This document shows positions 1 to 64,000 of a DNA stretch of 64,000 nucleotides, one piece after another. The translations under genes were made by a program, and so were the position numbers. Source of the DNA: Bacteroidales bacterium. Lineage in GTDB: Bacteria > Bacteroidota > Bacteroidia > Bacteroidales > UBA932. How positions within the stretch are numbered: the stretch's first letter is position 1; every line of letters begins with the position of its first letter. The stretch is taken from positions 1-64,000 of the forward strand of contig JAFYYM010000007.1 of the NCBI GenBank assembly GCA_017557535.1. The letters are read 5' to 3'. Under the pieces are notes generated by a model, which saw nothing but the letters and a program-made list of their open reading frames with translations, had not been told where the DNA came from and did not search any database.

Positions 1-222
1 CTCCACGAAAGAGGGATCGGACTGGAACTGAATAAGATAATAGAAGCCAGAGGTCTTGTGCTGGATCGGATAAGCCAGCTGGCGGAGGCCCCAGTCTTCT
101 TCGTACACGACCTCACCACCATTGTCAGCGATGAGCTTGGTGTACTTGGCAACCGCTTCCTTCATCTGTTGATCAGACAAAACGGGAGTAGCGATGAAAA
201 CGGTCTCGTACTGTTTTAACAT
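1..222 (-). CDS. rpsF: 30S ribosomal protein S6 (3' part outside window)
   Basis: Structural protein of the small ribosomal subunit, where S6 pairs with S18 on 16S rRNA. The minus strand encodes a protein beginning MLKQYETVFIATPVLSDQQ and running through KAVAKYTKLI-type and WGLRQLAYPI-type segments that are typical of S6 N-termini. The ATG is at 220-222 and 74 codons are present before the window edge, so the C-terminus is missing. A full Bacteroidota promoter and a leader hairpin lie directly upstream. In this phylum rpsF is usually followed by rpsR and rplI, which would lie outside the window. The family assignment is very secure. Confidence 0.95.
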   Translation of the reverse strand, partial: MLKQYETVFIATPVLSDQQMKEAVAKYTKLIADNGGEVVYEEDWGLRQLAYPIQHKTSGFYYLIQFQSDPSFVE

Positions 223-254
223 TTTGTTGTAAAATTTTGATAATTAATAAAATA

Positions 255-292
255 CAGCCCTTTTGGGAACGTATGCCAACCCAAAAGGACTG
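255..292 (-). promoter_or_regulatory. Hairpin in the rpsF leader
   Basis: On the minus strand, two 13-base arms (280-292 and 255-267, core CCTTTTGGG / CCCAAAAGG) pair with one G-U wobble around a 12-base loop. The hairpin sits at the very start of the predicted transcript, 33 bases before the rpsF ATG. S6 or S6:S18 autoregulation through an mRNA structure is known in several bacteria; I do not see the CCG bulge reported for that motif, so the regulator here is inference. The arm next to the promoter overlaps the likely transcription start, leaving about 10 pairs certain to be transcribed. Confidence 0.55.
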
Positions 293-323
293 CAAATATA
301 GTCAATTATTCCGAATCCGCAAA
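293..323 (-). promoter_or_regulatory. rpsF promoter, Bacteroidota type
   Basis: On the minus strand TTTG (320-323) is followed by exactly 19 bases and then TATATTTG (293-300), a full match to the -33 TTTG / -7 TAnnTTTG pattern of the Bacteroidota primary sigma factor. Transcription should start around 286-289. This is the cleanest promoter in the window and supports the taxonomic assignment. Confidence 0.8.
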
Positions 324-325
324 AA

Positions 326-351
326 AGATTCTTCGTTCTGCTCAGAATGAC
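326..351 (-). repeat. Dispersed repeat family A, copy 1
   Basis: Minus-strand copy of a roughly 26-bp repeat with the pattern GTCATTCTGAGC, a short variable centre, then GAAGAATCT. It fills most of the gap between pepD and the rpsF promoter. Other copies are at 11014-11039, 19869-19894, 26850-26877, 43291-43316 and 52287-52312. Confidence 0.65.
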
Positions 352-353
352 AA

Positions 354-1814
354 TTACTTCGCCGGAATATTCTCCAAGACATTGGTGAGGAACTTCCAGG
401 TCTGGGCGACAGTGTCAATCTTCACCCTCTCGTCCGGTGAATGGGGATGGACGATTGTGGGACCTATGGAGACCATCTCCCAGTTGGGATACTTGGCTCC
501 CATGATGGCGCACTCAAGTCCTCCATGGGTGGCGGTGATCTTCAGATCCTTGCCGAAAAGACCTTTGTAGGTATCTTCGAGAACCTTGATCATTGGTGTG
601 CCGAGTTTCGGAGTCCAGCCACTGTAAGCTCCTGAGGTCGAATACTTGGCGCCGGCAAGCTCGAAGACATAGCGGATGGAGTCAGCGAGATACATCTTGG
701 CTGAGTCAATCGAGCTTCTGGTCAGGGAATGGACAGTCAGATGCCCTTTAGCTGTGCGAATGATAGCCATATTCGTGGAAGTCTCAGTGAGGCCGGGGAT
801 GGTGTCGCTCATCCTGCGCACGCCATGAGGGCAGGCGATGATAGCTTTAAGAGCCCTGTCGATGACCTTGGGGCTGATGTAACGGGCAGGAACCTTCCCC
901 ATGCTCTCCAAGTACATGACCATGCCGGGATCCGAATACTGGAACTCAAACCTGCACTCCTCGAAAGTACCCTCGACCAGAGCCTTGACCTTACCGGACA
1001 ATTCGGCGGGAAGGACGATGACGGCCTGGGCCTCGAACGGGATGGCGTTCCGCAAAGATCCTCCGGAGATACCTGCCACCTTCACCTCGGGGAACTTACC
1101 TGTCACAGCCTTCAGGATACGGCACACAGCCTTGTTGGCATTACCCCTGAAAAGGGATATGTCCATACCCGAATGACCGCCTTTCAAGCCCTTGATAGTG
1201 ATCATATAAGAGATATAACCCTCTGGAGTCTTGTAGGTTCTGTATGAGAAATCGGCGGTTCCGTCTACACCTCCCGCGCAACCGGTGCAAAGCTCGCCCT
1301 CTTCTTCCGAGTCGAGGTTCAGCAATATATCTCCTTTAAGGACGCCCGGCTTCAAGGAGCTGGCTCCGGTCATACCGGTCTCTTCATCGTAGGTGATGAG
1401 GGCCTCCAGCAGACCATGCTTGAGAGTCTTGTCTTGAAGGACGGAAAGCGCCAGTGCGACACCGATACCATTATCAGCGCCGAGCGTGGTACCTTTAGCG
1501 GCCACCCACTCCCCTTTTATCTCAGTCTCAATCGGGTCTGTGAGAAAGTCATGCTTTGTTTCGGCGGTCTTCTGGGGAACCATGTCCATATGGGCCTGCA
1601 TGATCACTCCCTTACGGTTCTCGAAACCAGGAGTGGCGGGCGCGGAGAATATGATGTTGCCGGTGTCGTCACGTTTGACGTCAACCCCATGCTTCTTTCC
1701 CCACTCAAGCAGGTATTCCTGAACTTTCTCCTCGTGCTTTGAAGGACGAGGAATCCTGGTAAGGCCATAGAAATTCTCCCAAACGGCCTTTGGCTCTAAA
1801 TCTCTGATTGTCAT
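354..1814 (-). CDS. pepD: Aminoacyl-histidine dipeptidase (M20 family)
   Basis: Cytosolic zinc dipeptidase that cleaves Xaa-His dipeptides such as carnosine and other unspecific dipeptides. The 486-residue length equals the family norm. Visible metal and catalytic residues are H75 and D77 in QAHMDM, D114 in GADNGIG, the general-base pair E144-E145 in YDEETGMTG, and the acidic NLDSEEEGELCTGCAGG segment characteristic of PepD. The family's lid domain lies between the two halves of the catalytic domain. The gene follows a DUF4831 gene on the same strand with an 11-base gap, so the two may be cotranscribed. Together with the POT transporter at 3904 it fits uptake and breakdown of small peptides. 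Confidence 0.95.
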   Translation of the reverse strand: MTIRDLEPKAVWENFYGLTRIPRPSKHEEKVQEYLLEWGKKHGVDVKRDDTGNIIFSAPATPGFENRKGVIMQAHMDMVPQKTAETKHDFLTDPIETEIKGEWVAAKGTTLGADNGIGVALALSVLQDKTLKHGLLEALITYDEETGMTGASSLKPGVLKGDILLNLDSEEEGELCTGCAGGVDGTADFSYRTYKTPEGYISYMITIKGLKGGHSGMDISLFRGNANKAVCRILKAVTGKFPEVKVAGISGGSLRNAIPFEAQAVIVLPAELSGKVKALVEGTFEECRFEFQYSDPGMVMYLESMGKVPARYISPKVIDRALKAIIACPHGVRRMSDTIPGLTETSTNMAIIRTAKGHLTVHSLTRSSIDSAKMYLADSIRYVFELAGAKYSTSGAYSGWTPKLGTPMIKVLEDTYKGLFGKDLKITATHGGLECAIMGAKYPNWEMVSIGPTIVHPHSPDERVKIDTVAQTWKFLTNVLENIPAK

Positions 1815-1825
1815 AAGTTTATTAA

Positions 1826-2842
1826 TTATTTGGTTGAAATCGGGAAATAACTCTCAACGCCGAGCTGATAGACGGCCACCCTGTCCTGAAGGATCGGGTT
1901 GACACCATCGGTGAGTTTGACGGCACAAATAGCCGGGATCCTGTAGACAGCGACGGCGCCCCTTGCCGCGGTAGCCTTACCCGAAGCCTGTGACACAGGC
2001 TGAGGGGTAAGCTCCAGCAGATAAGGCTTGCCGGAGACGTTGTCGGCGGAGACTATCCCATCTGTGTCGGATAGTCTGAAAGCGACATAAGTCTGAGCTT
2101 TGCGCTCCTTCTCGGGAACCACGTCGCACTTCATCTTCTGGGTCTGGAAATCGCTGTATCCTATAAACATGGACATATATTCCTTCTCCAGGGCGGCGAT
2201 CTCCGCCAGGGCGGCCCCCATAGCCTCTCCACTATAGGTCGCGTCGGTGTCACCGGTCACGATCTGCACCCTTTTCTTCCTGAGGTCGAAAATCATATCG
2301 GCAGCCTCCTTCGCCCTCTGCTCAAGCGGCTTCTGGACTACCATGCTCTGCTGGACGGCAACACGGTTGCCATCGACCCCTCGGATGAGTGTCGTGGCCT
2401 CTGAAGTCAGATTGGAGCTTACTCCCCTGTCGGAGAAATCGGCATCAGCCTGGGAGGCGAAGCGCCACTCGGCCCCATTACCGAAAGATCCATCATTGAC
2501 AGCCACAAGACCCTGGGATGTAAGAGCCAGGAAAGACATCGCACCTTTATCAGGGGTGATATAAAACCGGTAATTCTGATCCGCCTCAATCTGTGGAGTC
2601 ATCCTGACGGCGCTAAGGACGCATGTCTGCTGATCTTCCTGCCTCGCGTTGACACCCAGGTACTTCTGCGCGAATTTGGCATAAGGCCCGGCGTGGAAAC
2701 TCTCACGCACAGCCTCGACCTCGAGGGTTATAGTGGTCTGCGGAAGGGCATAGGAAACGGTTCCCATCGGGTCCTGCGCATTCGCCACAACCGCCGGTAA
2801 AAGGGCGGCGAGGATGATTGATAGTTTTCTGTTCATTCTCAT
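1826..2842 (-). CDS. DUF4831 family protein, exported
   Basis: Protein of unknown function belonging, by overall sequence pattern, to DUF4831, a family confined mainly to Bacteroidota. From the chosen ATG at 2842 it has 338 residues and a signal peptide of about 21 residues ending near VVANAQD, so it is exported to the periplasm or outer surface. The body has repeated segments rich in beta-forming residues and no recognisable catalytic motif. An upstream in-frame start at 2875 would overlap the neighbouring acyltransferase gene and put extra polar residues before the signal peptide, so I chose 2842; 2836 is also possible. Family assignment is from memory of the pattern, not a search. Confidence 0.75.
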   Translation of the reverse strand: MRMNRKLSIILAALLPAVVANAQDPMGTVSYALPQTTITLEVEAVRESFHAGPYAKFAQKYLGVNARQEDQQTCVLSAVRMTPQIEADQNYRFYITPDKGAMSFLALTSQGLVAVNDGSFGNGAEWRFASQADADFSDRGVSSNLTSEATTLIRGVDGNRVAVQQSMVVQKPLEQRAKEAADMIFDLRKKRVQIVTGDTDATYSGEAMGAALAEIAALEKEYMSMFIGYSDFQTQKMKCDVVPEKERKAQTYVAFRLSDTDGIVSADNVSGKPYLLELTPQPVSQASGKATAARGAVAVYRIPAICAVKLTDGVNPILQDRVAVYQLGVESYFPISTK

Positions 2843-2862
2843 ATTTTCTCTGTTTATCAATA

Positions 2863-3780
2863 TTATCTCTTCCATCTTTTATGGCTCCATAGATAGCACC
2901 ATGGATAAGCCTCAATGTCAGCCTGAAGGAGCCTGTAATACTCCTGCATTATCTCATGCGGAGTCATCGTTGAAGCGTCACAGGTGATCTCTGTGAACCT
3001 CCACTCATAATGGCCTTTACCAGCCGGCACCATACTCGAATACAAAACGGTCCATCCGAATTTGCACGCTATGGACGCCGCCCCAAGCATGGTTTTAGTC
3101 TTCTGGCCCATGAAGTCCACAGTGTCATCCACCGTCGAGTTCTTGTACGGGCTCTGGTCGGTATTGACATTCACGACCAGTTTGCGTTCCTTGTTTCTCA
3201 CCGCATAGCGGAGGAAGTCCTCTGAGCTGACATAGCTGTTGTACCCTATCCTCAAAACCGGGGCGCAGCGGTTCAACCTCATGATCTCATCCCACATCTT
3301 ACTCTTCAAAGGTTTATACACGAACACAACGTCATTGGGGTCAAGGCCTTCCGGCAGATGGCCGCCATCCCTATAGTCGTAACTGGCACATCCCCCCATC
3401 AATTCCCAATTGCCCAAGTGGGAGTACAGGGCCACAATTCCCTTGCTCTCCGCATAAGCCTTATCGAACTCATCGATGTTGGAATACTCGACAATCCGCT
3501 TACGGTGAAGACGTTCCGGATTGCGGCACCCTCCGAACCACACCGCCTCGGCGATCAAACGACCGAAATGCTTGTAAAACTCGTCAGCTATTTTGGTAAG
3601 CTCATCATATTTCTTCTCAGGGAAAGAACGGGACAAGTTGATCATCACCACGTCCCGGCGGTAGCGCATCACACTCTTCAGCAGCCACGACAAAAAACGC
3701 CCGCAAGCGTAGTGAAAGCCCAGAGGCAACGCTCCAAGAGCCCTCATTATTCCTTTCATTATGACTGTACCGATCCTCAT
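2863..3780 (-). CDS. Lipid A biosynthesis-type acyltransferase (LpxL/HtrB family)
   Basis: Membrane-associated acyltransferase expected to add a secondary acyl chain to lipid A or a related lipid at the inner membrane. The 305-residue protein starts with a short hydrophobic segment and contains the family's H-x4-E signature as SHLGNWE, followed later by the conserved Asp/Asn-rich NVNTDQSP segment and the C-terminal HKRWKR-type basic end. The open frame begins with GTG at 3783, but the ATG at 3780 is the likelier start. The -7 element TATATTTG at 3804-3811 lies about 23 bases upstream. The stop codon lies 20 bases before the DUF4831 start, which suggests cotranscription. Confidence 0.88.
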   Translation of the reverse strand: MRIGTVIMKGIMRALGALPLGFHYACGRFLSWLLKSVMRYRRDVVMINLSRSFPEKKYDELTKIADEFYKHFGRLIAEAVWFGGCRNPERLHRKRIVEYSNIDEFDKAYAESKGIVALYSHLGNWELMGGCASYDYRDGGHLPEGLDPNDVVFVYKPLKSKMWDEIMRLNRCAPVLRIGYNSYVSSEDFLRYAVRNKERKLVVNVNTDQSPYKNSTVDDTVDFMGQKTKTMLGAASIACKFGWTVLYSSMVPAGKGHYEWRFTEITCDASTMTPHEIMQEYYRLLQADIEAYPWCYLWSHKRWKR

Positions 3781-3803
3781 CACTGATTCTCTTTCGCAAT
3801 TTA

Positions 3804-3840
3804 CAAATATAAGAAAAGCCCTTCAAATATCATAAATTTG
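3804..3840. promoter_or_regulatory. Divergent promoters for the acyltransferase and POT transporter
   Basis: Two -7 elements face away from each other: TATATTTG on the minus strand (3804-3811) for the acyltransferase and TAAATTTG on the plus strand (3833-3840) for the POT transporter. Neither has a convincing -33 partner at 19-21 bases. The plus-strand element overlaps the TTG at 3838 that could otherwise be read as a start codon, which rules out that longer version of the transporter. Confidence 0.55.
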
Positions 3841-3903
3841 GAGAATCTGCCTTTAATTCGTATTTTAGTAAGTCAATTCGGAATCAAACCAAAACAATCA
3901 AAT

Positions 3904-5466
3904 ATGTTCAAAAATCACCCGAAAGGACTGCTAGCCGCCGCTCTCAGCAACATGGGAGAGCGATTCGGCTACTATATTATGAATGCGGTCCTGACCCTTT
4001 TCCTATGCTCCAAGTTCGGTCTCACCGACACGAGCGCCGGTCTGATCTACTCATTCTTCTATTGCGGCATCTATGTGTTGAGCCTTGTGGGAGGTATCAT
4101 CGCTGACCGCAAGTCCGACTACAAGGGAACGATTCAGAAAGGATTGATTATCATGGCCTTAGGCTATATCCTCCTGTCGATTCCCATCTTTGCCACACCG
4201 AACAATAAGATCTGGCTGCTTCCCTTCACATGCATCGCCCTTTTCCTTATCGCGTTCGGTAATGGTCTGTTCAAGGGCAACCTCCAGGCCATCGTGGGAC
4301 AGCTCTACGACGACTTCGAGGCCGAGGCTGCCAAGGAAGGCCCTGAAAAGCTCAAATGGGCTCAGGGACAACGAGATTCAGGATTCCAGATTTTCTACGT
4401 ATTCATTAATATCGGAGGCCTTATCGCCCCCTTTGTGGCCCCTCTCATCAGGCAGTGGTGGCTCGGACTGCACAATGTCTCTTACAACGCCCAGCTTCCC
4501 AGGTTGTGCCATAACTTCATAGCGGATGGCAATGTCTCTAACAACCTACTGGCTGAGGCTGCCAATGCCGGTGCGGTACTGGACCCTTCCAACACAGAGG
4601 CGATCGGCCAATTCTGCTCCAATTATCTGGATTACTTCAACACCGGAGTCCACTTCTCGTTCATCGCCTCGGTCATCGCCATGCTGATCTCCCTGACGAT
4701 ATTCCTCTGCACCAAGAAACTGTTCCCCACTCCGGGGAAGAAAGCCGCCGCAGTCTCCTCAGATTACACCGAGGAAGAGAAACTCGCGATGGCAAAGGAG
4801 ATCAAGCAGAGGATGTACGCCCTTTTCGCCGTTCTCGGCGTCGTCATCTTCTTCTGGTTCTCTTTCCACCAGAATGGCCAGTCCCTGTCGTTCTTCGCCC
4901 GTGACTTCGTGAACACCAGCAAGATAGCCCCTGAGATTTGGCAAGCGGTCAATCCGTTCTTCGTGATAGTGCTGACTCCTTTCATCATGTGGTTCTTCGG
5001 ATGGCTGGGAAAGAAAGGCAAACAGATTTCCACTCCCAGGAAGATCGCCTACGGAATGGGTATAGCGGCCCTGGCTTATATATTCCTGTCGTTGTTCTCC
5101 TTCAAGATGGGATATCCTTCAGCTCAGGATTTCCTCGCTCAGGACACCGCCGCCCAGTCCGCCGTCAAGGCCGGACCATGGGTGCTGATAGTGATGTATT
5201 TCTTCCTTACCGTCGCTGAGCTCTTCATCTCCCCTCTAGGACTTTCCTTCGTATCCAAGGTGGCCCCGAAGAGCATGCAGGGCCTTTGCCAGGGTCTATG
5301 GCTTGGCGCCACGGCAGTAGGCAACCTCTTCCTTTTCCTTGGCCCGAAGATGTACAACGTCATGCCCCTTGGATGGTGCTGGGGAGTTTTCGCATGCCTA
5401 TGCATCCTCTCGATGGGAGTGATGTTCGGTATGGTCAAATGGCTTGAGAGGGTGACTAACTCTTAG
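3904..5466 (+). CDS. POT-family proton:peptide symporter
   Basis: Inner-membrane transporter that imports di- and tripeptides with protons (major facilitator superfamily, PTR2/POT family). The N-terminal helix carries NMGERFGYYIMN, the family's ExxER-type proton-coupling motif in its usual position, and the second conserved stretch GGLIAPFVAP follows FQIFYVFINI. About 12-14 hydrophobic segments are evident over 520 residues. A loop between about residues 200 and 250 is longer than in E. coli DtpA, as is common in Bacteroidota. The ATG at 3904 is chosen because the promoter element lies at 3833-3840. The 3' end overlaps the convergent TIGR02757 gene by 11 bases. Confidence 0.92.
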   Translation: MFKNHPKGLLAAALSNMGERFGYYIMNAVLTLFLCSKFGLTDTSAGLIYSFFYCGIYVLSLVGGIIADRKSDYKGTIQKGLIIMALGYILLSIPIFATPNNKIWLLPFTCIALFLIAFGNGLFKGNLQAIVGQLYDDFEAEAAKEGPEKLKWAQGQRDSGFQIFYVFINIGGLIAPFVAPLIRQWWLGLHNVSYNAQLPRLCHNFIADGNVSNNLLAEAANAGAVLDPSNTEAIGQFCSNYLDYFNTGVHFSFIASVIAMLISLTIFLCTKKLFPTPGKKAAAVSSDYTEEEKLAMAKEIKQRMYALFAVLGVVIFFWFSFHQNGQSLSFFARDFVNTSKIAPEIWQAVNPFFVIVLTPFIMWFFGWLGKKGKQISTPRKIAYGMGIAALAYIFLSLFSFKMGYPSAQDFLAQDTAAQSAVKAGPWVLIVMYFFLTVAELFISPLGLSFVSKVAPKSMQGLCQGLWLGATAVGNLFLFLGPKMYNVMPLGWCWGVFACLCILSMGVMFGMVKWLERVTNS

Positions 5467-6157
5467 TGACTCCGTAGCCGAATAGCGCGAAGTCACCTTT
5501 ACATGGATCACCGGGGAAGATGTCATCGAACACCCCGGTGATTTCTTTTACCGTCACTATATCCTTTTGTTTGCGGTTGGTGAGTCCCAACGCGACCGCC
5601 TCTTCATAGACATGGACATCCAAAGGAATCAACAACACGGCGGGATCGGTGTTCTTCCAAAGGCCGAGATCTACCTTCCCGTCATTCCTGACCATCCAGC
5701 GACGCATCATGTTGATCTTCTTATTTGGTGCCTTAAGGTCGGGTTTCTGACCGAATATCTTGACCCTGATCTCATCCTGAGAAAGGCTCTCAAGGCTGGG
5801 AAGTTCCTCATACACAGCCTTTAGGCGGGAGCATATCGCCGCCACCTCGCTCCATTTGACGGTGCGGTGGATGCTGCACGGATCACACCTCCACTCCCCT
5901 CTCATAACGTAGTCATAAGGCCTCCAGTCCATCTCGTCGAAGAGCCTGCCACAGTCCCGGACTATCATAGCCCTTCTGCCCCAAGCGAAATGAGCGGCGA
6001 ATATGGCCGCCACCTCAACGTCCTTGACTGATCGCTCCCCTGAACGGACCAGTTCAGAGAAACGCCGGGGGAAAGATATCGGATCCTCCTGGAAATACTT
6101 AGGATCATTGTATGTCCCAGCCCATTGAATGAGCAGGTCTCTAGTATTCTTATCCAT
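5456..6157 (-). CDS. TIGR02757 family protein (DUF2400)
   Basis: Conserved protein of unknown function, 233 residues, matching the TIGR02757 pattern: an N-terminal DPISFPRRF segment, FAAHFAWGRRAMI, the central RLFDEMDWRPYDYV block, and a C-terminal LDVHVYEEAVALGLTNRKQKD motif followed by DPCKGDFALFGYG. The C-terminal part resembles a helix-hairpin-helix glycosylase-like fold with DPCKGDFALF near the end; that likeness is only a suggestion. Its start overlaps the end of the radical SAM gene by 8 bases, so the two are probably translated from one message. Confidence 0.85.
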   Translation of the reverse strand: MDKNTRDLLIQWAGTYNDPKYFQEDPISFPRRFSELVRSGERSVKDVEVAAIFAAHFAWGRRAMIVRDCGRLFDEMDWRPYDYVMRGEWRCDPCSIHRTVKWSEVAAICSRLKAVYEELPSLESLSQDEIRVKIFGQKPDLKAPNKKINMMRRWMVRNDGKVDLGLWKNTDPAVLLIPLDVHVYEEAVALGLTNRKQKDIVTVKEITGVFDDIFPGDPCKGDFALFGYGVTKS

Positions 6158-7412
6158 TCTCTGATAATTGTTTACGTGCCCAAGGCATCACCTTGGCCGG
6201 AGCCTTCTTAAGCAGCAGCAAGTCCCGCATCTTCTCAAAATATGGCTGGGTGTGACGGAAATAGTCTTTCAAACCGACACATAGGGAATTACGACCCTCT
6301 CCGTCGGAATTCCTCTCGAAGCGATGCTTGGGACATTCGCCACGGCAGGCGAAATAGAAACGGCATTTCTTGCACTCACGAGGCAGGCTTTCCCTCTTAG
6401 CAACACCGAAACGGAAACGCTTGGGGTCATTGTATATCTCCAGCAAAGACTTATCCTTAATATTGCCAAGAAGGTATTCAGGGTACACGAAATGGTCGCA
6501 GTTGTACACGTCTCCGTTGTGCTCTACCACAAGGCAATCGCCGCACGTCTCACACATAGAGCAGACACCAGGTTGGACGTGGCAATACTGGGCGAGAGTG
6601 GCGTCGAACATCTGTACATAATACTCGCCCACATCGCTGACAACCCATTCGTCGAATATGTCATTGAGGAACCGCCCATACCCCTCAGCGCTCACACTCC
6701 ATGAAGCGAGACGGGCACCCTCTGTCTCCGGGGACACTATCACCGGTCTCCTGTAATCCGGCCTGTCCACCACGTGCTCCACTGCCGGGAGGAACTGCAT
6801 GTAATGGCTGCCGATGGATTTGAAGAAGGAATATATCTCCTTTCCACGACCCTCGCAGCGGGAGTTCACCACACTCAGGGTATTGAATTCCACTCCGTAC
6901 CGTTTCAGCGTGTCGACCGAAGCCATCACCCTATCCCAGGTCGGACGCCCCTGTTTGTCCAGCCGAAACCCGTCATGGATATCCTTGGGGCCATCGAGAG
7001 ACACCCCGACCAGGAAATTATTCATCCTGAAGAACTTGCACCATTCCTCATCTATCAGTGTGGCATTTGTCTGAATGGTGTTCAGAATTCTCTTGTCCGA
7101 TGCGAATTCCCTCTGGAACGCGATAGCCTTCCGATAGAAATCCAGTCCAAGAAGGAGCGGCTCACCCCCATGCCAGCAGAAGGTCACCTCAGGGACAGCG
7201 TTGGCGGTGATATACTGACGGATATATTCCCGGAGCAAATCATCGCTCATTACAGCCTCCTTTCCACCGTACCTCAAAGCCTTATCGAGATAGTAGCAGT
7301 AAGAGCAATCGAGGTTGCACGCCGACCCGGCAGGCTTCACCATAGTGGAGAAAGCGGTCGGTCTGGATTCTTTCACGGCGTCACTGAGGGTGACTGTCTT
7401 CGATTTGTTCAT
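6150..7412 (-). CDS. Anaerobic sulfatase-maturating-type radical SAM/SPASM enzyme
   Basis: Predicted iron-sulfur enzyme that would convert an active-site Cys or Ser of a sulfatase to formylglycine using S-adenosylmethionine. The radical SAM motif CNLDCSYCYY lies near residues 33-42, the downstream cluster binds through CSMCETCGDC around residues 275-285, and the SPASM motif CRFYFACRGECPKHRF follows near residue 350. The 420-residue length is typical of Bacteroides anSMEs. No sulfatase gene is present in the window, so the substrate must lie elsewhere or differ. It is the first gene of a pair with the TIGR02757 gene and is divergent from the kinase gene at 7459. Confidence 0.88.
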   Translation of the reverse strand: MNKSKTVTLSDAVKESRPTAFSTMVKPAGSACNLDCSYCYYLDKALRYGGKEAVMSDDLLREYIRQYITANAVPEVTFCWHGGEPLLLGLDFYRKAIAFQREFASDKRILNTIQTNATLIDEEWCKFFRMNNFLVGVSLDGPKDIHDGFRLDKQGRPTWDRVMASVDTLKRYGVEFNTLSVVNSRCEGRGKEIYSFFKSIGSHYMQFLPAVEHVVDRPDYRRPVIVSPETEGARLASWSVSAEGYGRFLNDIFDEWVVSDVGEYYVQMFDATLAQYCHVQPGVCSMCETCGDCLVVEHNGDVYNCDHFVYPEYLLGNIKDKSLLEIYNDPKRFRFGVAKRESLPRECKKCRFYFACRGECPKHRFERNSDGEGRNSLCVGLKDYFRHTQPYFEKMRDLLLLKKAPAKVMPWARKQLSENG

Positions 7413-7441
7413 TGATTGACTGCCTATTGACGCGAATTTAG

Positions 7442-7449
7442 TATTTTTG
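7442..7449 (+). promoter_or_regulatory. -7 element for the zeta-like kinase gene
   Basis: TATTTTTG matches TAnnTTTG. It ends 9 bases before the ATG at 7459, so the transcript would have almost no leader. It also excludes the in-frame TTG at 7447 as the start. No good -33 element is seen at the normal spacing. Confidence 0.5.
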
Positions 7450-7458
7450 TACGATTAT

Positions 7459-8073
7459 ATGCCCAGATTGTTCATCATATCCGGCTGCAATGGTTCCGGC
7501 AAGACAACAGCGTCATACGCTGTCCTTCCCGAGATGCTCGAATGCAGCGAATTCGTGAACTCAGACGAGTTCGCGAAAAGCTTGTCGCCATTCAGCCCTG
7601 AGAAGGCCTCGGTTGGTGCCAGTAGATATATGCTTCTTAAAATGAGGCATTTACTGGGACGCAAAGAGGATTTCGCGATAGAGACCACCCTGGCCACTAG
7701 GTCCATGCTCAAGTTGATCAAAGACGCGCAGGAGGCAGGGTATCACGTGACTATCCTATACCTCTGGCTGAATTCTCCTGAGCTGGCGGTCGCAAGAGTC
7801 AAGGCTAGGGTCGCCGCCGGCGGCCACAACATCAAGGAGGAGACGATCCGAAGACGTTACAGAGTGGGTCTCCACTACCTGTTCAGGGACTTTATGCCGC
7901 TCTGCGACAGGTGGATCCTGTGCGATAATTCCGAAGACCGGCTTGAGATTGTCGCGGAGAGTTCCGACGCTGGAATCACCGTGAGGAACCCGGAGACATT
8001 CGGCAAGATAAAATCGATGAACTACGAGTACGAGAAAGTGTTGAAAGAAGAAGAAAAGAAGAGGAATGATTAA
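7459..8073 (+). CDS. Zeta-toxin-like P-loop kinase
   Basis: Small ATP-dependent kinase of the zeta toxin / AAA_33 type; zeta enzymes phosphorylate UDP-N-acetylglucosamine, but many chromosomal relatives have unknown substrates. The 204-residue protein has a Walker A motif GCNGSGKTT at residues 9-17 directly after the first strand, a NSDEF segment equivalent to the catalytic Asp region of zeta, FAIETTLATR as the substrate-binding strand, and RRRYRVGLHYLF as the arginine-rich lid. No epsilon-like antitoxin gene adjoins it. Its end overlaps the tldD start by 8 bases, so it is read together with tldD/pmbA, which argues against a simple toxin role. Confidence 0.75.
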   Translation: MPRLFIISGCNGSGKTTASYAVLPEMLECSEFVNSDEFAKSLSPFSPEKASVGASRYMLLKMRHLLGRKEDFAIETTLATRSMLKLIKDAQEAGYHVTILYLWLNSPELAVARVKARVAAGGHNIKEETIRRRYRVGLHYLFRDFMPLCDRWILCDNSEDRLEIVAESSDAGITVRNPETFGKIKSMNYEYEKVLKEEEKKRND

Positions 8074-9643
8074 GCCAGAGAGTTACTACCTGGACTTGTT
8101 CCAGGTGACACCCCGGGGGCTCGAGGAACTTGCCGCCTCTGGTATACGGGAGGGAGGCAGTTATTGCGACCTCTTTTTCGAGAATACAACTTACCATGAA
8201 TTGCTGCTGCGGGACGGTATCGTATCGTCCGGTGGTTTTCATATTGATTATGGGGTCGGTATCCGTGTTTTGAAAGGAGACCGCACCGGTTACGCTTACT
8301 CCGAGAGCACCGATGCCCGTTCCATGAGGGATGCCGTGAAAGCAGCATCCTTAATCGCGCTGCGCGCGATCACGGCGCAGCCTGTCTACCCCCCTGCACC
8401 CCCTAGGGGGACTGAGGGGCGTTCCCCTCAGACTCCCTGCGTCGCTACGCTCCGAACTCAGGCAGGAGCAGTCTTGCCGCAGGCCGAGCCACTGGCCACC
8501 GGCCGTACTCAGCCGCAGCGAAGCGAGAATGGATGCGGCCGGGGCCAGAGGTCGGTCCGGCAATTGAAGGATTATTACCCTTTCGAGCGAGACTGGAGGA
8601 AGGCTGAGACGAGCGGGTTCGAGCCATATATGGAGCGGCTACAGCAGAAGATAAGCGCCTCGGACCAGAGAGTCTTGAAAGTCATCGTCTCCCTGTCCGA
8701 CCAAGTCAGCGACATCATGATGTACAACTCCCTCGGCGAGCTCACCTTCGACACCCGCCCCATGGGGACCATCGCTGTCTCAGTTGTGTTCAGCAGCGAC
8801 GGCAGGATCGAGAACAAGACTGTCTCCAGAAGCTTCAGGACAGGAGCTGAGATGCTCACGGATGCCCTGCTGGACGAGATTGCCTCTGAGGTTGTCAAAG
8901 GTATAGACGAGCGTTTCGCGGCAAGGAGACCCAAGGGAGGCAAAATGCCCGTCGTCATGGGCGCCGGAGCCTCGGGAATACTTCTACACGAGGCCATGGG
9001 ACATGCTTTTGAAGCGGATTTCAACCGCAAAGGCCAGTCCATATTCAGCGGAAGGATCGGTGAGAAGGTCTGCCGCCATGAAATATCGATTGTCGATGAT
9101 GGGACCATCCCTGGAAATAGAGGAGCCGTCAACTACGACGACGAGGGTGTTCCAGGTCAGAACACCTTCATGGTGAGGAACGGAGTTCTGGAATCATATC
9201 TCCACGACCGTATTAGCGCTAACCATTTCGGTGTCTCCCCCACCGGAAACGGCCGCAGGGAAAGCTTCCGCTACGCCCCCATCCCCAGAATGAGAGCCAC
9301 ATACATGCTCGGAGGCAAATCCACAAAGGACGACATCATCGCCTCTGTCAAGAAAGGAATATACGTGGACCAGTTCAGCAACGGTCAGGTTCAGATCGGT
9401 GAAGGAGACTTCACTTTCTTCGTGAAAAGCGGTTTCCTGATTGAGGACGGTCGCCTCACGATGCCAGTCAAGGACATCAATATCATCGGAAACGGTCCCC
9501 AGGCGTTGGCGGACATTGTAGCCGTAGGAAATGATCCGAAAGTGGATGACGGGGCGTGGACATGCGGGAAAGGGCAGAGCTGCCCGGTCTCATGCGGAAT
9601 ACCGACCGTGTTGGTGAACAATCTTACAGTTGGAGGAGAATAG
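8066..9643 (+). CDS. tldD: TldD-type metalloprotease with an in-frame repeat insertion
   Basis: Catalytic subunit of the TldD/TldE (PmbA) protease, which in E. coli trims unfolded peptides such as microcin B17 precursor and CcdA. The metal-binding HEAMGH motif lies in LLHEAMGHAFEADF near residue 308, and the C-terminal SCPVSCGIPTVLVNN segment is conserved. Length is 525 residues; about 70 of these (roughly residues 96-166, DNA 8354-8560) are Pro/Arg/Gln-rich, unlike the family, and are encoded by a stack of palindromes and a copy of repeat family B. The reading frame is kept through the insert. The partner pmbA follows one base after the stop codon. The insert lies between two family-conserved blocks and probably forms a surface loop. 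Confidence 0.92.
   Translation: MIKPESYYLDLFQVTPRGLEELAASGIREGGSYCDLFFENTTYHELLLRDGIVSSGGFHIDYGVGIRVLKGDRTGYAYSESTDARSMRDAVKAASLIALRAITAQPVYPPAPPRGTEGRSPQTPCVATLRTQAGAVLPQAEPLATGRTQPQRSENGCGRGQRSVRQLKDYYPFERDWRKAETSGFEPYMERLQQKISASDQRVLKVIVSLSDQVSDIMMYNSLGELTFDTRPMGTIAVSVVFSSDGRIENKTVSRSFRTGAEMLTDALLDEIASEVVKGIDERFAARRPKGGKMPVVMGAGASGILLHEAMGHAFEADFNRKGQSIFSGRIGEKVCRHEISIVDDGTIPGNRGAVNYDDEGVPGQNTFMVRNGVLESYLHDRISANHFGVSPTGNGRRESFRYAPIPRMRATYMLGGKSTKDDIIASVKKGIYVDQFSNGQVQIGEGDFTFFVKSGFLIEDGRLTMPVKDINIIGNGPQALADIVAVGNDPKVDDGAWTCGKGQSCPVSCGIPTVLVNNLTVGGE
8354..8560 (+). repeat. Palindromic coding insertion in tldD, with repeat family B
   Basis: The segment holds a 7-base-arm palindrome (ATCGCGC / GCGCGAT, 8354-8370), CCCCCTAGGGGG (8399-8410), an 8-base-arm palindrome (CTGAGGGG / CCCCTCAG, 8412-8431) and a family B copy at 8501-8543. 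The B copy is identical at 41 of 43 positions to 50838-50880. Total length keeps the tldD frame open. Composition is much more GC-rich and Pro/Gly/Arg-coding than the flanking gene. Confidence 0.75.
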
Positions 9644-9644
9644 G

Positions 9645-11012
9645 ATGGAAGAGATAACAGGTATGCTTTCTCAGGAAGAAATAAGGACGGCGGAGATATG
9701 CATCGAGAAGGCGTTGAAACTCGGTGCCTCAAAGGCTCGGGTGACATTGAGCAAGAGCCTTATGGAGCTGTTCGGCACATTGGACGGTCAGCTTGACAAA
9801 GTGAGCCATTGCCTTGACCGTTCGATGAGCGTCTGTCTATTCGTTGATGGCAAATACGGTACGTTTTCAACCAACAGGCTGGTGGAAAGTGAGTTGGAAG
9901 ATTTCCTCAAGAAATCGATAGCCACTGTGAGGATGCTCGCCGAGGATCCCTGCAGGGATCTCCCCGATCCGGCCAGGACAGCAAAAGATGCCCTCACCGG
10001 GAAAGAGTTAAGTCTATATGACCCCTCATATCCCTCCATGACATCCTCAAAGAGGCTGGATATGGCCATGGAAGCATCTGTGTTTGAGAGACATAAGGCC
10101 GAAGGCTTGATTTCGGAGGAGGGAGAATACTCAGACTCAATCTTCGACACCATGACCCTCGACTCGAATGGTCTTAGGTGTCGTCACACCGAGACATCAT
10201 TTGAATATGGGGTAGAGATAACCGTGAAGGACGCCGAAGGCAACCGCTACAGCGGCTACTGGTGGGATTCCACGCCAAGAATCAGCGACCTCAAGATCTC
10301 AACCTGCTGCGAGACCGCATTCCAAAGAGCTATGGCCCAGATCGGCCCAAAGAGGATTCCTTCCGGGAAATATAACATGGTCGTGGACAGCGAGAATTCC
10401 TCAAGACTCGTGACTCCCCTCACCTCCGCGCTGGGAGCCTTTGCCCTCCAACAAAAGAATTCCTTCCTCCTTGACACGCTCGGGAGGAAGGTCTTCCCCG
10501 AATGGATGACACTGGTTGACAAGCCCCTTACCAAGGGACAGACCGGCTCACGCCTGTTCGACTCAGAAGGAGTCGCCGCCAAAGAGACCCCTGTCATCGA
10601 GAAAGGAGTCGTGAAAGAGTATTTCGTCAACACCTACATGTCCAAGAAAATGGGGATAGCCCCCACGATCGAGGATGTGATGAGGCCCGTTCTGGAGCCC
10701 TGCGTCGCTCCAGGGCTTTCAAAGCCTGACAGAATGGACAAAGAGGGAATAATGGCTCTTGTCGGAGACGGGATCCTCGTCACCGGATTCAACGGTGGCA
10801 ACAGTAATTCGGCCACCGGAGATTTCTCCTTCGGTGTGGAAGGATTTTTGTTCAGGGACGGCAGGATTGTCCATCCGGTCAGGGAAATCCTGATCACAGG
10901 TAATCTCCTGACCTTATGGAACAACCTGCTTGCCGCGGGAAATGACGCCAGGACCTGCAAATCAAAGATAATACCGACCCTGGCGTTCAAAGATGTCGAC
11001 TTCAGTGCCTGA
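9645..11012 (+). CDS. pmbA: PmbA/TldE-type protease subunit
   Basis: Non-metal-binding partner of TldD in the TldD/TldE protease heterodimer. The 455-residue protein has the TldD/PmbA fold pattern: an N-terminal IEKALKLGASKARVTLS segment, a central GKYNMVVDSENSSRLVTPL stretch, and the C-terminal GFNGGNSNSATGDFSFGVEGF and HPVREILITGNL motifs. As expected for TldE it has no HExxxH motif. I chose the ATG at 9645 because GGAGGAG sits just upstream; the in-frame TTG at 9630 overlaps tldD. It follows the tldD stop by one base, so the two are coupled. Confidence 0.9.
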   Translation: MEEITGMLSQEEIRTAEICIEKALKLGASKARVTLSKSLMELFGTLDGQLDKVSHCLDRSMSVCLFVDGKYGTFSTNRLVESELEDFLKKSIATVRMLAEDPCRDLPDPARTAKDALTGKELSLYDPSYPSMTSSKRLDMAMEASVFERHKAEGLISEEGEYSDSIFDTMTLDSNGLRCRHTETSFEYGVEITVKDAEGNRYSGYWWDSTPRISDLKISTCCETAFQRAMAQIGPKRIPSGKYNMVVDSENSSRLVTPLTSALGAFALQQKNSFLLDTLGRKVFPEWMTLVDKPLTKGQTGSRLFDSEGVAAKETPVIEKGVVKEYFVNTYMSKKMGIAPTIEDVMRPVLEPCVAPGLSKPDRMDKEGIMALVGDGILVTGFNGGNSNSATGDFSFGVEGFLFRDGRIVHPVREILITGNLLTLWNNLLAAGNDARTCKSKIIPTLAFKDVDFSA

Positions 11013-11013
11013 T

Positions 11014-11039
11014 GTCATTCCGAACGAAGTGAAGAATCT
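11014..11039 (+). repeat. Dispersed repeat family A, copy 2
   Basis: Plus-strand copy reading GTCATTCCGAAC then GAAGTGAAGAATCT. It starts immediately after the pmbA stop codon and fills the short gap to slyD. Confidence 0.65.
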
Positions 11040-11064
11040 ATTGATATTGAAATAATTACGTTGT

Positions 11065-11598
11065 ATGAAAGCAGAAAAGAACAAAGTCGTAAGCTTGACC
11101 TATGAGCTGATTGTTGACGGAGCCCTGGCCGACAAGGCCGACGAGACCCGCCCCCTGGAGTACATCCACGGTACAGGCATGCTTCTCCCGAAATTTGAGA
11201 GCGAGGTTGAGGGTAAAGAGCCCGGTGAGGAGTTCGCCTTCACACTAACCCCCGAGGAGGGTTACGGCACCTTCGACGAAAGAATGCTTGTGGATCTACC
11301 GAAAGAGGCCTTCATGATGGACGGTAAGGTACGTGACGACCTTCTTGTTGTCGGAAGGATGATCCCGATGGTCAACGAAACCGGAAACGTGGTCAACGGA
11401 ATGGTTCATGAGGTCACCGACGAGAAGGTCACCATGAATTTCAATCACCCGATGGCGGGCAAGACCCTGAATTTCACAGGCAAGGTCGTCGATGTCAGGG
11501 AAGCCACCGAGAAAGAACTCGAGAAAGGCCACCCCTGCAAGCACCACAGTGACGGTGACTGCTGCCACAAGGGAGATTGCCATAAAGACACTGAATAG
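11065..11598 (+). CDS. slyD: FKBP-type peptidyl-prolyl isomerase, SlyD-like
   Basis: Cytosolic prolyl isomerase and chaperone that also binds metal ions. The protein has 177 residues: a split FKBP domain (about residues 5-70 and 130-155) with the inserted IF chaperone domain, including PLEYIHGTGMLLPKFES and the conserved AFTLTPEEGYG and FNHPMAGKTLNF motifs. The tail from about residue 157 is rich in His and Cys (KHHSDGDCCHKGDCH), as in E. coli SlyD, which uses its tail to bind nickel. The stop codon forms part of a hairpin shared with the convergent phosphatase gene. Confidence 0.92.
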   Translation: MKAEKNKVVSLTYELIVDGALADKADETRPLEYIHGTGMLLPKFESEVEGKEPGEEFAFTLTPEEGYGTFDERMLVDLPKEAFMMDGKVRDDLLVVGRMIPMVNETGNVVNGMVHEVTDEKVTMNFNHPMAGKTLNFTGKVVDVREATEKELEKGHPCKHHSDGDCCHKGDCHKDTE

Positions 11599-11613
11599 AA
11601 GCACCTTCTATTC
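11593..11613. terminator. Hairpin spanning both convergent stop codons
   Basis: A perfect 9-base stem (GAATAGAAG / CTTCTATTC) with a 3-base loop lies between slyD and the convergent phosphatase-glycosidase gene. The TAG stop of each gene lies inside an arm. There is no T tract, so it may be a weak two-way terminator or an mRNA 3' end protector. Confidence 0.4.
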
Positions 11614-13734
11614 AGAGGAGTCAAGGATATGGATGTGGGTCACGACTCGTCTTTCACCATCGTGTTTGAAAGTGTTTGAGCCAGAGGGATAATTCACCAC
11701 ATTGGTCTTCTCAGAGCCTTGGCCTTTGACGCACATCGTGGTCGATCCACCACCATCAAGATTCATAGCCTGCTGGGGATGGAAATGATTCTCTATAAAG
11801 GATGTAAGCTCAAAGGCATTCATACCCTCAGCGATTCCGGGCCTGCGTCCGTCGACGACTATCAGAATGAGATGATTATCTTCTGTCGTGGCAACCGCGG
11901 TCCTGGGATGACGCACACCCTGGTGGCGTAGAGGATCCTCATAATTGAGTTTGCCGACCTGCTCGTCTGAGAGACTTGTGGCAGCGAAGTATTTCCCGAC
12001 TGGGATATACCCGTCGATAAGCATCGGGGAGCATCCGAAAACATTCGGATAACTGATGGATGAGAAAGCATCCCTACGCTCCTGAAGGGTCATATCCTTG
12101 CCCGTGTACTCTATCTTGACATTCCTTCCGTCGGTGCTGATCGAGCAGTCGGTCTTCCACTGCGGGGGTGTCCCGATAACTGGAACGACATCGCTGTCGA
12201 TGTTGTTGTAAGTCTTTCCGTTGACTTTGATAAATGATGAGACTCTCTCATAAGTGGCATTTATCGTGGCGACAGCCCCCGCCTTCTTGAAAGCGTCAGA
12301 GGTAGCCATCCTTCCTTCTTCGATACCGAACTTGAGTGAGTAGCGGGGATTGTTCATATCCACGTCCACAGCATAAACGAGTTGATGGACGCCAGAGATG
12401 GGTTCCACTCCGCTGTAACGCTTATACACAAGACCCTCCTGGACATCCTCAACCTGCCATCCTCCCCTATTGAAGTCAGGGCGTTTCTCTATGGATTCCA
12501 TATAATGGGCACGAAGGTCTGACCAGTGATAGAACGGCCATCTGTCCGTATTCACCCCGGCTATCCGGCATTCGTTCTCATTAAGAATAACCTTGACGAG
12601 GATGTCTTTGGAGCCCTTTTTCTTGAAAAACACCATCTGGATATTCGCGCCCATGGGGCAGGCGTTCTCCAGCATCCAATGTGACTCAAGATTATCCGTG
12701 TCAGCGACAGGAGAGCAGCAGCCTTCTATGTCCATCTCAACCGCCAACGGGGCGATCTGCGTGTCATGGCCGTACCTCAGGGTGGCCTTGTACTCTCCGC
12801 CCGCGAGAGCCTTGTCAGCATGTTCTATCATGTGCCTCAGAATCACGGAAGCCTCATTGCGGACGATCTCGTCATACTCCTCAGAAGGACCTATGGAAAA
12901 GTACTCCCTCAGGTTATTCGCCCTCCATGTGCTATAGAAATCATTGTAGGTGAAGTATTTGTATAGATCAATCCCCAATTCGTCATTCAAGGCGTTGTCG
13001 ATGGTGAGCTCCCAAAGCCACCTCACCATCCGCTTCCGTACCACTGGGTCGAGGTACTTATTCTTATCCGCTCCTCTGTATGTGAATATTCTGTCCAGCA
13101 AAGCCTCCCCGGCCTCTTCGTCAATCAACTTGTCGCTCACAGCGCGGCCGTATTCATGGGAAGCCGCCGAGACAGGATATGAATTGAACACCTCAGCCTG
13201 GATCTTTGTGCCGCAATGGCGATCGTACCTGACCTTGGGATTCTTGGCAGTGATAGCGTCAAGGCTATACGCCATACTCATTATACATCTCTGAATAGTG
13301 GATGTGTACACATCTATCTTGCAATCGTTTCCAGCGAATATCTCAGGATAGCGGGCTATGGTTCTCTCCATGATGTGGCGGTGCTCCCGGCCACCCCTTG
13401 GAAGAAGCATGCCAAGATTGCCATCAGCGTCAGCGGCTATCTTTCGCACATCCTCAAGCAAGGCTTTGCCAGTCTCAGTCAAGGCTCCTGCCCGACCCGC
13501 GGCCTCCAAGATCTCCAAAGGCTTGGTGTAGGTGTCACCGGAAATAAGGTAACGGCTCCCATGTCTGGCGAAATTAGCGAGATACACAGGCTTGTAGCCG
13601 GCAGGAGCCTTTGTGAAAGGGGTCTCCACATCCGGATAAGGCTTATAAGACCAGGCCAGCGACTTGATGTCCTGACCCTCTGCGGCGAATGTGATTAGCA
13701 CGCAAGCCGCTAACCCGAAGATGATTTTTCTCAT
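11608..13734 (-). CDS. Secreted histidine phosphatase fused to a phosphodiester glycosidase (NAGPA-like)
   Basis: Two-domain exported enzyme of 708 residues. After a signal peptide of about 20 residues (cleavage near AAEGQ), residues 45-400 form a histidine acid phosphatase of the MINPP/phytase type, with the phosphate-binding ARHGSRY motif (R57, H58, G59) and the second catalytic pair in GHDTQ near residue 335. Residues from about 430 to the end form a phosphodiester glycosidase domain (the fold of the mammalian uncovering enzyme and DUF2233), with NATYE, TAVATTEDN, VVDGRRPG and the metal-site motif NLDGGGSTTM. The domains are known separately; the joint substrate, perhaps a phospho-sugar diester, is inference. 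It stands alone between convergent and divergent neighbours. Confidence 0.85.
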   Translation of the reverse strand: MRKIIFGLAACVLITFAAEGQDIKSLAWSYKPYPDVETPFTKAPAGYKPVYLANFARHGSRYLISGDTYTKPLEILEAAGRAGALTETGKALLEDVRKIAADADGNLGMLLPRGGREHRHIMERTIARYPEIFAGNDCKIDVYTSTIQRCIMSMAYSLDAITAKNPKVRYDRHCGTKIQAEVFNSYPVSAASHEYGRAVSDKLIDEEAGEALLDRIFTYRGADKNKYLDPVVRKRMVRWLWELTIDNALNDELGIDLYKYFTYNDFYSTWRANNLREYFSIGPSEEYDEIVRNEASVILRHMIEHADKALAGGEYKATLRYGHDTQIAPLAVEMDIEGCCSPVADTDNLESHWMLENACPMGANIQMVFFKKKGSKDILVKVILNENECRIAGVNTDRWPFYHWSDLRAHYMESIEKRPDFNRGGWQVEDVQEGLVYKRYSGVEPISGVHQLVYAVDVDMNNPRYSLKFGIEEGRMATSDAFKKAGAVATINATYERVSSFIKVNGKTYNNIDSDVVPVIGTPPQWKTDCSISTDGRNVKIEYTGKDMTLQERRDAFSSISYPNVFGCSPMLIDGYIPVGKYFAATSLSDEQVGKLNYEDPLRHQGVRHPRTAVATTEDNHLILIVVDGRRPGIAEGMNAFELTSFIENHFHPQQAMNLDGGGSTTMCVKGQGSEKTNVVNYPSGSNTFKHDGERRVVTHIHILDSSE

Positions 13735-13814
13735 ATAGACTTAAATTCATTACAATTTACTAATAATTCCCAACTTTATTCGCATTAGCGCCACTTTTTC
13801 TTATTTTCGCGTTA

Positions 13815-14897
13815 ATGAGAACAGCGGTTGTCATACTGAACTGGAACACGAAAGAGTTCCTTGAACGATTCCTCCCATGCCTGTCAGCCAGCATGCCTGA
13901 GGGAGCCGAGGTTGTCGTGGCGGATAACGGGTCAACCGACGGATCGGTTGAAGTGATGAAGGAGAAGTTTCCGGATATCAAGCTGATATGCTTCGACAAA
14001 AACCACGGGTTCACCGGAGGATACAACCTGGCATTCAAGGCTCTCTCCGAGATGCCGGAAGGTTCGGACATGGAATTCTTTGTCTTGATCAATTCCGACA
14101 TAGAGGTCCCTGAGGGCTGGCTTGAGCCGCTAGTGTCATGGATGGACACTCACCCAGACTGCGCCGCATGCGCCCCGAAACTCCATTCATGGCAAGACAA
14201 GGACAGTTTCGAGTATGCGGGAGCCGCAGGAGGCTTGCTGGACAAGTTCGGCTACCCTTTCTGCCGCGGACGCGTCCTTAAACGCCTGGAGAAAGACCAT
14301 GGGCAGTATGACACACCTTCGAAGGTTTTTTGGGCCACTGGAGCTTGCCTTATGGTCCGCGCCAGTGAGTTCAGGAATATGGGTGGGCTGGACGAGAGAT
14401 TCTTCGCGCACATGGAAGAAATTGACCTTTGCTGGAGATTCCAGCTCGAAGGAAAATCCGTATTCGTGATCCCGGAATCTGTTGTGTACCACGTCGGTGG
14501 CGGCACCCTTCCCAATGACTCCCCTTGGAAGCTTAAGCTAAACTACCGCAATAACCTCCTGATGCTCGGTAACAACCTCGCCAAGACCTACGCTTTGAAA
14601 GAGTCTCCTCAAAAAGCTCTCAGAAAAGCCAGGCGGACGATATTCTTCAGGAAATGCCTTGACGGATGCTCAGCCATGGTTTACCTGCTAACGGGAAGCC
14701 CGGCTCGCTTCAAGGCTGTAATCGAGGCCCATAAAGAGTACCGGCAAATGGTTTATGGCACGGAAATAGTTGATATACAAGAATATCTTGATTCTCACAA
14801 AGGCATAACCCCTCCGGACTTGTTCCCTAGGTGGATAGTGTTTTTGGCGATGATGAAAGGAAATGGTATATTTGCTTACTTAAGAAAGAAGATATGA
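13815..14897 (+). CDS. Glycosyltransferase family 2
   Basis: Cytoplasmic GT-A type glycosyltransferase of 360 residues, inverting, probably rhamnosyltransferase-like. The N-terminal VVILNWNTKEFLERFLPCL, VVADNGSTDGS and the metal-binding region FVLINSDIEVPEGWL are typical of GT2; the later GLDERFFAHMEEIDLCWRF is the acceptor and catalytic-base region. A short C-terminal hydrophobic helix could touch the membrane. The stop overlaps the trkA start as ATGA, so the two are translationally coupled, although no functional link is known. The -7-like TATTTTCG (one mismatch) lies just upstream at 13802-13809. Confidence 0.9.
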   Translation: MRTAVVILNWNTKEFLERFLPCLSASMPEGAEVVVADNGSTDGSVEVMKEKFPDIKLICFDKNHGFTGGYNLAFKALSEMPEGSDMEFFVLINSDIEVPEGWLEPLVSWMDTHPDCAACAPKLHSWQDKDSFEYAGAAGGLLDKFGYPFCRGRVLKRLEKDHGQYDTPSKVFWATGACLMVRASEFRNMGGLDERFFAHMEEIDLCWRFQLEGKSVFVIPESVVYHVGGGTLPNDSPWKLKLNYRNNLLMLGNNLAKTYALKESPQKALRKARRTIFFRKCLDGCSAMVYLLTGSPARFKAVIEAHKEYRQMVYGTEIVDIQEYLDSHKGITPPDLFPRWIVFLAMMKGNGIFAYLRKKI

Positions 14898-16252
14898 AGA
14901 TCGTCATCCAAGGAGCCGGGGAAATCGGATCCCACCTCGCCAAAATGCTAAGCAAGGAGGCGAACGACATCACAATTATTGATGACAACCCGCAAAGGCT
15001 CCAGAATATCACCGCGATAGCGGACGTGATCGCCATCGAGGGACGTCCATCTTCCCTGAAGGTCATGCGGGAGGCTGAGGTCCAGGACGCCGACCTGTTC
15101 ATATCCGTCGTCCCCTTCGTGCCACAGGATGTCAACATCGTGAGCGCGCTCCTCGCCAAGAACCTTGGAGCGAAGAAAGTTACCGCCAGGATCGATGACC
15201 ATGATTTCCTTTCCCCTGAGAACAAACTCTTGTTCAAACAGATGGGGATAGAATTGATGTTCTGCCCCGAGAAATTGGCCGCGGACGAGATCTTCGAGCT
15301 TCTGAAGCATTCATCTTCGTCTGACTCAATGGATTTCGCCAGGGGAAAGCTCCAGGTGGAGGTTTTCAAACTTGAGGAGGACTCTCCCCTGCTGGACATG
15401 AAGATCGCAGAGTTCGCGTCGATCACTTCAAAGGATGAGCTCCAGTTCCGTGTCATCGCCATCTCCAGGGGCGGTAAGACGATTATGCCCAAATTCGACA
15501 CAAAGCTTCTCTATCATGACCTTGTGTTCATAATAGCCACCCGGGAGGGAATGCGCTTTCTGATGAAGTTCCTGGGCAAAGGCCATGTCGAGACCGACAA
15601 GGTTATGATACTGGGAGGCTCGAAGATCGCCGAACTCGCCGCTGACCAGCTAAGCAGGAAGATCAGCCATGTCAAGATTCTTGAGAAAGACCGCGAGAGG
15701 GCTATGTACCTGTCTGAGAAACTCCCGGACAACGTGATTGTCGTAGTTGGCGACGGACGGAATTCCGAGCTTCTCTCCGAAGAAGGTATCAAGGACTACG
15801 ACGCGTTCCTTGCCCTCACCGGAAAAGATGAAGCGAATGTCCTCGCTTGCGTGTCAGCAAAGAAATTCGGTATAGAGAGGACTATCGCGGAGGTAGAGAA
15901 TATCGAGTACATCCATCTAGCTGAAGAGATGGGTGTGGATTCCGTGATCAACAAGAAACTCATCACGGCGGGAAGACTGTTCAAGTTCACCCTTAGCGGA
16001 AAAGCGCGTCTCGTCAAATATATGAGTGGGACCGATGCTGAAGTCCTAGAGTTCACCGTACCTCCAGGCAGCGCCATAACCAAGGGACAACTAAAAGACC
16101 TTTCCTTCCCGAAAGACTCCGTCATAGGTGGTATCATCCGCGGCAGCGAGTCTATGATCGCTGTGGGGTCGACTAAGATAGAACCCTATGACAGGGTTGT
16201 GGTATTTGCCCTGCCACACTCCGTCAAGGATGTCGATCGATTCTTTAAATAG
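14894..16252 (+). CDS. trkA: Trk-type potassium uptake regulatory subunit
   Basis: Cytoplasmic NAD(H)-binding gating protein of the Trk potassium channel. The 452-residue protein has two RCK units: GAGEIGSHLAKML at the start and ILGGSKIAELAADQL near residue 237 as nucleotide-binding glycine loops, each followed by a TrkA-C domain. The start at 14894 overlaps the upstream stop; a longer version beginning upstream would read into the glycosyltransferase gene. The membrane subunit trkH is not next to it. The 3' end overlaps the convergent ABC-F gene by 8 bases. Confidence 0.92.
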   Translation: MKIVIQGAGEIGSHLAKMLSKEANDITIIDDNPQRLQNITAIADVIAIEGRPSSLKVMREAEVQDADLFISVVPFVPQDVNIVSALLAKNLGAKKVTARIDDHDFLSPENKLLFKQMGIELMFCPEKLAADEIFELLKHSSSSDSMDFARGKLQVEVFKLEEDSPLLDMKIAEFASITSKDELQFRVIAISRGGKTIMPKFDTKLLYHDLVFIIATREGMRFLMKFLGKGHVETDKVMILGGSKIAELAADQLSRKISHVKILEKDRERAMYLSEKLPDNVIVVVGDGRNSELLSEEGIKDYDAFLALTGKDEANVLACVSAKKFGIERTIAEVENIEYIHLAEEMGVDSVINKKLITAGRLFKFTLSGKARLVKYMSGTDAEVLEFTVPPGSAITKGQLKDLSFPKDSVIGGIIRGSESMIAVGSTKIEPYDRVVVFALPHSVKDVDRFFK

Positions 16253-18053
16253 AAAGTTCCAACCATCTAGTCTCAAAGGAGTCCAGCATCTCAGACACTT
16301 CGGAGAAACGAGTACTTGCCGCTTGCAACTCGGCCACATCGGTGAGGCCGCCGCTAAGCTTTGCCTCCAATTCGGCCTTCTCGGCTGTCAGAGCCTCAAT
16401 ATCTTTTTCCAACTTTTCCAATTCCCTCTGCTCCTTATAGGTCAACTTTCGGGCGCCTGAGGAAGTAGAGCTGTCTGATGGAGTGCCGCCAATGCGGCCA
16501 TTCTCCCTGGCAGGGCGCGATGCCAAGGAAGTCCTGGACGCGCTACCTACAGACTTTGAGCGCAGGCGCTCGGATTCCCGGTACTGGCTGTAACTCCCGA
16601 CAAAGTCCTTGATCGTCCCATCATTTTGGAATATGAGAATATGATCCACCAGACGATCAAGGAAATGCCTGTCATGCGACACGATGATCAATGTTCCCTT
16701 ATAGTCCTTAAGATATTCCTCCAGCACATTAAGAGTAACGATGTCAAGGTCGTTAGTCGGCTCGTCCATGACCAGAAGATTGGGCTGCCGCATCAAGATG
16801 GTAAGAAGGTAGAGACGGCGTTTCTCACCCCCTGACAACTTGCGGATCTTGTTGTTCAGCATATCATGAGGGAACATGAAGCGTCCCAATAGATGAGTGT
16901 CATTAACGGTTTCCAAAACAGTTTGTTCCTCATCAAACGACATTCCCTCTTGACGATAATATCCAATATTCAGGGACTCACCCCTGGAGAGAGTTCCGGT
17001 GACATGGAACGGGAATCCCGCCCCAACATTTCCCGTCAGGAGATTAATGAAAGTGGTCTTGCCGGTGCCATTGCCTCCTACGATCCCAACCCTCTCATAC
17101 CTTTGGAAATTGTAGGTGAAATCCTTCAACAATGCCTTGCCTTCCAGACTGATTCCAAGATTCTCGCAGTTAATGATTTTCGTGCCCAGTCTTGTGGCTT
17201 GCCCCATCTCGTCGAGATTCAACTGATTTGTCTTGTAAACCTGGCCAGCCCTGTCCCGGAGCTCATAGAAAGCGTTCTTCCGGGATTTGGATTTACCGGT
17301 ACGGGCACATGGGCTCGCATGCATCCACTCCAACTCGCGACGAAGGATATTCCTGACCCTGTCGGTCTCGGCGTTGTAGTTGTCTATCCTCTCCTGACGC
17401 TTCTCCAGATAGTTCTCATAGTCCCCTTTATAGATGAAGACCTGTCCCCTGTCGAGCTCCATGACAATGTTGGCCACACTGTCCAGGAAATACCTGTCAT
17501 GGGTAACCATCAAGAGCGTGCACCTGGCATGGGAAAGATAGTTCTCGAGAAACTCAATGGCGTCGATGTCGAGATGGTTTGTAGGCTCATCCATGATGTA
17601 GAAGTCGGCCTCACTCGCCAGCATGACAATGATAGCGACTCTCTTGACCTCGCCTCCGGACAGATCACTCATCTTCCTTTGGGAATCCACCATGCCGAAG
17701 GATGAGAGCAACTGCCTGATACGCTGCTCATAATCCGCCACGTGCTCAGGATCAAGATGTTCCATCCATTTGGAGCTGTCCATAAGGATCTGTTCCCAAA
17801 CTGTGGCTTCCAGATTGTATTCATATTCCTGCTCGAGGAAAGCGATGCGTATGTCTTTCAGAAACAAGACTCGTCCGCCTGAATCGGAGCTGTCCTTACC
17901 GGCGAGAATCCGGAGCAGGCTCGTTTTTCCCGTACCATTAGGGGCGATCAGAGCGATCTTGTCACCCTCATTGACGTTGAAACCTATATGCTCAAAAAGG
18001 ATCTTCGGGCCATAGGACTTAGAGATGTTTTCTATTTGGAGATAGCTGGGCAT
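16245..18053 (-). CDS. ABC-F family ATPase, Uup-like
   Basis: Soluble protein with two ABC ATPase domains and no membrane part, expected to act on ribosomes or DNA as ABC-F proteins do. Walker A motifs are APNGTGKTSLL near residue 38 and GGNGTGKTTFI near residue 330; signature motifs LSGGEVKR and LSGGEKRR and Walker B MDEPTNHLD and MDEPTNDLD are complete. A linker with charged residues separates the domains, and the last 70 residues (KLTYKEQRELEKLEKDIEA) form the coiled-coil domain seen in Uup. At 602 residues it is of normal length. It lies 3 bases downstream of the DUF1232 gene on the same strand. Confidence 0.92.
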   Translation of the reverse strand: MPSYLQIENISKSYGPKILFEHIGFNVNEGDKIALIAPNGTGKTSLLRILAGKDSSDSGGRVLFLKDIRIAFLEQEYEYNLEATVWEQILMDSSKWMEHLDPEHVADYEQRIRQLLSSFGMVDSQRKMSDLSGGEVKRVAIIVMLASEADFYIMDEPTNHLDIDAIEFLENYLSHARCTLLMVTHDRYFLDSVANIVMELDRGQVFIYKGDYENYLEKRQERIDNYNAETDRVRNILRRELEWMHASPCARTGKSKSRKNAFYELRDRAGQVYKTNQLNLDEMGQATRLGTKIINCENLGISLEGKALLKDFTYNFQRYERVGIVGGNGTGKTTFINLLTGNVGAGFPFHVTGTLSRGESLNIGYYRQEGMSFDEEQTVLETVNDTHLLGRFMFPHDMLNNKIRKLSGGEKRRLYLLTILMRQPNLLVMDEPTNDLDIVTLNVLEEYLKDYKGTLIIVSHDRHFLDRLVDHILIFQNDGTIKDFVGSYSQYRESERLRSKSVGSASRTSLASRPARENGRIGGTPSDSSTSSGARKLTYKEQRELEKLEKDIEALTAEKAELEAKLSGGLTDVAELQAASTRFSEVSEMLDSFETRWLELSI

Positions 18054-18056
18054 CCG

Positions 18057-18437
18057 CTAAAGTCCCTCCAAGTCGGAGTTGTCATAATCATTGAACCATT
18101 CCCCCAACTTCTCGCGGGCCATAATCTTGACCTCTGGAGTGATATTCTTCGCTACGGAGTATAGAGCCCACATCAAAGCCGCGAGATCGTCTGTGTACCC
18201 CACAACAGGCAGTAGGTCTGGAATCAGATCCGTCGGGAGGATAAGATAACCCAACGCGCCAAGGATCTTGGTCCTGTCCGCCCTGGGTGTGGCGGGATTG
18301 CGGAGCACGTAATAAAGCAGCAGGGCCGCATAGACGACCTTTATCCCAGCCTTGCGGGCCAACTTCTTGAGCTTTCCCCAGAACTGGTCATCCGAGAAAT
18401 ACTTCCGGTACTTTTCGTAGTTATCCAAAACTTGCAT
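18057..18437 (-). CDS. DUF1232 (YkvA) family small membrane protein
   Basis: Protein of unknown function, 126 residues, with the DUF1232 core VVYAALLLYYVLRNP, ALGYLILPTDLIPDLLPVVGYTDD and a following helix. Two hydrophobic stretches suggest membrane association. A longer frame begins upstream at 18464, but a -7-like element (TATATTTA, one mismatch) lies between that start and the ATG at 18437, so I chose 18437. It precedes the ABC-F gene by three bases and is divergent from the glpT-type gene. Confidence 0.82.
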   Translation of the reverse strand: MQVLDNYEKYRKYFSDDQFWGKLKKLARKAGIKVVYAALLLYYVLRNPATPRADRTKILGALGYLILPTDLIPDLLPVVGYTDDLAALMWALYSVAKNITPEVKIMAREKLGEWFNDYDNSDLEGL

Positions 18438-18487
18438 AGCGAGCGTAAATATACTAAAAATCATCCATAATGATTATATTCGCGTAT

Positions 18488-19870
18488 ATGAGATCTTTTC
18501 TTGCACCCCCTCCCCACAAGGAGATAATGACCGGCCCGGAGGTCGACTCGATCTACAAGAAAAAGCGCTTGCAGGTCTTTTTAGGCATATTCATCGGCTA
18601 CGCCGGGTTCTATATTGTCAGGAAGAATTTCTCGATGGCCATTCCTGGGCTTGAGGCCCTCGGTTTCACCACCCAGGAACTCGCCATTGTCCTGTCAATG
18701 AACGCCATAGCCTACGGATTCTCCAAGTTTTTGATGGCGAGCGTCTCCGACAGGAGCGACGCCCGTAAATTCCTGCCCCTGGGACTTATTATGGCCGCTC
18801 TGTCAATGGCGTTCATGATCGTCCCTGTACAATGGTTGGGAATAGAGCGCAAAGGCTGGGCTATCGCCCTCATGTCCGTGTTGAATTTCCTCGTCGGATG
18901 GTTCAACGGTATGGGATGGCCTCCATGCGGAAGGGTTATGACACATTGGTTCTCAATCAAGGAGAGGGGCACTTGGATGTCCGTGTGGAACTGCGCCCAC
19001 AATGTGGGAGGCGCTCTTGTGGGTCCTATGGCCACCTACGGAGCCGTGTGGTTCGGTTCGTGGTTCTACGGCGCCCATTCCGATCACTATTTCCTCATCG
19101 GTTCTTTCGTATTTCCCGCCGCCGTGGCGATTCTTATAGCTATAGTCGCCTACTGCCTCATCAGGGATACGCCTCAGTCTTTGGGACTCCCCTCGATTGA
19201 GAAGTGGTCCGGCCACGCCGCCCGTCACTACACCGAGAAAAGCGAGAGCGTGATCTCTGTCAAGGAAATATTCCAGACAGTCCTTTCGAACAAGCTCCTA
19301 TGGTACATAGCCTTCGCCAACGCCTTCGTCTACATGGTGCGTTATGGCTGCTTGGATTGGGCTCCGAAGATATTGACAGACAAGGGAATAGATATCACCA
19401 GCACGGGTTGGGCGTACTTCGCCTACGAGTTCGCCGCCATCCCGGGAACCCTGTTTTGCGGATGGTTGAGCGACAAGGTTTTCGGCGGCCGTAGAGCCCT
19501 GCCGACCATGCTTTTCATGGCGTTAGTCGCTGTGGCGATATTCATCTATTGGAAAAACCTCGATAACCTGACTGTCATCATCGCTTGCCTCATCGCCATC
19601 GGGTTCTTCATCTACGGTCCCGTGATGCTGATAGGTGTGCAAGCCCTTGACCTCGCACCCAAGAACGCCGCGGGAACCGCAGCCGGGCTGACAGGATTCC
19701 TCGGATATGTGCTTGGTACTGCCGTTCTCGCCAATATCCTAGTGGGATTCGTGATGAGAAGTGGTGGACTTGACACTGTGTTCATCATGTTCATCGCAGC
19801 CTGCGCGATCTCAATCCTTCTTATGGGACTCACCTACAAGGCGGAGCAGTACCTTTCCAATAAAAGCTAG
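18488..19870 (+). CDS. Organophosphate:phosphate antiporter, GlpT-like
   Basis: Inner-membrane MFS transporter of the OPA family that exchanges glycerol-3-phosphate or hexose phosphate for inorganic phosphate. The 460-residue protein shows the family signatures KKRLQVFLGIFIGYAGFYIVRKNFS at the N-terminus, NGMGWPPCGRVMTHWFS in the fifth helix region, and RDTPQSLGLPSIEKW after helix 6. About 12 transmembrane segments are visible. GlpT and UhpT cannot be separated from sequence reading alone, so I leave the symbol empty. The ATG at 18488 is preferred because the upstream in-frame start falls before a -7-like element (TATATTCG). Confidence 0.88.
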   Translation: MRSFLAPPPHKEIMTGPEVDSIYKKKRLQVFLGIFIGYAGFYIVRKNFSMAIPGLEALGFTTQELAIVLSMNAIAYGFSKFLMASVSDRSDARKFLPLGLIMAALSMAFMIVPVQWLGIERKGWAIALMSVLNFLVGWFNGMGWPPCGRVMTHWFSIKERGTWMSVWNCAHNVGGALVGPMATYGAVWFGSWFYGAHSDHYFLIGSFVFPAAVAILIAIVAYCLIRDTPQSLGLPSIEKWSGHAARHYTEKSESVISVKEIFQTVLSNKLLWYIAFANAFVYMVRYGCLDWAPKILTDKGIDITSTGWAYFAYEFAAIPGTLFCGWLSDKVFGGRRALPTMLFMALVAVAIFIYWKNLDNLTVIIACLIAIGFFIYGPVMLIGVQALDLAPKNAAGTAAGLTGFLGYVLGTAVLANILVGFVMRSGGLDTVFIMFIAACAISILLMGLTYKAEQYLSNKS

Positions 19871-19894
19871 GTCCTTCGCTTAGCTCAGAGTGAC
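19869..19894 (-). repeat. Dispersed repeat family A, copy 3
   Basis: Minus-strand copy reading GTCACTCTGAGC then GCGAAGGACCT. It begins at the stop codon of the glpT-type gene and lies ahead of the grpE promoter. Confidence 0.6.
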
Positions 19895-19915
19895 AATATG
19901 ACAATCTGTCAGCGA

Positions 19916-19946
19916 TTCGCTGTTGGCAGATAATTTGATATCTTTG
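19916..19946 (+). promoter_or_regulatory. grpE-dnaJ promoter
   Basis: TTCG (19916-19919), 19 bases, then TATCTTTG (19939-19946). The -7 element is a full match to TAnnTTTG and the -33 element differs by one base. No CIRCE-type inverted repeat is seen between it and grpE. Confidence 0.65.
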
Positions 19947-19963
19947 CAGTCGTTATAAGGATA

Positions 19964-20539
19964 ATGGATATGAGCAAGAAGAAAACAAACGAGATAAATA
20001 AGGACAAGACTGATGTCAAGCCCGAGGAGAAAGTTGAGACTAAGGTTGAGAAGGAAGTCGCTCAGGAAGAGGACATTCTGGCGAGCTTGAAGAAAGAGAA
20101 CGAAGAGCTCAAGGCCAGTGTCGCCAAGGAGAAAGACGACTATATCCGCCTCATGGCTGACTTCGAGAACTTCCGCAGGCACTCAGCCGAAGCCAAACTC
20201 GAACTTGTAGGCACCGCTTCAGCTGACATCATCAAAGGTCTCCTGCCTGTCCTGGACGACTTTGAGAGGGCTTTGAAAATGCTCAATGAGGCGGAGGACA
20301 AAGTCGCTATCGAGGGCACTGAGTTGATATATAACAAGCTGATGTCCTTTCTGAAGACCAAGGGACTTGAGGTTATCAAGGCCAAAGACGAGAAGTTCGA
20401 CACAGACTTCCATGAGGCTGTAGCCCAGATGCCCGTCGCCGAGGAGGACAAAAAGGGACTGGTGTTCGATGTCGTTCAGACTGGCTACACCCTGTCCGGA
20501 AAAGTCATCCGCTACGCCAAGGTCGTGGTCGGCATATAG
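19964..20539 (+). CDS. grpE: Nucleotide exchange factor GrpE
   Basis: Cochaperone that releases ADP from DnaK. The 191-residue protein has a charged Lys/Glu-rich N-terminal region to about residue 45, a long coiled coil with ELKASVAKEKDDYIRLMADFEN, and the C-terminal beta domain containing FDTDFHEAVAQM and VVQTGYTLSGKVIRYAKVVV, which are GrpE signatures. ATGs at 19964 and 19970 are both possible. dnaJ follows after 14 bases, making a grpE-dnaJ operon. Confidence 0.95.
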   Translation: MDMSKKKTNEINKDKTDVKPEEKVETKVEKEVAQEEDILASLKKENEELKASVAKEKDDYIRLMADFENFRRHSAEAKLELVGTASADIIKGLLPVLDDFERALKMLNEAEDKVAIEGTELIYNKLMSFLKTKGLEVIKAKDEKFDTDFHEAVAQMPVAEEDKKGLVFDVVQTGYTLSGKVIRYAKVVVGI

Positions 20540-20553
20540 GAGATTGAGAGGAT

Positions 20554-21744
20554 ATGGCTGAGAAAAGAGATTACTACGAGGTTCTCGGGATTGGTAAAAA
20601 CGCCACTACCGACGAGATAAAGCTGGCCTACAGGAAGGCTGCCATGAAATGGCATCCTGACCGCTGGGTTGAGGGGACAGATGCCGAGAAGAAGACCGCC
20701 GAGGAGAAATTCAAGGAGGCTTCCGAGGCATATTCAGTGCTCAGCGATCCCGATAAGAAGGCCAGGTACGACCAATTCGGTTTCGCCGGAGTCGATGGCC
20801 AGGCCGGTCCTGATTTCAGTGGAGGTTTCGGGAACCTTGAAGACATCTTGAGAGATCTGTTCGGAGGTGGCTTCGGAGGCTTCGGAGGCGGGTTCGGTGG
20901 ATTCAGCGGATTTGGAGGTAGCGGTTCGTCAAGAACCCAGACCCGTGTTTATAAGGGCAGAGACATCCGGACCAGAGTCAGGTTGACCCTTGAGGAGATT
21001 GCGAAGGGGGTCGAGAAAGAGATCACCATAGAGCGTAACAGGCCCTGCCCCGACTGCGACGGACGCGGTACCAAGAACCAGTCCGACATAAAGACCTGCC
21101 CTACTTGCAAAGGCTCGGGCCAGGTTCAGCATGTGACAAGCACCCTTTTCGGAAGGACTATGACATATTCCACATGCCCCCAGTGTGGAGGTGAGGGGAA
21201 GATTGTAACCAATCCCTGCCGCACCTGTGGTGGAACCGGTCTCGTCCGTAGGAAGGAGACTGTCAAAGTCAAGATTCCAGCTGGTGTAGAGGACGGAATG
21301 CAGCTCACGATACGCGGTGAGGGACATGCGGCTCCCCACAACGGAGTCAACGGTGACCTTTTGGTCATAATCGAGGAAGTAGCCCACTCCAATCTGAAGC
21401 GTGAAGGCAACAATCTCTTTTACTCAACCATGATCTCTGTCACCGACGCCATCCTGGGCACTGAGATCGCTGTCCCCTGCCTCGATGGAGCGTACAAGGT
21501 TAAAGTCGATCCCGGGACGCAGTCCGGGTCCGTGGTGAGGCTCCGTGGCAAGGGCCTTCCGGCCGTAAGCGGATATGGAAGCGGCACAGGAGACATGTAT
21601 GTCAAAATACTCGTGTGGATACCGAAGAGACTGTCAAGCGATGAGAAGGCCGCTATCCAGAATATGAGGGCCAGCAGGTCGTTCACACCTGATCCATCCA
21701 GGGAGGATAAAGCGGTATTTGACAAGATCAAGGATATTTTTTAA
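20554..21744 (+). CDS. dnaJ: Chaperone DnaJ
   Basis: Hsp40 cochaperone that delivers substrates to DnaK and stimulates its ATPase. The 396-residue protein has a J domain with the HPD motif (KWHPDRW), a Gly/Phe-rich linker (GGGFGGFGGGFGGFSGFG), a zinc-binding region with four CxxCxGxG repeats (CPDCDGRG, CPTCKGSG, CPQCGGEG, CRTCGGTG), and two beta-barrel substrate-binding domains. The J domain carries a short insert (VEGTDAEKKT) common in Bacteroidota. Downstream it is followed by the rplS promoter. Confidence 0.96.
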   Translation: MAEKRDYYEVLGIGKNATTDEIKLAYRKAAMKWHPDRWVEGTDAEKKTAEEKFKEASEAYSVLSDPDKKARYDQFGFAGVDGQAGPDFSGGFGNLEDILRDLFGGGFGGFGGGFGGFSGFGGSGSSRTQTRVYKGRDIRTRVRLTLEEIAKGVEKEITIERNRPCPDCDGRGTKNQSDIKTCPTCKGSGQVQHVTSTLFGRTMTYSTCPQCGGEGKIVTNPCRTCGGTGLVRRKETVKVKIPAGVEDGMQLTIRGEGHAAPHNGVNGDLLVIIEEVAHSNLKREGNNLFYSTMISVTDAILGTEIAVPCLDGAYKVKVDPGTQSGSVVRLRGKGLPAVSGYGSGTGDMYVKILVWIPKRLSSDEKAAIQNMRASRSFTPDPSREDKAVFDKIKDIF

Positions 21745-21762
21745 ATATTAACGCGAAAAAGT

Positions 21763-21792
21763 TTTGCGATTGCGAAAATATTCGTACTTTTG
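21763..21792 (+). promoter_or_regulatory. rplS promoter
   Basis: TTTG (21763-21766), 18 bases, then TACTTTTG (21785-21792), a full match to TAnnTTTG. The spacing is one base shorter than optimal. Confidence 0.65.
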
Positions 21793-21797
21793 CAGTC

Positions 21798-21867
21798 CGA
21801 AATTTAGAGGCAACCTCTTACGGGTCGTTATCAGATGTGCGTAATGTTGCGATAAAAGTATTGAGAG
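21798..21867 (+). promoter_or_regulatory. rplS leader with possible hairpins
   Basis: The leader of about 70 bases holds a small perfect hairpin AGAGG-CAA-CCTCT (21807-21819) and a second weak stem TTATC / GATAA (near 21828-21855). Leader-based control by L19 is known in other phyla. Whether these stems regulate L19 here is inference. Confidence 0.35.
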
Positions 21868-22254
21868 ATGGATTTAATGAAAATTGTTGAGCAATCTTTC
21901 GCTAACGAGAAAGTTGCTACCTATCCTAAGTTCAAGGCCGGTGACACCATCACCGTCACTTATAGGATCAAGGAAGGAGACAAGGAAAGGCTCCAGAACT
22001 TCAGGGGCGTTGTCATCCAGGAAAGGGGTGCGACTCCCACCACTAGGACTTTCACTGTCCGCAAGGTTTCCGGTGGTATCGGTGTTGAGAGGATATTCCC
22101 CTTCCAGTCCCCGTTCATCGAGAATATCGAGCTGAACAAGGTCGGTAAGGTTCGCAGGGCGAGGATATTCTACCTCCGCAACCTGTCCGGTAAGAAAGCC
22201 AGGATTAAGGAGCGCAAATTCAACGTCGCCAAGAAAGAGGCCGACGCCGAATAG
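21868..22254 (+). CDS. rplS: 50S ribosomal protein L19
   Basis: Ribosomal protein at the subunit interface near the aminoacyl-tRNA site. The 128-residue protein contains [49 protein letters not shown] and [22 protein letters not shown], all L19 signatures. The C-terminal tail (KKEADAE) is slightly extended, as is usual in Bacteroidota. Two tRNA genes follow within 90 bases and may share its transcript. Confidence 0.97.
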
Positions 22255-22261
22255 GAAGATT

Positions 22262-22335
22262 GGTCCCCTAGCTCAACTGAATAGAGCATCTGACTACGGA
22301 TCAGAAGGTTACAGGTTTGAATCCTGTGGGGATCA
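22262..22335 (+). tRNA. tRNA-Arg(ACG)
   Basis: Cloverleaf of 74 bases: acceptor GGTCCCC pairs with GGGGATC with one G-U, D stem GCTC/GAGC, anticodon stem TCTGA/TCAGA with loop CTACGGA giving anticodon ACG, and T arm ACAGG/CCTGT. CCA is not encoded. Confidence 0.95.
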
Positions 22336-22342
22336 CTTTTTG

Positions 22343-22415
22343 GCGGAATTAGCTCAGTTGGTAGAGCATCAGCTTCCCAAGCTGAGGGTCGCGAGTTCGA
22401 ATCTCGTATTCCGCT
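22343..22415 (+). tRNA. tRNA-Gly(CCC)
   Basis: Cloverleaf of 73 bases: acceptor GCGGAAT/ATTCCGC, D stem GCTC/GAGC, anticodon stem TCAGC/GCTGA with loop TTCCCAA giving anticodon CCC, T arm GCGAG/CTCGT. Discriminator is T and CCA is not encoded. The last 19 bases are repeated twice downstream at 184-bp intervals. Confidence 0.95.
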
Positions 22416-22831
22416 CGGAAATTGAAAAGACAGTCCATCGGGCTGTCTTTTCGGTTTCAGGAATACGATGGCTCGAACGAGCGGCCCTATCGCTCCCCTG
22501 TCATAGGGGAGCTGGCCGAGCGACAGCGAGGTCTGAGGGGTCATGGAAGGCGCGAGATTGACCGAGGCGCAGCCTCGGGCTCGAATCTCGTATTCCGCTC
22601 GGAAATTGAAAAGACAGTCCATCGGGCTGTCTTTTCGGTTTCAGGAAGACGATGGCTCGAACGAGCGGCCCTATCGCTCCCCTGTCATAGGGGAGCTGGC
22701 CGAGCGACAGCGAGGTCTGAGGGGTCATGGAAGGCGCGAGAGTGACCGAGGCGCAGCCTCGGGCTCGAATCTCGTATTCCGCTCGGAAATTGAAAAGACA
22801 GTCCATCGGGCTGTCTTTTCGGTTTCAGGAA
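22397..22831 (+). repeat. 184-bp tandem repeat containing the tRNA-Gly 3' end
   Basis: Units at 22397-22580 and 22581-22764 differ at only about two positions, and a third unit is cut off at 22831. Each unit starts with the last 19 bases of tRNA-Gly (TCGAATCTCGTATTCCGCT), followed by the terminator hairpin, a GC-rich stretch with the palindrome CTCCCCT-GTCAT-AGGGGAG, and an AGCCTCGGGC end. No protein-coding gene is seen in the 518 bases between tRNA-Gly and the bactofilin gene; open frames there are artefacts of the repeat. Confidence 0.9.
22425..22451 (+). terminator. Terminator after tRNA-Gly (copied at 22609-22635 and 22793-22819)
   Basis: A 12-pair stem (AAAAGACAGTCC / GGGCTGTCTTTT, one G-U) with a 3-base loop, ending in a run of T. 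The same hairpin recurs in each unit of the tandem repeat, giving three consecutive terminators. Confidence 0.8.
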
Positions 22832-22879
22832 CACCCCAAGAATCTTTACTTTTGAAATTCCTATTAGATAATAAATAAA

Positions 22880-22910
22880 ACAAAACTGTTACTATCGGTA
22901 ACAGTTTTGT
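22880..22910. terminator. Terminator of the secA-bactofilin unit
   Basis: Perfect 13-pair stem (ACAAAACTGTTAC / GTAACAGTTTTGT) with a 5-base loop. On the minus strand it lies just after the bactofilin stop codon and is followed by a T-rich tract. Confidence 0.8.
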
Positions 22911-22933
22911 TAAGTACCCTATTCCGGCTAAAA

Positions 22934-23455
22934 CTAAGCCTCTGGAATCTCGATTCCTGAAGGCATGGAGAAAGGAGAAGGTGAGGCGTTACCCACCTTG
23001 AAAGTCTCATCCTCTTCCTCAGCGGGCTCAGGAATATCATACATGGCGGGACGCTCACCAGTTGTCAACTGAGTGAACTCGCTCTCACCTATCATCTTGC
23101 AATTGCCGTTGAAGGTGGCATCAAGATCCACCTGAAGCCTACGGATATGGAGGTCGCCAGTGACGACGCATGTATCCTTGAGGCAGAGAGTGTCCTTCAC
23201 GAAGAAATTACCGTCAATCTTGCCCCAGAAGTCGCAACTAGAGCAAACGATATCACCTTTGATGACCGCTTTCTCACCGACGACGACCTTAGCCTGGGAG
23301 ATAATCTTTCCCTCGAAGTTACCGTCTATCCTAATGTCATTGGGCGATGTGATCTCACCCTTGATGCTTGATCCGGCAGAAATCCTGCTGACGTCATTGA
23401 CCCCGACGGAATCACCGGACCTGTCATAATTCGATGCCATACTTTTACTTATCAT
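22934..23455 (-). CDS. Bactofilin (polymer-forming cytoskeletal protein)
   Basis: Cytoskeletal protein that polymerises into filaments through a right-handed beta-helix. The 173-residue protein has a polar N-terminal tail, a central beta-helix of repeated six-residue turns (ISAGSSIKGEITSPNDIRIDGNFEGKI and onward to about residue 130), and an acidic disordered C-terminal tail (EPAEEEDETFKVG). ATGs at 23455 and 23440 are both plausible. The gene starts 22 bases after the secA stop codon on the same strand, so it probably shares the secA transcript and ends at the hairpin 22880-22910. The partner membrane peptidase often found beside bactofilins is not present. Confidence 0.85.
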   Translation of the reverse strand: MISKSMASNYDRSGDSVGVNDVSRISAGSSIKGEITSPNDIRIDGNFEGKIISQAKVVVGEKAVIKGDIVCSSCDFWGKIDGNFFVKDTLCLKDTCVVTGDLHIRRLQVDLDATFNGNCKMIGESEFTQLTTGERPAMYDIPEPAEEEDETFKVGNASPSPFSMPSGIEIPEA

Positions 23456-23477
23456 TTAATAATTAATAATCAAGTTA

Positions 23478-26400
23478 TTAAACAAGACCGGCGCCATGGC
23501 AGTTCTTGTATTTCTTTCCTGAGCCACAAGGGCATGGATCATTCCTTCCGACCTTCTTCTCGACATGGACAGGTGTGTTTGCCTTCTGCTCACCGTTGGT
23601 CACAAGATCATTGCGGCGGGTGGTCTGCATCTGGCTCATATCAGTCCTGCGTCTCGGAGCCTGGGCTGGGCGCGCCTCATTCTCATCCCTTAAAGGAACA
23701 AAAGCCCTGAGCAGGAATGAAAGGACATCCTTGTTAAGATCCTCGAGCATCGAGGCGAAGAGATTGTAGCTCTCAAGCTTGTAGACCACGAGAGGATCCT
23801 TCTGCTCATAAGCCGCATTCTGGACGCTGGTGCGGAGATCGTCCATCTCGCGCAGATGCTGCTTCCAATGCTCGTCAATCTGGTACAGTATGATTGTACG
23901 GCTTAGAGCCTTAGCGATCTCCTTACCCTGAGTATTGTACGCTTTCTCGAGATTGACACTGAGAGTCAACATCTTCCTTCCGTCAGAGATCGGTATGGCG
24001 ATGTTCTGGTACATGCTCCCCTGCTTCTCGAATATCTGCTTGATGAAAGGATAAACCTTCTCAGCCAAAGTATTCATCCTACGGTCATAAACCTCCTGCA
24101 TGTGCTTGCAGAGGGAGTCCGCGATGTCTTCGGGCTTGGCGCTTGAATAGAAGGCCTCATCAAACCCCAGGTCAATGGACATCTGGCCCATCACATATTC
24201 CTCGAAAGCCTGGTATGACATTCCCTCGGCTCTATCAGCTATCAGGTTAGACGAGTCGATCATCATGTTCTGGACGTCTATCTCAATCCTCTCACCAGAA
24301 AGGGCGTTACGCCTGCGGGCATATACTGCCTCCCTCTGGTAGTTCATGACATCGTCATATTCAAGCAGCCTCTTTCGGATGCCGAAGTTGTTCTCCTCGA
24401 CCTTCTTCTGGGCATTCTCGATTGATTTCGAGAGCATTCCGTTGACAAGAGCCTCATCATCAGCCATTCCAAGCTTATCAACCACTCCCGCGATCCTCTC
24501 CGAGCCGAACAGGCGCATGAGCTTATCCTCCAGGGAGATATAGAACTCTGACGATCCGGGGTCACCCTGACGACCGGCACGACCACGCAGCTGACGGTCG
24601 ACACGACGGCTGTCGTGGCGCTCAGTACCAATGATCGCGAGACCTCCCGCGGTCTTGACCTCAGGAGCTAGCTTGATATCAGTACCACGACCCGCCATGT
24701 TGGTGGCGATGGTAACATTGCCCTTCTGGCCAGCCTGGGCGACAATCTCCGCCTCCCTGGCATGCTCTTTAGCGTTCAGGACGTTATGCTTGATGCCACG
24801 GATACGGAGCATACGGCTCAGGAGCTCTGATGTCTCCACGTCTGTTGTACCCACAAGGACAGGCCTCCCCTTCTCTGTGAGTTCCTGGATCTTATTGATA
24901 ACAGCCTGATATTTGGCTTTCTTCGTCTTATAGATGAGGTCATCCTGGTCATCCCTGATCACCGGACGGTTTGTAGGGATCACGACAACATCCAACTTAT
25001 AGATGGACCAGAACTCACCAGCCTCAGTCTCAGCTGTACCCGTCATACCAGCCAACTTGTGATACATCCTGAAGTAGTTCTGCAGGGTGATGGTGGCGAA
25101 GGTCTGGGTGGCAGCCTCGACCTTGACGTTCTCCTTGGCCTCAACAGCCTGATGGAGACCATCGCTCCAGCGACGTCCCTCCATGATACGTCCAGTCTGC
25201 TCGTCAACAATCTTAACCTTGTTGTCAATGACGACATAGTCAACATCCTTCTGGAACATGGCGTAAGCCTTCAGGAGCTGGATCATGGCGTGGACCCTCT
25301 CGCTCTTCAAGGAATATTCCTCCATAAGCTTGTCCTGTGCCTCCTGCTTCTGCTCGGGAGTCAGACTCTCATCCTTCTTGATGTCGGCGATCTTGCTGCC
25401 CATGTCAGGCAGGATGAAGAAATCGGGATCGGAAACCGAGTTGGCCAACGCGTCATGACCCTTATCGGTCATGTCCACCGAATGCTGCTGCTCACTGATC
25501 ACGAAGTACAATTCGTCGGTCACGATGTGCATCTGGCTCTCATTATCCTGAAGGTAGAAGTTCTCGGCCTTCTGCATGAGGGCTTTCATTCCCTGCTCAC
25601 TAAGGAACTTAATGAGTGGCTGATACTTAGGCAATCCCTTATAAGCCCTGAAGAGGAGCATTCCTCCTTCATCCATCTTCCCGGCGGCGATAGCCTTCTT
25701 GGCTTCGTTGAGCACCTGGTTCACCAAAGTGCGCTGCTTCTGGTACAGACTCTCGACATAAGGCCTGTATTCGATGTACTGTTCGTCATCCTCGGCCTTG
25801 GCCACAGGACCGGATATGATCAAAGGAGTACGGGCATCATCGATCAAAACGGAGTCGACCTCATCGACAATGGCGTAGTGGTGCTTACGCTGGACAAGGT
25901 CGTTCATGTTGACGGCCATATTGTCCCTAAGGTAATCGAAACCGAACTCGTTGTTGGTACCGAAAGTGATATCGCAGTTATATGCCCTCTTGCGGGCGTC
26001 GCTGTTGGGCTCGTGCTTGTCGATACAATCAACCGAGAGACCATGGAACATGTAAAGAGGTCCCATCCACTCGGAATCTCGTTTGGAGAGGTAGTCATTG
26101 ACAGTGACCACGTGAACTCCCTTACCCGCCAAAGCGTTGAGGAACACAGGGAGAGTCGCGACTAGGGTCTTACCCTCTCCAGTGGCCATCTCAGCGATGC
26201 TGCCCATCTGCTCCTTATTGGACTTAACCCTTCCGTTCAGGACGATACCACCGATCAGCTGGACATCGTAGTGAACCATATCCCAGGTCACTTCATTACC
26301 ACCAGCCATCCAATGGTTGCGGTAAACCGCCTTGTCGCCCTCGATGGTGACAAAGTCATGGTCGATGCTAAGATCCCTGTCAAACTGGGTGGCGTTCACC

Positions 26401-26786
26401 TCGATAGTCTCATTCTCCTTGAACCTGCGGGCGGTGGACTTCATGATGGCGAAAGCCTCTGGAAGGATTTCCTCAAGAGCCTTCTCTATCTCCTCATCCT
26501 CTTCTTTGACAAGTTTGTCAGACTCCGTCGCCAACGCCTCTTTCTCCGAGACGGGGATATCTTCTTCCAATTTAACCTTGATCTCATCTATCCTTTTCTC
26601 AAAGGGCGCCTCGCACTCACGAAGCTTCGCCCTCAAAGCCTCGGAACGGGCCCTGAGCTCATCGTCAGAAAGGGCGTCAATTGATGGATAAGCGGCGAGA
26701 ACCTTGTCCAATACAGGTCTCACCAATTTCATATCACGATCGGATTTGGAACCGAATAATTTCCTTAATATGCCTGATACAGCCAT
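23478..26786 (-). CDS. secA: Preprotein translocase ATPase SecA
   Basis: Motor ATPase of the Sec pathway that pushes unfolded preproteins through SecYEG. The 1102-residue length is typical of Bacteroidota, longer than the 901 of E. coli because of insertions in the N-terminal and preprotein regions. Visible motifs are the Walker [17 protein letters not shown], the [19 protein letters not shown] block, [12 protein letters not shown], and [12 protein letters not shown] of the second RecA-like fold. The C-terminus carries the zinc-binding SEC-C motif [17 protein letters not shown]. The ATG at 26786 is chosen because the promoter TATATTTG lies at 26815-26822; a longer frame reaches into it. Confidence 0.97.
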
Positions 26787-26814
26787 AAATAAAAGCTTGT
26801 CTATGATTAACCTA

Positions 26815-26845
26815 CAAATATAGCGATAATCAGAGACAATAACAA
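26815..26845 (-). promoter_or_regulatory. secA promoter
   Basis: On the minus strand TTG (26843-26845), 20 bases, then TATATTTG (26815-26822), a full match to the Bacteroidota -7 element. A family A repeat copy begins five bases upstream. Confidence 0.65.
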
Positions 26846-26849
26846 TACC

Positions 26850-26877
26850 AGATTCTTCATGCACTGTTCAGAATGAC
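26850..26877 (-). repeat. Dispersed repeat family A, copy 4
   Basis: Minus-strand copy reading GTCATTCTGAAC then GAAGAATCT, with two extra bases in the centre. It lies between the secA promoter and the end of the frameshifted ATP-grasp gene. Confidence 0.6.
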
Positions 26878-26883
26878 AATTTG

Positions 26884-27784
26884 TCATCCCTTAGTTTTTC
26901 CTTCAATCGGAAGAACGCATTGCCGTCCAAGCTCAACAAGATAATCGTCAGTGAAGTAGGACATCATTCCGCCGCCACTAGAGAAAGTCAACTCTCCAAA
27001 ACAAATCTTCCCCCCAACCACGTACAAGTCCACCCTCACCTGCGGGAAGCCCTCGGAAAGGATTGAAGCCACTTCCAACAGGCGGTCAAAGCAATCGGGT
27101 CTTGGCATCTGTCCGCCTCCATATAAACGCCGGTCAGTGAGGACAAGGAATTCAGGATGGGATTTCCAATCCAAATCATAAAGATCAAGACGAATGGTGT
27201 TTTCATTCATGTCCTGGCAGGTTACAATAGAGAAGGGTTTCCCATCAAAACAGCGAATCTTGTAATCAATAACCTCAGAGTCACCATCTCCAAGAAAAGA
27301 CTCAGCGAACACCTTGGGGCTAATCGTATTATAGAACATCTCGCCATGGATATACCCAATCTTACGTTTAAGGCATCGGGAAAAATGTGCGCGAAGTGAA
27401 TCCGGATCAAATCCTTTTTTCTTGTCGACTATTCTGACAGACCCGCTATCATGGTTGCACTTTAACACGAATTTATCAGGAAGGTAATCAAAATCAATAT
27501 CTTCCGCCCTATCCCAGACCCCCCAGCAGAGGAATCAGCAAATCGCCCAGCCCCTTAGATAAGACATACTCCCGGACGCGAATTTTATCAGCACATTCAG
27601 TCCACTTAGATGTGTCCGAACGTGACATTAGCCAGAATACCTTCTCATTTATGTCGCGAGGATTGTTCCAATCAATCTTACGCCCCTTCCACTTCTTATA
27701 CATGCTGTCAACCATCGGTTCATAGAAATGATTCAGCATGAAACGCATATATAAGCCGTAATATATATTGCTTCTCAAACTCAT
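26884..27784 (-). pseudogene. TupA-like ATP-grasp amidoligase gene, frameshifted at a G tract
   Basis: Member of the ATP-grasp amidoligase family (TupA-like), broken by one extra base. The N-terminal part from ATG 27784 (MSLRSNIYYGLYMRFML) runs to LLIPLLG, then hits a stop; the remainder from KCNHDSGSVRIVDK to FGELTFSSGG continues in another frame to 26884. The total of 901 bases is one more than a multiple of three. On the minus strand the tract at 27519-27524 has six G; removing one restores PLLGVWD exactly as in the intact paralogue at 36565-37458. It may be a true pseudogene, a phase-variable gene or a sequencing error. A -7 element (27789-27796) lies five bases upstream of the ATG. Confidence 0.85.
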
Positions 27785-27788
27785 ATTA

Positions 27789-27796
27789 CAAATATA
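27789..27796 (-). promoter_or_regulatory. -7 element of the frameshifted ATP-grasp gene
   Basis: TATATTTG on the minus strand, a full match to TAnnTTTG, only four bases before the ATG at 27782-27784. The transcript would be leaderless or nearly so. No -33 element is clear. Confidence 0.5.
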
Positions 27797-27880
27797 AATA
27801 AAAAGCCGGATTAGCCGGACTTGCGTTATCAGCGGAAAATGCCTATATTGGAGGTTTGGAACTTCAAATGATGAAGTAAT

Positions 27881-28639
27881 ATGATAAACGTCGGAATTAT
27901 AGGATGCGGCTTCGTGGGTGGAGCCTTGAAAGATTGGTTGGAGCATAACAACCCCGAGTGCAAATTGTTTATCAGTGACCCGCCAAAAGGGTATAATGAT
28001 GATTTAAGTGGTATAGACATCGCTTTCCTGCAGATACATGTGCCTACAGAGGACGACGGCTCCCAGGATTTGACGCTCATGAAAGAACTGATAACTAATC
28101 TGCCTGATGTGCCGGTGTTTGTCCGTACCACTATCCTCCCCGGAACAAGTGAATCGCTTTCCCGTGAGACCGGTCATCAAGTATGCTATATGCCCGAGTT
28201 TCTTTCCGAGCGCACATATATCGAGGACTTCAGGAAGCAGCCTATGGTATTCACAGGTGCACATGAACTGCTCACCAAAATATTTGTGGGCAAGAAGTTC
28301 ACCGTTATGAGCCCGTTAGAGGCTGAATTGACCAAGTATATGCATAATGTGTTCGGAGCCTATAAGGTCACATATTTCAACGCCTGCCGCGAGTATTGCG
28401 AACAGATGGGGGCCGATTGGCGCAAGATACACACTGGCATCCTACTATCCGGGTATATAAACGACACTCACACCTATGTGCCTGGCCCCGATGGCAAGTT
28501 TGGATATGGCGGCAAATGCTTTCCTAAGGATGTCAACGCTTTCGCCAAAATGACAAAAGGCACTCCTCTAGGAACACTATTGGAGCACCTTCATGAATTA
28601 AACGTCCATTTCCGCGGGACCGAAGATAACATCAGATAA
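27881..28639 (+). CDS. Short UDP-glucose/GDP-mannose dehydrogenase family protein
   Basis: NAD-dependent sugar-nucleotide dehydrogenase of 252 residues, against about 440 for ordinary UDP-glucose dehydrogenases. The N-terminal Rossmann loop GIIGCGFVGGAL (residues 5-16) and the central helix with K152 and N156 (ELTKYMHNVFGAYK) are present, and the catalytic Cys is C213 in GYGGKCFPKD. The protein ends 39 residues later, so the whole C-terminal UDP-binding domain is missing, and the linker after the Rossmann loop is also shortened. A uronic acid-forming role fits the neighbouring genes but the substrate is unclear. It is the first gene of a four-base-overlap operon running to 31874. Confidence 0.8.
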   Translation: MINVGIIGCGFVGGALKDWLEHNNPECKLFISDPPKGYNDDLSGIDIAFLQIHVPTEDDGSQDLTLMKELITNLPDVPVFVRTTILPGTSESLSRETGHQVCYMPEFLSERTYIEDFRKQPMVFTGAHELLTKIFVGKKFTVMSPLEAELTKYMHNVFGAYKVTYFNACREYCEQMGADWRKIHTGILLSGYINDTHTYVPGPDGKFGYGGKCFPKDVNAFAKMTKGTPLGTLLEHLHELNVHFRGTEDNIR

Positions 28640-29592
28640 TGAAGGTTTTCAGCATTATCGTCACCTATAACGGATCCAGATGGATCAGACGCACTCTTGA
28701 CAGCCTTTCGGAAAGAGAGCAGGGCCTTCCTATAAAGGCCGTGGTTGTGGATAACGGATCCACGGATGACACCCTAACCATCATCAAGGAAGAGTTTCCT
28801 GGAACCATTATCATTGAAAACGGCAAGAACGAGGGTTTCGGCAAGGCGAACAATATCGGCATCGAATATGCCTACAATAATGGCGCTACCCATTTCCTTT
28901 TGTTAAACCAGGACGCCTCAATGGCTCCAGGATCAGTCTCCAAGCTTGTCCAAGTCCAGACTGAAGGCGGATTACCACTTGTATCCCCTATCCATTGGAA
29001 TGGTGATGGGACTGAGCTCGATAAAAGCTTTTGCCTTTTCATTTCAGAGAGCCCTGGAATCAACAATCTGTTGAGAGATCTTTTTAGGGGGAAGGAAAGC
29101 GTAAATGACTATTACAAAGTCCGTTACATAAATGCGGCGTGCTGGCTTCTGTCTCGGGAAACTGTTGAGATGGTTGGCGGTTTCGATCCCATTTATTTCC
29201 ATTATGGGGAAGACGATGATTATTGCGAACGGCTCTCCTATCACGGAGGTGCACCTTACTTAGTCCCTGGTGCCAGTATGTTCCACGATCGCGTAGGCAA
29301 GGGCAACGTGACTATGTGGAACAAGAACAAGGTGCTGGTGTCCCTTCTCCGCATGTATGGCGTTCGCCCCAAAGACCGTATAGGAAGATTCAAGGTACAT
29401 TTCCGGCTGCTTAAAACCGCCGCCAAATTATTCCTGACCTTGAAGTTCAAGGATGGCTCCGCCATTCTCGTCTCCTATAGGGAATTCCTGAAAAGAGTCC
29501 CCCTGCTTAAGTCCCATGCGGAGGCAAACAAGAGGCCTGGACCGAATTGGCTATCTTTGGACAGGGTAGGAGGCCCACATAAGGTTAAATGA
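28639..29592 (+). CDS. Glycosyltransferase family 2 (rhamnosyltransferase-like)
   Basis: GT-A glycosyltransferase of 317 residues. It shows SIIVTYNGSRWIRRTLDSL, VVDNGSTDDTLTII, the LLLNQDASMAPGS donor and metal region, and GGFDPIYFHYGEDDDYCERL near residues 180-200, the ED-containing acceptor region typical of rhamnosyl- and galactofuranosyltransferases. Its ATG shares a base with the TAA of the dehydrogenase gene (TAATG), and its own stop overlaps the next start (ATGA), so the three genes are translated as a unit. It has no membrane segments and would act at the cytoplasmic face of the inner membrane. Confidence 0.9.
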   Translation: MKVFSIIVTYNGSRWIRRTLDSLSEREQGLPIKAVVVDNGSTDDTLTIIKEEFPGTIIIENGKNEGFGKANNIGIEYAYNNGATHFLLLNQDASMAPGSVSKLVQVQTEGGLPLVSPIHWNGDGTELDKSFCLFISESPGINNLLRDLFRGKESVNDYYKVRYINAACWLLSRETVEMVGGFDPIYFHYGEDDDYCERLSYHGGAPYLVPGASMFHDRVGKGNVTMWNKNKVLVSLLRMYGVRPKDRIGRFKVHFRLLKTAAKLFLTLKFKDGSAILVSYREFLKRVPLLKSHAEANKRPGPNWLSLDRVGGPHKVK

Positions 29593-31874
29593 AGGGTGGT
29601 CTCCTGAAATGTCTGGCTCGTTTCAGCGAATTTATGGCCGCCGACTTTGTCCCTTGCGACAAACCGAACAAACGGTCCGAGAAGCGTGGCTTTTTCAAGT
29701 CTTTGACAAATAAGCCAAGTGATGTGGACGGAGTCCGGACGAACGCTGACATGTCCATGTTGTGCGCCTTCCTCGTCAAATGCGCCAAGCCGCTCGGAGC
29801 CAGACTCCCGGAGGGGATCAGCTATGACATGCTGGAAGAAATGGCTCGTCAAAGCCTCGTTCACGCATATTCCACCCATAAGGCGGTCAGACTCAGGCGT
29901 TGCGCCGACGGAAAGTATTGGGGACGGGCCAGAGCGAAGGATAAGGTCTGGGAAAGCCAGCTTTGGGCTTTCTCCGTGGCCTGGTCGGCTTTCTTCCAAT
30001 GGGACAGCTTAACCCAGGATCAGAAAGACAGCGTGTACAAACTGCTTAAGGCAGAGTGTGACAGCGCTTTGCATATTGAAGTCCAGACGAGCTATCAGAA
30101 ATACACGAAGGCGGAGGAAAACGGATGGTATGTGTGCCTGCTTGCTGCCACACTAGGTCTTTTCCCGGATGATCCCCTCGCTCCGCGATGGTTTGAGAAG
30201 ATGCGGGCATTCGCCGTGAACAGCTACTCTCATCAATCGGATAAAACAGATTTGACACCGATTGATTCCTGGTATGACTCGGCCTCAGTGTCCGATTTAT
30301 ACAAAGGATCCAACCTCTTCGAAGACTACACCTTGCTAAAACACGGTTTTTTCCACACTTCATACCAAAATGTAGTCATACAGGAACTCGGCGAGGCTGC
30401 CATAGCCTTGAAATTGTTCCAGAATTGCCTGAGAAAGGAAGAAAAGTGGAAATCCGGCGCCCTACTTCATAATATCCAGCCAGTGATGGAGGAAGTACTT
30501 GAATATCTGGCGCTTCCCGACGGAGAACTTGCCATGCCAAATGGCAATGACTGGAGCCTGTTCCTGTTCGACCAGATTACATCATACTCCACGATGGCCA
30601 CTCTCATGAAGAATCCTGTCGCGGCGATGCTTGAGATACAGGCGTTCAAGAACATTGAAGCTCGTCAGTCGACCACATCAGACGGGAGTTGGCTTTTGCG
30701 CTCGGATATTGGGGCACAAAGGATGGGAGTACAAGGTCATAGAGTCATGATGTCGTACCTGATGCACTTGACAGACAGTGATCCCCATCCGGCTCCGGCA
30801 ATATGGGAGGACTTCCGTCTCTCCCATTCGCGAGCCTTTTTATTTCCATGCCAGAATGTGGTACGGTCTTTCACCAAAACCCGTTTCGCCATATTCTCTT
30901 ACAGCGAGGGATTGAGAGACTACACTGGATATATAGTTCCAAACTCTCCGGATAAGTCGAAAATCATGGTCCCTTTCAGGGAGGGTGGCGGTGGCAATTT
31001 CACCGGTTGGTTTGATGTCAAAGGCAAGAATCCAGGAGCGATTCTCAAAGGAGAGCCATTTTTCTCACTGAAAGGTGATTCGTTCGTGACAGGAGGCGTG
31101 TTAAGTGTGGCCGATGACTCCCTGAAGCAAAGTTTCGCCCTCTATGCGACTTCTTGCGACGCTGTATTATACCTCGACCATGTCATTGCGACTGAGGATG
31201 TAAGCATCTTAGCTGAGAGAGGGCTTGTGGCCGCGATCTCGGTTGACGAATTCACTGGTCTTAAGCGAGTTCTCTCCTATGAGGGCCAGCCGGGAGTGGT
31301 AGTTGACGGAGAGTCTTTGATCACGTTCCCGGGTAATTCCTGGGCCAACATAGATGGCGGGATCGGCATCCTGGCAAGAGGCGGCGACATGATGGCTTTC
31401 GGAGAAAGGGCTGATAATCACAGTATCATGACAGCCAAATTCTTCGGGTCGTACTCGGGCGTCCCTAGAGCTTTCGCCTCAGGAGAGACAGTCTGCTCTA
31501 GGGCCGCTGTCTATTACACGGGAGTGACTCCGGAGGACACCGCCGAGTTGAACAAGAGAATGGTTATGCTTGATGGCAAGGCGCTGCCGTCAGGCTGGTC
31601 AGGATGTCTCGCCAGCGACCGGGATGGAAGCCAGATACTTTTTCTGGCCAATTTCGAAGGAGAGTCATCAACAGCTACGATCTCATTTGACATAGACACT
31701 TCTATCCTTCCTGGTGTGCCAGTGTTCCCTTTCCCCCACAAAGTGACTCGGGGAAACAAAGACGGTGTATTCCATTGCGAATACACCGTCAGTCTCGGCC
31801 GAGGAGAGTTTCTTGGGGAATCCACCCGGGTGTTCTCCCCTGGTGACGAAATTGTGTCAGATAGGATTAACTAG
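29589..31874 (+). CDS. 761-residue protein of unknown function, possible helical-toroid carbohydrate enzyme
   Basis: I do not recognise this protein with certainty. The first 400 residues are mostly helical with many aromatic residues (VWESQLWAFSVAWSAFFQW, NGNDWSLFLFDQ), and the last 350 are beta-rich (GWFDVKGKNPGAI, FANFEG-type strands), an arrangement that resembles polysaccharide lyases with an (alpha/alpha) toroid and a beta-sheet domain, such as heparinase II/III or DUF2264 proteins. It lacks a signal peptide and membrane segments, which is odd for a lyase. It is coupled to the upstream glycosyltransferase (ATGA), so a role in making or processing the glycan is likely. Its stop overlaps the convergent OmpA-barrel gene by four bases. 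Confidence 0.5.
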   Translation: MKGGLLKCLARFSEFMAADFVPCDKPNKRSEKRGFFKSLTNKPSDVDGVRTNADMSMLCAFLVKCAKPLGARLPEGISYDMLEEMARQSLVHAYSTHKAVRLRRCADGKYWGRARAKDKVWESQLWAFSVAWSAFFQWDSLTQDQKDSVYKLLKAECDSALHIEVQTSYQKYTKAEENGWYVCLLAATLGLFPDDPLAPRWFEKMRAFAVNSYSHQSDKTDLTPIDSWYDSASVSDLYKGSNLFEDYTLLKHGFFHTSYQNVVIQELGEAAIALKLFQNCLRKEEKWKSGALLHNIQPVMEEVLEYLALPDGELAMPNGNDWSLFLFDQITSYSTMATLMKNPVAAMLEIQAFKNIEARQSTTSDGSWLLRSDIGAQRMGVQGHRVMMSYLMHLTDSDPHPAPAIWEDFRLSHSRAFLFPCQNVVRSFTKTRFAIFSYSEGLRDYTGYIVPNSPDKSKIMVPFREGGGGNFTGWFDVKGKNPGAILKGEPFFSLKGDSFVTGGVLSVADDSLKQSFALYATSCDAVLYLDHVIATEDVSILAERGLVAAISVDEFTGLKRVLSYEGQPGVVVDGESLITFPGNSWANIDGGIGILARGGDMMAFGERADNHSIMTAKFFGSYSGVPRAFASGETVCSRAAVYYTGVTPEDTAELNKRMVMLDGKALPSGWSGCLASDRDGSQILFLANFEGESSTATISFDIDTSILPGVPVFPFPHKVTRGNKDGVFHCEYTVSLGRGEFLGESTRVFSPGDEIVSDRIN

Positions 31875-32506
31875 AACAGGAAGCCGACGCCAAGCTTGAG
31901 CTGGCTACGGTGAATCTTAAGGAGACCACCTGTGAGGTTACCGCCATTGCGGTTAATCAGGCCATAATCATACCTGACAGAGAACCTGACGGCGTCCATG
32001 ACGTCGAAACCCACACCTCCGCCGATGAGCACATCAAAACGGCCATACTTGGTGTAGTCGCTGAGCTTTCCACTGTAGATGTCGTATTCCATACTAGTCG
32101 CCTTCTCCTTGATCCTGGAAGTCAAGCCAAGGTCAAGAGTAGGGCCGGCGAACACCAGGAACCTCATGTCCTCACTCATGTCAATTTTGAAATTGAAGTC
32201 AAGAGGCACGGCGAGGTAAGTCTCAGTGAAGGAAACGTTGTCATATCCATAGATGTCGACATTACCTTTGGTGAAATAACCGAACTGCACTCCAGGAGCG
32301 AAATCGAGAGTCTGCTCAATGACCGGAATGGCATAGGAAACCCCGAGAGTCCCACCGAAAAGGTCGGCGTTTGCCTTGTAACCCAAAGCGTTGAAATTAG
32401 TGTTGCTCATGCCGAAGCCAGCCTCGACGACGACATTCTGGGCGAACATGGAAGTTCCTGCCAGCATCATTGAAGCGGCGAGGAGAGTTGTGAGAATTCT
32501 TTTCAT
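31871..32506 (-). CDS. Outer-membrane beta-barrel protein (porin-like family)
   Basis: Exported barrel protein of 211 residues. A signal peptide of about 22 residues (cleavage near SMFAQ) precedes eight or so alternating strands such as VVVEAGFGMSN, LGVSYAIPVIEQT, RFDVLIGGGVGFDV and VRFSVRYDYGLIN, and the protein ends in a C-terminal GVGFLF strand with a final aromatic residue, as outer-membrane barrels do. It belongs broadly to the PorT/OMP_b-brl type barrels of Bacteroidota. Function is unknown. It is convergent with the 761-residue gene and stands at the edge of the polysaccharide locus. Confidence 0.85.
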   Translation of the reverse strand: MKRILTTLLAASMMLAGTSMFAQNVVVEAGFGMSNTNFNALGYKANADLFGGTLGVSYAIPVIEQTLDFAPGVQFGYFTKGNVDIYGYDNVSFTETYLAVPLDFNFKIDMSEDMRFLVFAGPTLDLGLTSRIKEKATSMEYDIYSGKLSDYTKYGRFDVLIGGGVGFDVMDAVRFSVRYDYGLINRNGGNLTGGLLKIHRSQLKLGVGFLF

Positions 32507-32544
32507 ATCAATTATTTAAAAAAGTTCCGTGTGACAATATATAT

Positions 32545-33438
32545 TCAAGAATCGAGCCTTTGCAAAGCGGCCCATGCGACATCGTTTTTCCCAAGGTCCA
32601 CATTCGAGGATGAGAGACTGACGGTCTGTGATGATGGAAGCTCTGCCGGCACAGCGAAGAAATCTCCGGTCGCCACACCAATGCCGACCAGATTCTCACA
32701 TCTCTTAAGCCAGAGATCATCAGCCTTCAAGCAAGTCTTCAAGATAGAATCCGTATCGAAAAGACACTCAGACTTATAGAAAGAATACGGGTACAGTACC
32801 CCGCCGGCACCAAGGGCCAGCAGATCCTTGTCGGGAGCATGTGCCGCCATCTCAAAAGCCCAATCAGAGTAATGCGGCCCGTTTATCCTCCTGGTGATAT
32901 CCGCACAGACGGCATCCGGAAATTCGGAATGAAGCCTGGCGAGGCGGGAGACCATCCAAGTCGGGTAAAACAGGTCATCATCAACTGTGATGACATTTCG
33001 TTTCCGCCCGGAAGCCTCCTCCTTGAATGACAGCTGGTATTTAAGATGAGGTTTGAGATCCTGTCCAGCCCACAAAACCTGAAGCCCTCTTTCAAGATAA
33101 GGTTCCAGCGATTCTGGAAGCTTTCCATCCGGGAAATCACCTTTGTATAAGCACAGATAGATCGCTGACGGCCTTGTCTCCTGGCGCATCAGCATGTCGA
33201 TGACCATCCATAAATACCGCATCCTTTTAGGGAAGGAGGTCATGGAAAGCACATAATCCCCTTCTACTGGAAGAGGATCCGGCAATGCCGGACGGAATAA
33301 CTTGTATCTCAAGAATATACGGAATCCAGATAATCGGGCCATAATCCCGGCGAAGAGTCTCGTCACAAAAGACCCTTTTCTCAACCTTGTGATTTCCTTG
33401 AAGGCCTGATGCCGGCCGGGTATCCTCTCTATCCGCAT
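32545..33438 (-). CDS. Glycosyltransferase, GT-A type
   Basis: Predicted cytoplasmic glycosyltransferase of 297 residues. A DxD-type metal motif lies in VITVDDDLFYPTWM near residue 155, preceded by YVLSMTSFPKRM, the usual first strand. The order MTSFPKR, then IYLCLY, then VDDD recalls exostosin-like or related GT-A enzymes in capsule clusters. It has no obvious membrane helices. It lies 22 bases after a GT2 gene on the same strand within a run of glycan genes. Confidence 0.7.
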   Translation of the reverse strand: MRIERIPGRHQAFKEITRLRKGSFVTRLFAGIMARLSGFRIFLRYKLFRPALPDPLPVEGDYVLSMTSFPKRMRYLWMVIDMLMRQETRPSAIYLCLYKGDFPDGKLPESLEPYLERGLQVLWAGQDLKPHLKYQLSFKEEASGRKRNVITVDDDLFYPTWMVSRLARLHSEFPDAVCADITRRINGPHYSDWAFEMAAHAPDKDLLALGAGGVLYPYSFYKSECLFDTDSILKTCLKADDLWLKRCENLVGIGVATGDFFAVPAELPSSQTVSLSSSNVDLGKNDVAWAALQRLDS

Positions 33439-33460
33439 AGCTTTAAAACTTATAATACCC

Positions 33461-34465
33461 TCAGGAGACCAACCTCAATAGCCGGACAATAGCGTTCTTT
33501 GACTTTATGGCAAGACGGTAGATTGGATATGGGAGCTTACCGTACAGGGATATTTCCGGGATAATCCCCCACGTTCCGACATGCTCCTTGACAAAAGCTA
33601 TCCAGTCTTCAAGCATCGGTCTTCCCTCCTCTGGCGGAAGCTTATATATAAAATCGCAAAAGATCTTGCACAGACGCCTGACGACCTGGTCTACCAACAC
33701 CTTTCTTGGCCCGGATGCGACAGGGTGCTCCTCCACGAATCTCAGCGCATGTTTTCTCTGCAGAACCTGCATTGCCATATTCTTACGGACCACTGAGCTG
33801 TCCATTGTCTGCCCTGCCCTACCTAATCGGTAGTTATACAGTGTGAAACCCGTATAAATATATGTCGTTCCCCCTATCAGCGGCGCGACAAAAAGCATGA
33901 TATCGTCGTAATACGATTTCTCAACAAAAAGCGGAGTATAAGGTCTCAAGACTTCAGTCTTGTATACACAGGAATGGAAGTGAGCATTGTAGAATCCGTT
34001 TCCACGGCATGGCCATGCCTTCTCGTCTAAAGATAATACTTTGCCCTGGGCAACCCGGAATATTTTGGTTTTCTTTGATTTATTGGTGCCGTCCATGAAC
34101 AAGACCTTGTCAGTCATGACAAGATCAGCGTCGGTGCTGTCGAGAAAACTTAATAGCTTATCAAAATTCACGACATAATCATCACTGTCAAGGAACAGCA
34201 CATATTTCCCGGAGCAGATGGATAATCCCAAGTTCCAGACCGACCCATGGCCGCCGTTCTCCTTGTCAATCACCTTGAAAACGGACGGACACCTGTCCTG
34301 GAATGTCCGGGCTATCTCAGCTGACGCATCAGGCGTACTGTCATTTATCACAAGCACCTCATACAAATGACGGCTCGACTCAGGAACCAACAAAGACTCC
34401 AGACACTCAGAAATATATTTCTCAACTTTATAGACCGGCACTATCACCGAGAGCAGTTTCTCCAT
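33461..34465 (-). CDS. Glycosyltransferase family 2
   Basis: GT2 enzyme of 334 residues. It has LLSVIVPVYKVEKYISECLESLL, VINDSTPDASAEIA, and the DSDDY motif (LFLDSDDYV) near residue 95, followed by MTDKVLFMDG. It has a C-terminal helical extension. The gene starts two bases after the end of the glf gene, so the two are cotranscribed. Predicted to transfer a sugar onto the lipid-linked glycan in the cytoplasm; acceptor unknown. Confidence 0.9.
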   Translation of the reverse strand: MEKLLSVIVPVYKVEKYISECLESLLVPESSRHLYEVLVINDSTPDASAEIARTFQDRCPSVFKVIDKENGGHGSVWNLGLSICSGKYVLFLDSDDYVVNFDKLLSFLDSTDADLVMTDKVLFMDGTNKSKKTKIFRVAQGKVLSLDEKAWPCRGNGFYNAHFHSCVYKTEVLRPYTPLFVEKSYYDDIMLFVAPLIGGTTYIYTGFTLYNYRLGRAGQTMDSSVVRKNMAMQVLQRKHALRFVEEHPVASGPRKVLVDQVVRRLCKIFCDFIYKLPPEEGRPMLEDWIAFVKEHVGTWGIIPEISLYGKLPYPIYRLAIKSKNAIVRLLRLVS

Positions 34466-34467
34466 GT

Positions 34468-35598
34468 TCAGAAAGTGTTAATTTCCAATACTTTCTCGAC
34501 AATAGGAGCCATGTCGAGATACTTGTACTCCGCCAGCCTGCCGCCAAAAATGACTTCCTCCCTGGAATCCGCCAACTCCTTATAACGAGAGTACAAAGAA
34601 GCGTTTCTCGTGTCATTCACAGGATAAAAAGGCTCAACCCCAGGTTTCCATTCCATAGAGAACTCTTTGGAAATCACAGTCCGAGGAGTCATCACGACAG
34701 CGGATTCGCCGACAGCGAAATGTTTATGTTCAACAATCCTGGTAAAGGGAGTTTCGGAATCCGTGTAATTCACAACCGCATTTCCTTGGAAATCCGGAGT
34801 GTCATGGGTCTCTATCTCAAAACGCAAGGATCTGTATTCCAAGTGACCGTAGCAAAAACCGAAATACTCATCCAACGGTCCGGTGAAAACAATCTTGTCA
34901 GCATATGAAGATAACTCGGCTCTGTGCTCCAGAAAATCCACATCCGTCTTTGTCTCTATTCCATCCAAAAGCCCTTCAATCAGTTTATTGTACCCGCCTA
35001 TCGGGACTCCTTGGAAAGTGTCATTGAAATAGTTGTTGTCATATGTGAACCTTATCGGAAGGCGCTTGATGATCGATGCCGGAAGATCGGAGCACTTCCT
35101 TCCCCACTGCTTTTGGGTGTATCCTTTCACCAATTTCTCGAAAATATCCCTTCCCACCAGCGCAAGAGCCTGTTCTTCCAGATTACGCGGTTCAGTAACC
35201 CCATCAGCTTCCATCTTTTTCAAGACTTCCGCTCTTTGAGACTCTATGATAGCCTTCGCCTCATCGGGCTCTTCCACGCCCCACATCTGCCGGAAAGTAT
35301 TCATGTTGAAAGGCAGATTGTATCGCTCACCGTGATAATCAGCTATCGGACAATTGACAAAAGAATTAAAAGGGGTTATCGAGTTGACAAAATCCCAGAC
35401 TCGTCTGTTCGAGGTGTGAAAAATATGAGGACCGTAACTGTGAACATGGATTCCCTCGATTTCCTCGCAATAGAGGTTGCCACCAAGGGAAGGACGCCTG
35501 TCAATGACCAGGCATCGTTTCCCGGAATGATGGGCTCGGTAAGCGAACATCGCTCCGTAAAGCCCGGCTCCCACTATCAGGTAATCATAATTTGCCAT
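34468..35598 (-). CDS. glf: UDP-galactopyranose mutase
   Basis: Flavoenzyme that converts UDP-galactopyranose to UDP-galactofuranose, the donor for galactofuranose residues. The 376-residue protein has the FAD-binding loop YLIVGAGLYGAMFAYRA at the N-terminus, GGNLYCEEIEGIHVHSYGPHIFHTSN with the conserved His and HT pair, and KGYTQKQWG. ATG at 35598 is chosen; an upstream TTG at 35607 adds three residues and is less likely. The start overlaps the upstream gene by 14 bases. Its presence indicates galactofuranose in the product. Confidence 0.95.
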   Translation of the reverse strand: MANYDYLIVGAGLYGAMFAYRAHHSGKRCLVIDRRPSLGGNLYCEEIEGIHVHSYGPHIFHTSNRRVWDFVNSITPFNSFVNCPIADYHGERYNLPFNMNTFRQMWGVEEPDEAKAIIESQRAEVLKKMEADGVTEPRNLEEQALALVGRDIFEKLVKGYTQKQWGRKCSDLPASIIKRLPIRFTYDNNYFNDTFQGVPIGGYNKLIEGLLDGIETKTDVDFLEHRAELSSYADKIVFTGPLDEYFGFCYGHLEYRSLRFEIETHDTPDFQGNAVVNYTDSETPFTRIVEHKHFAVGESAVVMTPRTVISKEFSMEWKPGVEPFYPVNDTRNASLYSRYKELADSREEVIFGGRLAEYKYLDMAPIVEKVLEINTF

Positions 35599-36568
35599 AG
35601 CCGACAAAATGATAATAGACCCTCAATAGAAACTCCAGAATCGACCTTCCGCCACGCTTGTGCATACGGCGGAGATGACGGAACCTCAGTGTCCTGAACA
35701 AACCAATATCCTCTCCGGCGAATAGCTGGGTAAGCGGAGGTATACCAAGGAAGGGGTTATCCGCCAGCGCGGCTATATCATCAGGAATCCGCCCGCTTTC
35801 TTTGATTCCGCGAAGGACGGTCCTGTCATTCATCACGAAATACTCTCTTCCGGGATCAGGATTTCCACACAAGTAATGCACGACCAATGCATCCCTCAGA
35901 AAACGGACTCCATGCTTCAGCTCACAGTTCCAGATATCATCCAGTATCTGGATCTTTCGGTCCATGAGGATATTGGACTTGCAGAAAGAAGGTTGGTCCT
36001 GACTCACACCCTTCTCATATCCATCAAGATACGATGAACTCCACTTCCGGAAAAAATCCCTTGACAATTGGTCATCCCGTGAGTATAATACCCCTGTGTT
36101 GAAAAAACGCTCCTCGCATGAGATGTCAAGACCGATTCTCCGGCACATTTGTATATTAGATTCCCGGTAAGGGTTATCCTTGAACAGGCAATGCGAATCA
36201 AGGCATGCGGCGAGAGAGCAATCAATTGAGTCTATGCCATCAAGAGAGGCGGTGACAACAGTATCGCAATCCAAGAAGAGGAAATCACCCTCAACATACT
36301 CCCTCATACCTGTCTTTAATATCCTGGAGCGCTTCTTATTTGTCAAGGTCGCGTCCATGTCCACCACGGTATAATGACTGGACAACATCTCAAGACTCCG
36401 GGACAACTCTCCACGGACAGGGAGTGTCTCATGGGTCTTTTTATCCATAAGTATCTCGATATGTGCCGTGGGATTGTGGTGGCGGGCTGAATAAACAGAG
36501 ACAAGAAGCTGCTCCATGTAGTAATCCTCAACTCCGCTGACAATGACATATAGGATTTTCGTTCTCAT
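35585..36568 (-). CDS. GT8-like glycosyltransferase
   Basis: Predicted glycosyltransferase of 327 residues with the fold of nucleotide-sugar transferases. The DxD motif is in FLFLDCDTVVTASLDG (about residue 100), with downstream RFFNTGVLYSRDDQLS and GVSQDQPSFCKSN, the NxGV and DQ segments of GT8-type enzymes. The first residues MRTKILYVIVSGVEDYY form the first strand of the fold. It overlaps glf by 14 bases at its end and the ATP-grasp gene (ATGA) at its start, so it is tightly packed in the operon. Confidence 0.78.
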   Translation of the reverse strand: MRTKILYVIVSGVEDYYMEQLLVSVYSARHHNPTAHIEILMDKKTHETLPVRGELSRSLEMLSSHYTVVDMDATLTNKKRSRILKTGMREYVEGDFLFLDCDTVVTASLDGIDSIDCSLAACLDSHCLFKDNPYRESNIQMCRRIGLDISCEERFFNTGVLYSRDDQLSRDFFRKWSSSYLDGYEKGVSQDQPSFCKSNILMDRKIQILDDIWNCELKHGVRFLRDALVVHYLCGNPDPGREYFVMNDRTVLRGIKESGRIPDDIAALADNPFLGIPPLTQLFAGEDIGLFRTLRFRHLRRMHKRGGRSILEFLLRVYYHFVGYGKL

Positions 36569-37458
36569 GGCTCGTCTTTTTCAATTGGGAGGACACACTT
36601 CCGGCCAAGCTCAACCAGATAATCATCCGTGAAATATGACATCCTGCCGCCGCTTGAGAAAGTAAGCTCCCCGAAATAGATTCTGTCTCCTACCACATAC
36701 AAGTCCACCCTCACCTGCGGGAAGCCCTCGGACAGGATTGACGCCAACTCCAACATGCGATCAAGGCAGTCCGGTTTAGGTACCATCCCTATCCCATCAA
36801 GGGTAGTGTCGGAAAAAACCAACGACTCTGGATGGGCGTTCCAATCCAAATCATAAAGCCCGAGACGGATGGTGTCACCTGTCCTCTCGGAACAGGTTGT
36901 GATCGAGAAAGGTTTCCCGTCAAAGCATCTGATCTTGTAGTCTATCAAACCATGAGAGTCCTCCCCAAGGAACGGTTCCGCCAAAACCTTAGGCTTGATC
37001 TTGTTATAGTAGAGCTCGCCGTTGATATATCCGATCTTCCTGCCAAGACGCCTCGAGAAATGATCCCTGATGGCTACCGGATCAAATCCACGGGTCTTGT
37101 CAACTATTCTGAAGGATCCGCTGTCATGGTTGCACTTTAAGACGAATTTATCAGGAAGAGAATCGAAATCAATGTCTTCCGCGCTATCCCACACTCCTAG
37201 CAACGGAATCAACAGGTCTCCAAGTCCTTTTGATGAGACAAATTCACGGACGAGGACCTTGTCAGCGCAATAAGACCACATGGAAGTGTCTGTACGTGAC
37301 ATGAGCCAGTATATCTTCTCATTGATGTCCCTTGGATTATCCCAGTCAATCTTGCGTCCCTTCCTCCTCTCAAATTCACGTCCAATCATCGTCTCGTAGA
37401 AATGATCAAGCATGAAACGCAAGTAGACGCCATAATACAGCTTGCTTCGCAGACTCAT
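36565..37458 (-). CDS. TupA-like ATP-grasp amidoligase family protein
   Basis: Intact 297-residue ATP-grasp protein, the undamaged paralogue of the frameshifted gene at 26884-27784. Family members form amide bonds with ATP, as in teichuronopeptide synthesis by TupA. The N-terminal substrate region (MSLRSKLYYGVYLRFML to INEKIYWLMSRTD) is followed by the ATP-binding strand and Gly-rich loop KFVLKCNHDSGSFRIVDK near residue 112, the ILAEPFL-type strand PKVLAEPFL, and RVDLYVVGDRIYFGELTFSSGG with the metal-binding Glu near residue 270. Start overlaps the next gene upstream only by a 15-base gap; its stop overlaps the GT8-like start. Confidence 0.85.
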   Translation of the reverse strand: MSLRSKLYYGVYLRFMLDHFYETMIGREFERRKGRKIDWDNPRDINEKIYWLMSRTDTSMWSYCADKVLVREFVSSKGLGDLLIPLLGVWDSAEDIDFDSLPDKFVLKCNHDSGSFRIVDKTRGFDPVAIRDHFSRRLGRKIGYINGELYYNKIKPKVLAEPFLGEDSHGLIDYKIRCFDGKPFSITTCSERTGDTIRLGLYDLDWNAHPESLVFSDTTLDGIGMVPKPDCLDRMLELASILSEGFPQVRVDLYVVGDRIYFGELTFSSGGRMSYFTDDYLVELGRKCVLPIEKDEP

Positions 37459-37473
37459 AGGAACATCCTCCGG

Positions 37474-38337
37474 TTAAAACTGAATATCAAGCAGTTCCCC
37501 CAAGGCGACATCCTGGTCATAGGAAGACAAGTACATCACTCCCCCGCTAGGATAAAGGGTCAGTTCAGCAAAAAGCACCTGCTCCCCGACCTGGTAAAGG
37601 TCCACCCTGACGAATTTCAGTCCCTTGGACAGGATCCTGGCCACCCGCAGCATATCCTCGTAACGGGACGGTTTTTCAGGCAAGGTCTCCTGAGGCGGGA
37701 AGTCATCACGGGAGAAAGGCAGGAACTCCCAGTCCAAGGATAAGAAGTTGATATGTCCCGCTGTAGAGACATAGACAAACTTTGGTTCGCCGTCGCAACA
37801 GAAGAATCTGTAATCGTCCAGATGAGACCCGTCCGGATTAAGGAGCGGCTCAGCCAATATCTTTCTTGGAACGTCTTTATAAGCCCATTCCCTGTTGGAC
37901 GCATAATCAGTTGCCAAAGATCCTGCGAGACTACGCCGAGCCTCCTCGCAATCAAAGCTGGATTTGTCCATGCAAATGACCGCGCTGCCACTATCGTGGT
38001 TGCACTTCAAGATGAATTGCTCAGGCAACGAATTGAAATCAATCTCGTCAGCAGAGTCCCAAAGACCTATGGTAGGCACAACGTATTCCTCACCAATGCG
38101 GTCAGCCACATACTTCTTGACCCGGTACTTGTCCACAAGAACACTCAAGATAGGATCCCGTTCGGTGAGGATCAGCTTCATGATCTTCTCATTGAATGTG
38201 CGGGGATGCCGCAAATGGGCCGCCTTTCCCATGGCGACGCGATATTGCATATGGAAAAAAAGCCGGGGAGGAAGATAGCGGGACGTCTTTTTGAACACGA
38301 AACTCACCGCGCGATTATATACCGACGATAATGACAT
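37474..38337 (-). CDS. TupA-like ATP-grasp amidoligase family protein, divergent paralogue
   Basis: Third ATP-grasp amidoligase gene, 287 residues, more diverged than the other two. Visible features are LRHPRTFNEKIMKLIL, the Gly-rich ATP loop QFILKCNHDSGSAVICMD, RKILAEPLLNPDGSHLDDYRFF, and VRVDLYQVGEQVLFAELTLYPSGG with the metal-binding Glu. A longer frame starts at 38379 but overlaps the upstream GT2 gene by 41 bases, so ATG 38337 is preferred; it lies just inside the GT2 stop codon region (38339). The paired copies suggest that two different amino-group donors or acceptors may be handled. Confidence 0.83.
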   Translation of the reverse strand: MSLSSVYNRAVSFVFKKTSRYLPPRLFFHMQYRVAMGKAAHLRHPRTFNEKIMKLILTERDPILSVLVDKYRVKKYVADRIGEEYVVPTIGLWDSADEIDFNSLPEQFILKCNHDSGSAVICMDKSSFDCEEARRSLAGSLATDYASNREWAYKDVPRKILAEPLLNPDGSHLDDYRFFCCDGEPKFVYVSTAGHINFLSLDWEFLPFSRDDFPPQETLPEKPSRYEDMLRVARILSKGLKFVRVDLYQVGEQVLFAELTLYPSGGVMYLSSYDQDVALGELLDIQF

Positions 38338-38338
38338 A

Positions 38339-39295
38339 TCAATTACTTTTATGTGAATACACCACTGAAGCGACACCATCCACGTGGGTCACGAGCCAAT
38401 AGGTGATGGCCTTTCGAGGGCCGATATTCCTGATGAGACTCTTGGGCGAGACAAACCTCCAGAGATTATTCTTTTTAGCTAAATCCCGAACAACCTTACG
38501 ATCGTAACCATTCTTGACCATGTTGAAAAGCACATGGGCGCAAAAACCTTCCGCCTCACTGCGAAGATCATCATATTCCCGAACAGACTCAAGCCTGAAA
38601 GTATTGGTCCACATTATGTTCTCCAATGCCTTGACACTCATGCGCTTGTTGGTGGCTGAGCCCGAAACCTGATAGTAAATGTAAAATGGTGAATCGACCA
38701 TACAGGCTTTTTTGACATGAGGAGATATGATGCACATGGCCGCCGCATCCTGGGAACGGATGTATCCCGCAATGTGGAGATGGTTATATGACTCCACAAG
38801 ATCCCGCCTGAAGAGCTTAGCCGAGAGGGAGCACTGCGAATCGCCGCTAAGCAAGGCCTTTATGACATCATGAGCCGTGGATCCGTAAGGCAGCCGCTGG
38901 TAAGACACCTCGGAAGATCCGTCAAGCAGGACATGTTCGTAACCGAAGACCACCAGGTCAGCGTCTTCCTTAACCGCTTTCTCAAGCGAGATGGAACATG
39001 TCTCCGGCCTGATGGCGTCATCTGGATCGACAAAGAGGAAATAATCCCCAGTAGCCGACTCAATTCCTGACTCCCTTGCCCACATGGTGCCCCGGTTCAC
39101 AGGATGCTCGACCACCTTGACCCTTGGGTCGGCGGCTTGATATGATTCCAGGACTCCAACGGAGCCATCAGTCGAGCAATCGTCGACCGCGACAATCTCA
39201 ACATCCCGAAAAGACTGGCCCAGGATAGAATCCAGGCATCTCGGGAGGAAAGCTTCCATGTTGAAGACAGGGATGATAATTGAGACCTTGGGCAC
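38339..39295 (-). CDS. Glycosyltransferase family 2 (GTG start)
   Basis: GT2 enzyme of 318 residues. MPKVSIIIPVFNMEAFLPRCLDSIL, VAVDDCSTDGS and DYFLFVDPDDAIRP (DPDD metal motif) are typical. The initiation codon is GTG at 39295; no ATG is available before residue 11, and the sister gene at 42070-43026 starts with the same MPK residues at an ATG, which supports the choice. It heads the minus-strand group 39295 to 32545 and has a -7 element (TAACTTTG on the minus strand, 39317-39324). Confidence 0.88.
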   Translation of the reverse strand: MPKVSIIIPVFNMEAFLPRCLDSILGQSFRDVEIVAVDDCSTDGSVGVLESYQAADPRVKVVEHPVNRGTMWARESGIESATGDYFLFVDPDDAIRPETCSISLEKAVKEDADLVVFGYEHVLLDGSSEVSYQRLPYGSTAHDVIKALLSGDSQCSLSAKLFRRDLVESYNHLHIAGYIRSQDAAAMCIISPHVKKACMVDSPFYIYYQVSGSATNKRMSVKALENIMWTNTFRLESVREYDDLRSEAEGFCAHVLFNMVKNGYDRKVVRDLAKKNNLWRFVSPKSLIRNIGPRKAITYWLVTHVDGVASVVYSHKSN

Positions 39296-39316
39296 GCTGT
39301 TATCAATTTATCTTTA

Positions 39317-39343
39317 CAAAGTTATAAAATAATCTTAAATTTG
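39317..39343. promoter_or_regulatory. Divergent promoters at the centre of the polysaccharide locus
   Basis: TAACTTTG on the minus strand (39317-39324) serves the GT2 gene and the downstream minus-strand run; TAAATTTG on the plus strand (39336-39343) serves the flippase. Both match TAnnTTTG fully; the plus-strand one has TTTA near the -33 position (39313-39316). Confidence 0.6.
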
Positions 39344-39362
39344 CGGGGGTATAATGTGAATA

Positions 39363-40916
39363 ATGAGCCAGAAGAACGCCAGGGCTAAAAAGAGCATCAA
39401 GAATGCGGTGGTATCCACCTCATATCACCTTGTGCTTCTCGGTCTTGGTTTTTTCTCAAGAAAGGTCTTTTTCGATTATCTCGGGAGTGAGGTTCTGGGA
39501 TTGAACACAATGGCGAAGGATATCCTATCCTTCCTTAACCTCACGGAACTCGGCATCGGAAGCGCCATCGCTTTCCTCCTCTATAAGCCCCTGCACGAGA
39601 AAGACCAGAACAAAATCAAGGAGATCGTCACCGTCCAGGGCTGGTTGTACAGGATCATAGCCTATATAATCATCGCCTCATCGTGCGTGATCATGTGTTT
39701 CTTCCCGATTATTTTCGCGAAGTCACCCCTTCCTCTCGGCTATGCTTATCTAACCTTCGGGGCACTCCTGTTGGGGAGCATGCTTGGGTATTTTTACAAC
39801 TATCGACTGATCGTCCTGTCTGCCCACCAAAAACAGTACAAGGTTGTGAGGGTGAGCAGAACTGTGGAGATCTTGAAGATCATAGTCCAGATGATCGCCG
39901 TGTCCACTTTGAGGAATCCTTTCTTCTGGTGGCTCGGCCTTGAGTTCTCGTCGAGGTTGATCACCACTTATTTCCTTGACAAGGTCATCAAGAGGGAGTA
40001 TCCATGGCTTGAGATAAACCTGAAAAACGGGCGGTCTTACCTGAAGACCAACAAGGAGATAATCAAAAAGACCAAGCAGGTATTTTTCCACAAGTTGGGA
40101 GGTGTAGTCCTTACCAACTCAAGCGCACCCATCCTTTACGCCTTCACCTCATTGACAACTGTGGCTTTCTACGGTAATTACAAGATCATCCTTGGGAATA
40201 TCTCCAGATTGATGGGCAACCTGTTCAGCAGCACATCGGCCGGAGTGGGAGACCTGGTCGCGGAAGGCAACAAGAACAGCATCAGGCGTGTCTTCTGGGA
40301 ACTGTTCGACTCCAGGTTGCTGATAGCCTCGATAGTGATCATATGCTGCTACCTCCTGACAGAGCCTTTTATCTCGGTGTGGCTCTCTCCTGAATATACC
40401 CTGGGTAAGAAATTCCTGCTGATCTTTCTTGTCATGCAAGGGATCATGATGACACGAGAGACTGTAGAATCATTCATCAGCGCGCATGGCATGTTCCAAG
40501 ACATCTGGTCTCCAATTGCCGAGGCTGCCATCAACATAGGGCTCTCTATCCTTTTCGGGTATTTCTGGGGAATTGAAGGTATTATGCTCGGTGTGACAAC
40601 CAGTCTTGTGCTGCTCGTGGAAATCTGGAAGCCCTACTTTCTGTTCAAGGTAGGTTTCAAGGAGAATCCCTTGCATTATTTCTCGAAGCTGGCTGGCAGG
40701 TTGGCTCTCATACTCGGGGTGGCTTTCATATCAACCAAAATATGCCCGCTGCTGCCCAAATGGGACGTTGCCGGCACCTCATTCTCCAATTGGATCATCT
40801 ATGCCACTGAGACAGCGTTAGTCGTGTCCGCGATGCTGATCGCGGTTTTCATGGCTTTCAGCCAGGGTATGCGTAATTTCGCGAAAAGGATGATATCCCT
40901 CATCCAGACGAGATAA
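39363..40916 (+). CDS. Polysaccharide flippase (MOP/Wzx family)
   Basis: Inner-membrane transporter of 517 residues predicted to flip the lipid-linked repeat unit. About 12-14 hydrophobic segments are visible, beginning SYHLVLLGLGFFSRKVFF and continuing to LVVSAMLIAVFMAF. Basic cytosolic loops such as QNKIKEIVTVQG and KKTKQVFFHKLGG match the Wzx pattern. It is the only plus-strand gene in this part of the locus and converges with the GT4 gene, with no gap. No polymerase gene adjoins it. Confidence 0.88.
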   Translation: MSQKNARAKKSIKNAVVSTSYHLVLLGLGFFSRKVFFDYLGSEVLGLNTMAKDILSFLNLTELGIGSAIAFLLYKPLHEKDQNKIKEIVTVQGWLYRIIAYIIIASSCVIMCFFPIIFAKSPLPLGYAYLTFGALLLGSMLGYFYNYRLIVLSAHQKQYKVVRVSRTVEILKIIVQMIAVSTLRNPFFWWLGLEFSSRLITTYFLDKVIKREYPWLEINLKNGRSYLKTNKEIIKKTKQVFFHKLGGVVLTNSSAPILYAFTSLTTVAFYGNYKIILGNISRLMGNLFSSTSAGVGDLVAEGNKNSIRRVFWELFDSRLLIASIVIICCYLLTEPFISVWLSPEYTLGKKFLLIFLVMQGIMMTRETVESFISAHGMFQDIWSPIAEAAINIGLSILFGYFWGIEGIMLGVTTSLVLLVEIWKPYFLFKVGFKENPLHYFSKLAGRLALILGVAFISTKICPLLPKWDVAGTSFSNWIIYATETALVVSAMLIAVFMAFSQGMRNFAKRMISLIQTR

Positions 40917-42068
40917 TCACCTGCTTGTCAATCTATTGATAACTTCAGACATCCTGGCTGCCCATGCGTCCCAGGTAAGGCGTTCCTTGGCCACCCTGAC
41001 GGCTCCCGTGGACAATCTCTCCATTTCATTGTTATCCAGGCACTCCTTTATCTTCTTGCCAAAATCTTCACCCGAGGAACCAAGTGGCAGGAGATAACCG
41101 TTCTCGCCATCCAACACATAGTCACTGACTCCGCCGGTGTCATGGGTGAAGCACGGGACGCCATAGGCATTAGCCTCGCAGAACACTATACCCGCGCACT
41201 CAGCCAACGTCGGGAGAAGGAAGCAATCCGCCTGATCGTAAAGCGTCTTAAGCTTGGAATAATCCTCGGGATTGTTCTTATTGAGGAAACCATGATTCTC
41301 GACGAAAGGCAAAGCGGCTATCCGGGGATCCAGGGACTTGATTCCGACCACATGGAGTGTTGAGTCTATCCCATTATCATTAAGCCACTTGCAGGCTTCT
41401 ACCGCGATCGATCCACCCTTCCGTTTCCAATCCACTCCCACGAACAGAAGATCAAGATGACCATCAAATGTGAATTTGTGCGGGATTATCTTATCAACAT
41501 CCAAATTGGGGCCGAAATACGCGAGAGTGATTTTATCTCTGGGCTGGCCATAATCCGCGACTGCGCTGTCGGCTGCCCAATGGCTAGGATAGACAAGTGC
41601 CGTGGCATTATCCATCGCCTTTTGCTCTATCAATTCCCCCTCACGGAGATCACGTTCTGAAAGATCAAACCAATAGTAATCGACCATCAGGTGGAAAGTG
41701 CCGTCAGCTAAATAGATGGCAGGGACTTTTGTATCAAGGGAAACAAGCACTCCGGATTTCATAGGTGCGAACAGCACATCGCATGAGTTCACGAGATCCA
41801 TGTCCAATCGCCTGGTGGCAATACGACTGCTCCAGAGCATCCGTTTAGACAGCTTGGACTTTAAAGGCGGGAAAAACCGGGTGATCTCCTTGATTAATTT
41901 GCGATATAGTTTATAACACAATGACTGTTTTCGCACGGGAATCCACAACACATCATATCCCGCCGACTTCAGGATCCTCGCCATAGTGTATATTGTCCCG
42001 CTCAGGAAACTCTTGTTACTCAAACTGTTATCGGAGAAAAAACCGATTCTTACACCATTTGTGCCCAT
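40917..42068 (-). CDS. Glycosyltransferase family 4
   Basis: GT-B fold retaining glycosyltransferase of 383 residues. The C-terminal domain has DLLFVGVDWKRKGGSIAVEAC (with the Lys of the donor site), FLLPTLAECAGIVFCEANAYGVPCFTHDTGG, where E-x7-E is the catalytic pair that binds the nucleotide sugar. The N-terminal half has IGFFSDNSLSNKSFLSGTIYTMARIL. It precedes nothing on its strand and starts one base before the end of the GT2 gene. Confidence 0.9.
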   Translation of the reverse strand: MGTNGVRIGFFSDNSLSNKSFLSGTIYTMARILKSAGYDVLWIPVRKQSLCYKLYRKLIKEITRFFPPLKSKLSKRMLWSSRIATRRLDMDLVNSCDVLFAPMKSGVLVSLDTKVPAIYLADGTFHLMVDYYWFDLSERDLREGELIEQKAMDNATALVYPSHWAADSAVADYGQPRDKITLAYFGPNLDVDKIIPHKFTFDGHLDLLFVGVDWKRKGGSIAVEACKWLNDNGIDSTLHVVGIKSLDPRIAALPFVENHGFLNKNNPEDYSKLKTLYDQADCFLLPTLAECAGIVFCEANAYGVPCFTHDTGGVSDYVLDGENGYLLPLGSSGEDFGKKIKECLDNNEMERLSTGAVRVAKERLTWDAWAARMSEVINRLTSR

Positions 42069-42069
42069 T

Positions 42070-43026
42070 TCATGAATTCGTTTCTACCAACTTGGACGCT
42101 ATATCTGAATGGAAAACGAGATAATATGCCATTCCTTTCCGGAAGCCAAGAAGACTTGTCAACGACTTGAAAGAAACCAGTGACAAGGCATCTAACTCTT
42201 TCAAGGTATTAACAACGAAATGCCTGTTTTTCACTTTTCTTTTTTTTATGAGCGCATGGAATCTCTTGACGGCCCTCACTTCCGACAATTCCCTGAGGTC
42301 CCCGCTAATTGCCGAAGTCAAGTCGATCGTCTTTAACAAAACGACGATATTATCCCTTGCATGTTTCTCTGAATAAACACGAGACAGTGACGTATAGTTC
42401 TCATAATATTCATATACCACGTCAGGGATACAAATGGCTTTACCGACAATACGCGCGACTGTGAAAGAGATAATCAGGTCTTCTCCCAAGTTCAGGCCTT
42501 TCTGGTATTCAACATGGCTCTCGACAAGCAAACGCCGCTGGTACAGTTTCCCCCAAACATACTTTAAAGACTCATTCTTAAGCATCGCCTTGGCAACCCC
42601 GAAGCCGTCACTGCCATAGTTAAGAGTTGACCTCTTCGGAACCCTCATGCCATCACTGTAACAAAACTCCGCCCCGGCTATCACCAAGTCGGCATCATTG
42701 GCGACGGCTTGTGAGTAGAGCTTCTCGCATGCGTCAAGTTTCAAGGCATCGTCACTATCGACGAACATCAGGTAATCCCCTGAAGAAGCCTCAACGCAGG
42801 ACTTCCTGACCCACATCAAGCCGCAATTCTCGGGATGGTTGATAATCTTTATCCTTGAGTCACGTGTGGCGTATTCATCAATGATCGCGGCGGTTCCGTC
42901 GGTGCTTCCGTCGTTCACTATGATGATCTCGATGTCACTGAAAGACTGAGCGATAACGGAATCAAGACACCTCGCGATATACTTTTCCACATTATATGCT
43001 GGGATCAATACGGAGATCTTGGGCAT
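42070..43026 (-). CDS. Glycosyltransferase family 2
   Basis: GT2 enzyme of 318 residues, closely similar in plan to the GT2 at 38339-39295. It shows MPKISVLIPAYNVEKYIARCLDSVI, IIVNDGSTDGTAAII, YLMFVDSDDALKL with the DSDD motif, and a lysine-rich C-terminal part (IKKRKVKNRHFVVN). I start it at ATG 43026; the longer frame would need a GTG at 43032. It lies two bases upstream of the GT4 gene and three after the epimerase gene. Confidence 0.9.
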   Translation of the reverse strand: MPKISVLIPAYNVEKYIARCLDSVIAQSFSDIEIIIVNDGSTDGTAAIIDEYATRDSRIKIINHPENCGLMWVRKSCVEASSGDYLMFVDSDDALKLDACEKLYSQAVANDADLVIAGAEFCYSDGMRVPKRSTLNYGSDGFGVAKAMLKNESLKYVWGKLYQRRLLVESHVEYQKGLNLGEDLIISFTVARIVGKAICIPDVVYEYYENYTSLSRVYSEKHARDNIVVLLKTIDLTSAISGDLRELSEVRAVKRFHALIKKRKVKNRHFVVNTLKELDALSLVSFKSLTSLLGFRKGMAYYLVFHSDIASKLVETNS

Positions 43027-43035
43027 AGGCACTGA

Positions 43036-44070
43036 TTATTTCAGCGGATTCTTATCCGACTTGAACCACTCGACGAAGGCCGCTATGCCATCGTGAAGAG
43101 ATGTGGATGGACGATATCCCTCCCTGGACTCCAGTTTGGAGCAGTCGGCGAAGGTCTGGTAAACATCCCCCGGCTGCATCGGAAGGTATTCTTTCACAGC
43201 CTCTTTGCCCATCGCGTTTTCAATCTCGGATATGAAGTCCATCAGTTTGACAGGATTGGAGCAGCCGATGTTGAAGACCTCGAATGGGACAGATCCTTCG
43301 CTTCGCCCTTGATGACAAGATGGAGGGTTGTCAATGACCCTGATGGTACCCTCGACAATATCATCAACATAAGTGAAGTCGCGTATCATATCCCCACCAT
43401 TGAACACCTTGATCGGCTTGCCGTTGGATATAGCGGTGGCGAATAGCATAGGAGACATGTCCGGTCTCCCCCACGGCCCATAAACAGTGAAGAAACGCAA
43501 ACCGGTTGATGGAATCCCGTAAAGCTTGGAGTATGAGTGTGCCATCAGCTCGTTTGCCTTCTTGGTAGCCCCATAAAGACTCACCTGGCTGTCCGCCTTG
43601 TCCTCTTCGCTGAAAGGCACTTTGGAATTAAGCCCGTAGACTGAACTGGAGGAAGCGAAAACAAGATGCATCACGGGGTTGTGACGGCAAGCTTCCAGCA
43701 CATTCAGGAAGCCCTCCAGGTTGCTGTGGAGGTAGGAATATGGGTTGGTGATAGAATATCTCACGCCAGCCTGTGCGGCCAGATTGACAACCACGTCGAA
43801 CTTCTCCCTGGCAAACAAACTGTCCAGGAAGAACTTGTCACAGATGTCTCCCTTTATAAAACGCATTGACGGCCACTTGAGGCTTGACTTCATATCACCA
43901 TCGCCAAACGGTGCCTGGAAACCATTCTCCTCAAGACGTCCGCATTTGAGCCTGACATCATAGTAGTCATTGAGATTATCCAGACCGACAACCTCGTTAC
44001 CCCTGCCGGCCAGTCTAGCCGCCAGATTGAAGCCGATGAAACCGGCCGCTCCTGTCACAAAAACCTTCAT
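43036..44070 (-). CDS. UDP-uronate-type NAD-dependent epimerase
   Basis: Short-chain dehydrogenase/epimerase of 344 residues, close to UDP-glucuronate 4-epimerases. The NAD loop FVTGAAGFIGFNLAARL, the LDNLNDYYDVRLK segment and FVFASSSSVYG with the catalytic S and YGATKKANE (Y-x3-K) are present. The NIGCSNPVKLMDFI motif is the C-terminal signature. Residues 251-260 (SCHQGRSEGS) lie in a repeat family A copy (43291-43316) read in a different frame from the copy at 52287-52312. With the dehydrogenase at 27881 it could supply galacturonate or a related uronic acid. Confidence 0.88.
   Translation of the reverse strand: MKVFVTGAAGFIGFNLAARLAGRGNEVVGLDNLNDYYDVRLKCGRLEENGFQAPFGDGDMKSSLKWPSMRFIKGDICDKFFLDSLFAREKFDVVVNLAAQAGVRYSITNPYSYLHSNLEGFLNVLEACRHNPVMHLVFASSSSVYGLNSKVPFSEEDKADSQVSLYGATKKANELMAHSYSKLYGIPSTGLRFFTVYGPWGRPDMSPMLFATAISNGKPIKVFNGGDMIRDFTYVDDIVEGTIRVIDNPPSCHQGRSEGSVPFEVFNIGCSNPVKLMDFISEIENAMGKEAVKEYLPMQPGDVYQTFADCSKLESREGYRPSTSLHDGIAAFVEWFKSDKNPLK
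43291..43316 (-). repeat. Repeat family A, copy inside the epimerase gene
   Basis: Minus-strand copy ending GGGCGAAGCGAAGGATCT and matching the copy at 52287-52312 at 23 of 26 positions. It encodes HQGRSEGS in the epimerase frame. Confidence 0.6.
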
Positions 44071-44077
44071 CCTTCCG

Positions 44078-45016
44078 TTATAGGGTTGCTATCCACGAGG
44101 CTAAATTGGCCTCAATCGAGGCACCGGAATACTCCACCTTCTCGAACTTCTCCCCTGTGATATGCTCGTAAAGCTCGATATATCTATCAGTGATCCCGGA
44201 GACTACCTCAGGAGTCATATCAGGAACTTTCTGGCCTTCCTGTCCTTGGAACCCGTTGGCCATCAGCCACTCACGCACAAATTCCTTCGAGAGCTGCCTC
44301 TGGCGCTCACCCTTCGCTAGCCGCTCCTCATAACCTTCGGCATAGAAGTATCTGGAGGAATCCGGGGTGTGAACCTCGTCCATCAGGTAGATCTCGCCAT
44401 TCCTCTTGCCGAACTCGTATTTCGTGTCCACGAGTATGAGTCCCTGTTTAGCGGCGATCTCGGTGCCACGCTTGAATATAGCCTGGGTATATTCTTCGAG
44501 CTTCTCGTAATCCTCGCGGCTGACAAGCCCGCTGGCTATGATATCGTCCTTGGAGATGTCCTCGTCGTGTCCCTCGGCGGCTTTGGTAGTCGGGGTGATG
44601 ATCGGCTCCGGGAACTTCTGGTTCTCAACCATTCCCTCGGGAAGAGGAACCCCGCACAGAGATCTCTTTCCCGCCTTGTACTCCCTCCATGCGTGCCCGG
44701 CAAGATACCCCCTAATGACCATCTCGACCTTGAAAGGCTCACATTTGTAGCCCACAGTGACCGCCGGATCAGGCACAGCTACCTTCCAGTTAGGAAGGAT
44801 GTCGGAAGTGGCGTCAAGGAACTTCGCGGCTATCTTATTGAGGACCTGTCCCTTATAAGGAATACCCTCCGGAAGTACCACATCGAAAGCCGAGATCCTG
44901 TCGGTCACCACCATCGCCAGGTACTCACCATTGATGTCGTACACGTCACGGACCTTTCCAACATACTTACCAACCTGTCCCGGGAGGTTGAATCCCGTTT
45001 CCACAATAGCTTTCAT
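44078..45016 (-). CDS. purC: Phosphoribosylaminoimidazole-succinocarboxamide synthase
   Basis: Purine biosynthesis enzyme that joins aspartate to CAIR, giving SAICAR. The 312-residue protein is longer than the short bacterial type and of the class found in Bacteroidota. It shows [60 protein letters not shown], and [31 protein letters not shown], the purC signatures. Its ATG overlaps the recX stop (ATGA). It marks the end of the polysaccharide genes on this side. Confidence 0.95.
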
Positions 45017-45495
45017 GAATCTGTATCTTTAAAAACAAAACTCTTTAAGATGTCATCGACCGCAGGGGCGACTTGATCATACTCATATCCCCTTGTGAGT
45101 CCGAATTTCAATAACTTGAACTTTATCTGGGGATCCCCGATCAAGGTTTTGGTCTTCGCCTCAAGCACCGACCGCATCCTTTTGGCCGCTTCCTCCTGGT
45201 CAACCTCCCCCAACGCCTCAACCACCACGGGACGAGGAATCCCTTTACCCACAAGCGTATATGTGATCTTCGCGGGTCCCCATCCAGTAAGCCTCGACTT
45301 CTCCCTGGCGAATGCCGCCGCATAGCGGAAATCATCCACGAATCTGTCATCCTGAAGTGACTGAAGAATCTTACCTGCCATCTCCCTGTCTCCGTCAAAA
45401 GCCTTCATCGCCTTCCGGAAGATGTCCGAGGAACAGTACTCCCTTTTCGAGCACTGCGCCTGCAGACGATCCAAGACCCTTGAATACTCCTCCAT
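45013..45495 (-). CDS. recX: Regulatory protein RecX
   Basis: Small modulator that binds and restrains RecA filaments. The 160-residue protein has the three-helix repeats of RecX, including [60 protein letters not shown], where RFVDDxRYA is diagnostic. It is 4 kb from recA and not adjacent to it, in contrast to many bacteria. Start 45495 is taken from the frame; it follows the patatin gene by three bases. Confidence 0.9.
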
Positions 45496-45498
45496 AGA

Positions 45499-47919
45499 CT
45501 AGAAATCAAATCCTATGCTCACATATGCCCCAGCGCTATGGGTATAGTCTGACCAATGGATATTAGCGCTTATAGGACCAATGATGGAATTGTAAGTGTA
45601 TTGGAGACCAAAACCATGGTAATCATATACCTTTGTGCCCCAATACTTGAAATCCTCAATGTCATCCACAGACACCGCGTAGTTGTAAATGCCTGTTAGA
45701 TAGTTATTTCTGTACAACTTCACCCGGAAATCAGCCCTCGCGATCCCGAGCATCTTTGACATCGAAGCCGCATTGTTGATGCCTATAAAAGGCATCTGCT
45801 GCTCAAGATATCTCCCGGCCATGCTTCCGCCCATGGTATTAGCGAACTGGATAGGAACCTCGCTACCGAAAAGCGCCCTGGCGTTCAGGGACGGGATAAA
45901 AGCGAAGGAATCTCCTCCATATACTTTCTTAGCGTCAAATTGAACGGCATGGAACTTATTGAACCTGTTGGGGAAACCTCCGAATACCCACCTGTAAGAG
46001 ATCCCGATAGAATGGCCCGAGGTGGGGACATATCCATCATCCAGGGAATCATTCCTCCCGTCAAGGAAGAAAGAGAGATAGTTATTCTTCAGTTGGTCCG
46101 AATTATAATCCCATATCGCGCGTTCGGAGAGGATTGAGCTGATGTTATAGTAGTCGTTGCGGAAGCCTTCCCTCAAGAAGAACTTCGACCACTTGATGTT
46201 AGATAGATAGACTTCTTCCCTGATGTTGGTGTTGTTGATCCTGAAATTGTTGTTACCCAAACTGAAGGTGTTCTTGTCGGTATAACGCAGACTGAATGCC
46301 GCATTTACAGTCATTCCTCTTTGGGCGACATAAGAGTACACCGCACCGGCATAAGGATTGGAACCCACCTTGCCAGTGAAATCCCAGGATGCGCCACGGA
46401 GTTTCTGGACTCCCAACCCCACATTGACAATCACGGCCACAACCTCTTCCGTGTCGAACCTGGCTCCTACGCCGACCTTGTTTATCGGTCCTTTCTTGCA
46501 ACTGAATTTAAGACGGTAAGGTTGGTCATCCCCGAGAAGCTCATAGTTGACATAATCGAACGAATTGGTGGCGTATATAGTGGCTACCGCATCCTCAATA
46601 TCAGTGCTACCGACCATCGTTCCTGCCTTGAGAGCGATCTTGTTCTGAAGATAAGCGCTCTCCTTGTCACTCACACCCACGATTTCCACCCCGGAAATCA
46701 TCACTTTCCCAAGCCTGATGTCATCCGCGATAGGGTTATTCAATGACTTCTCTCCCGGACCGATCACGCGCTTAAGGGAATCCAGCTGATCAGCCACTGC
46801 GACAGCAGCCTCGTATCCCCTCCCTATAATCACGTCAATACTACGAGTGTCAAAACTCATCATGCCGTATTCATGAAGGTCGGGCTTGATCGTCACGTCA
46901 GGGATGTCGATATTATTCTCGAAGGAGGAGCGCCCCATCATGTCAATACCGGTATCCAGGATATCTCCGAGATTATTAATCTCAGAATATGATTTATAAC
47001 CACTAGAGAGATTGACACCAATGACTATGTCAGCACCACACTTCTTAGCGAGATCCGTAGGATAGTTGTTCCTGATTCCGCCGTCCACGAGAACCATTCC
47101 GTCTGTCTTGACAGGAGTGAACAACCCCGGAATAGACATTGTGGAGCGGAGGGCGGTATTCCATTTGCCTTGCGTCCATATCTTGGCGGTACCTTTCACA
47201 AGGTCGGTAGCCACGCAAAGAAATGGTATAGGCAGATCCTTATAGAAGTCTATATCATCCTGATATCCAACGGACAGGGAACTCAAGAGGTTGTTCACAT
47301 TCTGTCCGAAAACCATCCCTGAGGGGAGACTACCCATGAGATTGGACCTGACAAGCCCGGAGGCGTCATCCCCATCAGCTCCGAAATGGATGTCCTCGCT
47401 TTTATGAGGATACTGGAGTTCGTCTGACTTCTGTTTCAGGAACTCTTTCTTGTCATAAAAGAACGGGAATGAAAGAACATACTTTTCCTTGTACTTTATT
47501 GTGGAATACGACAGATACTTTCTGGGAACCTTATCGGACAAGGCCATGTCCCAGTCAATGCTTCTGATCAGGGAATCCAGATGGGGAGCGTCATATCCGA
47601 GAGCGTATATTCCTCCCACAAGACCACCCATACTGGTACCCATCACAAGATCCACAGGCATGCCGATTGACTCCAGATAAGAGATCACGCCCACATGAGC
47701 GGCACCCTTGGCTCCTCCACCCGAAAGCACCAAGGCAACGGTGGGACGGTGCTCCACTATCCTTATCGAATCCAATCTGTGCTTTATCACTCTCACTCTC
47801 AGGTCCTTAGCCTCAGCGGCGGCATCCAGCACGGCATGGTTGGGCTGCGCCTTGCAAAAGACCGGGGCTGTCAACGCCACAGTTATGGAAAGTAATACTC
47901 TGGAAAACTTGCTCATCAT
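45499..47919 (-). CDS. Patatin-like phospholipase with an Omp85-type barrel
   Basis: Exported fusion of 806 residues. After a signal peptide (cleavage near FCKAQ, about 25 residues) a patatin lipase domain (residues 60-330) has the oxyanion motif LSGGGAKGAAHVG, the nucleophile GTSMGG (S96), and the catalytic Asp in VDGGIRNNYP. It is followed by a POTRA-like segment near residues 415-480 and a C-terminal 16-strand-type barrel ending in AYVSIGFDF, with a final Phe. This architecture belongs to the PlpD-type type Vd autotransporter family, in Bacteroidota often annotated as patatin plus surface antigen D15. ATGA overlap with rlmN means cotranscription. Confidence 0.9.
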   Translation of the reverse strand: MMSKFSRVLLSITVALTAPVFCKAQPNHAVLDAAAEAKDLRVRVIKHRLDSIRIVEHRPTVALVLSGGGAKGAAHVGVISYLESIGMPVDLVMGTSMGGLVGGIYALGYDAPHLDSLIRSIDWDMALSDKVPRKYLSYSTIKYKEKYVLSFPFFYDKKEFLKQKSDELQYPHKSEDIHFGADGDDASGLVRSNLMGSLPSGMVFGQNVNNLLSSLSVGYQDDIDFYKDLPIPFLCVATDLVKGTAKIWTQGKWNTALRSTMSIPGLFTPVKTDGMVLVDGGIRNNYPTDLAKKCGADIVIGVNLSSGYKSYSEINNLGDILDTGIDMMGRSSFENNIDIPDVTIKPDLHEYGMMSFDTRSIDVIIGRGYEAAVAVADQLDSLKRVIGPGEKSLNNPIADDIRLGKVMISGVEIVGVSDKESAYLQNKIALKAGTMVGSTDIEDAVATIYATNSFDYVNYELLGDDQPYRLKFSCKKGPINKVGVGARFDTEEVVAVIVNVGLGVQKLRGASWDFTGKVGSNPYAGAVYSYVAQRGMTVNAAFSLRYTDKNTFSLGNNNFRINNTNIREEVYLSNIKWSKFFLREGFRNDYYNISSILSERAIWDYNSDQLKNNYLSFFLDGRNDSLDDGYVPTSGHSIGISYRWVFGGFPNRFNKFHAVQFDAKKVYGGDSFAFIPSLNARALFGSEVPIQFANTMGGSMAGRYLEQQMPFIGINNAASMSKMLGIARADFRVKLYRNNYLTGIYNYAVSVDDIEDFKYWGTKVYDYHGFGLQYTYNSIIGPISANIHWSDYTHSAGAYVSIGFDF

Positions 47920-48959
47920 CTCTCTTGATGTGTTGTTCCTGTTCTTTTCCTGTGCTCGCCTGCGAGCATCCCGCAGGCGGCCATAATATCTTCTCCCCTG
48001 GAAGCCCTTATGGTACAGGTGATTCCATGATTTGACAAACGATCCCGGAAATTCTCCATCACAATCTGGGGAGACGTCTCATAAGGAGCGTCCGGGATCT
48101 TGTGGAACCGGATCAGGTTGACCCTGCATTCCATTCCTTTAAGGAGCCTTATCAAAGCGTCCGCATGACGCTTTGTATCATTCAATCCAGCGAACATGGT
48201 GTATTCGAAACTCACCCTTCGCTGGCCGGTGAAATCGTATTCATGGAGCAGCCCGATCACCTCCTCAAGCGGCCACGCCTTCTGGACAGGCATCATGGAG
48301 GCCCTTTCCTCCGGGAAAGGGTTGTGAAGGCTTATAGCCAAATGACAACGGGTCTCATCAAGGAAGCGTTTAAGGTTAGGGAGGACACCTATTGTCGATA
48401 GGGTTATCCTCTTCGGGCTCCAACCGAAACCCCATTCAGATGTCAGCACCTCTATCGCCTTGATCACATTATCATAATTGTCCAACGGCTCCCCCATTCC
48501 CATGAAAACAGCGTTGGTGAGATCAACGGCCTCGTCAATGGCCAGGAACTGCGACAGGATCATCGCCGTGGAGAGATTGCCATGGAATCCTTGCCTGCCG
48601 GTCATGCAGAACTTGCATCCCATACGGCATCCCGCCTGGCTGGACACGCAGAGAGTCTTTCGCTCCTCATCAGGAATCATCACAGCCTCCACCGCATTCC
48701 CCTCCTCGACCGGGAAGAGGTATTTCTTCGTCCCGTCCCTGGACACTTGGCAATCAGAGGGCATAACGACTCCAAGGTCATAATTCTCCTTGAGTCTCTC
48801 CCTGCCAGCCTTAGAGATGTTCGTCATCTCGTCTATGGAACGGACCCTCCTGCCATAAAGCCACCCGGCAAGCTGCTTCCCGGTATAAGCCGGGAGACCG
48901 ACCTTCAGGGCGGCTTCCTTCAACTGATCGGGGGTCTTTCCAAGCAGAGTCTCGCGCAT
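47916..48959 (-). CDS. rlmN: 23S rRNA (adenine-2503-C2)-methyltransferase RlmN
   Basis: Radical SAM enzyme that methylates A2503 of 23S rRNA and also A37 of some tRNAs. The 347-residue protein has the cluster motif CRMGCKFC near residue 111, LCVSSQAGC, and the S-rich GEPLDNYDNVIKAI stretch; the methyl-carrying Cys of the C-terminal region lies in TIRASRGEDIMAACGML. Its -7 element TAATTTTG lies at 48983-48990. The end overlaps the patatin start by four bases. Confidence 0.95.
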   Translation of the reverse strand: MRETLLGKTPDQLKEAALKVGLPAYTGKQLAGWLYGRRVRSIDEMTNISKAGRERLKENYDLGVVMPSDCQVSRDGTKKYLFPVEEGNAVEAVMIPDEERKTLCVSSQAGCRMGCKFCMTGRQGFHGNLSTAMILSQFLAIDEAVDLTNAVFMGMGEPLDNYDNVIKAIEVLTSEWGFGWSPKRITLSTIGVLPNLKRFLDETRCHLAISLHNPFPEERASMMPVQKAWPLEEVIGLLHEYDFTGQRRVSFEYTMFAGLNDTKRHADALIRLLKGMECRVNLIRFHKIPDAPYETSPQIVMENFRDRLSNHGITCTIRASRGEDIMAACGMLAGEHRKRTGTTHQER

Positions 48960-48982
48960 AGAGGGGACATTTTTACCGATTA

Positions 48983-49032
48983 CAAAATTAATGAAAAATA
49001 ATGTCAGATTTGAGGTTTATTTAATATCTTTG
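48983..49032. promoter_or_regulatory. Divergent -7 elements of rlmN and recA
   Basis: TAATTTTG on the minus strand (48983-48990) for rlmN and TATCTTTG on the plus strand (49025-49032) for recA, both full matches to TAnnTTTG. No clear -33 elements at 19-21 bases, and no LexA-type operator was recognised near recA. Confidence 0.5.
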
Positions 49033-49060
49033 TTAAACATACTTTTAACTTTATTTCATT

Positions 49061-50089
49061 ATGGCAAAAGAGGTAGAAGCACAGGCCGCAGACATCAACG
49101 CCGCGAAAATGAAGGCACTGCAGGCCACGATCGACAAGATTGAGAAAGATTATGGGAAGGGGACGATCATGAAGTTGGGAGAGCAGCCACAATGGGATGT
49201 GCAAGTCATTCCGAGCGGTTCCGTAGCGCTTGACCACGCTCTCGGGATCGGAGGTTACCCTAGAGGCAGGATCGTCGAGATCTATGGCCCTGAGTCCAGC
49301 GGAAAGACAACGTTGGCCATCCATGCGATAGCCCAGGCCCAGAAGGCCGGGGGCATCGCCGCGATGATCGACGCTGAGCACGCGTTTGACAGGACTTACG
49401 CGAAAGCTTTGGGAGTTAATCTGGAAACTCTCCTGATCTCCCAGCCAGACAACGGCGAGCAGGCGCTTGAGATCGCCGACAACCTTATCCGCTCCGGAGC
49501 GATCGACATTGTCGTCATCGACTCCGTAGCCGCCCTCACTCCCAAAGCTGAGATTGAGGGCGAGATGGGAGACAACAAGGTTGGTCTCCAGGCCAGGTTG
49601 ATGAGCCAGGCCCTCAGGAAGCTGACGGCCAACATCGCCAAGACGAACACCTGCTGTATCTTCATCAATCAGCTGCGCGAGAAAATCGGCATCATGTTCG
49701 GCAACCCGGAGACAACCACAGGTGGCAACGCCTTGAAGTTCTATGCTTCCGTCCGTATAGACGTGCGCAGGACCACCCAACTCAAGGACGGAGACGAGGC
49801 GCTCGGCAACAGGACCAGGGTTAAGGTCGTCAAAAACAAGATGGCTCCGCCTTTCAAGAAGGCCGAGTTCGACATTGTTTTCGGCGAGGGTATCTCCAAG
49901 GTCGGAGAGATCATCGATCTCGGTGTCGAGTATGGGGTAATTGGCAAGAGCGGCTCCTGGTTCAGCTACAACGACCAGAAGCTCGCCCAGGGCCGCGAGG
50001 CTGTCAAGCAGCTCCTCAAAGACAATCCCGAGCTGTGTGACGAGATCGAGGCAAAGCTCCGCGAGGCTCTCAAGAACGTCAAGGATTAG
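49061..50089 (+). CDS. recA: Recombinase RecA
   Basis: ATP-dependent strand-exchange protein for recombination and DNA repair. The 342-residue protein has the Walker A GPESSGKT (residues 76-83), the [44 protein letters not shown] block, and [24 protein letters not shown] (L2 loop). The N-terminal region has an extra [16 protein letters not shown]. The stop overlaps the convergent helix-hairpin-helix gene by 11 bases. Confidence 0.98.
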
Positions 50090-51086
50090 GTGGCGGGGCT
50101 ATCCTGCATCTGGAAAATTTCTCATCGAGGCCGGGGTCGAGGATCCCGGCCTTGATTATATTCCCGACTGTCCAGTCCGCTTTGGGGGTGTTATTCCTGA
50201 ATATGATTATTCCCTTCGCCGCCCTTTTCCCGATATAGGGATGACGGGCCAGATCCCCCTCCGGCAAGGTCCATAGCGAATATGGCTCACACGGCCCCAC
50301 AGTTATGAGATCCTTAAGACCGTCAAACTTCTCCTGGTCGAAGTGCCAGATGTCCATCAGTTGTTCAGGGAACGAATACCCTCCCAACTCTTTCCGGTAA
50401 GAGACCATCTTGGCGGCGAAGAATCTCCCAATTCCAGGCAAAGTCTCGAAAGCCGCGGAATCCGCTCTGTTGATGTCAATCTTGGGAATATCGATGTATT
50501 TCTCAAGCCGCTTGTAAACCGAATCCTCCACGACATATGACCTGGCGAAATCAGTCTTTCGCCTGAATCTCCCTCCCTTTTTTCGGTAATTATCAATAGC
50601 TTCCGCCTGCCTCTGACTAAATCCCAGACGCATTAGATCATCCACGCTCACGGTGTTCGGATCGAACCTGAAGCTCTCGTATCGCCTCGGTTTATTCGCC
50701 CTCCAGATATCCCTCGCCGCTTTGCCATATTTACTTGCTGACGAACGGCCTTCCCCTGCCAGCTCCGGTGGCTCGACTGCTCTGGTTGCGGTGGGCGAGC
50801 CCACCCCTGCTGCTGCCGGAGCAGCCGTCGAGCCTAGGCCGTACTCAGCCGCAGCGAAGCGAGGATGGACGCGGCCGGGCTCGAGCGGCTGGCCGGCAAA
50901 TACTCGGGTACCGGAGGAATCAACGAAGACGTAGACGGTGTCGGGATGGTCATGATTGGCGACTATCCTGGCCACGGATGCTTTGGTGATGAAAAGCGCT
51001 GCTTGATAGCCGATGATTAGAAAGATGAGGGCTACGGAACCCACGACGAAAGAGGCAGAAGGCCTGCCCCGCTTTGTGTTTTTCAT
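50079..51086 (-). CDS. Helix-hairpin-helix DNA-binding protein with a repeat-derived insertion
   Basis: Protein of 335 residues with an N-terminal transmembrane segment ([21 protein letters not shown]) and a C-terminal part with several helix-hairpin-helix motifs: [44 protein letters not shown] and [18 protein letters not shown]. The second is ComEA-like and suggests DNA uptake or binding outside the membrane. Residues about 60-112 (50750-50905) are Ala/Gly/Pro-rich ([20 protein letters not shown]) and come from repeat family B. The frame is intact. Domain identity is clear, function is inference. Confidence 0.8.
50750..50905 (-). repeat. Repeat-derived coding insertion in the helix-hairpin-helix gene
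   Basis: Contains the family B copy 50838-50880 (41 of 43 identical to 8501-8543) and an inverted pair GGCTCGAC (50768-50775) with GTCGAGCC. The protein segment it encodes is Pro/Ala/Gly-rich and has no counterpart in ordinary ComEA-type proteins. Confidence 0.7.
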
Positions 51087-51118
51087 GTTTAAATAAGGTT
51101 TAAGTAAGTAATTAATTA

Positions 51119-51808
51119 TTAATGCTTTTTCTCCCCCTCATATCCGGCGACGACTATCACGAACTCCCCTTTCGGCTCATGCTCCTTGAACCATGCCGAG
51201 ACCTCCGAGAGAGTGCCCCTGCGATGCTCCTCATGTATTTTCGATATCTCCCTCGCCACGGAGCAGCGACGGTCCGGGCCGAAGAACTCCGAGAACTGGT
51301 CCAAAGTCTTCACCAGCCTGTAAGGAGACTCGTAAAAAACCATCGTCCTGGTCTCTGTGGCCAACTCCTTCAACAAGGTCTGGCGTCCCTTCTTTACGGG
51401 TAGGAACCCCTCAAAGCAAAAGCGGTCGCATGGGAGCCCGGAGGAAACTATTGCGGGAATACAGGCAGTAGCCCCCGGAAGTGTCTGGACTTCAATTCCT
51501 TCCGCCGCACAAGTGCGAACCAGAAGGAAACCGGGGTCTGAGATGCCGGGAGTGCCGGCATCACTTATCAACGCCACGTTCAAGCCTCCAAGGATACGCT
51601 CCTTTATCAACTCGACTGTCTGATGCTCATTGAACTTATGGTGAGACCAAAGCTTACCGTGAATATCATATCGCTGGAGCAGCACTGAACTTGTTCTCGT
51701 GTCTTCCGCCAAGATCACATCCGCCTCCTTCAGAACCTTAACGGCCCTGAAAGTCATGTCCTCAAGATTACCGACCGGAGTCGGGACAATATAGAGGATA
51801 CCAGCCAT
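51119..51808 (-). CDS. rsmI: 16S rRNA (cytidine-1402-2'-O)-methyltransferase RsmI
   Basis: Methylates the 2'-hydroxyl of C1402 in 16S rRNA using S-adenosylmethionine. The 229-residue protein shows VPTPVGNLEDMTFRAVKVLKEADVILAEDTRTSSVLL, ISDAGTPGISDPGFLLVR and LPGATACIPAIVSSGLP, all RsmI signatures, and the C-terminal FVIVVAGYEG. It follows the 227-residue gene by six bases. Confidence 0.95.
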   Translation of the reverse strand: MAGILYIVPTPVGNLEDMTFRAVKVLKEADVILAEDTRTSSVLLQRYDIHGKLWSHHKFNEHQTVELIKERILGGLNVALISDAGTPGISDPGFLLVRTCAAEGIEVQTLPGATACIPAIVSSGLPCDRFCFEGFLPVKKGRQTLLKELATETRTMVFYESPYRLVKTLDQFSEFFGPDRRCSVAREISKIHEEHRRGTLSEVSAWFKEHEPKGEFVIVVAGYEGEKKH

Positions 51809-51814
51809 TATGAA

Positions 51815-52498
51815 TCAGCTTAGCTTTCTGCGTACGGCCATCATCAACCTGTACACAGAATCGGAGCTCATATCCCAATCCGAATGATTCTCAGCGATAT
51901 AATCCAAGGCCTCAGAAAGGGAACCCATCGCGTTGAATTTGGAGATGGTCTCCTGGAAAAGCACGGGATCCTCTCCGAAGAGGGTATTGATAAGGAATAC
52001 CCTGTCATTGAGCGAGATGGCGCTGATTATGTTCTTCACAGGCATCCCGGGGCGGTCAGTCCTCCATGCCTGTTTCTCCGCCATGACATCCATCACAGCG
52101 GTGTCAGCCTTAGCCGTGTCCAGAATAGCCTTCCCCGGTTCCGCAGGAGCAACCGAGGATTTCAGGCCGGCCTCTTCCGGCAAATCCTCAACCCCAGGGA
52201 TGGAGATGTCGATCGGCGTGTCATCAACCGGGGCTATGTCAATCGCCTCCTCCGGCTCGTCAGCAGGAAGGTCCTGTGACTCAGAAAGATCCTTCGCTTC
52301 GCCCAGAATGACATCAGCCTCAACCTCAGCGGGGCCAGGATGGACTTGGTCGTCCTCAAGCGGCTGACCGGCGACTTCCGGCTGACCGGCATCTACCGGT
52401 AACGCCTTGACCTGCTCCTCGAGGAGAGACAACTCATTCTTCAAAGACTCTATCCTCTCCAGGAGAGCGGCTATTGTTTTCTCATCTATATTTCTCAT
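51815..52498 (-). CDS. Hypothetical protein with A and B repeat insertions
   Basis: Unrecognised 227-residue protein. It begins with a coiled coil (IAALLERIESLKNELSLLEEQVKAL), has a disordered acidic middle rich in Glu/Asp/Pro, and ends with a conserved-looking block LNDRVFLINTLFGEDPVLFQETISKFNAMGSL and VYRLMMAVRRKL. Residues about 40-70 are encoded by a diverged family B copy followed directly by a family A copy (GQPLEDDQVHPG then VILGEAKDL). It sits upstream of rsmI on the same strand. I assign no function. Confidence 0.6.
   Translation of the reverse strand: MRNIDEKTIAALLERIESLKNELSLLEEQVKALPVDAGQPEVAGQPLEDDQVHPGPAEVEADVILGEAKDLSESQDLPADEPEEAIDIAPVDDTPIDISIPGVEDLPEEAGLKSSVAPAEPGKAILDTAKADTAVMDVMAEKQAWRTDRPGMPVKNIISAISLNDRVFLINTLFGEDPVLFQETISKFNAMGSLSEALDYIAENHSDWDMSSDSVYRLMMAVRRKLS
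52287..52378 (-). repeat. Composite of repeat families B and A inside a coding region
   Basis: On the minus strand a family B-like copy (about 52337-52378, roughly 30 of 40 positions alike with 50863-50902) runs into a family A copy (52287-52312, GTCATTCTGGGC then GCGAAGGATCT). Both are translated, giving the AGQPLE-x-x-x-VHP and VILGEAKDL segments. Confidence 0.65.
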
Positions 52499-52513
52499 AA
52501 AACTATTATTTGC

Positions 52514-52521
52514 TATCTTTG
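52514..52521 (+). promoter_or_regulatory. tdk promoter -7 element
   Basis: TATCTTTG, a full match, with TTTC 19 bases upstream (52491-52494), one mismatch to TTTG. The tdk ATG is 33 bases downstream. Confidence 0.55.
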
Positions 52522-52554
52522 TACAGAACGTGAAATCCTTACAAATCTAACGAA

Positions 52555-53148
52555 ATGTTTTCAGAAAACATAAAAAAAGCCGGAGAGATCGAGGTGATCT
52601 GCGGCTCCATGTTCTCGGGAAAGACCGAGGAGCTGATCCGCAGGATCCGCAGGGCGAAATTCGCCAATCTCAAGATCGAGATATTCAAGCCCACGATAGA
52701 CACCCGTTACTCTGAAGACGATGTCGTATCCCACGATTTCCATAAGATTCCTTGCCATGCCGTGAAAGATCCGAAGGAGATGCTGAACGTGGCGGATGAC
52801 GTGCAGGTAGTCGGCATCGACGAGGCACAGTTCTACGACATGTCTCTTGTCGAGGTGGCGCAGGAACTTGCGGACAGGGGGAAAAGAGTGATCATTGCCG
52901 GACTGGACACTGATTATCTAGGTAAGCCTTTCGGTCCCATGCCTTATCTGATGGCTGTGGCTGAGGAGGTGCGTAAAGTTCACGCGATTTGTGTCAGATG
53001 CGGCAATCTCGCCAATCACTCTCACCGGCTGTCGAACAGCATGGAACTCGTAGTCCTGGGTGAGAAAGACGCCTACGAGCCACTCTGCCGAGATTGCTAC
53101 AACAAAGTAATGGCCGAGGAGGCCGCACGACACGCCAGCGAGGCCTAA
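52555..53148 (+). CDS. tdk: Thymidine kinase
   Basis: Type II thymidine kinase that phosphorylates thymidine with ATP in the salvage pathway. The 197-residue protein has the P-loop GSMFSGKTEEL near residues 21-31, the VVGIDEAQFYD catalytic segment with E, and the lasso and zinc-binding Cys pairs CVRCGNLAN and CRDCY. The end overlaps the convergent xerD by four bases. Confidence 0.95.
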   Translation: MFSENIKKAGEIEVICGSMFSGKTEELIRRIRRAKFANLKIEIFKPTIDTRYSEDDVVSHDFHKIPCHAVKDPKEMLNVADDVQVVGIDEAQFYDMSLVEVAQELADRGKRVIIAGLDTDYLGKPFGPMPYLMAVAEEVRKVHAICVRCGNLANHSHRLSNSMELVVLGEKDAYEPLCRDCYNKVMAEEAARHASEA

Positions 53149-54020
53149 CCCCTGGGATGATGCTCAAGGATAGCTCTCTGCCAGGTCGAGCTATCTATAT
53201 GCGTATATATCTCGGTAGTGAGAATACTCTCATGGCCGAGCATTTCCTGGACAACCCTCAAGTCAGCCCCATTCTCAATCAAATGAGTCGCGAAACTGTG
53301 ACGGAAGGTGTGAGGTGATATCTCCTTGTTAACTCCAGCCGCCATAGCCTGGTTCTTTACCATGTTGAATAGCGCCACCCGGCTAATGGCCTTTCCGAAA
53401 CGATTGAGAAACAATATGTCGTCGTATTGTGGAGAAGCCGGATCCGGACGGACAGCCATATACTCCCTCACTGCCGCGGCGGCCATCTCCCCCATCGGGA
53501 CTATCCTCTCTTTGTCACCCTTGCCCACGACGCGGACAAAGCCCTCGTCAAGATACACGTTGGAAATCTTCAGTCCCACAGCCTCCGAGACCCTAAGCCC
53601 GCAACCATAAAGAATCTCGAGTACAGCCTTATCCCTTTTCCCCGTCCATTTCGAGAGGTCGACAGAGTCGATAATCGCGGTAACCTCATCGACAGACAAA
53701 ACCTCCGGAAGATATCTTCCCAGTTTTGGGGAATCGACAGGATCACAAGGGTTGTCTTTCCGGTCACCTTCCATGACCAGCCAATCGAAAAAGGAGCGGA
53801 GAGAGCTCAGGAGCCTCGACTGGGACCTCTTGGAAAGTCTCGCGTTTGCCGAGAGATAATCCAGGATCTCTTGCGTGGAAACCGTTGACGGTTCCGAGGT
53901 CACGTGGGAGAAAAAACTTTCCACGTCGGAAGTGTACGCCTCCACCGTGTTCGGAGACAACGACCTCTCAATTCTCAGGTAATATGAGTAATCCGAGATA
54001 ATCTTGTGCGTAAGATCCAT
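53145..54020 (-). CDS. xerD: Tyrosine recombinase XerD
   Basis: Site-specific recombinase that resolves chromosome dimers at dif with XerC. The 291-residue protein has an N-terminal SAM-like core-binding domain and a catalytic domain with R143 (GCGLRVSEAVGL), K168, H237-x-x-R240 (HTFRHSF), H263 and the nucleophile Y272 (IYTHID). All catalytic residues are present. XerC and XerD cannot be told apart with certainty by reading; XerD is favoured by the length and the terminal HHPRG. It overlaps the DPP III stop by one base. Confidence 0.9.
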   Translation of the reverse strand: MDLTHKIISDYSYYLRIERSLSPNTVEAYTSDVESFFSHVTSEPSTVSTQEILDYLSANARLSKRSQSRLLSSLRSFFDWLVMEGDRKDNPCDPVDSPKLGRYLPEVLSVDEVTAIIDSVDLSKWTGKRDKAVLEILYGCGLRVSEAVGLKISNVYLDEGFVRVVGKGDKERIVPMGEMAAAAVREYMAVRPDPASPQYDDILFLNRFGKAISRVALFNMVKNQAMAAGVNKEISPHTFRHSFATHLIENGADLRVVQEMLGHESILTTEIYTHIDSSTWQRAILEHHPRG

Positions 54021-55933
54021 TATAGTGTTCTGTATTTATCGCCGTACTCCAGTTGCTGAGCAAGGTAATCCTCAACCGGAACTAACTCATAATCAACAGT
54101 ATTCCCATCCATAACCACTGGTGCTATATCCGGATTGACAAATCCCCCGTATGGCCTCAGCCCAAGAGCTTGGTATCGTTCCCTGACCTCTTTGTGAAGG
54201 TCTGGATCAATTTCCATGGCATAACGTTCGATCAACTCTTTACCCGCCTCGTGATCGCCTTCCGATTTTATCCTCTGGACTTCAGCCAATAGCTCGGCGA
54301 ATAGCCTCCTCAGAGCCAGGAAATCATTAACCGCAAAATATGTTTTCCCATCCCGGATTTTCTTCTCTATCACATTGGAAGACAAGCCTTTCTCGTAACA
54401 CCACTGAGCTATCAGCTTACGGTTTTGCATGTGGGCCTCAGTGTTTTTCTTTCCAAGCTCGACCCTTGAGAACTGAACGAAAAGCCCATTCCTTATATAA
54501 CCGGAATATGCCGGTTTCCACGCCTCGGAATCAGGCATGATACCTAACTCGACAAGCTTGGGGTCGGCTATATAATATAGCCCGAAAAGGTCAGCCCTGG
54601 CTTCCTCCAAAGCGCTCTGATATTCCCCCAGGGCATTTGGAGAGACACCTGGTAGCAGCTGCCCTGATCCATGACCGAGACACTCGTGAAGATCGGTGTG
54701 GATCTCATCGTCATAGCTGCCATACTTTTTATAAGCGTCTATCTCGGATTGATCAAAAGCGAATTCCGCCAAAGCGCTCTTGGGAGCCTCCAGAGCCGCT
54801 TTATCGTATGCCCTGGTAATATTGGCGATCGTCACCGACTTGGAGCCATATTCACTCCGGATCCAGTCAGCGTTCGGGAGATTGATCCCTATCGGGGTCG
54901 ACGGATATGTCGCGCCACCAAGGGTAACAGCTGTCACCACCTTGGCGGTGACTCCCTTGACATGAGGTTTCTTGAAACGGGAATCCACCGGGGAGTGATC
55001 CTCAAACCATTGGGCGTTGGAACTCAGGGTCTCCGTCCTGGCGGATGCCTTCTCATCCTTTATATTCACATATCCCTCCCACGTGGCCTTGCGCCCAAGA
55101 GGGTCGTCATAATCCTCGATAAACCCGTTTATGAAATCAACTTTGCCGGAGGTCTCCCCTGTCCAAAGGATACTGAATTCATCCCATGTACGAAGATCAC
55201 CCGTCCTGTAATAATCAATCAGAAGGCTTAACGCTTTGCACTGCCTCTCATTCTCCGCATACTCGCGGGCTTTTTCCAACTCATTGATTATCTTGTCTAT
55301 AGCCGCACCGTATATGCCACCTGACCGCCAAGGCTTCTCCACCAACTTCCCATTCTCCTTCACCACTTTGGTGTTAAGCCCATATGATACCGGCCTTGGA
55401 TCGCCTGGCGCCTCAAGAGCTGAATAATAGTTCTCGACCTCCTCCCTCGTAACCCCGGAGTAGAAATTCACTGATGACTGAGCGACAATGTCACCTTCCT
55501 TCGAGACAGACCGTCGGACGGGGAACAAGTCTTTGGAATAAATAACATCCAGCAGCTCTCCAAGACCTTCCGAACATCCCGAATCCTCAGCCAGGGAACG
55601 GAAATAATCTTTAGGGCATTGAGGGAAGAACTTGTCCTCAGCATAGTGGTGGTGCATTCCGTTGGAGAAGAACAGACGCTTCGCATACACGATGAAATCT
55701 TTGAAACTCTGACAATTCCTGTCTCCGTGGTATTCTTTGAGAATCCTTTCGACCAGGTGTCTGACAGGAAGATTCCACTCGCAGTATTGGTCCCATGTGA
55801 TATCACGTCCCCATTTGGCCGCCTCAGAGAGGTGGAACGCATAGGCTTTCTGACGAACACTCAACCCCTCCCACCCGGGCACGTCGAACCGCATTATCTT
55901 GATGTCAGCGAACTCGTCTATCAAAGTTTTCAT
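54020..55933 (-). CDS. Dipeptidyl peptidase III (M49 metallopeptidase)
   Basis: Zinc exopeptidase removing dipeptides from the N-terminus of short peptides. The 637-residue protein has the zinc-binding and catalytic HECLGH (H416, E417, H421), the M49 pentapeptide variant with Gly before the second His, and the third zinc ligand Glu in the EEARADLFGLYY segment. The protein has no signal peptide, so it should be cytoplasmic. With PepD and the POT transporter it builds a peptide-degrading set. Its -7-like element (TATATTTA, one mismatch) lies just upstream of the ATG. Confidence 0.9.
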   Translation of the reverse strand: MKTLIDEFADIKIMRFDVPGWEGLSVRQKAYAFHLSEAAKWGRDITWDQYCEWNLPVRHLVERILKEYHGDRNCQSFKDFIVYAKRLFFSNGMHHHYAEDKFFPQCPKDYFRSLAEDSGCSEGLGELLDVIYSKDLFPVRRSVSKEGDIVAQSSVNFYSGVTREEVENYYSALEAPGDPRPVSYGLNTKVVKENGKLVEKPWRSGGIYGAAIDKIINELEKAREYAENERQCKALSLLIDYYRTGDLRTWDEFSILWTGETSGKVDFINGFIEDYDDPLGRKATWEGYVNIKDEKASARTETLSSNAQWFEDHSPVDSRFKKPHVKGVTAKVVTAVTLGGATYPSTPIGINLPNADWIRSEYGSKSVTIANITRAYDKAALEAPKSALAEFAFDQSEIDAYKKYGSYDDEIHTDLHECLGHGSGQLLPGVSPNALGEYQSALEEARADLFGLYYIADPKLVELGIMPDSEAWKPAYSGYIRNGLFVQFSRVELGKKNTEAHMQNRKLIAQWCYEKGLSSNVIEKKIRDGKTYFAVNDFLALRRLFAELLAEVQRIKSEGDHEAGKELIERYAMEIDPDLHKEVRERYQALGLRPYGGFVNPDIAPVVMDGNTVDYELVPVEDYLAQQLEYGDKYRTL

Positions 55934-55967
55934 GATGTAAATATACGCGATATCCGGGAATTATTTA

Positions 55968-55975
55968 TACATTTG
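55968..55975 (+). promoter_or_regulatory. -7 element of the C11 peptidase gene
   Basis: TACATTTG, a full match to TAnnTTTG, 33 bases before the ATG at 56009. No -33 element recognised. Confidence 0.5.
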
Positions 55976-56008
55976 TAAATTAGGAAAAGAAAGACAAGTA
56001 CAGAGATT

Positions 56009-57364
56009 ATGCGAGTAAAAGGCATATACAATAAGATACTGCGCCTGGCGGTGGTCATTTCGGCCACCCTCACTTTCTCCTTCTGCGACACAAAGGATCC
56101 CGACCTCGGAATAGGAGATGATGAGGAAGGAATCAACTTTACTCCACGCGGAAACCGGCAAGCCATGGAGGAGACTCGAAGAGTGCTCCTTTTCTATGAG
56201 TGCGGTTTCAACTCCCTCAACTACGATCTTGAGACCAACATGACCGTCGATCTCCCCAAGGGGTATATTCCAGGGAAAGGACGGCATGACGACGTTCTGC
56301 TAGTATATACCAAACTCGCTTTAAACGCCAACTACAAGGATGTCCCGTCATATCTCCGGAGAGTTTATAAAGACAACGACGGCAATGTCGTCTCGGACAC
56401 CCTTAAGACTTATCCGTCCTCAGTCGTGGCTACCTCCGGGGAGACCATGCGGGATGTCCTGAATCTTGTACATTCATCTTTTCCCGCGAAAGGATACGGG
56501 ATGGTTTTCGCCTCTCATGGTTCGGGATGGCTACCAACAGGGTATTACAACAATCCATCGGCGTTTGAGAGGAACCATAAGCTCAGCGGCAAGCGGATGT
56601 CGAAATCCAATCGGGTACTGGAAGTCCCGTCAGGAGATATGGAGCATGACGATCCCTACGCCGGGATGGTGAGGAGCATCGGACAGGACAAGATGGCCTC
56701 TGGTGATGTGGAGATGAGCGTGGCTGAATTCACTGAAGGGATTCCATTCCATCTTGATTACCTTCTTTTCGACATGTGCTTCAGCGGAGGCATCGAGATC
56801 GCTTACGCGCTCAAGGACAAGGCGGACTATATCGGTGTCTCACCGGCTGAAGTGCTGGCGGCCGGCGCATTCGATTACACCAAGATAACGGATTTCTTGC
56901 TTAGAGGGACATCTCCTGATCTGACAGGCCTGTTCAAAGATTCATTCGACAGGTACGACAAACAGACCGGTGACTACCGATCCGCAACCGTCACCCTTCT
57001 CAGGACATCGGGTCTTGGAAAGATAGCTGAAGAGTGTGCCAAACTCGTGGCTAACCACTCAGATGCCATCGCTCACGCTCCGGCAAGCCAGATTCAAGGT
57101 TATTTCAGACAGGGTAGACACTATTTCTACGACCTCGAGGATATCTTCGTGAAGAGTGGTGTTCCCGAAGCAGACTTGGCAGGACTTCGGAACGCGTTAT
57201 CCGCCTGTATAATGTACAAGGCGGCCACCCCGTTCTTTATCAGCAGTTTCGAGATCAAGACTTATTCCGGCTTCAGCATGTACCTTCCGTGCGCCGGTAC
57301 AGCCCTTCTGGACTCTTACTATAAAAACGAGGCTTGGAACAAAGCCATCGAGCTGGTAAAATAA
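56009..57364 (+). CDS. Clostripain-like cysteine peptidase (C11), lipoprotein
   Basis: Predicted surface-anchored peptidase of 451 residues. The N-terminus (RLAVVISATLTFSFCD) is a lipoprotein-type signal with Cys near residue 27, suggesting an outer-membrane lipoprotein. The catalytic pair is H170 in MVFASHGSGW and C257 in LLFDMCFSGGIEIAYALKD, in the C11 order. A following region AGAFDYTKITDFLLRG is typical of clostripain relatives. It is one of several secreted peptidases in the window. Confidence 0.88.
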   Translation: MRVKGIYNKILRLAVVISATLTFSFCDTKDPDLGIGDDEEGINFTPRGNRQAMEETRRVLLFYECGFNSLNYDLETNMTVDLPKGYIPGKGRHDDVLLVYTKLALNANYKDVPSYLRRVYKDNDGNVVSDTLKTYPSSVVATSGETMRDVLNLVHSSFPAKGYGMVFASHGSGWLPTGYYNNPSAFERNHKLSGKRMSKSNRVLEVPSGDMEHDDPYAGMVRSIGQDKMASGDVEMSVAEFTEGIPFHLDYLLFDMCFSGGIEIAYALKDKADYIGVSPAEVLAAGAFDYTKITDFLLRGTSPDLTGLFKDSFDRYDKQTGDYRSATVTLLRTSGLGKIAEECAKLVANHSDAIAHAPASQIQGYFRQGRHYFYDLEDIFVKSGVPEADLAGLRNALSACIMYKAATPFFISSFEIKTYSGFSMYLPCAGTALLDSYYKNEAWNKAIELVK

Positions 57365-57395
57365 TTGCGTATTAAATAATTAATGACTATATTTG
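57365..57395 (+). promoter_or_regulatory. rplY promoter
   Basis: TTG (57365-57367), 20 bases, then TATATTTG (57388-57395), a full match to the Bacteroidota -7 element. Confidence 0.65.
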
Positions 57396-57401
57396 CGGCC
57401 G

Positions 57402-57482
57402 CTTAAAAGCGCCGGACGCGCTTTTGGTGCGATGGGGCCCCGGCCTTTCCGGGGTTGAGTAACACATTTTAAACAAAGTTCA
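57402..57482 (+). promoter_or_regulatory. rplY leader with two stable hairpins
   Basis: Hairpin 1 has 8 perfect pairs (AAAAGCGC / GCGCTTTT, 57405-57425) with loop CGGAC. Hairpin 2 has 6 perfect pairs (CCCCGG / CCGGGG, 57438-57454) with loop CCTTT. They lie in the 80-base leader between the promoter and the L25 ATG. Control of L25/CTC by this leader is inference. Confidence 0.45.
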
Positions 57483-58091
57483 ATGAAGCATTTCGAGATT
57501 AACGGCAAAGTCCGTGAGGTCGGCAACAAAGCCGTCATCAAAGCGATCCGCAAACAAGGTCTTGTCCCTTGCAACCTCTATGGCCAGGGAATGGAGAATG
57601 TCCTTTTCACAGTTACAGACAAGGATCTCCAGGGTATCACCAACACCCCCAACTCCTTCATCATCGACATTAAGCTTGACAATGGCAAGGCTTACACCGC
57701 CGTCGTCCATGAGCTCCAGTTCCATCCTGTCAAGGACAACTGCCTCCATGTCGATTTCCTCGCCGTCACTGAGGACAAGCCTATCGCTATCAAGGTTCCC
57801 GTGGTGGTCAGCGGTCACCCCGTGGGCGTTCAGAAAGGTGGAAAATTCGTTCTCGTGTCCAGATTCATAAAGATCAGCGCGCTGATGAAGGATCTTCCCG
57901 ACACTCTTGACATCGACGTGACCCCTCTCGACATCGAGAAGAGGATTGTCGCCGGTGACATCAAGCTTGATGGTGTCAATGTGGTCTCCCCTAAGGGTAC
58001 CATCATTTGCACAGTCAAGGCCACCCGCAACATGTCCGCACAGGCTTCTGATGAAGGCGCTGCTGAAGGTGCTGAGGGCGCTGCTGAGTAA
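57483..58091 (+). CDS. rplY: 50S ribosomal protein L25 (CTC family)
   Basis: 5S rRNA-binding ribosomal protein. The 202-residue protein is the long CTC form with an N-terminal L25 domain (RKQGLVPCNLYGQG) and a C-terminal TL5-like domain (PVVVSGHPVGVQKGGK). The Ala/Glu-rich end (SDEGAAEGAEGAAE) is a disordered tail. The peptidyl-tRNA hydrolase gene follows after 25 bases, as in many Bacteroidota. Confidence 0.95.
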   Translation: MKHFEINGKVREVGNKAVIKAIRKQGLVPCNLYGQGMENVLFTVTDKDLQGITNTPNSFIIDIKLDNGKAYTAVVHELQFHPVKDNCLHVDFLAVTEDKPIAIKVPVVVSGHPVGVQKGGKFVLVSRFIKISALMKDLPDTLDIDVTPLDIEKRIVAGDIKLDGVNVVSPKGTIICTVKATRNMSAQASDEGAAEGAEGAAE

Positions 58092-58116
58092 AAAGCGGCC
58101 TGAAGTCGATCCTGGT

Positions 58117-58686
58117 ATGAACTATCTTGTCGCTGGTCTTGGTAACATAGGCGCCGAGTACGCTTCAACCAGACATAACATGGGTTTTATGGTATTGGAT
58201 GCCTGGTCCGAGGCATCCAATGCTTCTTTTAGCACCCAACGTTACGGAGACGTGGCCGAGGTCAGCTTCAAGGGACGGAAGTTCTACCTGCTCAAGCCAT
58301 CCACATACATGAATCTAAGCGGTAACGCCGTGCGATATTGGATGGACAAGCTCAAGCTGCCTCTTGAGAACCTGGTTGTGGTCTGTGACGACATCAACCT
58401 TCCTTTCGGGACTGTGAGGATGCGCAAGAACGGTAGCGATGGAGGGCATAATGGTTTGAGAGACATTGAATACAGGCTTGGGACCACCAGTTGGGCAAGG
58501 ATCAGGATCGGGGTGGGAAACGATTCCCATCCAGGCAGCCAGGTTGACTACGTGCTGGGTCAGTTCTCCGATGAGCAAAAGGCCGAGATTCCCGAGATTT
58601 GCGCCAAAGTGATTGAGGGAATTAAGAATTATTCGACAATCGGTGCGGACAGGGCGATGAACTTCCTTAACTCTCGACAGAAGTAA
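58117..58686 (+). CDS. pth: Peptidyl-tRNA hydrolase
   Basis: Esterase that frees tRNA from peptidyl-tRNA dropped by ribosomes. From ATG 58117 the protein has 189 residues and starts MNYLVAGLGNIGAEYASTRHN, with the catalytic His in RHNMGF, VVCDDINLPFGTVRMRKNGS with the Asp, and GGHNGLRDIE. A longer open frame extends upstream in another frame of L25 and is not used. It is transcribed with rplY. Confidence 0.95.
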   Translation: MNYLVAGLGNIGAEYASTRHNMGFMVLDAWSEASNASFSTQRYGDVAEVSFKGRKFYLLKPSTYMNLSGNAVRYWMDKLKLPLENLVVVCDDINLPFGTVRMRKNGSDGGHNGLRDIEYRLGTTSWARIRIGVGNDSHPGSQVDYVLGQFSDEQKAEIPEICAKVIEGIKNYSTIGADRAMNFLNSRQK

Positions 58687-58816
58687 GGTGTCAGATAGTT
58701 TTTTTACTCATTTTTATTTGTTTATTCCTTTTTTTTGCATATCTTGCGAGGTGGATAACGTATGTTGAAATAGTACAAGACATTATATATCAACAACTCA
58801 CTAAATTTTATAAGAA

Positions 58817-58993
58817 ATGAAAAAGCTTGTCGCACAGATCAAGGAAGAACTTGACGCTTTTGTCGTGAACGCCGACGCTCAGGTTGAAAAAGGTAACAAG
58901 GCCGCCGGTGCCCGCGCGCGTAAGGCTGCCCTCGAACTCATGAAGGATCTCAAGGAGTTCAGGAAAGTTTCCGTCGCCGAAGCTAAGAAGTAA
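58817..58993 (+). CDS. Small basic Hc1-like histone protein
   Basis: Protein of 58 residues (MKKLVAQIKEELDAFVVN start) rich in Lys and Ala, with the GNKAAGARARKAALELMKDLKEF core typical of the histone H1-like proteins of Bacteroidota. It should bind DNA and compact the nucleoid; it has no tryptophan or cysteine. The frame is flanked upstream by 130 AT-rich bases with long T runs and followed by a strong terminator at 59013-59043. No clear -7 element was found, which is surprising for a gene likely to be highly expressed. Confidence 0.85.
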   Translation: MKKLVAQIKEELDAFVVNADAQVEKGNKAAGARARKAALELMKDLKEFRKVSVAEAKK

Positions 58994-59012
58994 TTCACTA
59001 CTAACTATTTAC

Positions 59013-59043
59013 AAGCGGCCACCATCAAGGGGGCCGCTTTTTG
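59013..59043 (+). terminator. Terminator after the Hc1-like gene
   Basis: Stem AAGCGGCC / GGCCGCTT with a loop of about 11 bases, then a T run. It ends just before the ATG of the M6 peptidase at 59047, so the peptidase needs its own promoter or readthrough. Confidence 0.75.
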
Positions 59044-59046
59044 TTG

Positions 59047-61182
59047 ATGAGACGGTCTTTTTTCACATTATTATTGGCAATCCTCCTTGGGATCCCGGCC
59101 GCCGGGACATCTCCCAGGAAGGGGGCCTTCCTCATGTATCAGCCTGACGGAACGTCTTTTATGGCGAAGCTCCATGGTGATGAATTCATGAAGGTCCTCA
59201 CCACGGCTGATGGTCACGCTGTGGTCAAAGATGAGGACGGGTATTACCATTACGCCACATTCAGGACTGACGGTTCAAGGATTAGTTCCGGCTACAGGAT
59301 TGGCGGCAAAGCTCCCGCAGACATACTTGATGCGAGTCACTCTATTCCATGGACAATCTTGAAAGACAAGACTAAGGCGGTTCGGATGGACAGGCGTGAA
59401 TCCGTCCGATTCCATCCGGCCACGAGATTATCATCACCAACAAAAAGGCACTGCATCGTAATCCTCGCCCAATTCCAGGACATAAGCTTCACAGGAGGTG
59501 AGGCCAGGCGCTCAGATCTCGTGAATTTAATAACAAAAGAGGGCTCCAAAAGCGTCCTGGACTATTTCAATGACCAGTTCCAAGGTCAATACGAGTTCAA
59601 CTTCACTATAGGTCCTATAGTCACGCTTTCAAAGAACCATGACTATTACGGGAAGAACGACGAAGACAAAGCCGGGCAGGACATGCATCCTCAGGAGCTT
59701 GTCCGGGAGGCTTGCGTCCTTTCCAACCCGCAAGTGGATTTCTCACGCTACGATGATGACGGTGACGGGATTGTGGACAACGTATTCGTGATAGTGGCGG
59801 GAAAGAGCGAGGCCGAGGGAGCCGACTCTGATTACATGTGGCCTCACCAGTGGTATGTCCCCGATCTGACTTTGGACGGGAAGAGGATACGCACCTACGC
59901 CCTCTCCACCGAGCTGACCGTAAAAAGCCAGAACAGCGGAGGACAGCTTGTATGGGGACTTTGCGCGATCGGAACATTCTGCCACGAGTATTGTCACACT
60001 CTCGGACTGGAAGACTACTACGACACAGACGAGGAAGGGAGCGGAGGCATGTCGAAAGGAATGTGGAGCTCCACATCCTTGATGGACGGCGGAAATTTCA
60101 ATGATAATGGTAATACGCCTCCATATTTCAACGCCATTGACAGGCACCTCCTCGGAATAGGCAAGCCTGAGGATATGGCTATAGGGACTTATACTCTCGA
60201 GCCTGTAAACAAAAACGGCCGTTATCTGGTACTCGATAACCCCTCGAACCCTGACGAGTTCTTCCTTTTCGAGTGCAGGGCAAAAAAAGAATGGGACGCC
60301 TATATCGGAGGTTCGGGATTGGCCATTTACCATGTGGATATGACCACTAATGAGGCCGGTTGGTCAGATGACGCCGGCAAGACTGTCACCGCGGAGTATC
60401 GATGGGAGAACAATGAGATCAACTGCAACCCCTCCTTTGAATGCGCCGACATGGTTGAGACCTCAGCAGACGCTATGGATGTCAGGCAGGCTTTCTTCCC
60501 GTACAAGAACATTTCCTCATTCAACATCAATTCGTCGCCAGCTTTCAAGTTCAATGACGGTACCCTCTCACCATTCGCCATTTCAGGCATCAAGGTCTCG
60601 GGAGACAATGTGAGTTTCACTGTCTACAACAGTTCAGATATAGTACCAAAAGCGACAGACGTGCTCACAGAGGTCTATCAAGACGCCGCCATCCTGACAT
60701 GGAAGTCAGACGTGGAGGACTATACCGGAGACGCCATCGTGTCTTGGGGAAAAACCTCAGGGAATGTCAAGACCGAGCGGATAAGGCCTTATAAGAATGG
60801 GAAGTATTCGATCACTTTGGAAGGTCTCTCCCCCACCACGCCATACACTGTGGATATCTCATTCGACAGGAATGGAGTGGCCGGAGATATAGTCTCCTGC
60901 GATTTCCTCACAAAAGCCCTGCTATCTGGCGGACAGCCATATATTTTCCTTGATTATCTCTCCGGTTCCAGAATCGGCGGTAAGTTCCCCTCAGGATCAG
61001 GATTGCCCTTGAGGGTATATAACGCCGTTGGAGAAAAGGTCAGCTGGAGCTATGACGGAACTCAGATCCAAACTGACGGCAGCGGCTATTTCCACCCCGC
61101 CAAATCAGGAGTACTGAAGGCTGTGGTATACCACTCTGACGGCACCCAGGATATCCTGTATAAAGAGATAATACTGCAATGA
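59047..61182 (+). CDS. M6 family metallopeptidase, secreted
   Basis: Exported zinc metalloprotease of 711 residues related to immune inhibitor A. A signal peptide of about 20 residues (AILLGIPAAGT) is followed by a propeptide-like region, the catalytic HEYCH (H313, E314, H317) with downstream LGLEDYYD, and a fibronectin type III-like domain near residues 540-640 (SSPTTPYTVDISFD-type strands). The C-terminus resembles a type IX secretion-type or short beta domain, but the exact CTD motif is not clear. The ATG at 59047 is preferred to the TTG codons at 59041-59046. It overlaps the next lipoprotein gene (ATGA). Confidence 0.88.
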   Translation: MRRSFFTLLLAILLGIPAAGTSPRKGAFLMYQPDGTSFMAKLHGDEFMKVLTTADGHAVVKDEDGYYHYATFRTDGSRISSGYRIGGKAPADILDASHSIPWTILKDKTKAVRMDRRESVRFHPATRLSSPTKRHCIVILAQFQDISFTGGEARRSDLVNLITKEGSKSVLDYFNDQFQGQYEFNFTIGPIVTLSKNHDYYGKNDEDKAGQDMHPQELVREACVLSNPQVDFSRYDDDGDGIVDNVFVIVAGKSEAEGADSDYMWPHQWYVPDLTLDGKRIRTYALSTELTVKSQNSGGQLVWGLCAIGTFCHEYCHTLGLEDYYDTDEEGSGGMSKGMWSSTSLMDGGNFNDNGNTPPYFNAIDRHLLGIGKPEDMAIGTYTLEPVNKNGRYLVLDNPSNPDEFFLFECRAKKEWDAYIGGSGLAIYHVDMTTNEAGWSDDAGKTVTAEYRWENNEINCNPSFECADMVETSADAMDVRQAFFPYKNISSFNINSSPAFKFNDGTLSPFAISGIKVSGDNVSFTVYNSSDIVPKATDVLTEVYQDAAILTWKSDVEDYTGDAIVSWGKTSGNVKTERIRPYKNGKYSITLEGLSPTTPYTVDISFDRNGVAGDIVSCDFLTKALLSGGQPYIFLDYLSGSRIGGKFPSGSGLPLRVYNAVGEKVSWSYDGTQIQTDGSGYFHPAKSGVLKAVVYHSDGTQDILYKEIILQ

Positions 61183-61598
61183 TGAAAACCCTATCAATAT
61201 TCACTGCCATCCTTTTTCTGGCGGTAATGTTCTCCTCTTGCGACAGGACTCTGGAGCCAGACAGCTCATTTATAGGCGGCTCAAACATAGAGCTTTCCGT
61301 AGGTGGCAGCGTTGTGTACAAGTACGACCCTGCCAGCTGGCAGCTTGGTTATAACTCTTCCAAAAAGGAATTCCGGGTTTTCGATGACTCAATGAAGAAC
61401 TACTACACGGTCACATGTTCCTCTCTCCCCTCCTCGACAGGACAGAAGCTGGAAGCCACAGTGACCTGGTCCTCAGGTAGTTCCATCCAAACCATGAAAG
61501 GCAAGTTCGAAGTCGCCAAGGTCCAGGGAGACACATACTGGCTATGGTGCGGAGATAAAAAAACACGGACGGGTGTCACCGTCCGCATTTTAAGGTAA
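61179..61598 (+). CDS. Small lipoprotein of unknown function
   Basis: Protein of 139 residues with a lipoprotein-like signal (TAILFLAVMFSSCDRT, Cys near residue 20). The mature part has strands such as SVVYKYDPASWQLGYNSSKKEFRVFDDSMKNYYTVTCSS and ends with TVRILR; no family is recognised. It is coupled to the M6 peptidase by ATGA overlap and so may be its partner or inhibitor, which is inference. Its end overlaps a two-way terminator. Confidence 0.75.
   Translation: MMKTLSIFTAILFLAVMFSSCDRTLEPDSSFIGGSNIELSVGGSVVYKYDPASWQLGYNSSKKEFRVFDDSMKNYYTVTCSSLPSSTGQKLEATVTWSSGSSIQTMKGKFEVAKVQGDTYWLWCGDKKTRTGVTVRILR
61557..61592. terminator. Two-way terminator between the lipoprotein and rbfA
   Basis: Stem CGGACGG / CCGTCCG (61566-61572 and 61579-61585) with a 6-base loop. 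On the minus strand it is followed by a run of seven T, making a good terminator for the tyrS-rbfA unit; on the plus strand a short CATTTT follows. It lies inside the 3' end of the lipoprotein gene. Confidence 0.75.
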
Positions 61599-61601
61599 TT
61601 C

Positions 61602-61949
61602 CTATTTCTTTAGCAGTTCTTCTATGTGCTCGGCGTAGTCGAGAGTCGTGTCAAGATAGAAAACGATCTCTGGGACAATCCTGAGCTGTCTTCCGACTTG
61701 GCGGCCAAGAGCACCGCGAAGCTCTCGGATGTTGTCGTTCAGGATTTTCATCACTTCTTCCGCTTTGGCGGAAGGGAATATGCTCACATAGGTCTTAGCT
61801 ATAGAGAGGTCGGGACTGACCCTAACCTCGCTGACAGTGACCATGGCACCTCCGAAGAAGGCCATGCCTTTGCCGCGGATGATCTCGGCGAGATCCTTCT
61901 GAATCTCACGAGCGACCTTCAGCTGTCTTGTCGTGGCCTGCTTTTCCAT
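61602..61949 (-). CDS. rbfA: Ribosome-binding factor A
   Basis: Assembly factor that binds the small ribosomal subunit during 16S rRNA maturation and cold growth. The 115-residue protein has the KH-fold core with KVAREIQKDLAEIIRGKG, VTVSEVRVSPDLSIAKTYVSIF and LRGALGRQVGRQLRIVPEIVFYLDTTLDYAEHIEELL, all RbfA signatures. It lies two bases after tyrS on the same strand. Confidence 0.95.
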   Translation of the reverse strand: MEKQATTRQLKVAREIQKDLAEIIRGKGMAFFGGAMVTVSEVRVSPDLSIAKTYVSIFPSAKAEEVMKILNDNIRELRGALGRQVGRQLRIVPEIVFYLDTTLDYAEHIEELLKK

Positions 61950-61951
61950 AA

Positions 61952-63244
61952 TTATATAATATTAATAATGAAATAGTTCTTCTTTCCTTTCTGGGCAAGG
62001 ATATACTTCCCGTCCACTATGTCTTTCTCTGAGATCTGGTACTCGATGTCTGTGATCTTGTCCTTGTTGATGGACACACCGTTACCGACGGTCATCTTCC
62101 TGGCCTCGCCCTTTGACGGGAACACCTGTGTCTTTACCGCCAGGAAGTCGAGGATATTGCAAGGAAGCTCATTCCTGGGCACATCGAAGGTGGGCACACC
62201 CGCGAAAACCGCCAGGAATGTCTTCTCGTCCAGCTTGCGGAGTTCGTCGGAAGTTGAGTTTCCGAAAAGCATCTTGGAAGCGGAGACAGCGTTATCATAT
62301 TCAGCTGACCCGTGGATCATAGTGGTTATCTCCTTGGCCAGAAGCTGCTGTAGGGTCCTGCGCCCGGGATCGGCGCGATGCTCGGCGATGGCCGCCTCGA
62401 CAGTCTCCCTGTCCAGCATCGTGAATATCTTAATGTACCTCTCGGCGTCCTCGTCGCTGACATTGAGCCAGAACTGATAGAACTCGTAAGGTGATGTCTT
62501 CTCAGGGTCAAGCCAGATGTTGCCCTTCTCGGTCTTGCCGAATTTCGTTCCGTCAGCCTTTTTGACAAGCGGGCATGTGAGGGCGAACGCGTCGGTCTTG
62601 CCGAGAATCCTGCGGATGAGCTCGGTACCAGTGGTGATATTGCCCCACTGATCGCTTCCGCCAAGCTGAAGGCGGCAACCCATGTGCTCATAGAGCCAAA
62701 GATAATCGTATCCTTGAAGCAGCTGATAGCTGAACTCAGTGAAGGACATGCCCTCACGGGACTCGTCGGAAAGACGTTTCTTCACAGAATCCTTTGCCAT
62801 CATGTAATTGACGGTGATATGCTTGCCGATGTCACGGATGAAATTCAGGAATGAATACCCCTTCATCCAGTCGTAGTTGTTGACAAGCTCGGCTTTGTTA
62901 GGGGCGTCAGAATCGAAATCGAGGATCCTGGAGAGCTGCGCGCGGATGCCCTTGATGTTGTGAAGAAGGGTCTCCTCGTCAAGGAGTTTGCGCTCCTGCG
63001 ACTTCATCGAAGGGTCTCCAATCATGCCGGTCGCGCCACCGATCAAGGCGATAGGCTTATGACCGCACTGCTGGAAGTGCCTGAGTATCATTATACTGAC
63101 AAGATGACCAATGTGCAATGAGTCAGCCGTCGGATCGATTCCGACATATGCTGCCTGTGGGCCTTCCATGAGTTTTTCCTCTGTCCCGGGCATGATGTCC
63201 TGGATCATGCCTCTCCATCTGAGTTCCTCTACGAAATTCTTCAT
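61952..63244 (-). CDS. tyrS: Tyrosyl-tRNA synthetase
   Basis: Class I aminoacyl-tRNA synthetase that charges tRNA-Tyr. The 430-residue protein has the HIGH motif ([11 protein letters not shown]44-H47), the [25 protein letters not shown] binding region and the KMSKS-equivalent KFGKT (with Thr in the last place), then a C-terminal S4 RNA-binding domain ([23 protein letters not shown]). It shares a transcript with rbfA. Confidence 0.97.
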
Positions 63245-63301
63245 CTTATTTATAAAAATCTTTTTGCTCTTTAAAATCTCGCGAATTTAGGTAAAATAAG
63301 T

Positions 63302-63309
63302 TAAATTTG
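63302..63309 (+). promoter_or_regulatory. tpiA promoter -7 element
   Basis: TAAATTTG, a full match to TAnnTTTG, 53 bases before the ATG. No clear -33 element. Confidence 0.5.
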
Positions 63310-63362
63310 CAGATTGTAAAGAAGATTAACCTCTTGAAATTAACAACTAAACATCAAAGAAT

Positions 63363-64000
63363 ATGAGAAAGAAAATCGTCGCTGGTAACTGGAAGATGAA
63401 CACCAACCTCCAGGAAGGTGTTGAGCTCGCCAAGGCTGTCGCCGCCAAATCTGTAGAGACTCCTGAGAATGTCGGTCTTATCGTGGCCGCTCCTTTCACC
63501 CACCTCTGCGCTGTCGCTGAGGCTGTGAAGGGCTCAAAGGTTGAGGTTTCCGCCCAGAATTGCGCTGACCATGAGAAAGGAGCCTACACAGGTGAGGTCT
63601 CCGTCGGCATGCTCACTTCTGTAGGTTGCCAGTGGACTATCCTCGGTCACTCCGAGAGAAGGCAGTACTACGGTGAGACTGATGAGAAGCTTGTCGAGAA
63701 GGTCAAGCTCGCCCTTGGGGCTGGCCTTGGTGTAATTCTCTGCGTCGGAGAAAACCTTGACGAGAGAGAGGCAGGCAAGCACTTCGAGGTTGTCACCAGC
63801 CAGATAGAGAACGTGCTGTTCCAGTTCACAGCCGATGATATGGCCAAGATCGTCGTCGCCTACGAACCCGTCTGGGCCATCGGTACCGGCAAGACCGCCA
63901 CAGCCGAGCAGGCTGAGGAGATTCACGCTTGCATCCGCAAGGTCCTCGCCGGCAAATTCGGTGAGACCGTCGCCGAGGATACCATCATACTCTACGGTGG
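63363..64000 (+). CDS. tpiA: Triosephosphate isomerase (3' part outside window)
   Basis: Glycolytic enzyme that interconverts dihydroxyacetone phosphate and glyceraldehyde 3-phosphate. The reading frame starts [15 protein letters not shown] with the catalytic Lys and Asn, has the catalytic His in [10 protein letters not shown], and the catalytic Glu in [14 protein letters not shown] before the window ends. About 212 residues are present of an expected 250. The opposite-strand open frame there is a shadow. Confidence 0.97.

Follow-up and report, generated by a model that had tools for sequence, protein, structure and literature searches.

The insert that interrupts the tldD gene of a Bacteroidales bacterium very probably carries one member of a family of palindromic elements that are non-autonomous and code for protein, an explanation that we hold, taken as a whole, with high confidence. 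The window analysed comprised 64,000 nucleotides of one contig of this genome (hereafter G000). A preliminary description of this DNA had proposed a small translatable element that enters genes in the manner of those of Rickettsia, which proved to be the right class of explanation, and the 525-aa tldD ORF was indeed uninterrupted through the insert. The description had also taken the ~70-residue stretch for one element. Inserted repeats are certainly there, but a single 207-bp element was rejected because the segment is a composite of two repeat families lying side by side, a B module and an A element (Table 1).

Table 1. Coordinates of the tldD insert, its parts and the second A element within the window.
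Feature	Position	Strand	Remarks
tldD, host gene	8066..9643	+	525-aa ORF open through insert; HEAMGH motif kept
Short inverted repeat	8354..8370	.	7-bp arms; not clearly belonging to the A or B family
B module, second palindromic repeat family	8380..8456	.	DNA matches L002 (92% over 76 nt), L003, L024, L027
A element in tldD	8479..8561	+	83-nt imperfect hairpin; tldD orientation; codon phase 0
A-element conserved core (apical part) in tldD	8501..8543	+	41/43 to 50837-50879; 23-copy alignment
Second A element of window	50815..50897	+	antisense to host gene; phase 1; R2 match 50807-50902, E 3.3e-24
Host gene of second copy	50079..51086	-	helix-hairpin-helix protein (PF12836)

According to Pfam, TldD domains 1, 2 and 3 of the ORF span residues 34-98, 188-278 and 292-524, respectively, with the Pro/Arg/Gln-rich stretch sitting between the first two. 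The TldD chain 5nj5_A from the PDB aligned to residues 32-97 and 190-524 of the query, which has 92 residues between these blocks vs 39 in the chain. Copies of the B module were located in Pfam-recognised ORFs (L002 and L024) and in the DnaG ORF (L003), and only ORFs of at most 110 aa cover the copy L027. Three short palindromes, previously read as the signature of an element, occur exactly where they had been placed (8354-8370, 8399-8410 and 8412-8431) but are weak evidence when taken alone, since palindromes of these types numbered 37, 20 and 11 in the window and 10-21, 12-23 and 3-6, respectively, in five Markov shuffles. Unlike them, the long hairpin at 8471-8566, which a repeat search at default settings misses, exceeds chance: its folding energy was -59 kcal/mol vs -38.7 ± 3.6 for 200 shuffles (z -5.65), none of which was as stable. 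In the search of G000, covariance model R2 matched this interval with an E value of 2.4e-17, which is not independent, as the tldD copy belonged to the training set of the model. The 41/43 identity reported between its core and a second place in the window was confirmed.

Stop-to-stop TldD ORFs of 29 relatives measured 382-562 aa (the shortest is cut off) vs 532 here. The clean gap at residues 96-166 that had been anticipated in sister proteins was absent; the insert place is a linker of variable length in all relatives aligned, and the segment is not conserved in their TldD proteins. In the nearest relative, G032, TldD has 497 aa with a core remnant at the insert place, and no remnant was seen at that place in the 478-aa protein of the next nearest, G019. 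Conservation of the host domains suggests that TldD tolerates the insert.

Twenty-three A copies of G000 aligned without gaps, except for one deletion in L014. The apex of the element is conserved and the stem varies from copy to copy yet remains paired, with 92.6% of 666 cells paired and two-sided changes in 19 of 29 pairs. The covariation score was 0.404 vs 0.150 in shuffled alignments and 0.05-0.10 when the partners were slid (maximum 0.099). In a second set of 61 distinct rows, the alignment of which was fitted to the model, 96.9% of cells were paired and covariation was 0.282 vs 0.091. The consensus hairpin consists of 29-30 pairs arranged in three helices over a paired span of 83 nt, and each arm leaves one nucleotide unpaired, always in the same position (columns 15 and 79). 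Outside the stem, columns 1-8 and 92-97 of the alignment hold no conserved residue.

The genome-wide copy count that the preliminary description had asked for showed further copies. A DNA search of G000 at E<=10 returned 40 matches, a few to the B module and most of the rest to the A element, and R2 returned 28 matches at E<=1. When copies inside and between genes were counted, all 28 lay in ORFs reading through them (the shortest of 93 aa) and 24 lay in Pfam-recognised proteins, representing 21 of the 25 distinct ORFs. The hosts, named by our reading of the Pfam hits, were PriA, DnaG, FtsK, methionyl-tRNA synthetase (MetRS), TruB, KsgA (two copies), TldD, ATP synthase gamma AtpG (two copies), ATP synthase A chain AtpB, a GHMP kinase read as IspE, CitX, a CitC/CitG fusion, peptidase U32 (two copies, one a weak 28-bit match), GH2, GH31, GH95, an Fe-S/CCG protein, a HAD hydrolase, a transglutaminase, and HHH and SPOR proteins. 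The second copy of the window occupies residues 82-109 of the stop-to-stop ORF of its host. L054 lies in a 570-aa ORF without Pfam match, at a site that recurs in four genomes, and three copies in ORFs of 93-134 aa without Pfam match (L043, L055 and L057) may be intergenic. Without claiming that copies are enriched in genes, we note that the element does not avoid them and that reading frames stay intact. Two other features were recorded in this genome. In the ftsK region (L316:6373-6480) a third repeat adjoins the A element; it matched many times in the searched genomes of the clade and is probably a more abundant family, with a peptide like TLGTVRGGTGAERSEASGG. Two adjacent tRNA genes of the window (22262-22335 and 22343-22415) were its sole Rfam hits at gathering score.

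We then consider the related genomes, all of them drafts. Within the genus, 34 of 400 genomes matched at E<=1e-5 and 366 gave no match at that cut-off; scoring was confined to the 10 best candidates of each genome, so that copy numbers are lower bounds and weak matches may be lost. An order-wide sample, which included just one other genome of the genus and two from the family's other genera, gave a match in 1/295 genomes, this one, with copy numbers that are again lower bounds (best 14 candidates per genome, stricter filters). In a smaller sample, 7/61 genomes matched at E<=0.01, this genome included, and all seven belong to the genus. Among the genomes searched, only one genus has strong matches, and most of these fall within a single clade of that genus. 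Among the matches listed for the 400 genus genomes, those closest by MetRS (88-98% identity, three of the values spanning just the first 495-504 residues) were G320, G408, G212, G113, G422, G169, G065, G095, G175, G185, G300, G386 and G032, and all 13 carry strong model matches. G019 and G106 came next (87-88% over ~500 residues) with few matches, and the others listed were at or below 84%. G235 was 90% identical to this genome across the ATP operon. Diverged matches were found at 17 loci in G026, G019, G034, G008 and G035. In G026, G008 and G035, 11 of 12 such matches lie in ORFs of 287-784 aa; in the more distant genomes G019 and G034, all four matches of the former and the single match of the latter lie in ORFs of 70-152 aa that are not evident genes, and these matches are probably located between genes. 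A pattern scan of contigs, able to detect the ATnGGA-type subtype alone, identified six contigs titled Bacteroidales, including one yak rumen and one reindeer contig. Carriage by phages or plasmids was rejected, as no match was obtained in viral contigs with one exact pattern or in plasmid and phage collections with one 83-nt copy as query.

From the relatives, 56 loci yielded 64 matches, 62 of them distinct, and the frame was open through 62/62, within putative host ORFs of 147-890 aa. Together with the 28 own copies and six of the eight G032 matches they form a set of 96 copies, from which the 17 loci of G019, G026, G034, G008 and G035 were excluded as too diverged. Match length was 96, 105 or 120 nt in 88 of these copies and 91, 95, 97 or 106 nt in the other eight, a few loop variants giving the matches of 105-120 nt. 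In L045 (citX, C98:7389-7508), L257 and L261 a small palindrome of the CCCTTCGACAAGCTCAGG type is nested in the apical loop, which results in 120-nt matches with the frame kept.

Automatic clustering by host flanks resolved 41 sites, 23 of which were present in at least two genomes; one chimeric cluster, in which three hosts were joined via another shared repeat, was split by hand before the final counts. The same insert was found at the same place of IspE in G000, G113 and G320, and of AtpG and AtpB in G000, G320 and G235. The MetRS linker gave model matches in G000, G113, G422, G065, G175 and G185, held only a short remnant-like peptide in G408, G212 and G095, and was short and without element in G106, G019 and G096. 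In TruB, which was read by peptide and is cut off in G320, the element was missing from G185 and G300 and present as such, as a variant or in tandem in 11 others. At the first place in KsgA most relatives shown have a short turn and G032 has other repeats; at the second place the length varies among relatives. Some linkers carried further peptides: a B-module-like peptide fills the loop of G032 KsgA (L173) where G000 has the A element, the element peptide occurs twice in tandem in the same TruB linker of G235 and G065 (L322, L325), and other REP-like peptides (VIPSEAKES, CHSERSEES) are found in frame in the MetRS linker of other clades of the genus (G255, G359, G318, G148 and others). ATP-operon sites, too, carry other palindromes in other clades. 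Tolerant linkers therefore seem to have been entered repeatedly by whichever repeat a clade has. Linkers lacking the element were seen in relatives for KsgA, AtpG, MetRS, TruB and TldD. Thirteen aligned ATP operons offered no clean base-level empty site and no target duplication, their flanks being too diverged or repeat-laden.

Both orientations of the element were found, in different species, at 11 of the 23 multi-genome sites. At priA, where host sequence is alignable on both sides of the element in G408 and G000, the right arm of G000, read as its reverse complement, is identical to the left arm of G408 at 24/24 nt, and the reversed G408 copy agrees with the G000 copy at 79/89 nt vs 68/89 for the best copy from another site. 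Judging from these arms, the whole hairpin, bulge included, appears to have turned at priA. Opposite orientations also lie between alignable flanks at GH95, GH2, GH31, MetRS and CitX, without such site-specific arms. A sister copy at atpG seems to combine a retained left arm with a reversed core, but we did not count it as proof, because the right half has been lost to a deletion. At the GH31 site of G000 and G235 (L035, L264) a remnant arm stands just upstream of the element, and the types of the remnant and of the element's near arm are exchanged in one genome relative to the other, with the direction of the spacer kept.

Relative to the host frame, the element was antisense in 60 of the 96 copies and sense in 36. 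Sense phases 0, 1 and 2 were open through 82, 86 and 26 copies and antisense phases 0, 1 and 2 through 28, 91 and 4, phase 1 being the phase open both ways in most copies. Phase 1 was used at 35 of 41 sites vs 56% expected from openness (p 6e-5, the sites being not fully independent), and at 34 of 38 once three doubtful hosts were removed. Sense phase 0, open in 82 copies, was used by five; the tldD copy is in this phase, which is usually closed after a flip. The bias fits a history of flips, and a preference at the protein level for the phase-1 peptide is an alternative.

Same-site, same-orientation comparisons (51, from 19 sites) gave 59 two-sided kept changes vs 24.7 ± 2.7 expected and 41 one-sided pairing losses vs 92.6 ± 4.6 expected. 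When each site contributed a single comparison, 19 of 342 pairs had changed on both sides and stayed paired and 21 had lost pairing by a one-sided change, so upkeep of the arms is far from perfect. Because kept changes exceed expectation and losses fall below it, the stems are partly renewed in place, be it through selection, through copying from arm to arm or through overwriting from other copies. Overwriting has support in the identical copies at unrelated sites. The 83-nt copies of GH95 in G185, of the HHH-protein gene in G113 and of MetRS in G422 are letter-identical, and so are those of DnaG in G212 and MetRS in G235. A site-to-site identity test used those copies that are exactly 96 nt long (77 of the 96). 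For 35 of the 62 copies with an ortholog, some copy at another site matched at least as well as the best ortholog. Most sites are common within the clade, and many copies are inherited rather than fresh; for that reason the case for recent jumps rests on copy identity, which gene conversion between copies could equally produce. The mobility proposed in the preliminary description is in this way supported indirectly, by letter-identical copies at unrelated sites of different species.

The opposite orientations might also have arisen from independent insertions at one tolerated spot instead of inversion in place. Since the same linkers take other repeats in other clades, hot spots do exist, and clearly kept site-specific arms were seen at priA only. 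However, those priA arms are both kept and reversed, over 24/24 nt on one side, and the copy is nearer to its relatives at this site than to any copy from elsewhere; moreover, codon phase is kept at the two-orientation sites, except in the decayed U32 copy L058. We consider independent insertion unlikely on this evidence. Still less likely is a structured RNA element acting in the mRNA as an attenuator, a processing site or another signal. Strong covariation, very stable folds and unpaired bases at fixed places would all suit such an RNA, but the element lies both ways, even at the same site, so that the transcript sees either strand, and the hosts are unrelated genes. No Rfam family reached threshold on the two copies of the window, and a known Rfam RNA was rejected, as the window yields only the two tRNAs and eight loci yielded one unrelated sub-threshold hit. 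An antisense position in 60/96 copies makes a role of the structure in mRNA improbable, and a DNA hairpin appears to be the better reading.

Ribosome bypassing or RNA excision, by which the segment would never be translated, is very improbable. Bypassing needs just this kind of structure, a stable hairpin inside essential genes, but an open frame, needless in a skipped segment, covers all 90 copies read; the restriction of 88/96 match lengths to three values is a weaker point against skipping. There remains hardly any room for an ordinary variable, disordered linker with compositional repeats and no element at all. The TldD linker does vary in all relatives aligned and short palindromes are weak alone, but this account was rejected on the 28 structured copies with covarying arms in unrelated genes. 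An artefact of assembly or binning has an equally negligible probability: the genomes are fragmented drafts, but independent genomes have the same insert at the same place (IspE, AtpG, AtpB) and 34 of 400 genomes match.

In the explanation that we favour, a family of translated palindromic elements, machinery recognising the DNA hairpin, with an enzyme that we postulate, would copy or move the element. Survival would be limited to insertions that fall in a tolerant loop or linker and keep the frame open, and the insert would be translated as a spacer. Occasionally the hairpin would be flipped whole in place, for example via a cruciform or a single-stranded hairpin during replication, and copies in the codon phase open both ways would then persist best. 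Elements would finally decay by in-frame deletion into short peptide remnants that lengthen host linkers. A caveat to this account is that GC-rich palindromes can contain long frames by chance. Y1-type transposase genes (weak, partial matches) were present in 7/7 match-bearing genomes of the 61-genome sample and also in 20 of 30 genus genomes without element matches. A flanking Y1 transposase was rejected as the mobiliser, since the core pattern was not beside Y1 matches in 16 regions of G000, G032, G026, G008 and G019; the sole Y1 region with core hits contained the two ksgA copies, more than 3 kb away.

The joint reading of frequent whole-element inversion, selection for the both-ways-open phase and renewal of the hairpin in place is more tentative, and we rate its chances slightly below even. 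If it were true, one locus would, over evolutionary time, encode now one and now the other of two unrelated ~28-residue inserts in essential proteins, and with hairpins renewed by arm copying or overwriting, genes would carry a maintained DNA structure within coding sequence. Many related species have the elements in core enzymes such as ATP synthase, primase, MetRS and PriA, and the 366 of 400 genus genomes without match make gain, inversion and loss traceable on a tree. The system bears on the tolerance of selfish DNA in essential genes, on the origin of protein linkers and on the persistence of long bacterial palindromes.

The available portions of the literature report in-frame palindromic repeats chiefly from Rickettsia and Wolbachia; elsewhere, intragenic REPs are scattered. 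Among the papers listed by keyword searches of the open literature, with most subscription papers outside their reach, none reported such elements in Bacteroidales. Integron attC sites are bulged hairpins too, conserved at the base; they were put aside because the A element is conserved at the apex. The closest description is that of the Rickettsia palindromic elements (RPEs), given as 105-146 bp long (Ogata et al. 2000 as described in the available text of PMC2229807) and also carried by truB of R. conorii (excerpts of PMC3733652). Both systems place hairpin repeats in frame inside conserved protein genes (PMC2229807, same excerpts), as long stem-loops with inverted-repeat arms, here of 29-30 pairs. 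In contrast to RPEs, the paired span here is 83 nt, and whereas RPEs are said to lose repeat identity over time (excerpts of PMC6649704), the arms of the A element change on both sides and stay paired above expectation, with some decay as well. Inversion in place is a feature of the A element, and no mention of it for RPEs was found in the accessible parts of the literature compared. Compared by description and not by sequence, the A element works like an RPE; we do not file it as one, because neither the length nor the loss of repeat identity agreed.

The palindromic elements of Wolbachia (WPE-like) are described, in the sections available, as in-frame inserts in priA, addA and addB (PMC4224334); both systems have in-frame palindromic inserts that include priA, but the hosts belong to another phylum with another way of life, and the likeness is one of description, not of sequence. 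GTAG/CGTC REPs are given in the accessible text as 20-40 bp repeats with a stem of 5-13 bp and an unpaired end tag, mostly between genes, the intragenic ones often in replication and repair genes; those of the CGTC class have no dedicated transposase and are known from several phyla, Bacteroidetes included (PMC3733652). The A element is likewise palindromic, with intragenic copies in priA, dnaG and ftsK, but it differs from this description (PMC3733652) by its ~30 pairs in three helices. It also has no conserved unpaired tetranucleotide end tag (alignment columns 1-8 and 92-97), and 24 of the 28 own copies are in Pfam-recognised proteins, three in short ORFs and one in the 570-aa ORF. Unlike GTAG REPs with their RAYT, no transposase gene flanked by the repeat was found in the 16 Y1 regions. 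The A element is not a GTAG/CGTC REP.

For nematomorph mitochondria, excerpts of PMC6649704 describe coding palindromes that are perfect repeats, with arms encoding conserved residues of the host protein; they share with the A element the maintenance of paired arms in coding sequence, and the A element differs in being a repeat family of dispersed copies. The Correia 107-bp and ERIC elements are, in the available text, similarly small repeats with open frames fused into genes and are listed with target-site duplications (PMC2229807), whereas none was shown for the A element in the 13 aligned ATP operons. The Cardinium MITE is described as lying mostly outside genes (excerpts of PMC9769881). 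All in all, the A element differs from the Rickettsia and Wolbachia elements and from intragenic REPs in its architecture, in the upkeep of its arms and in its apparent inversion in place.
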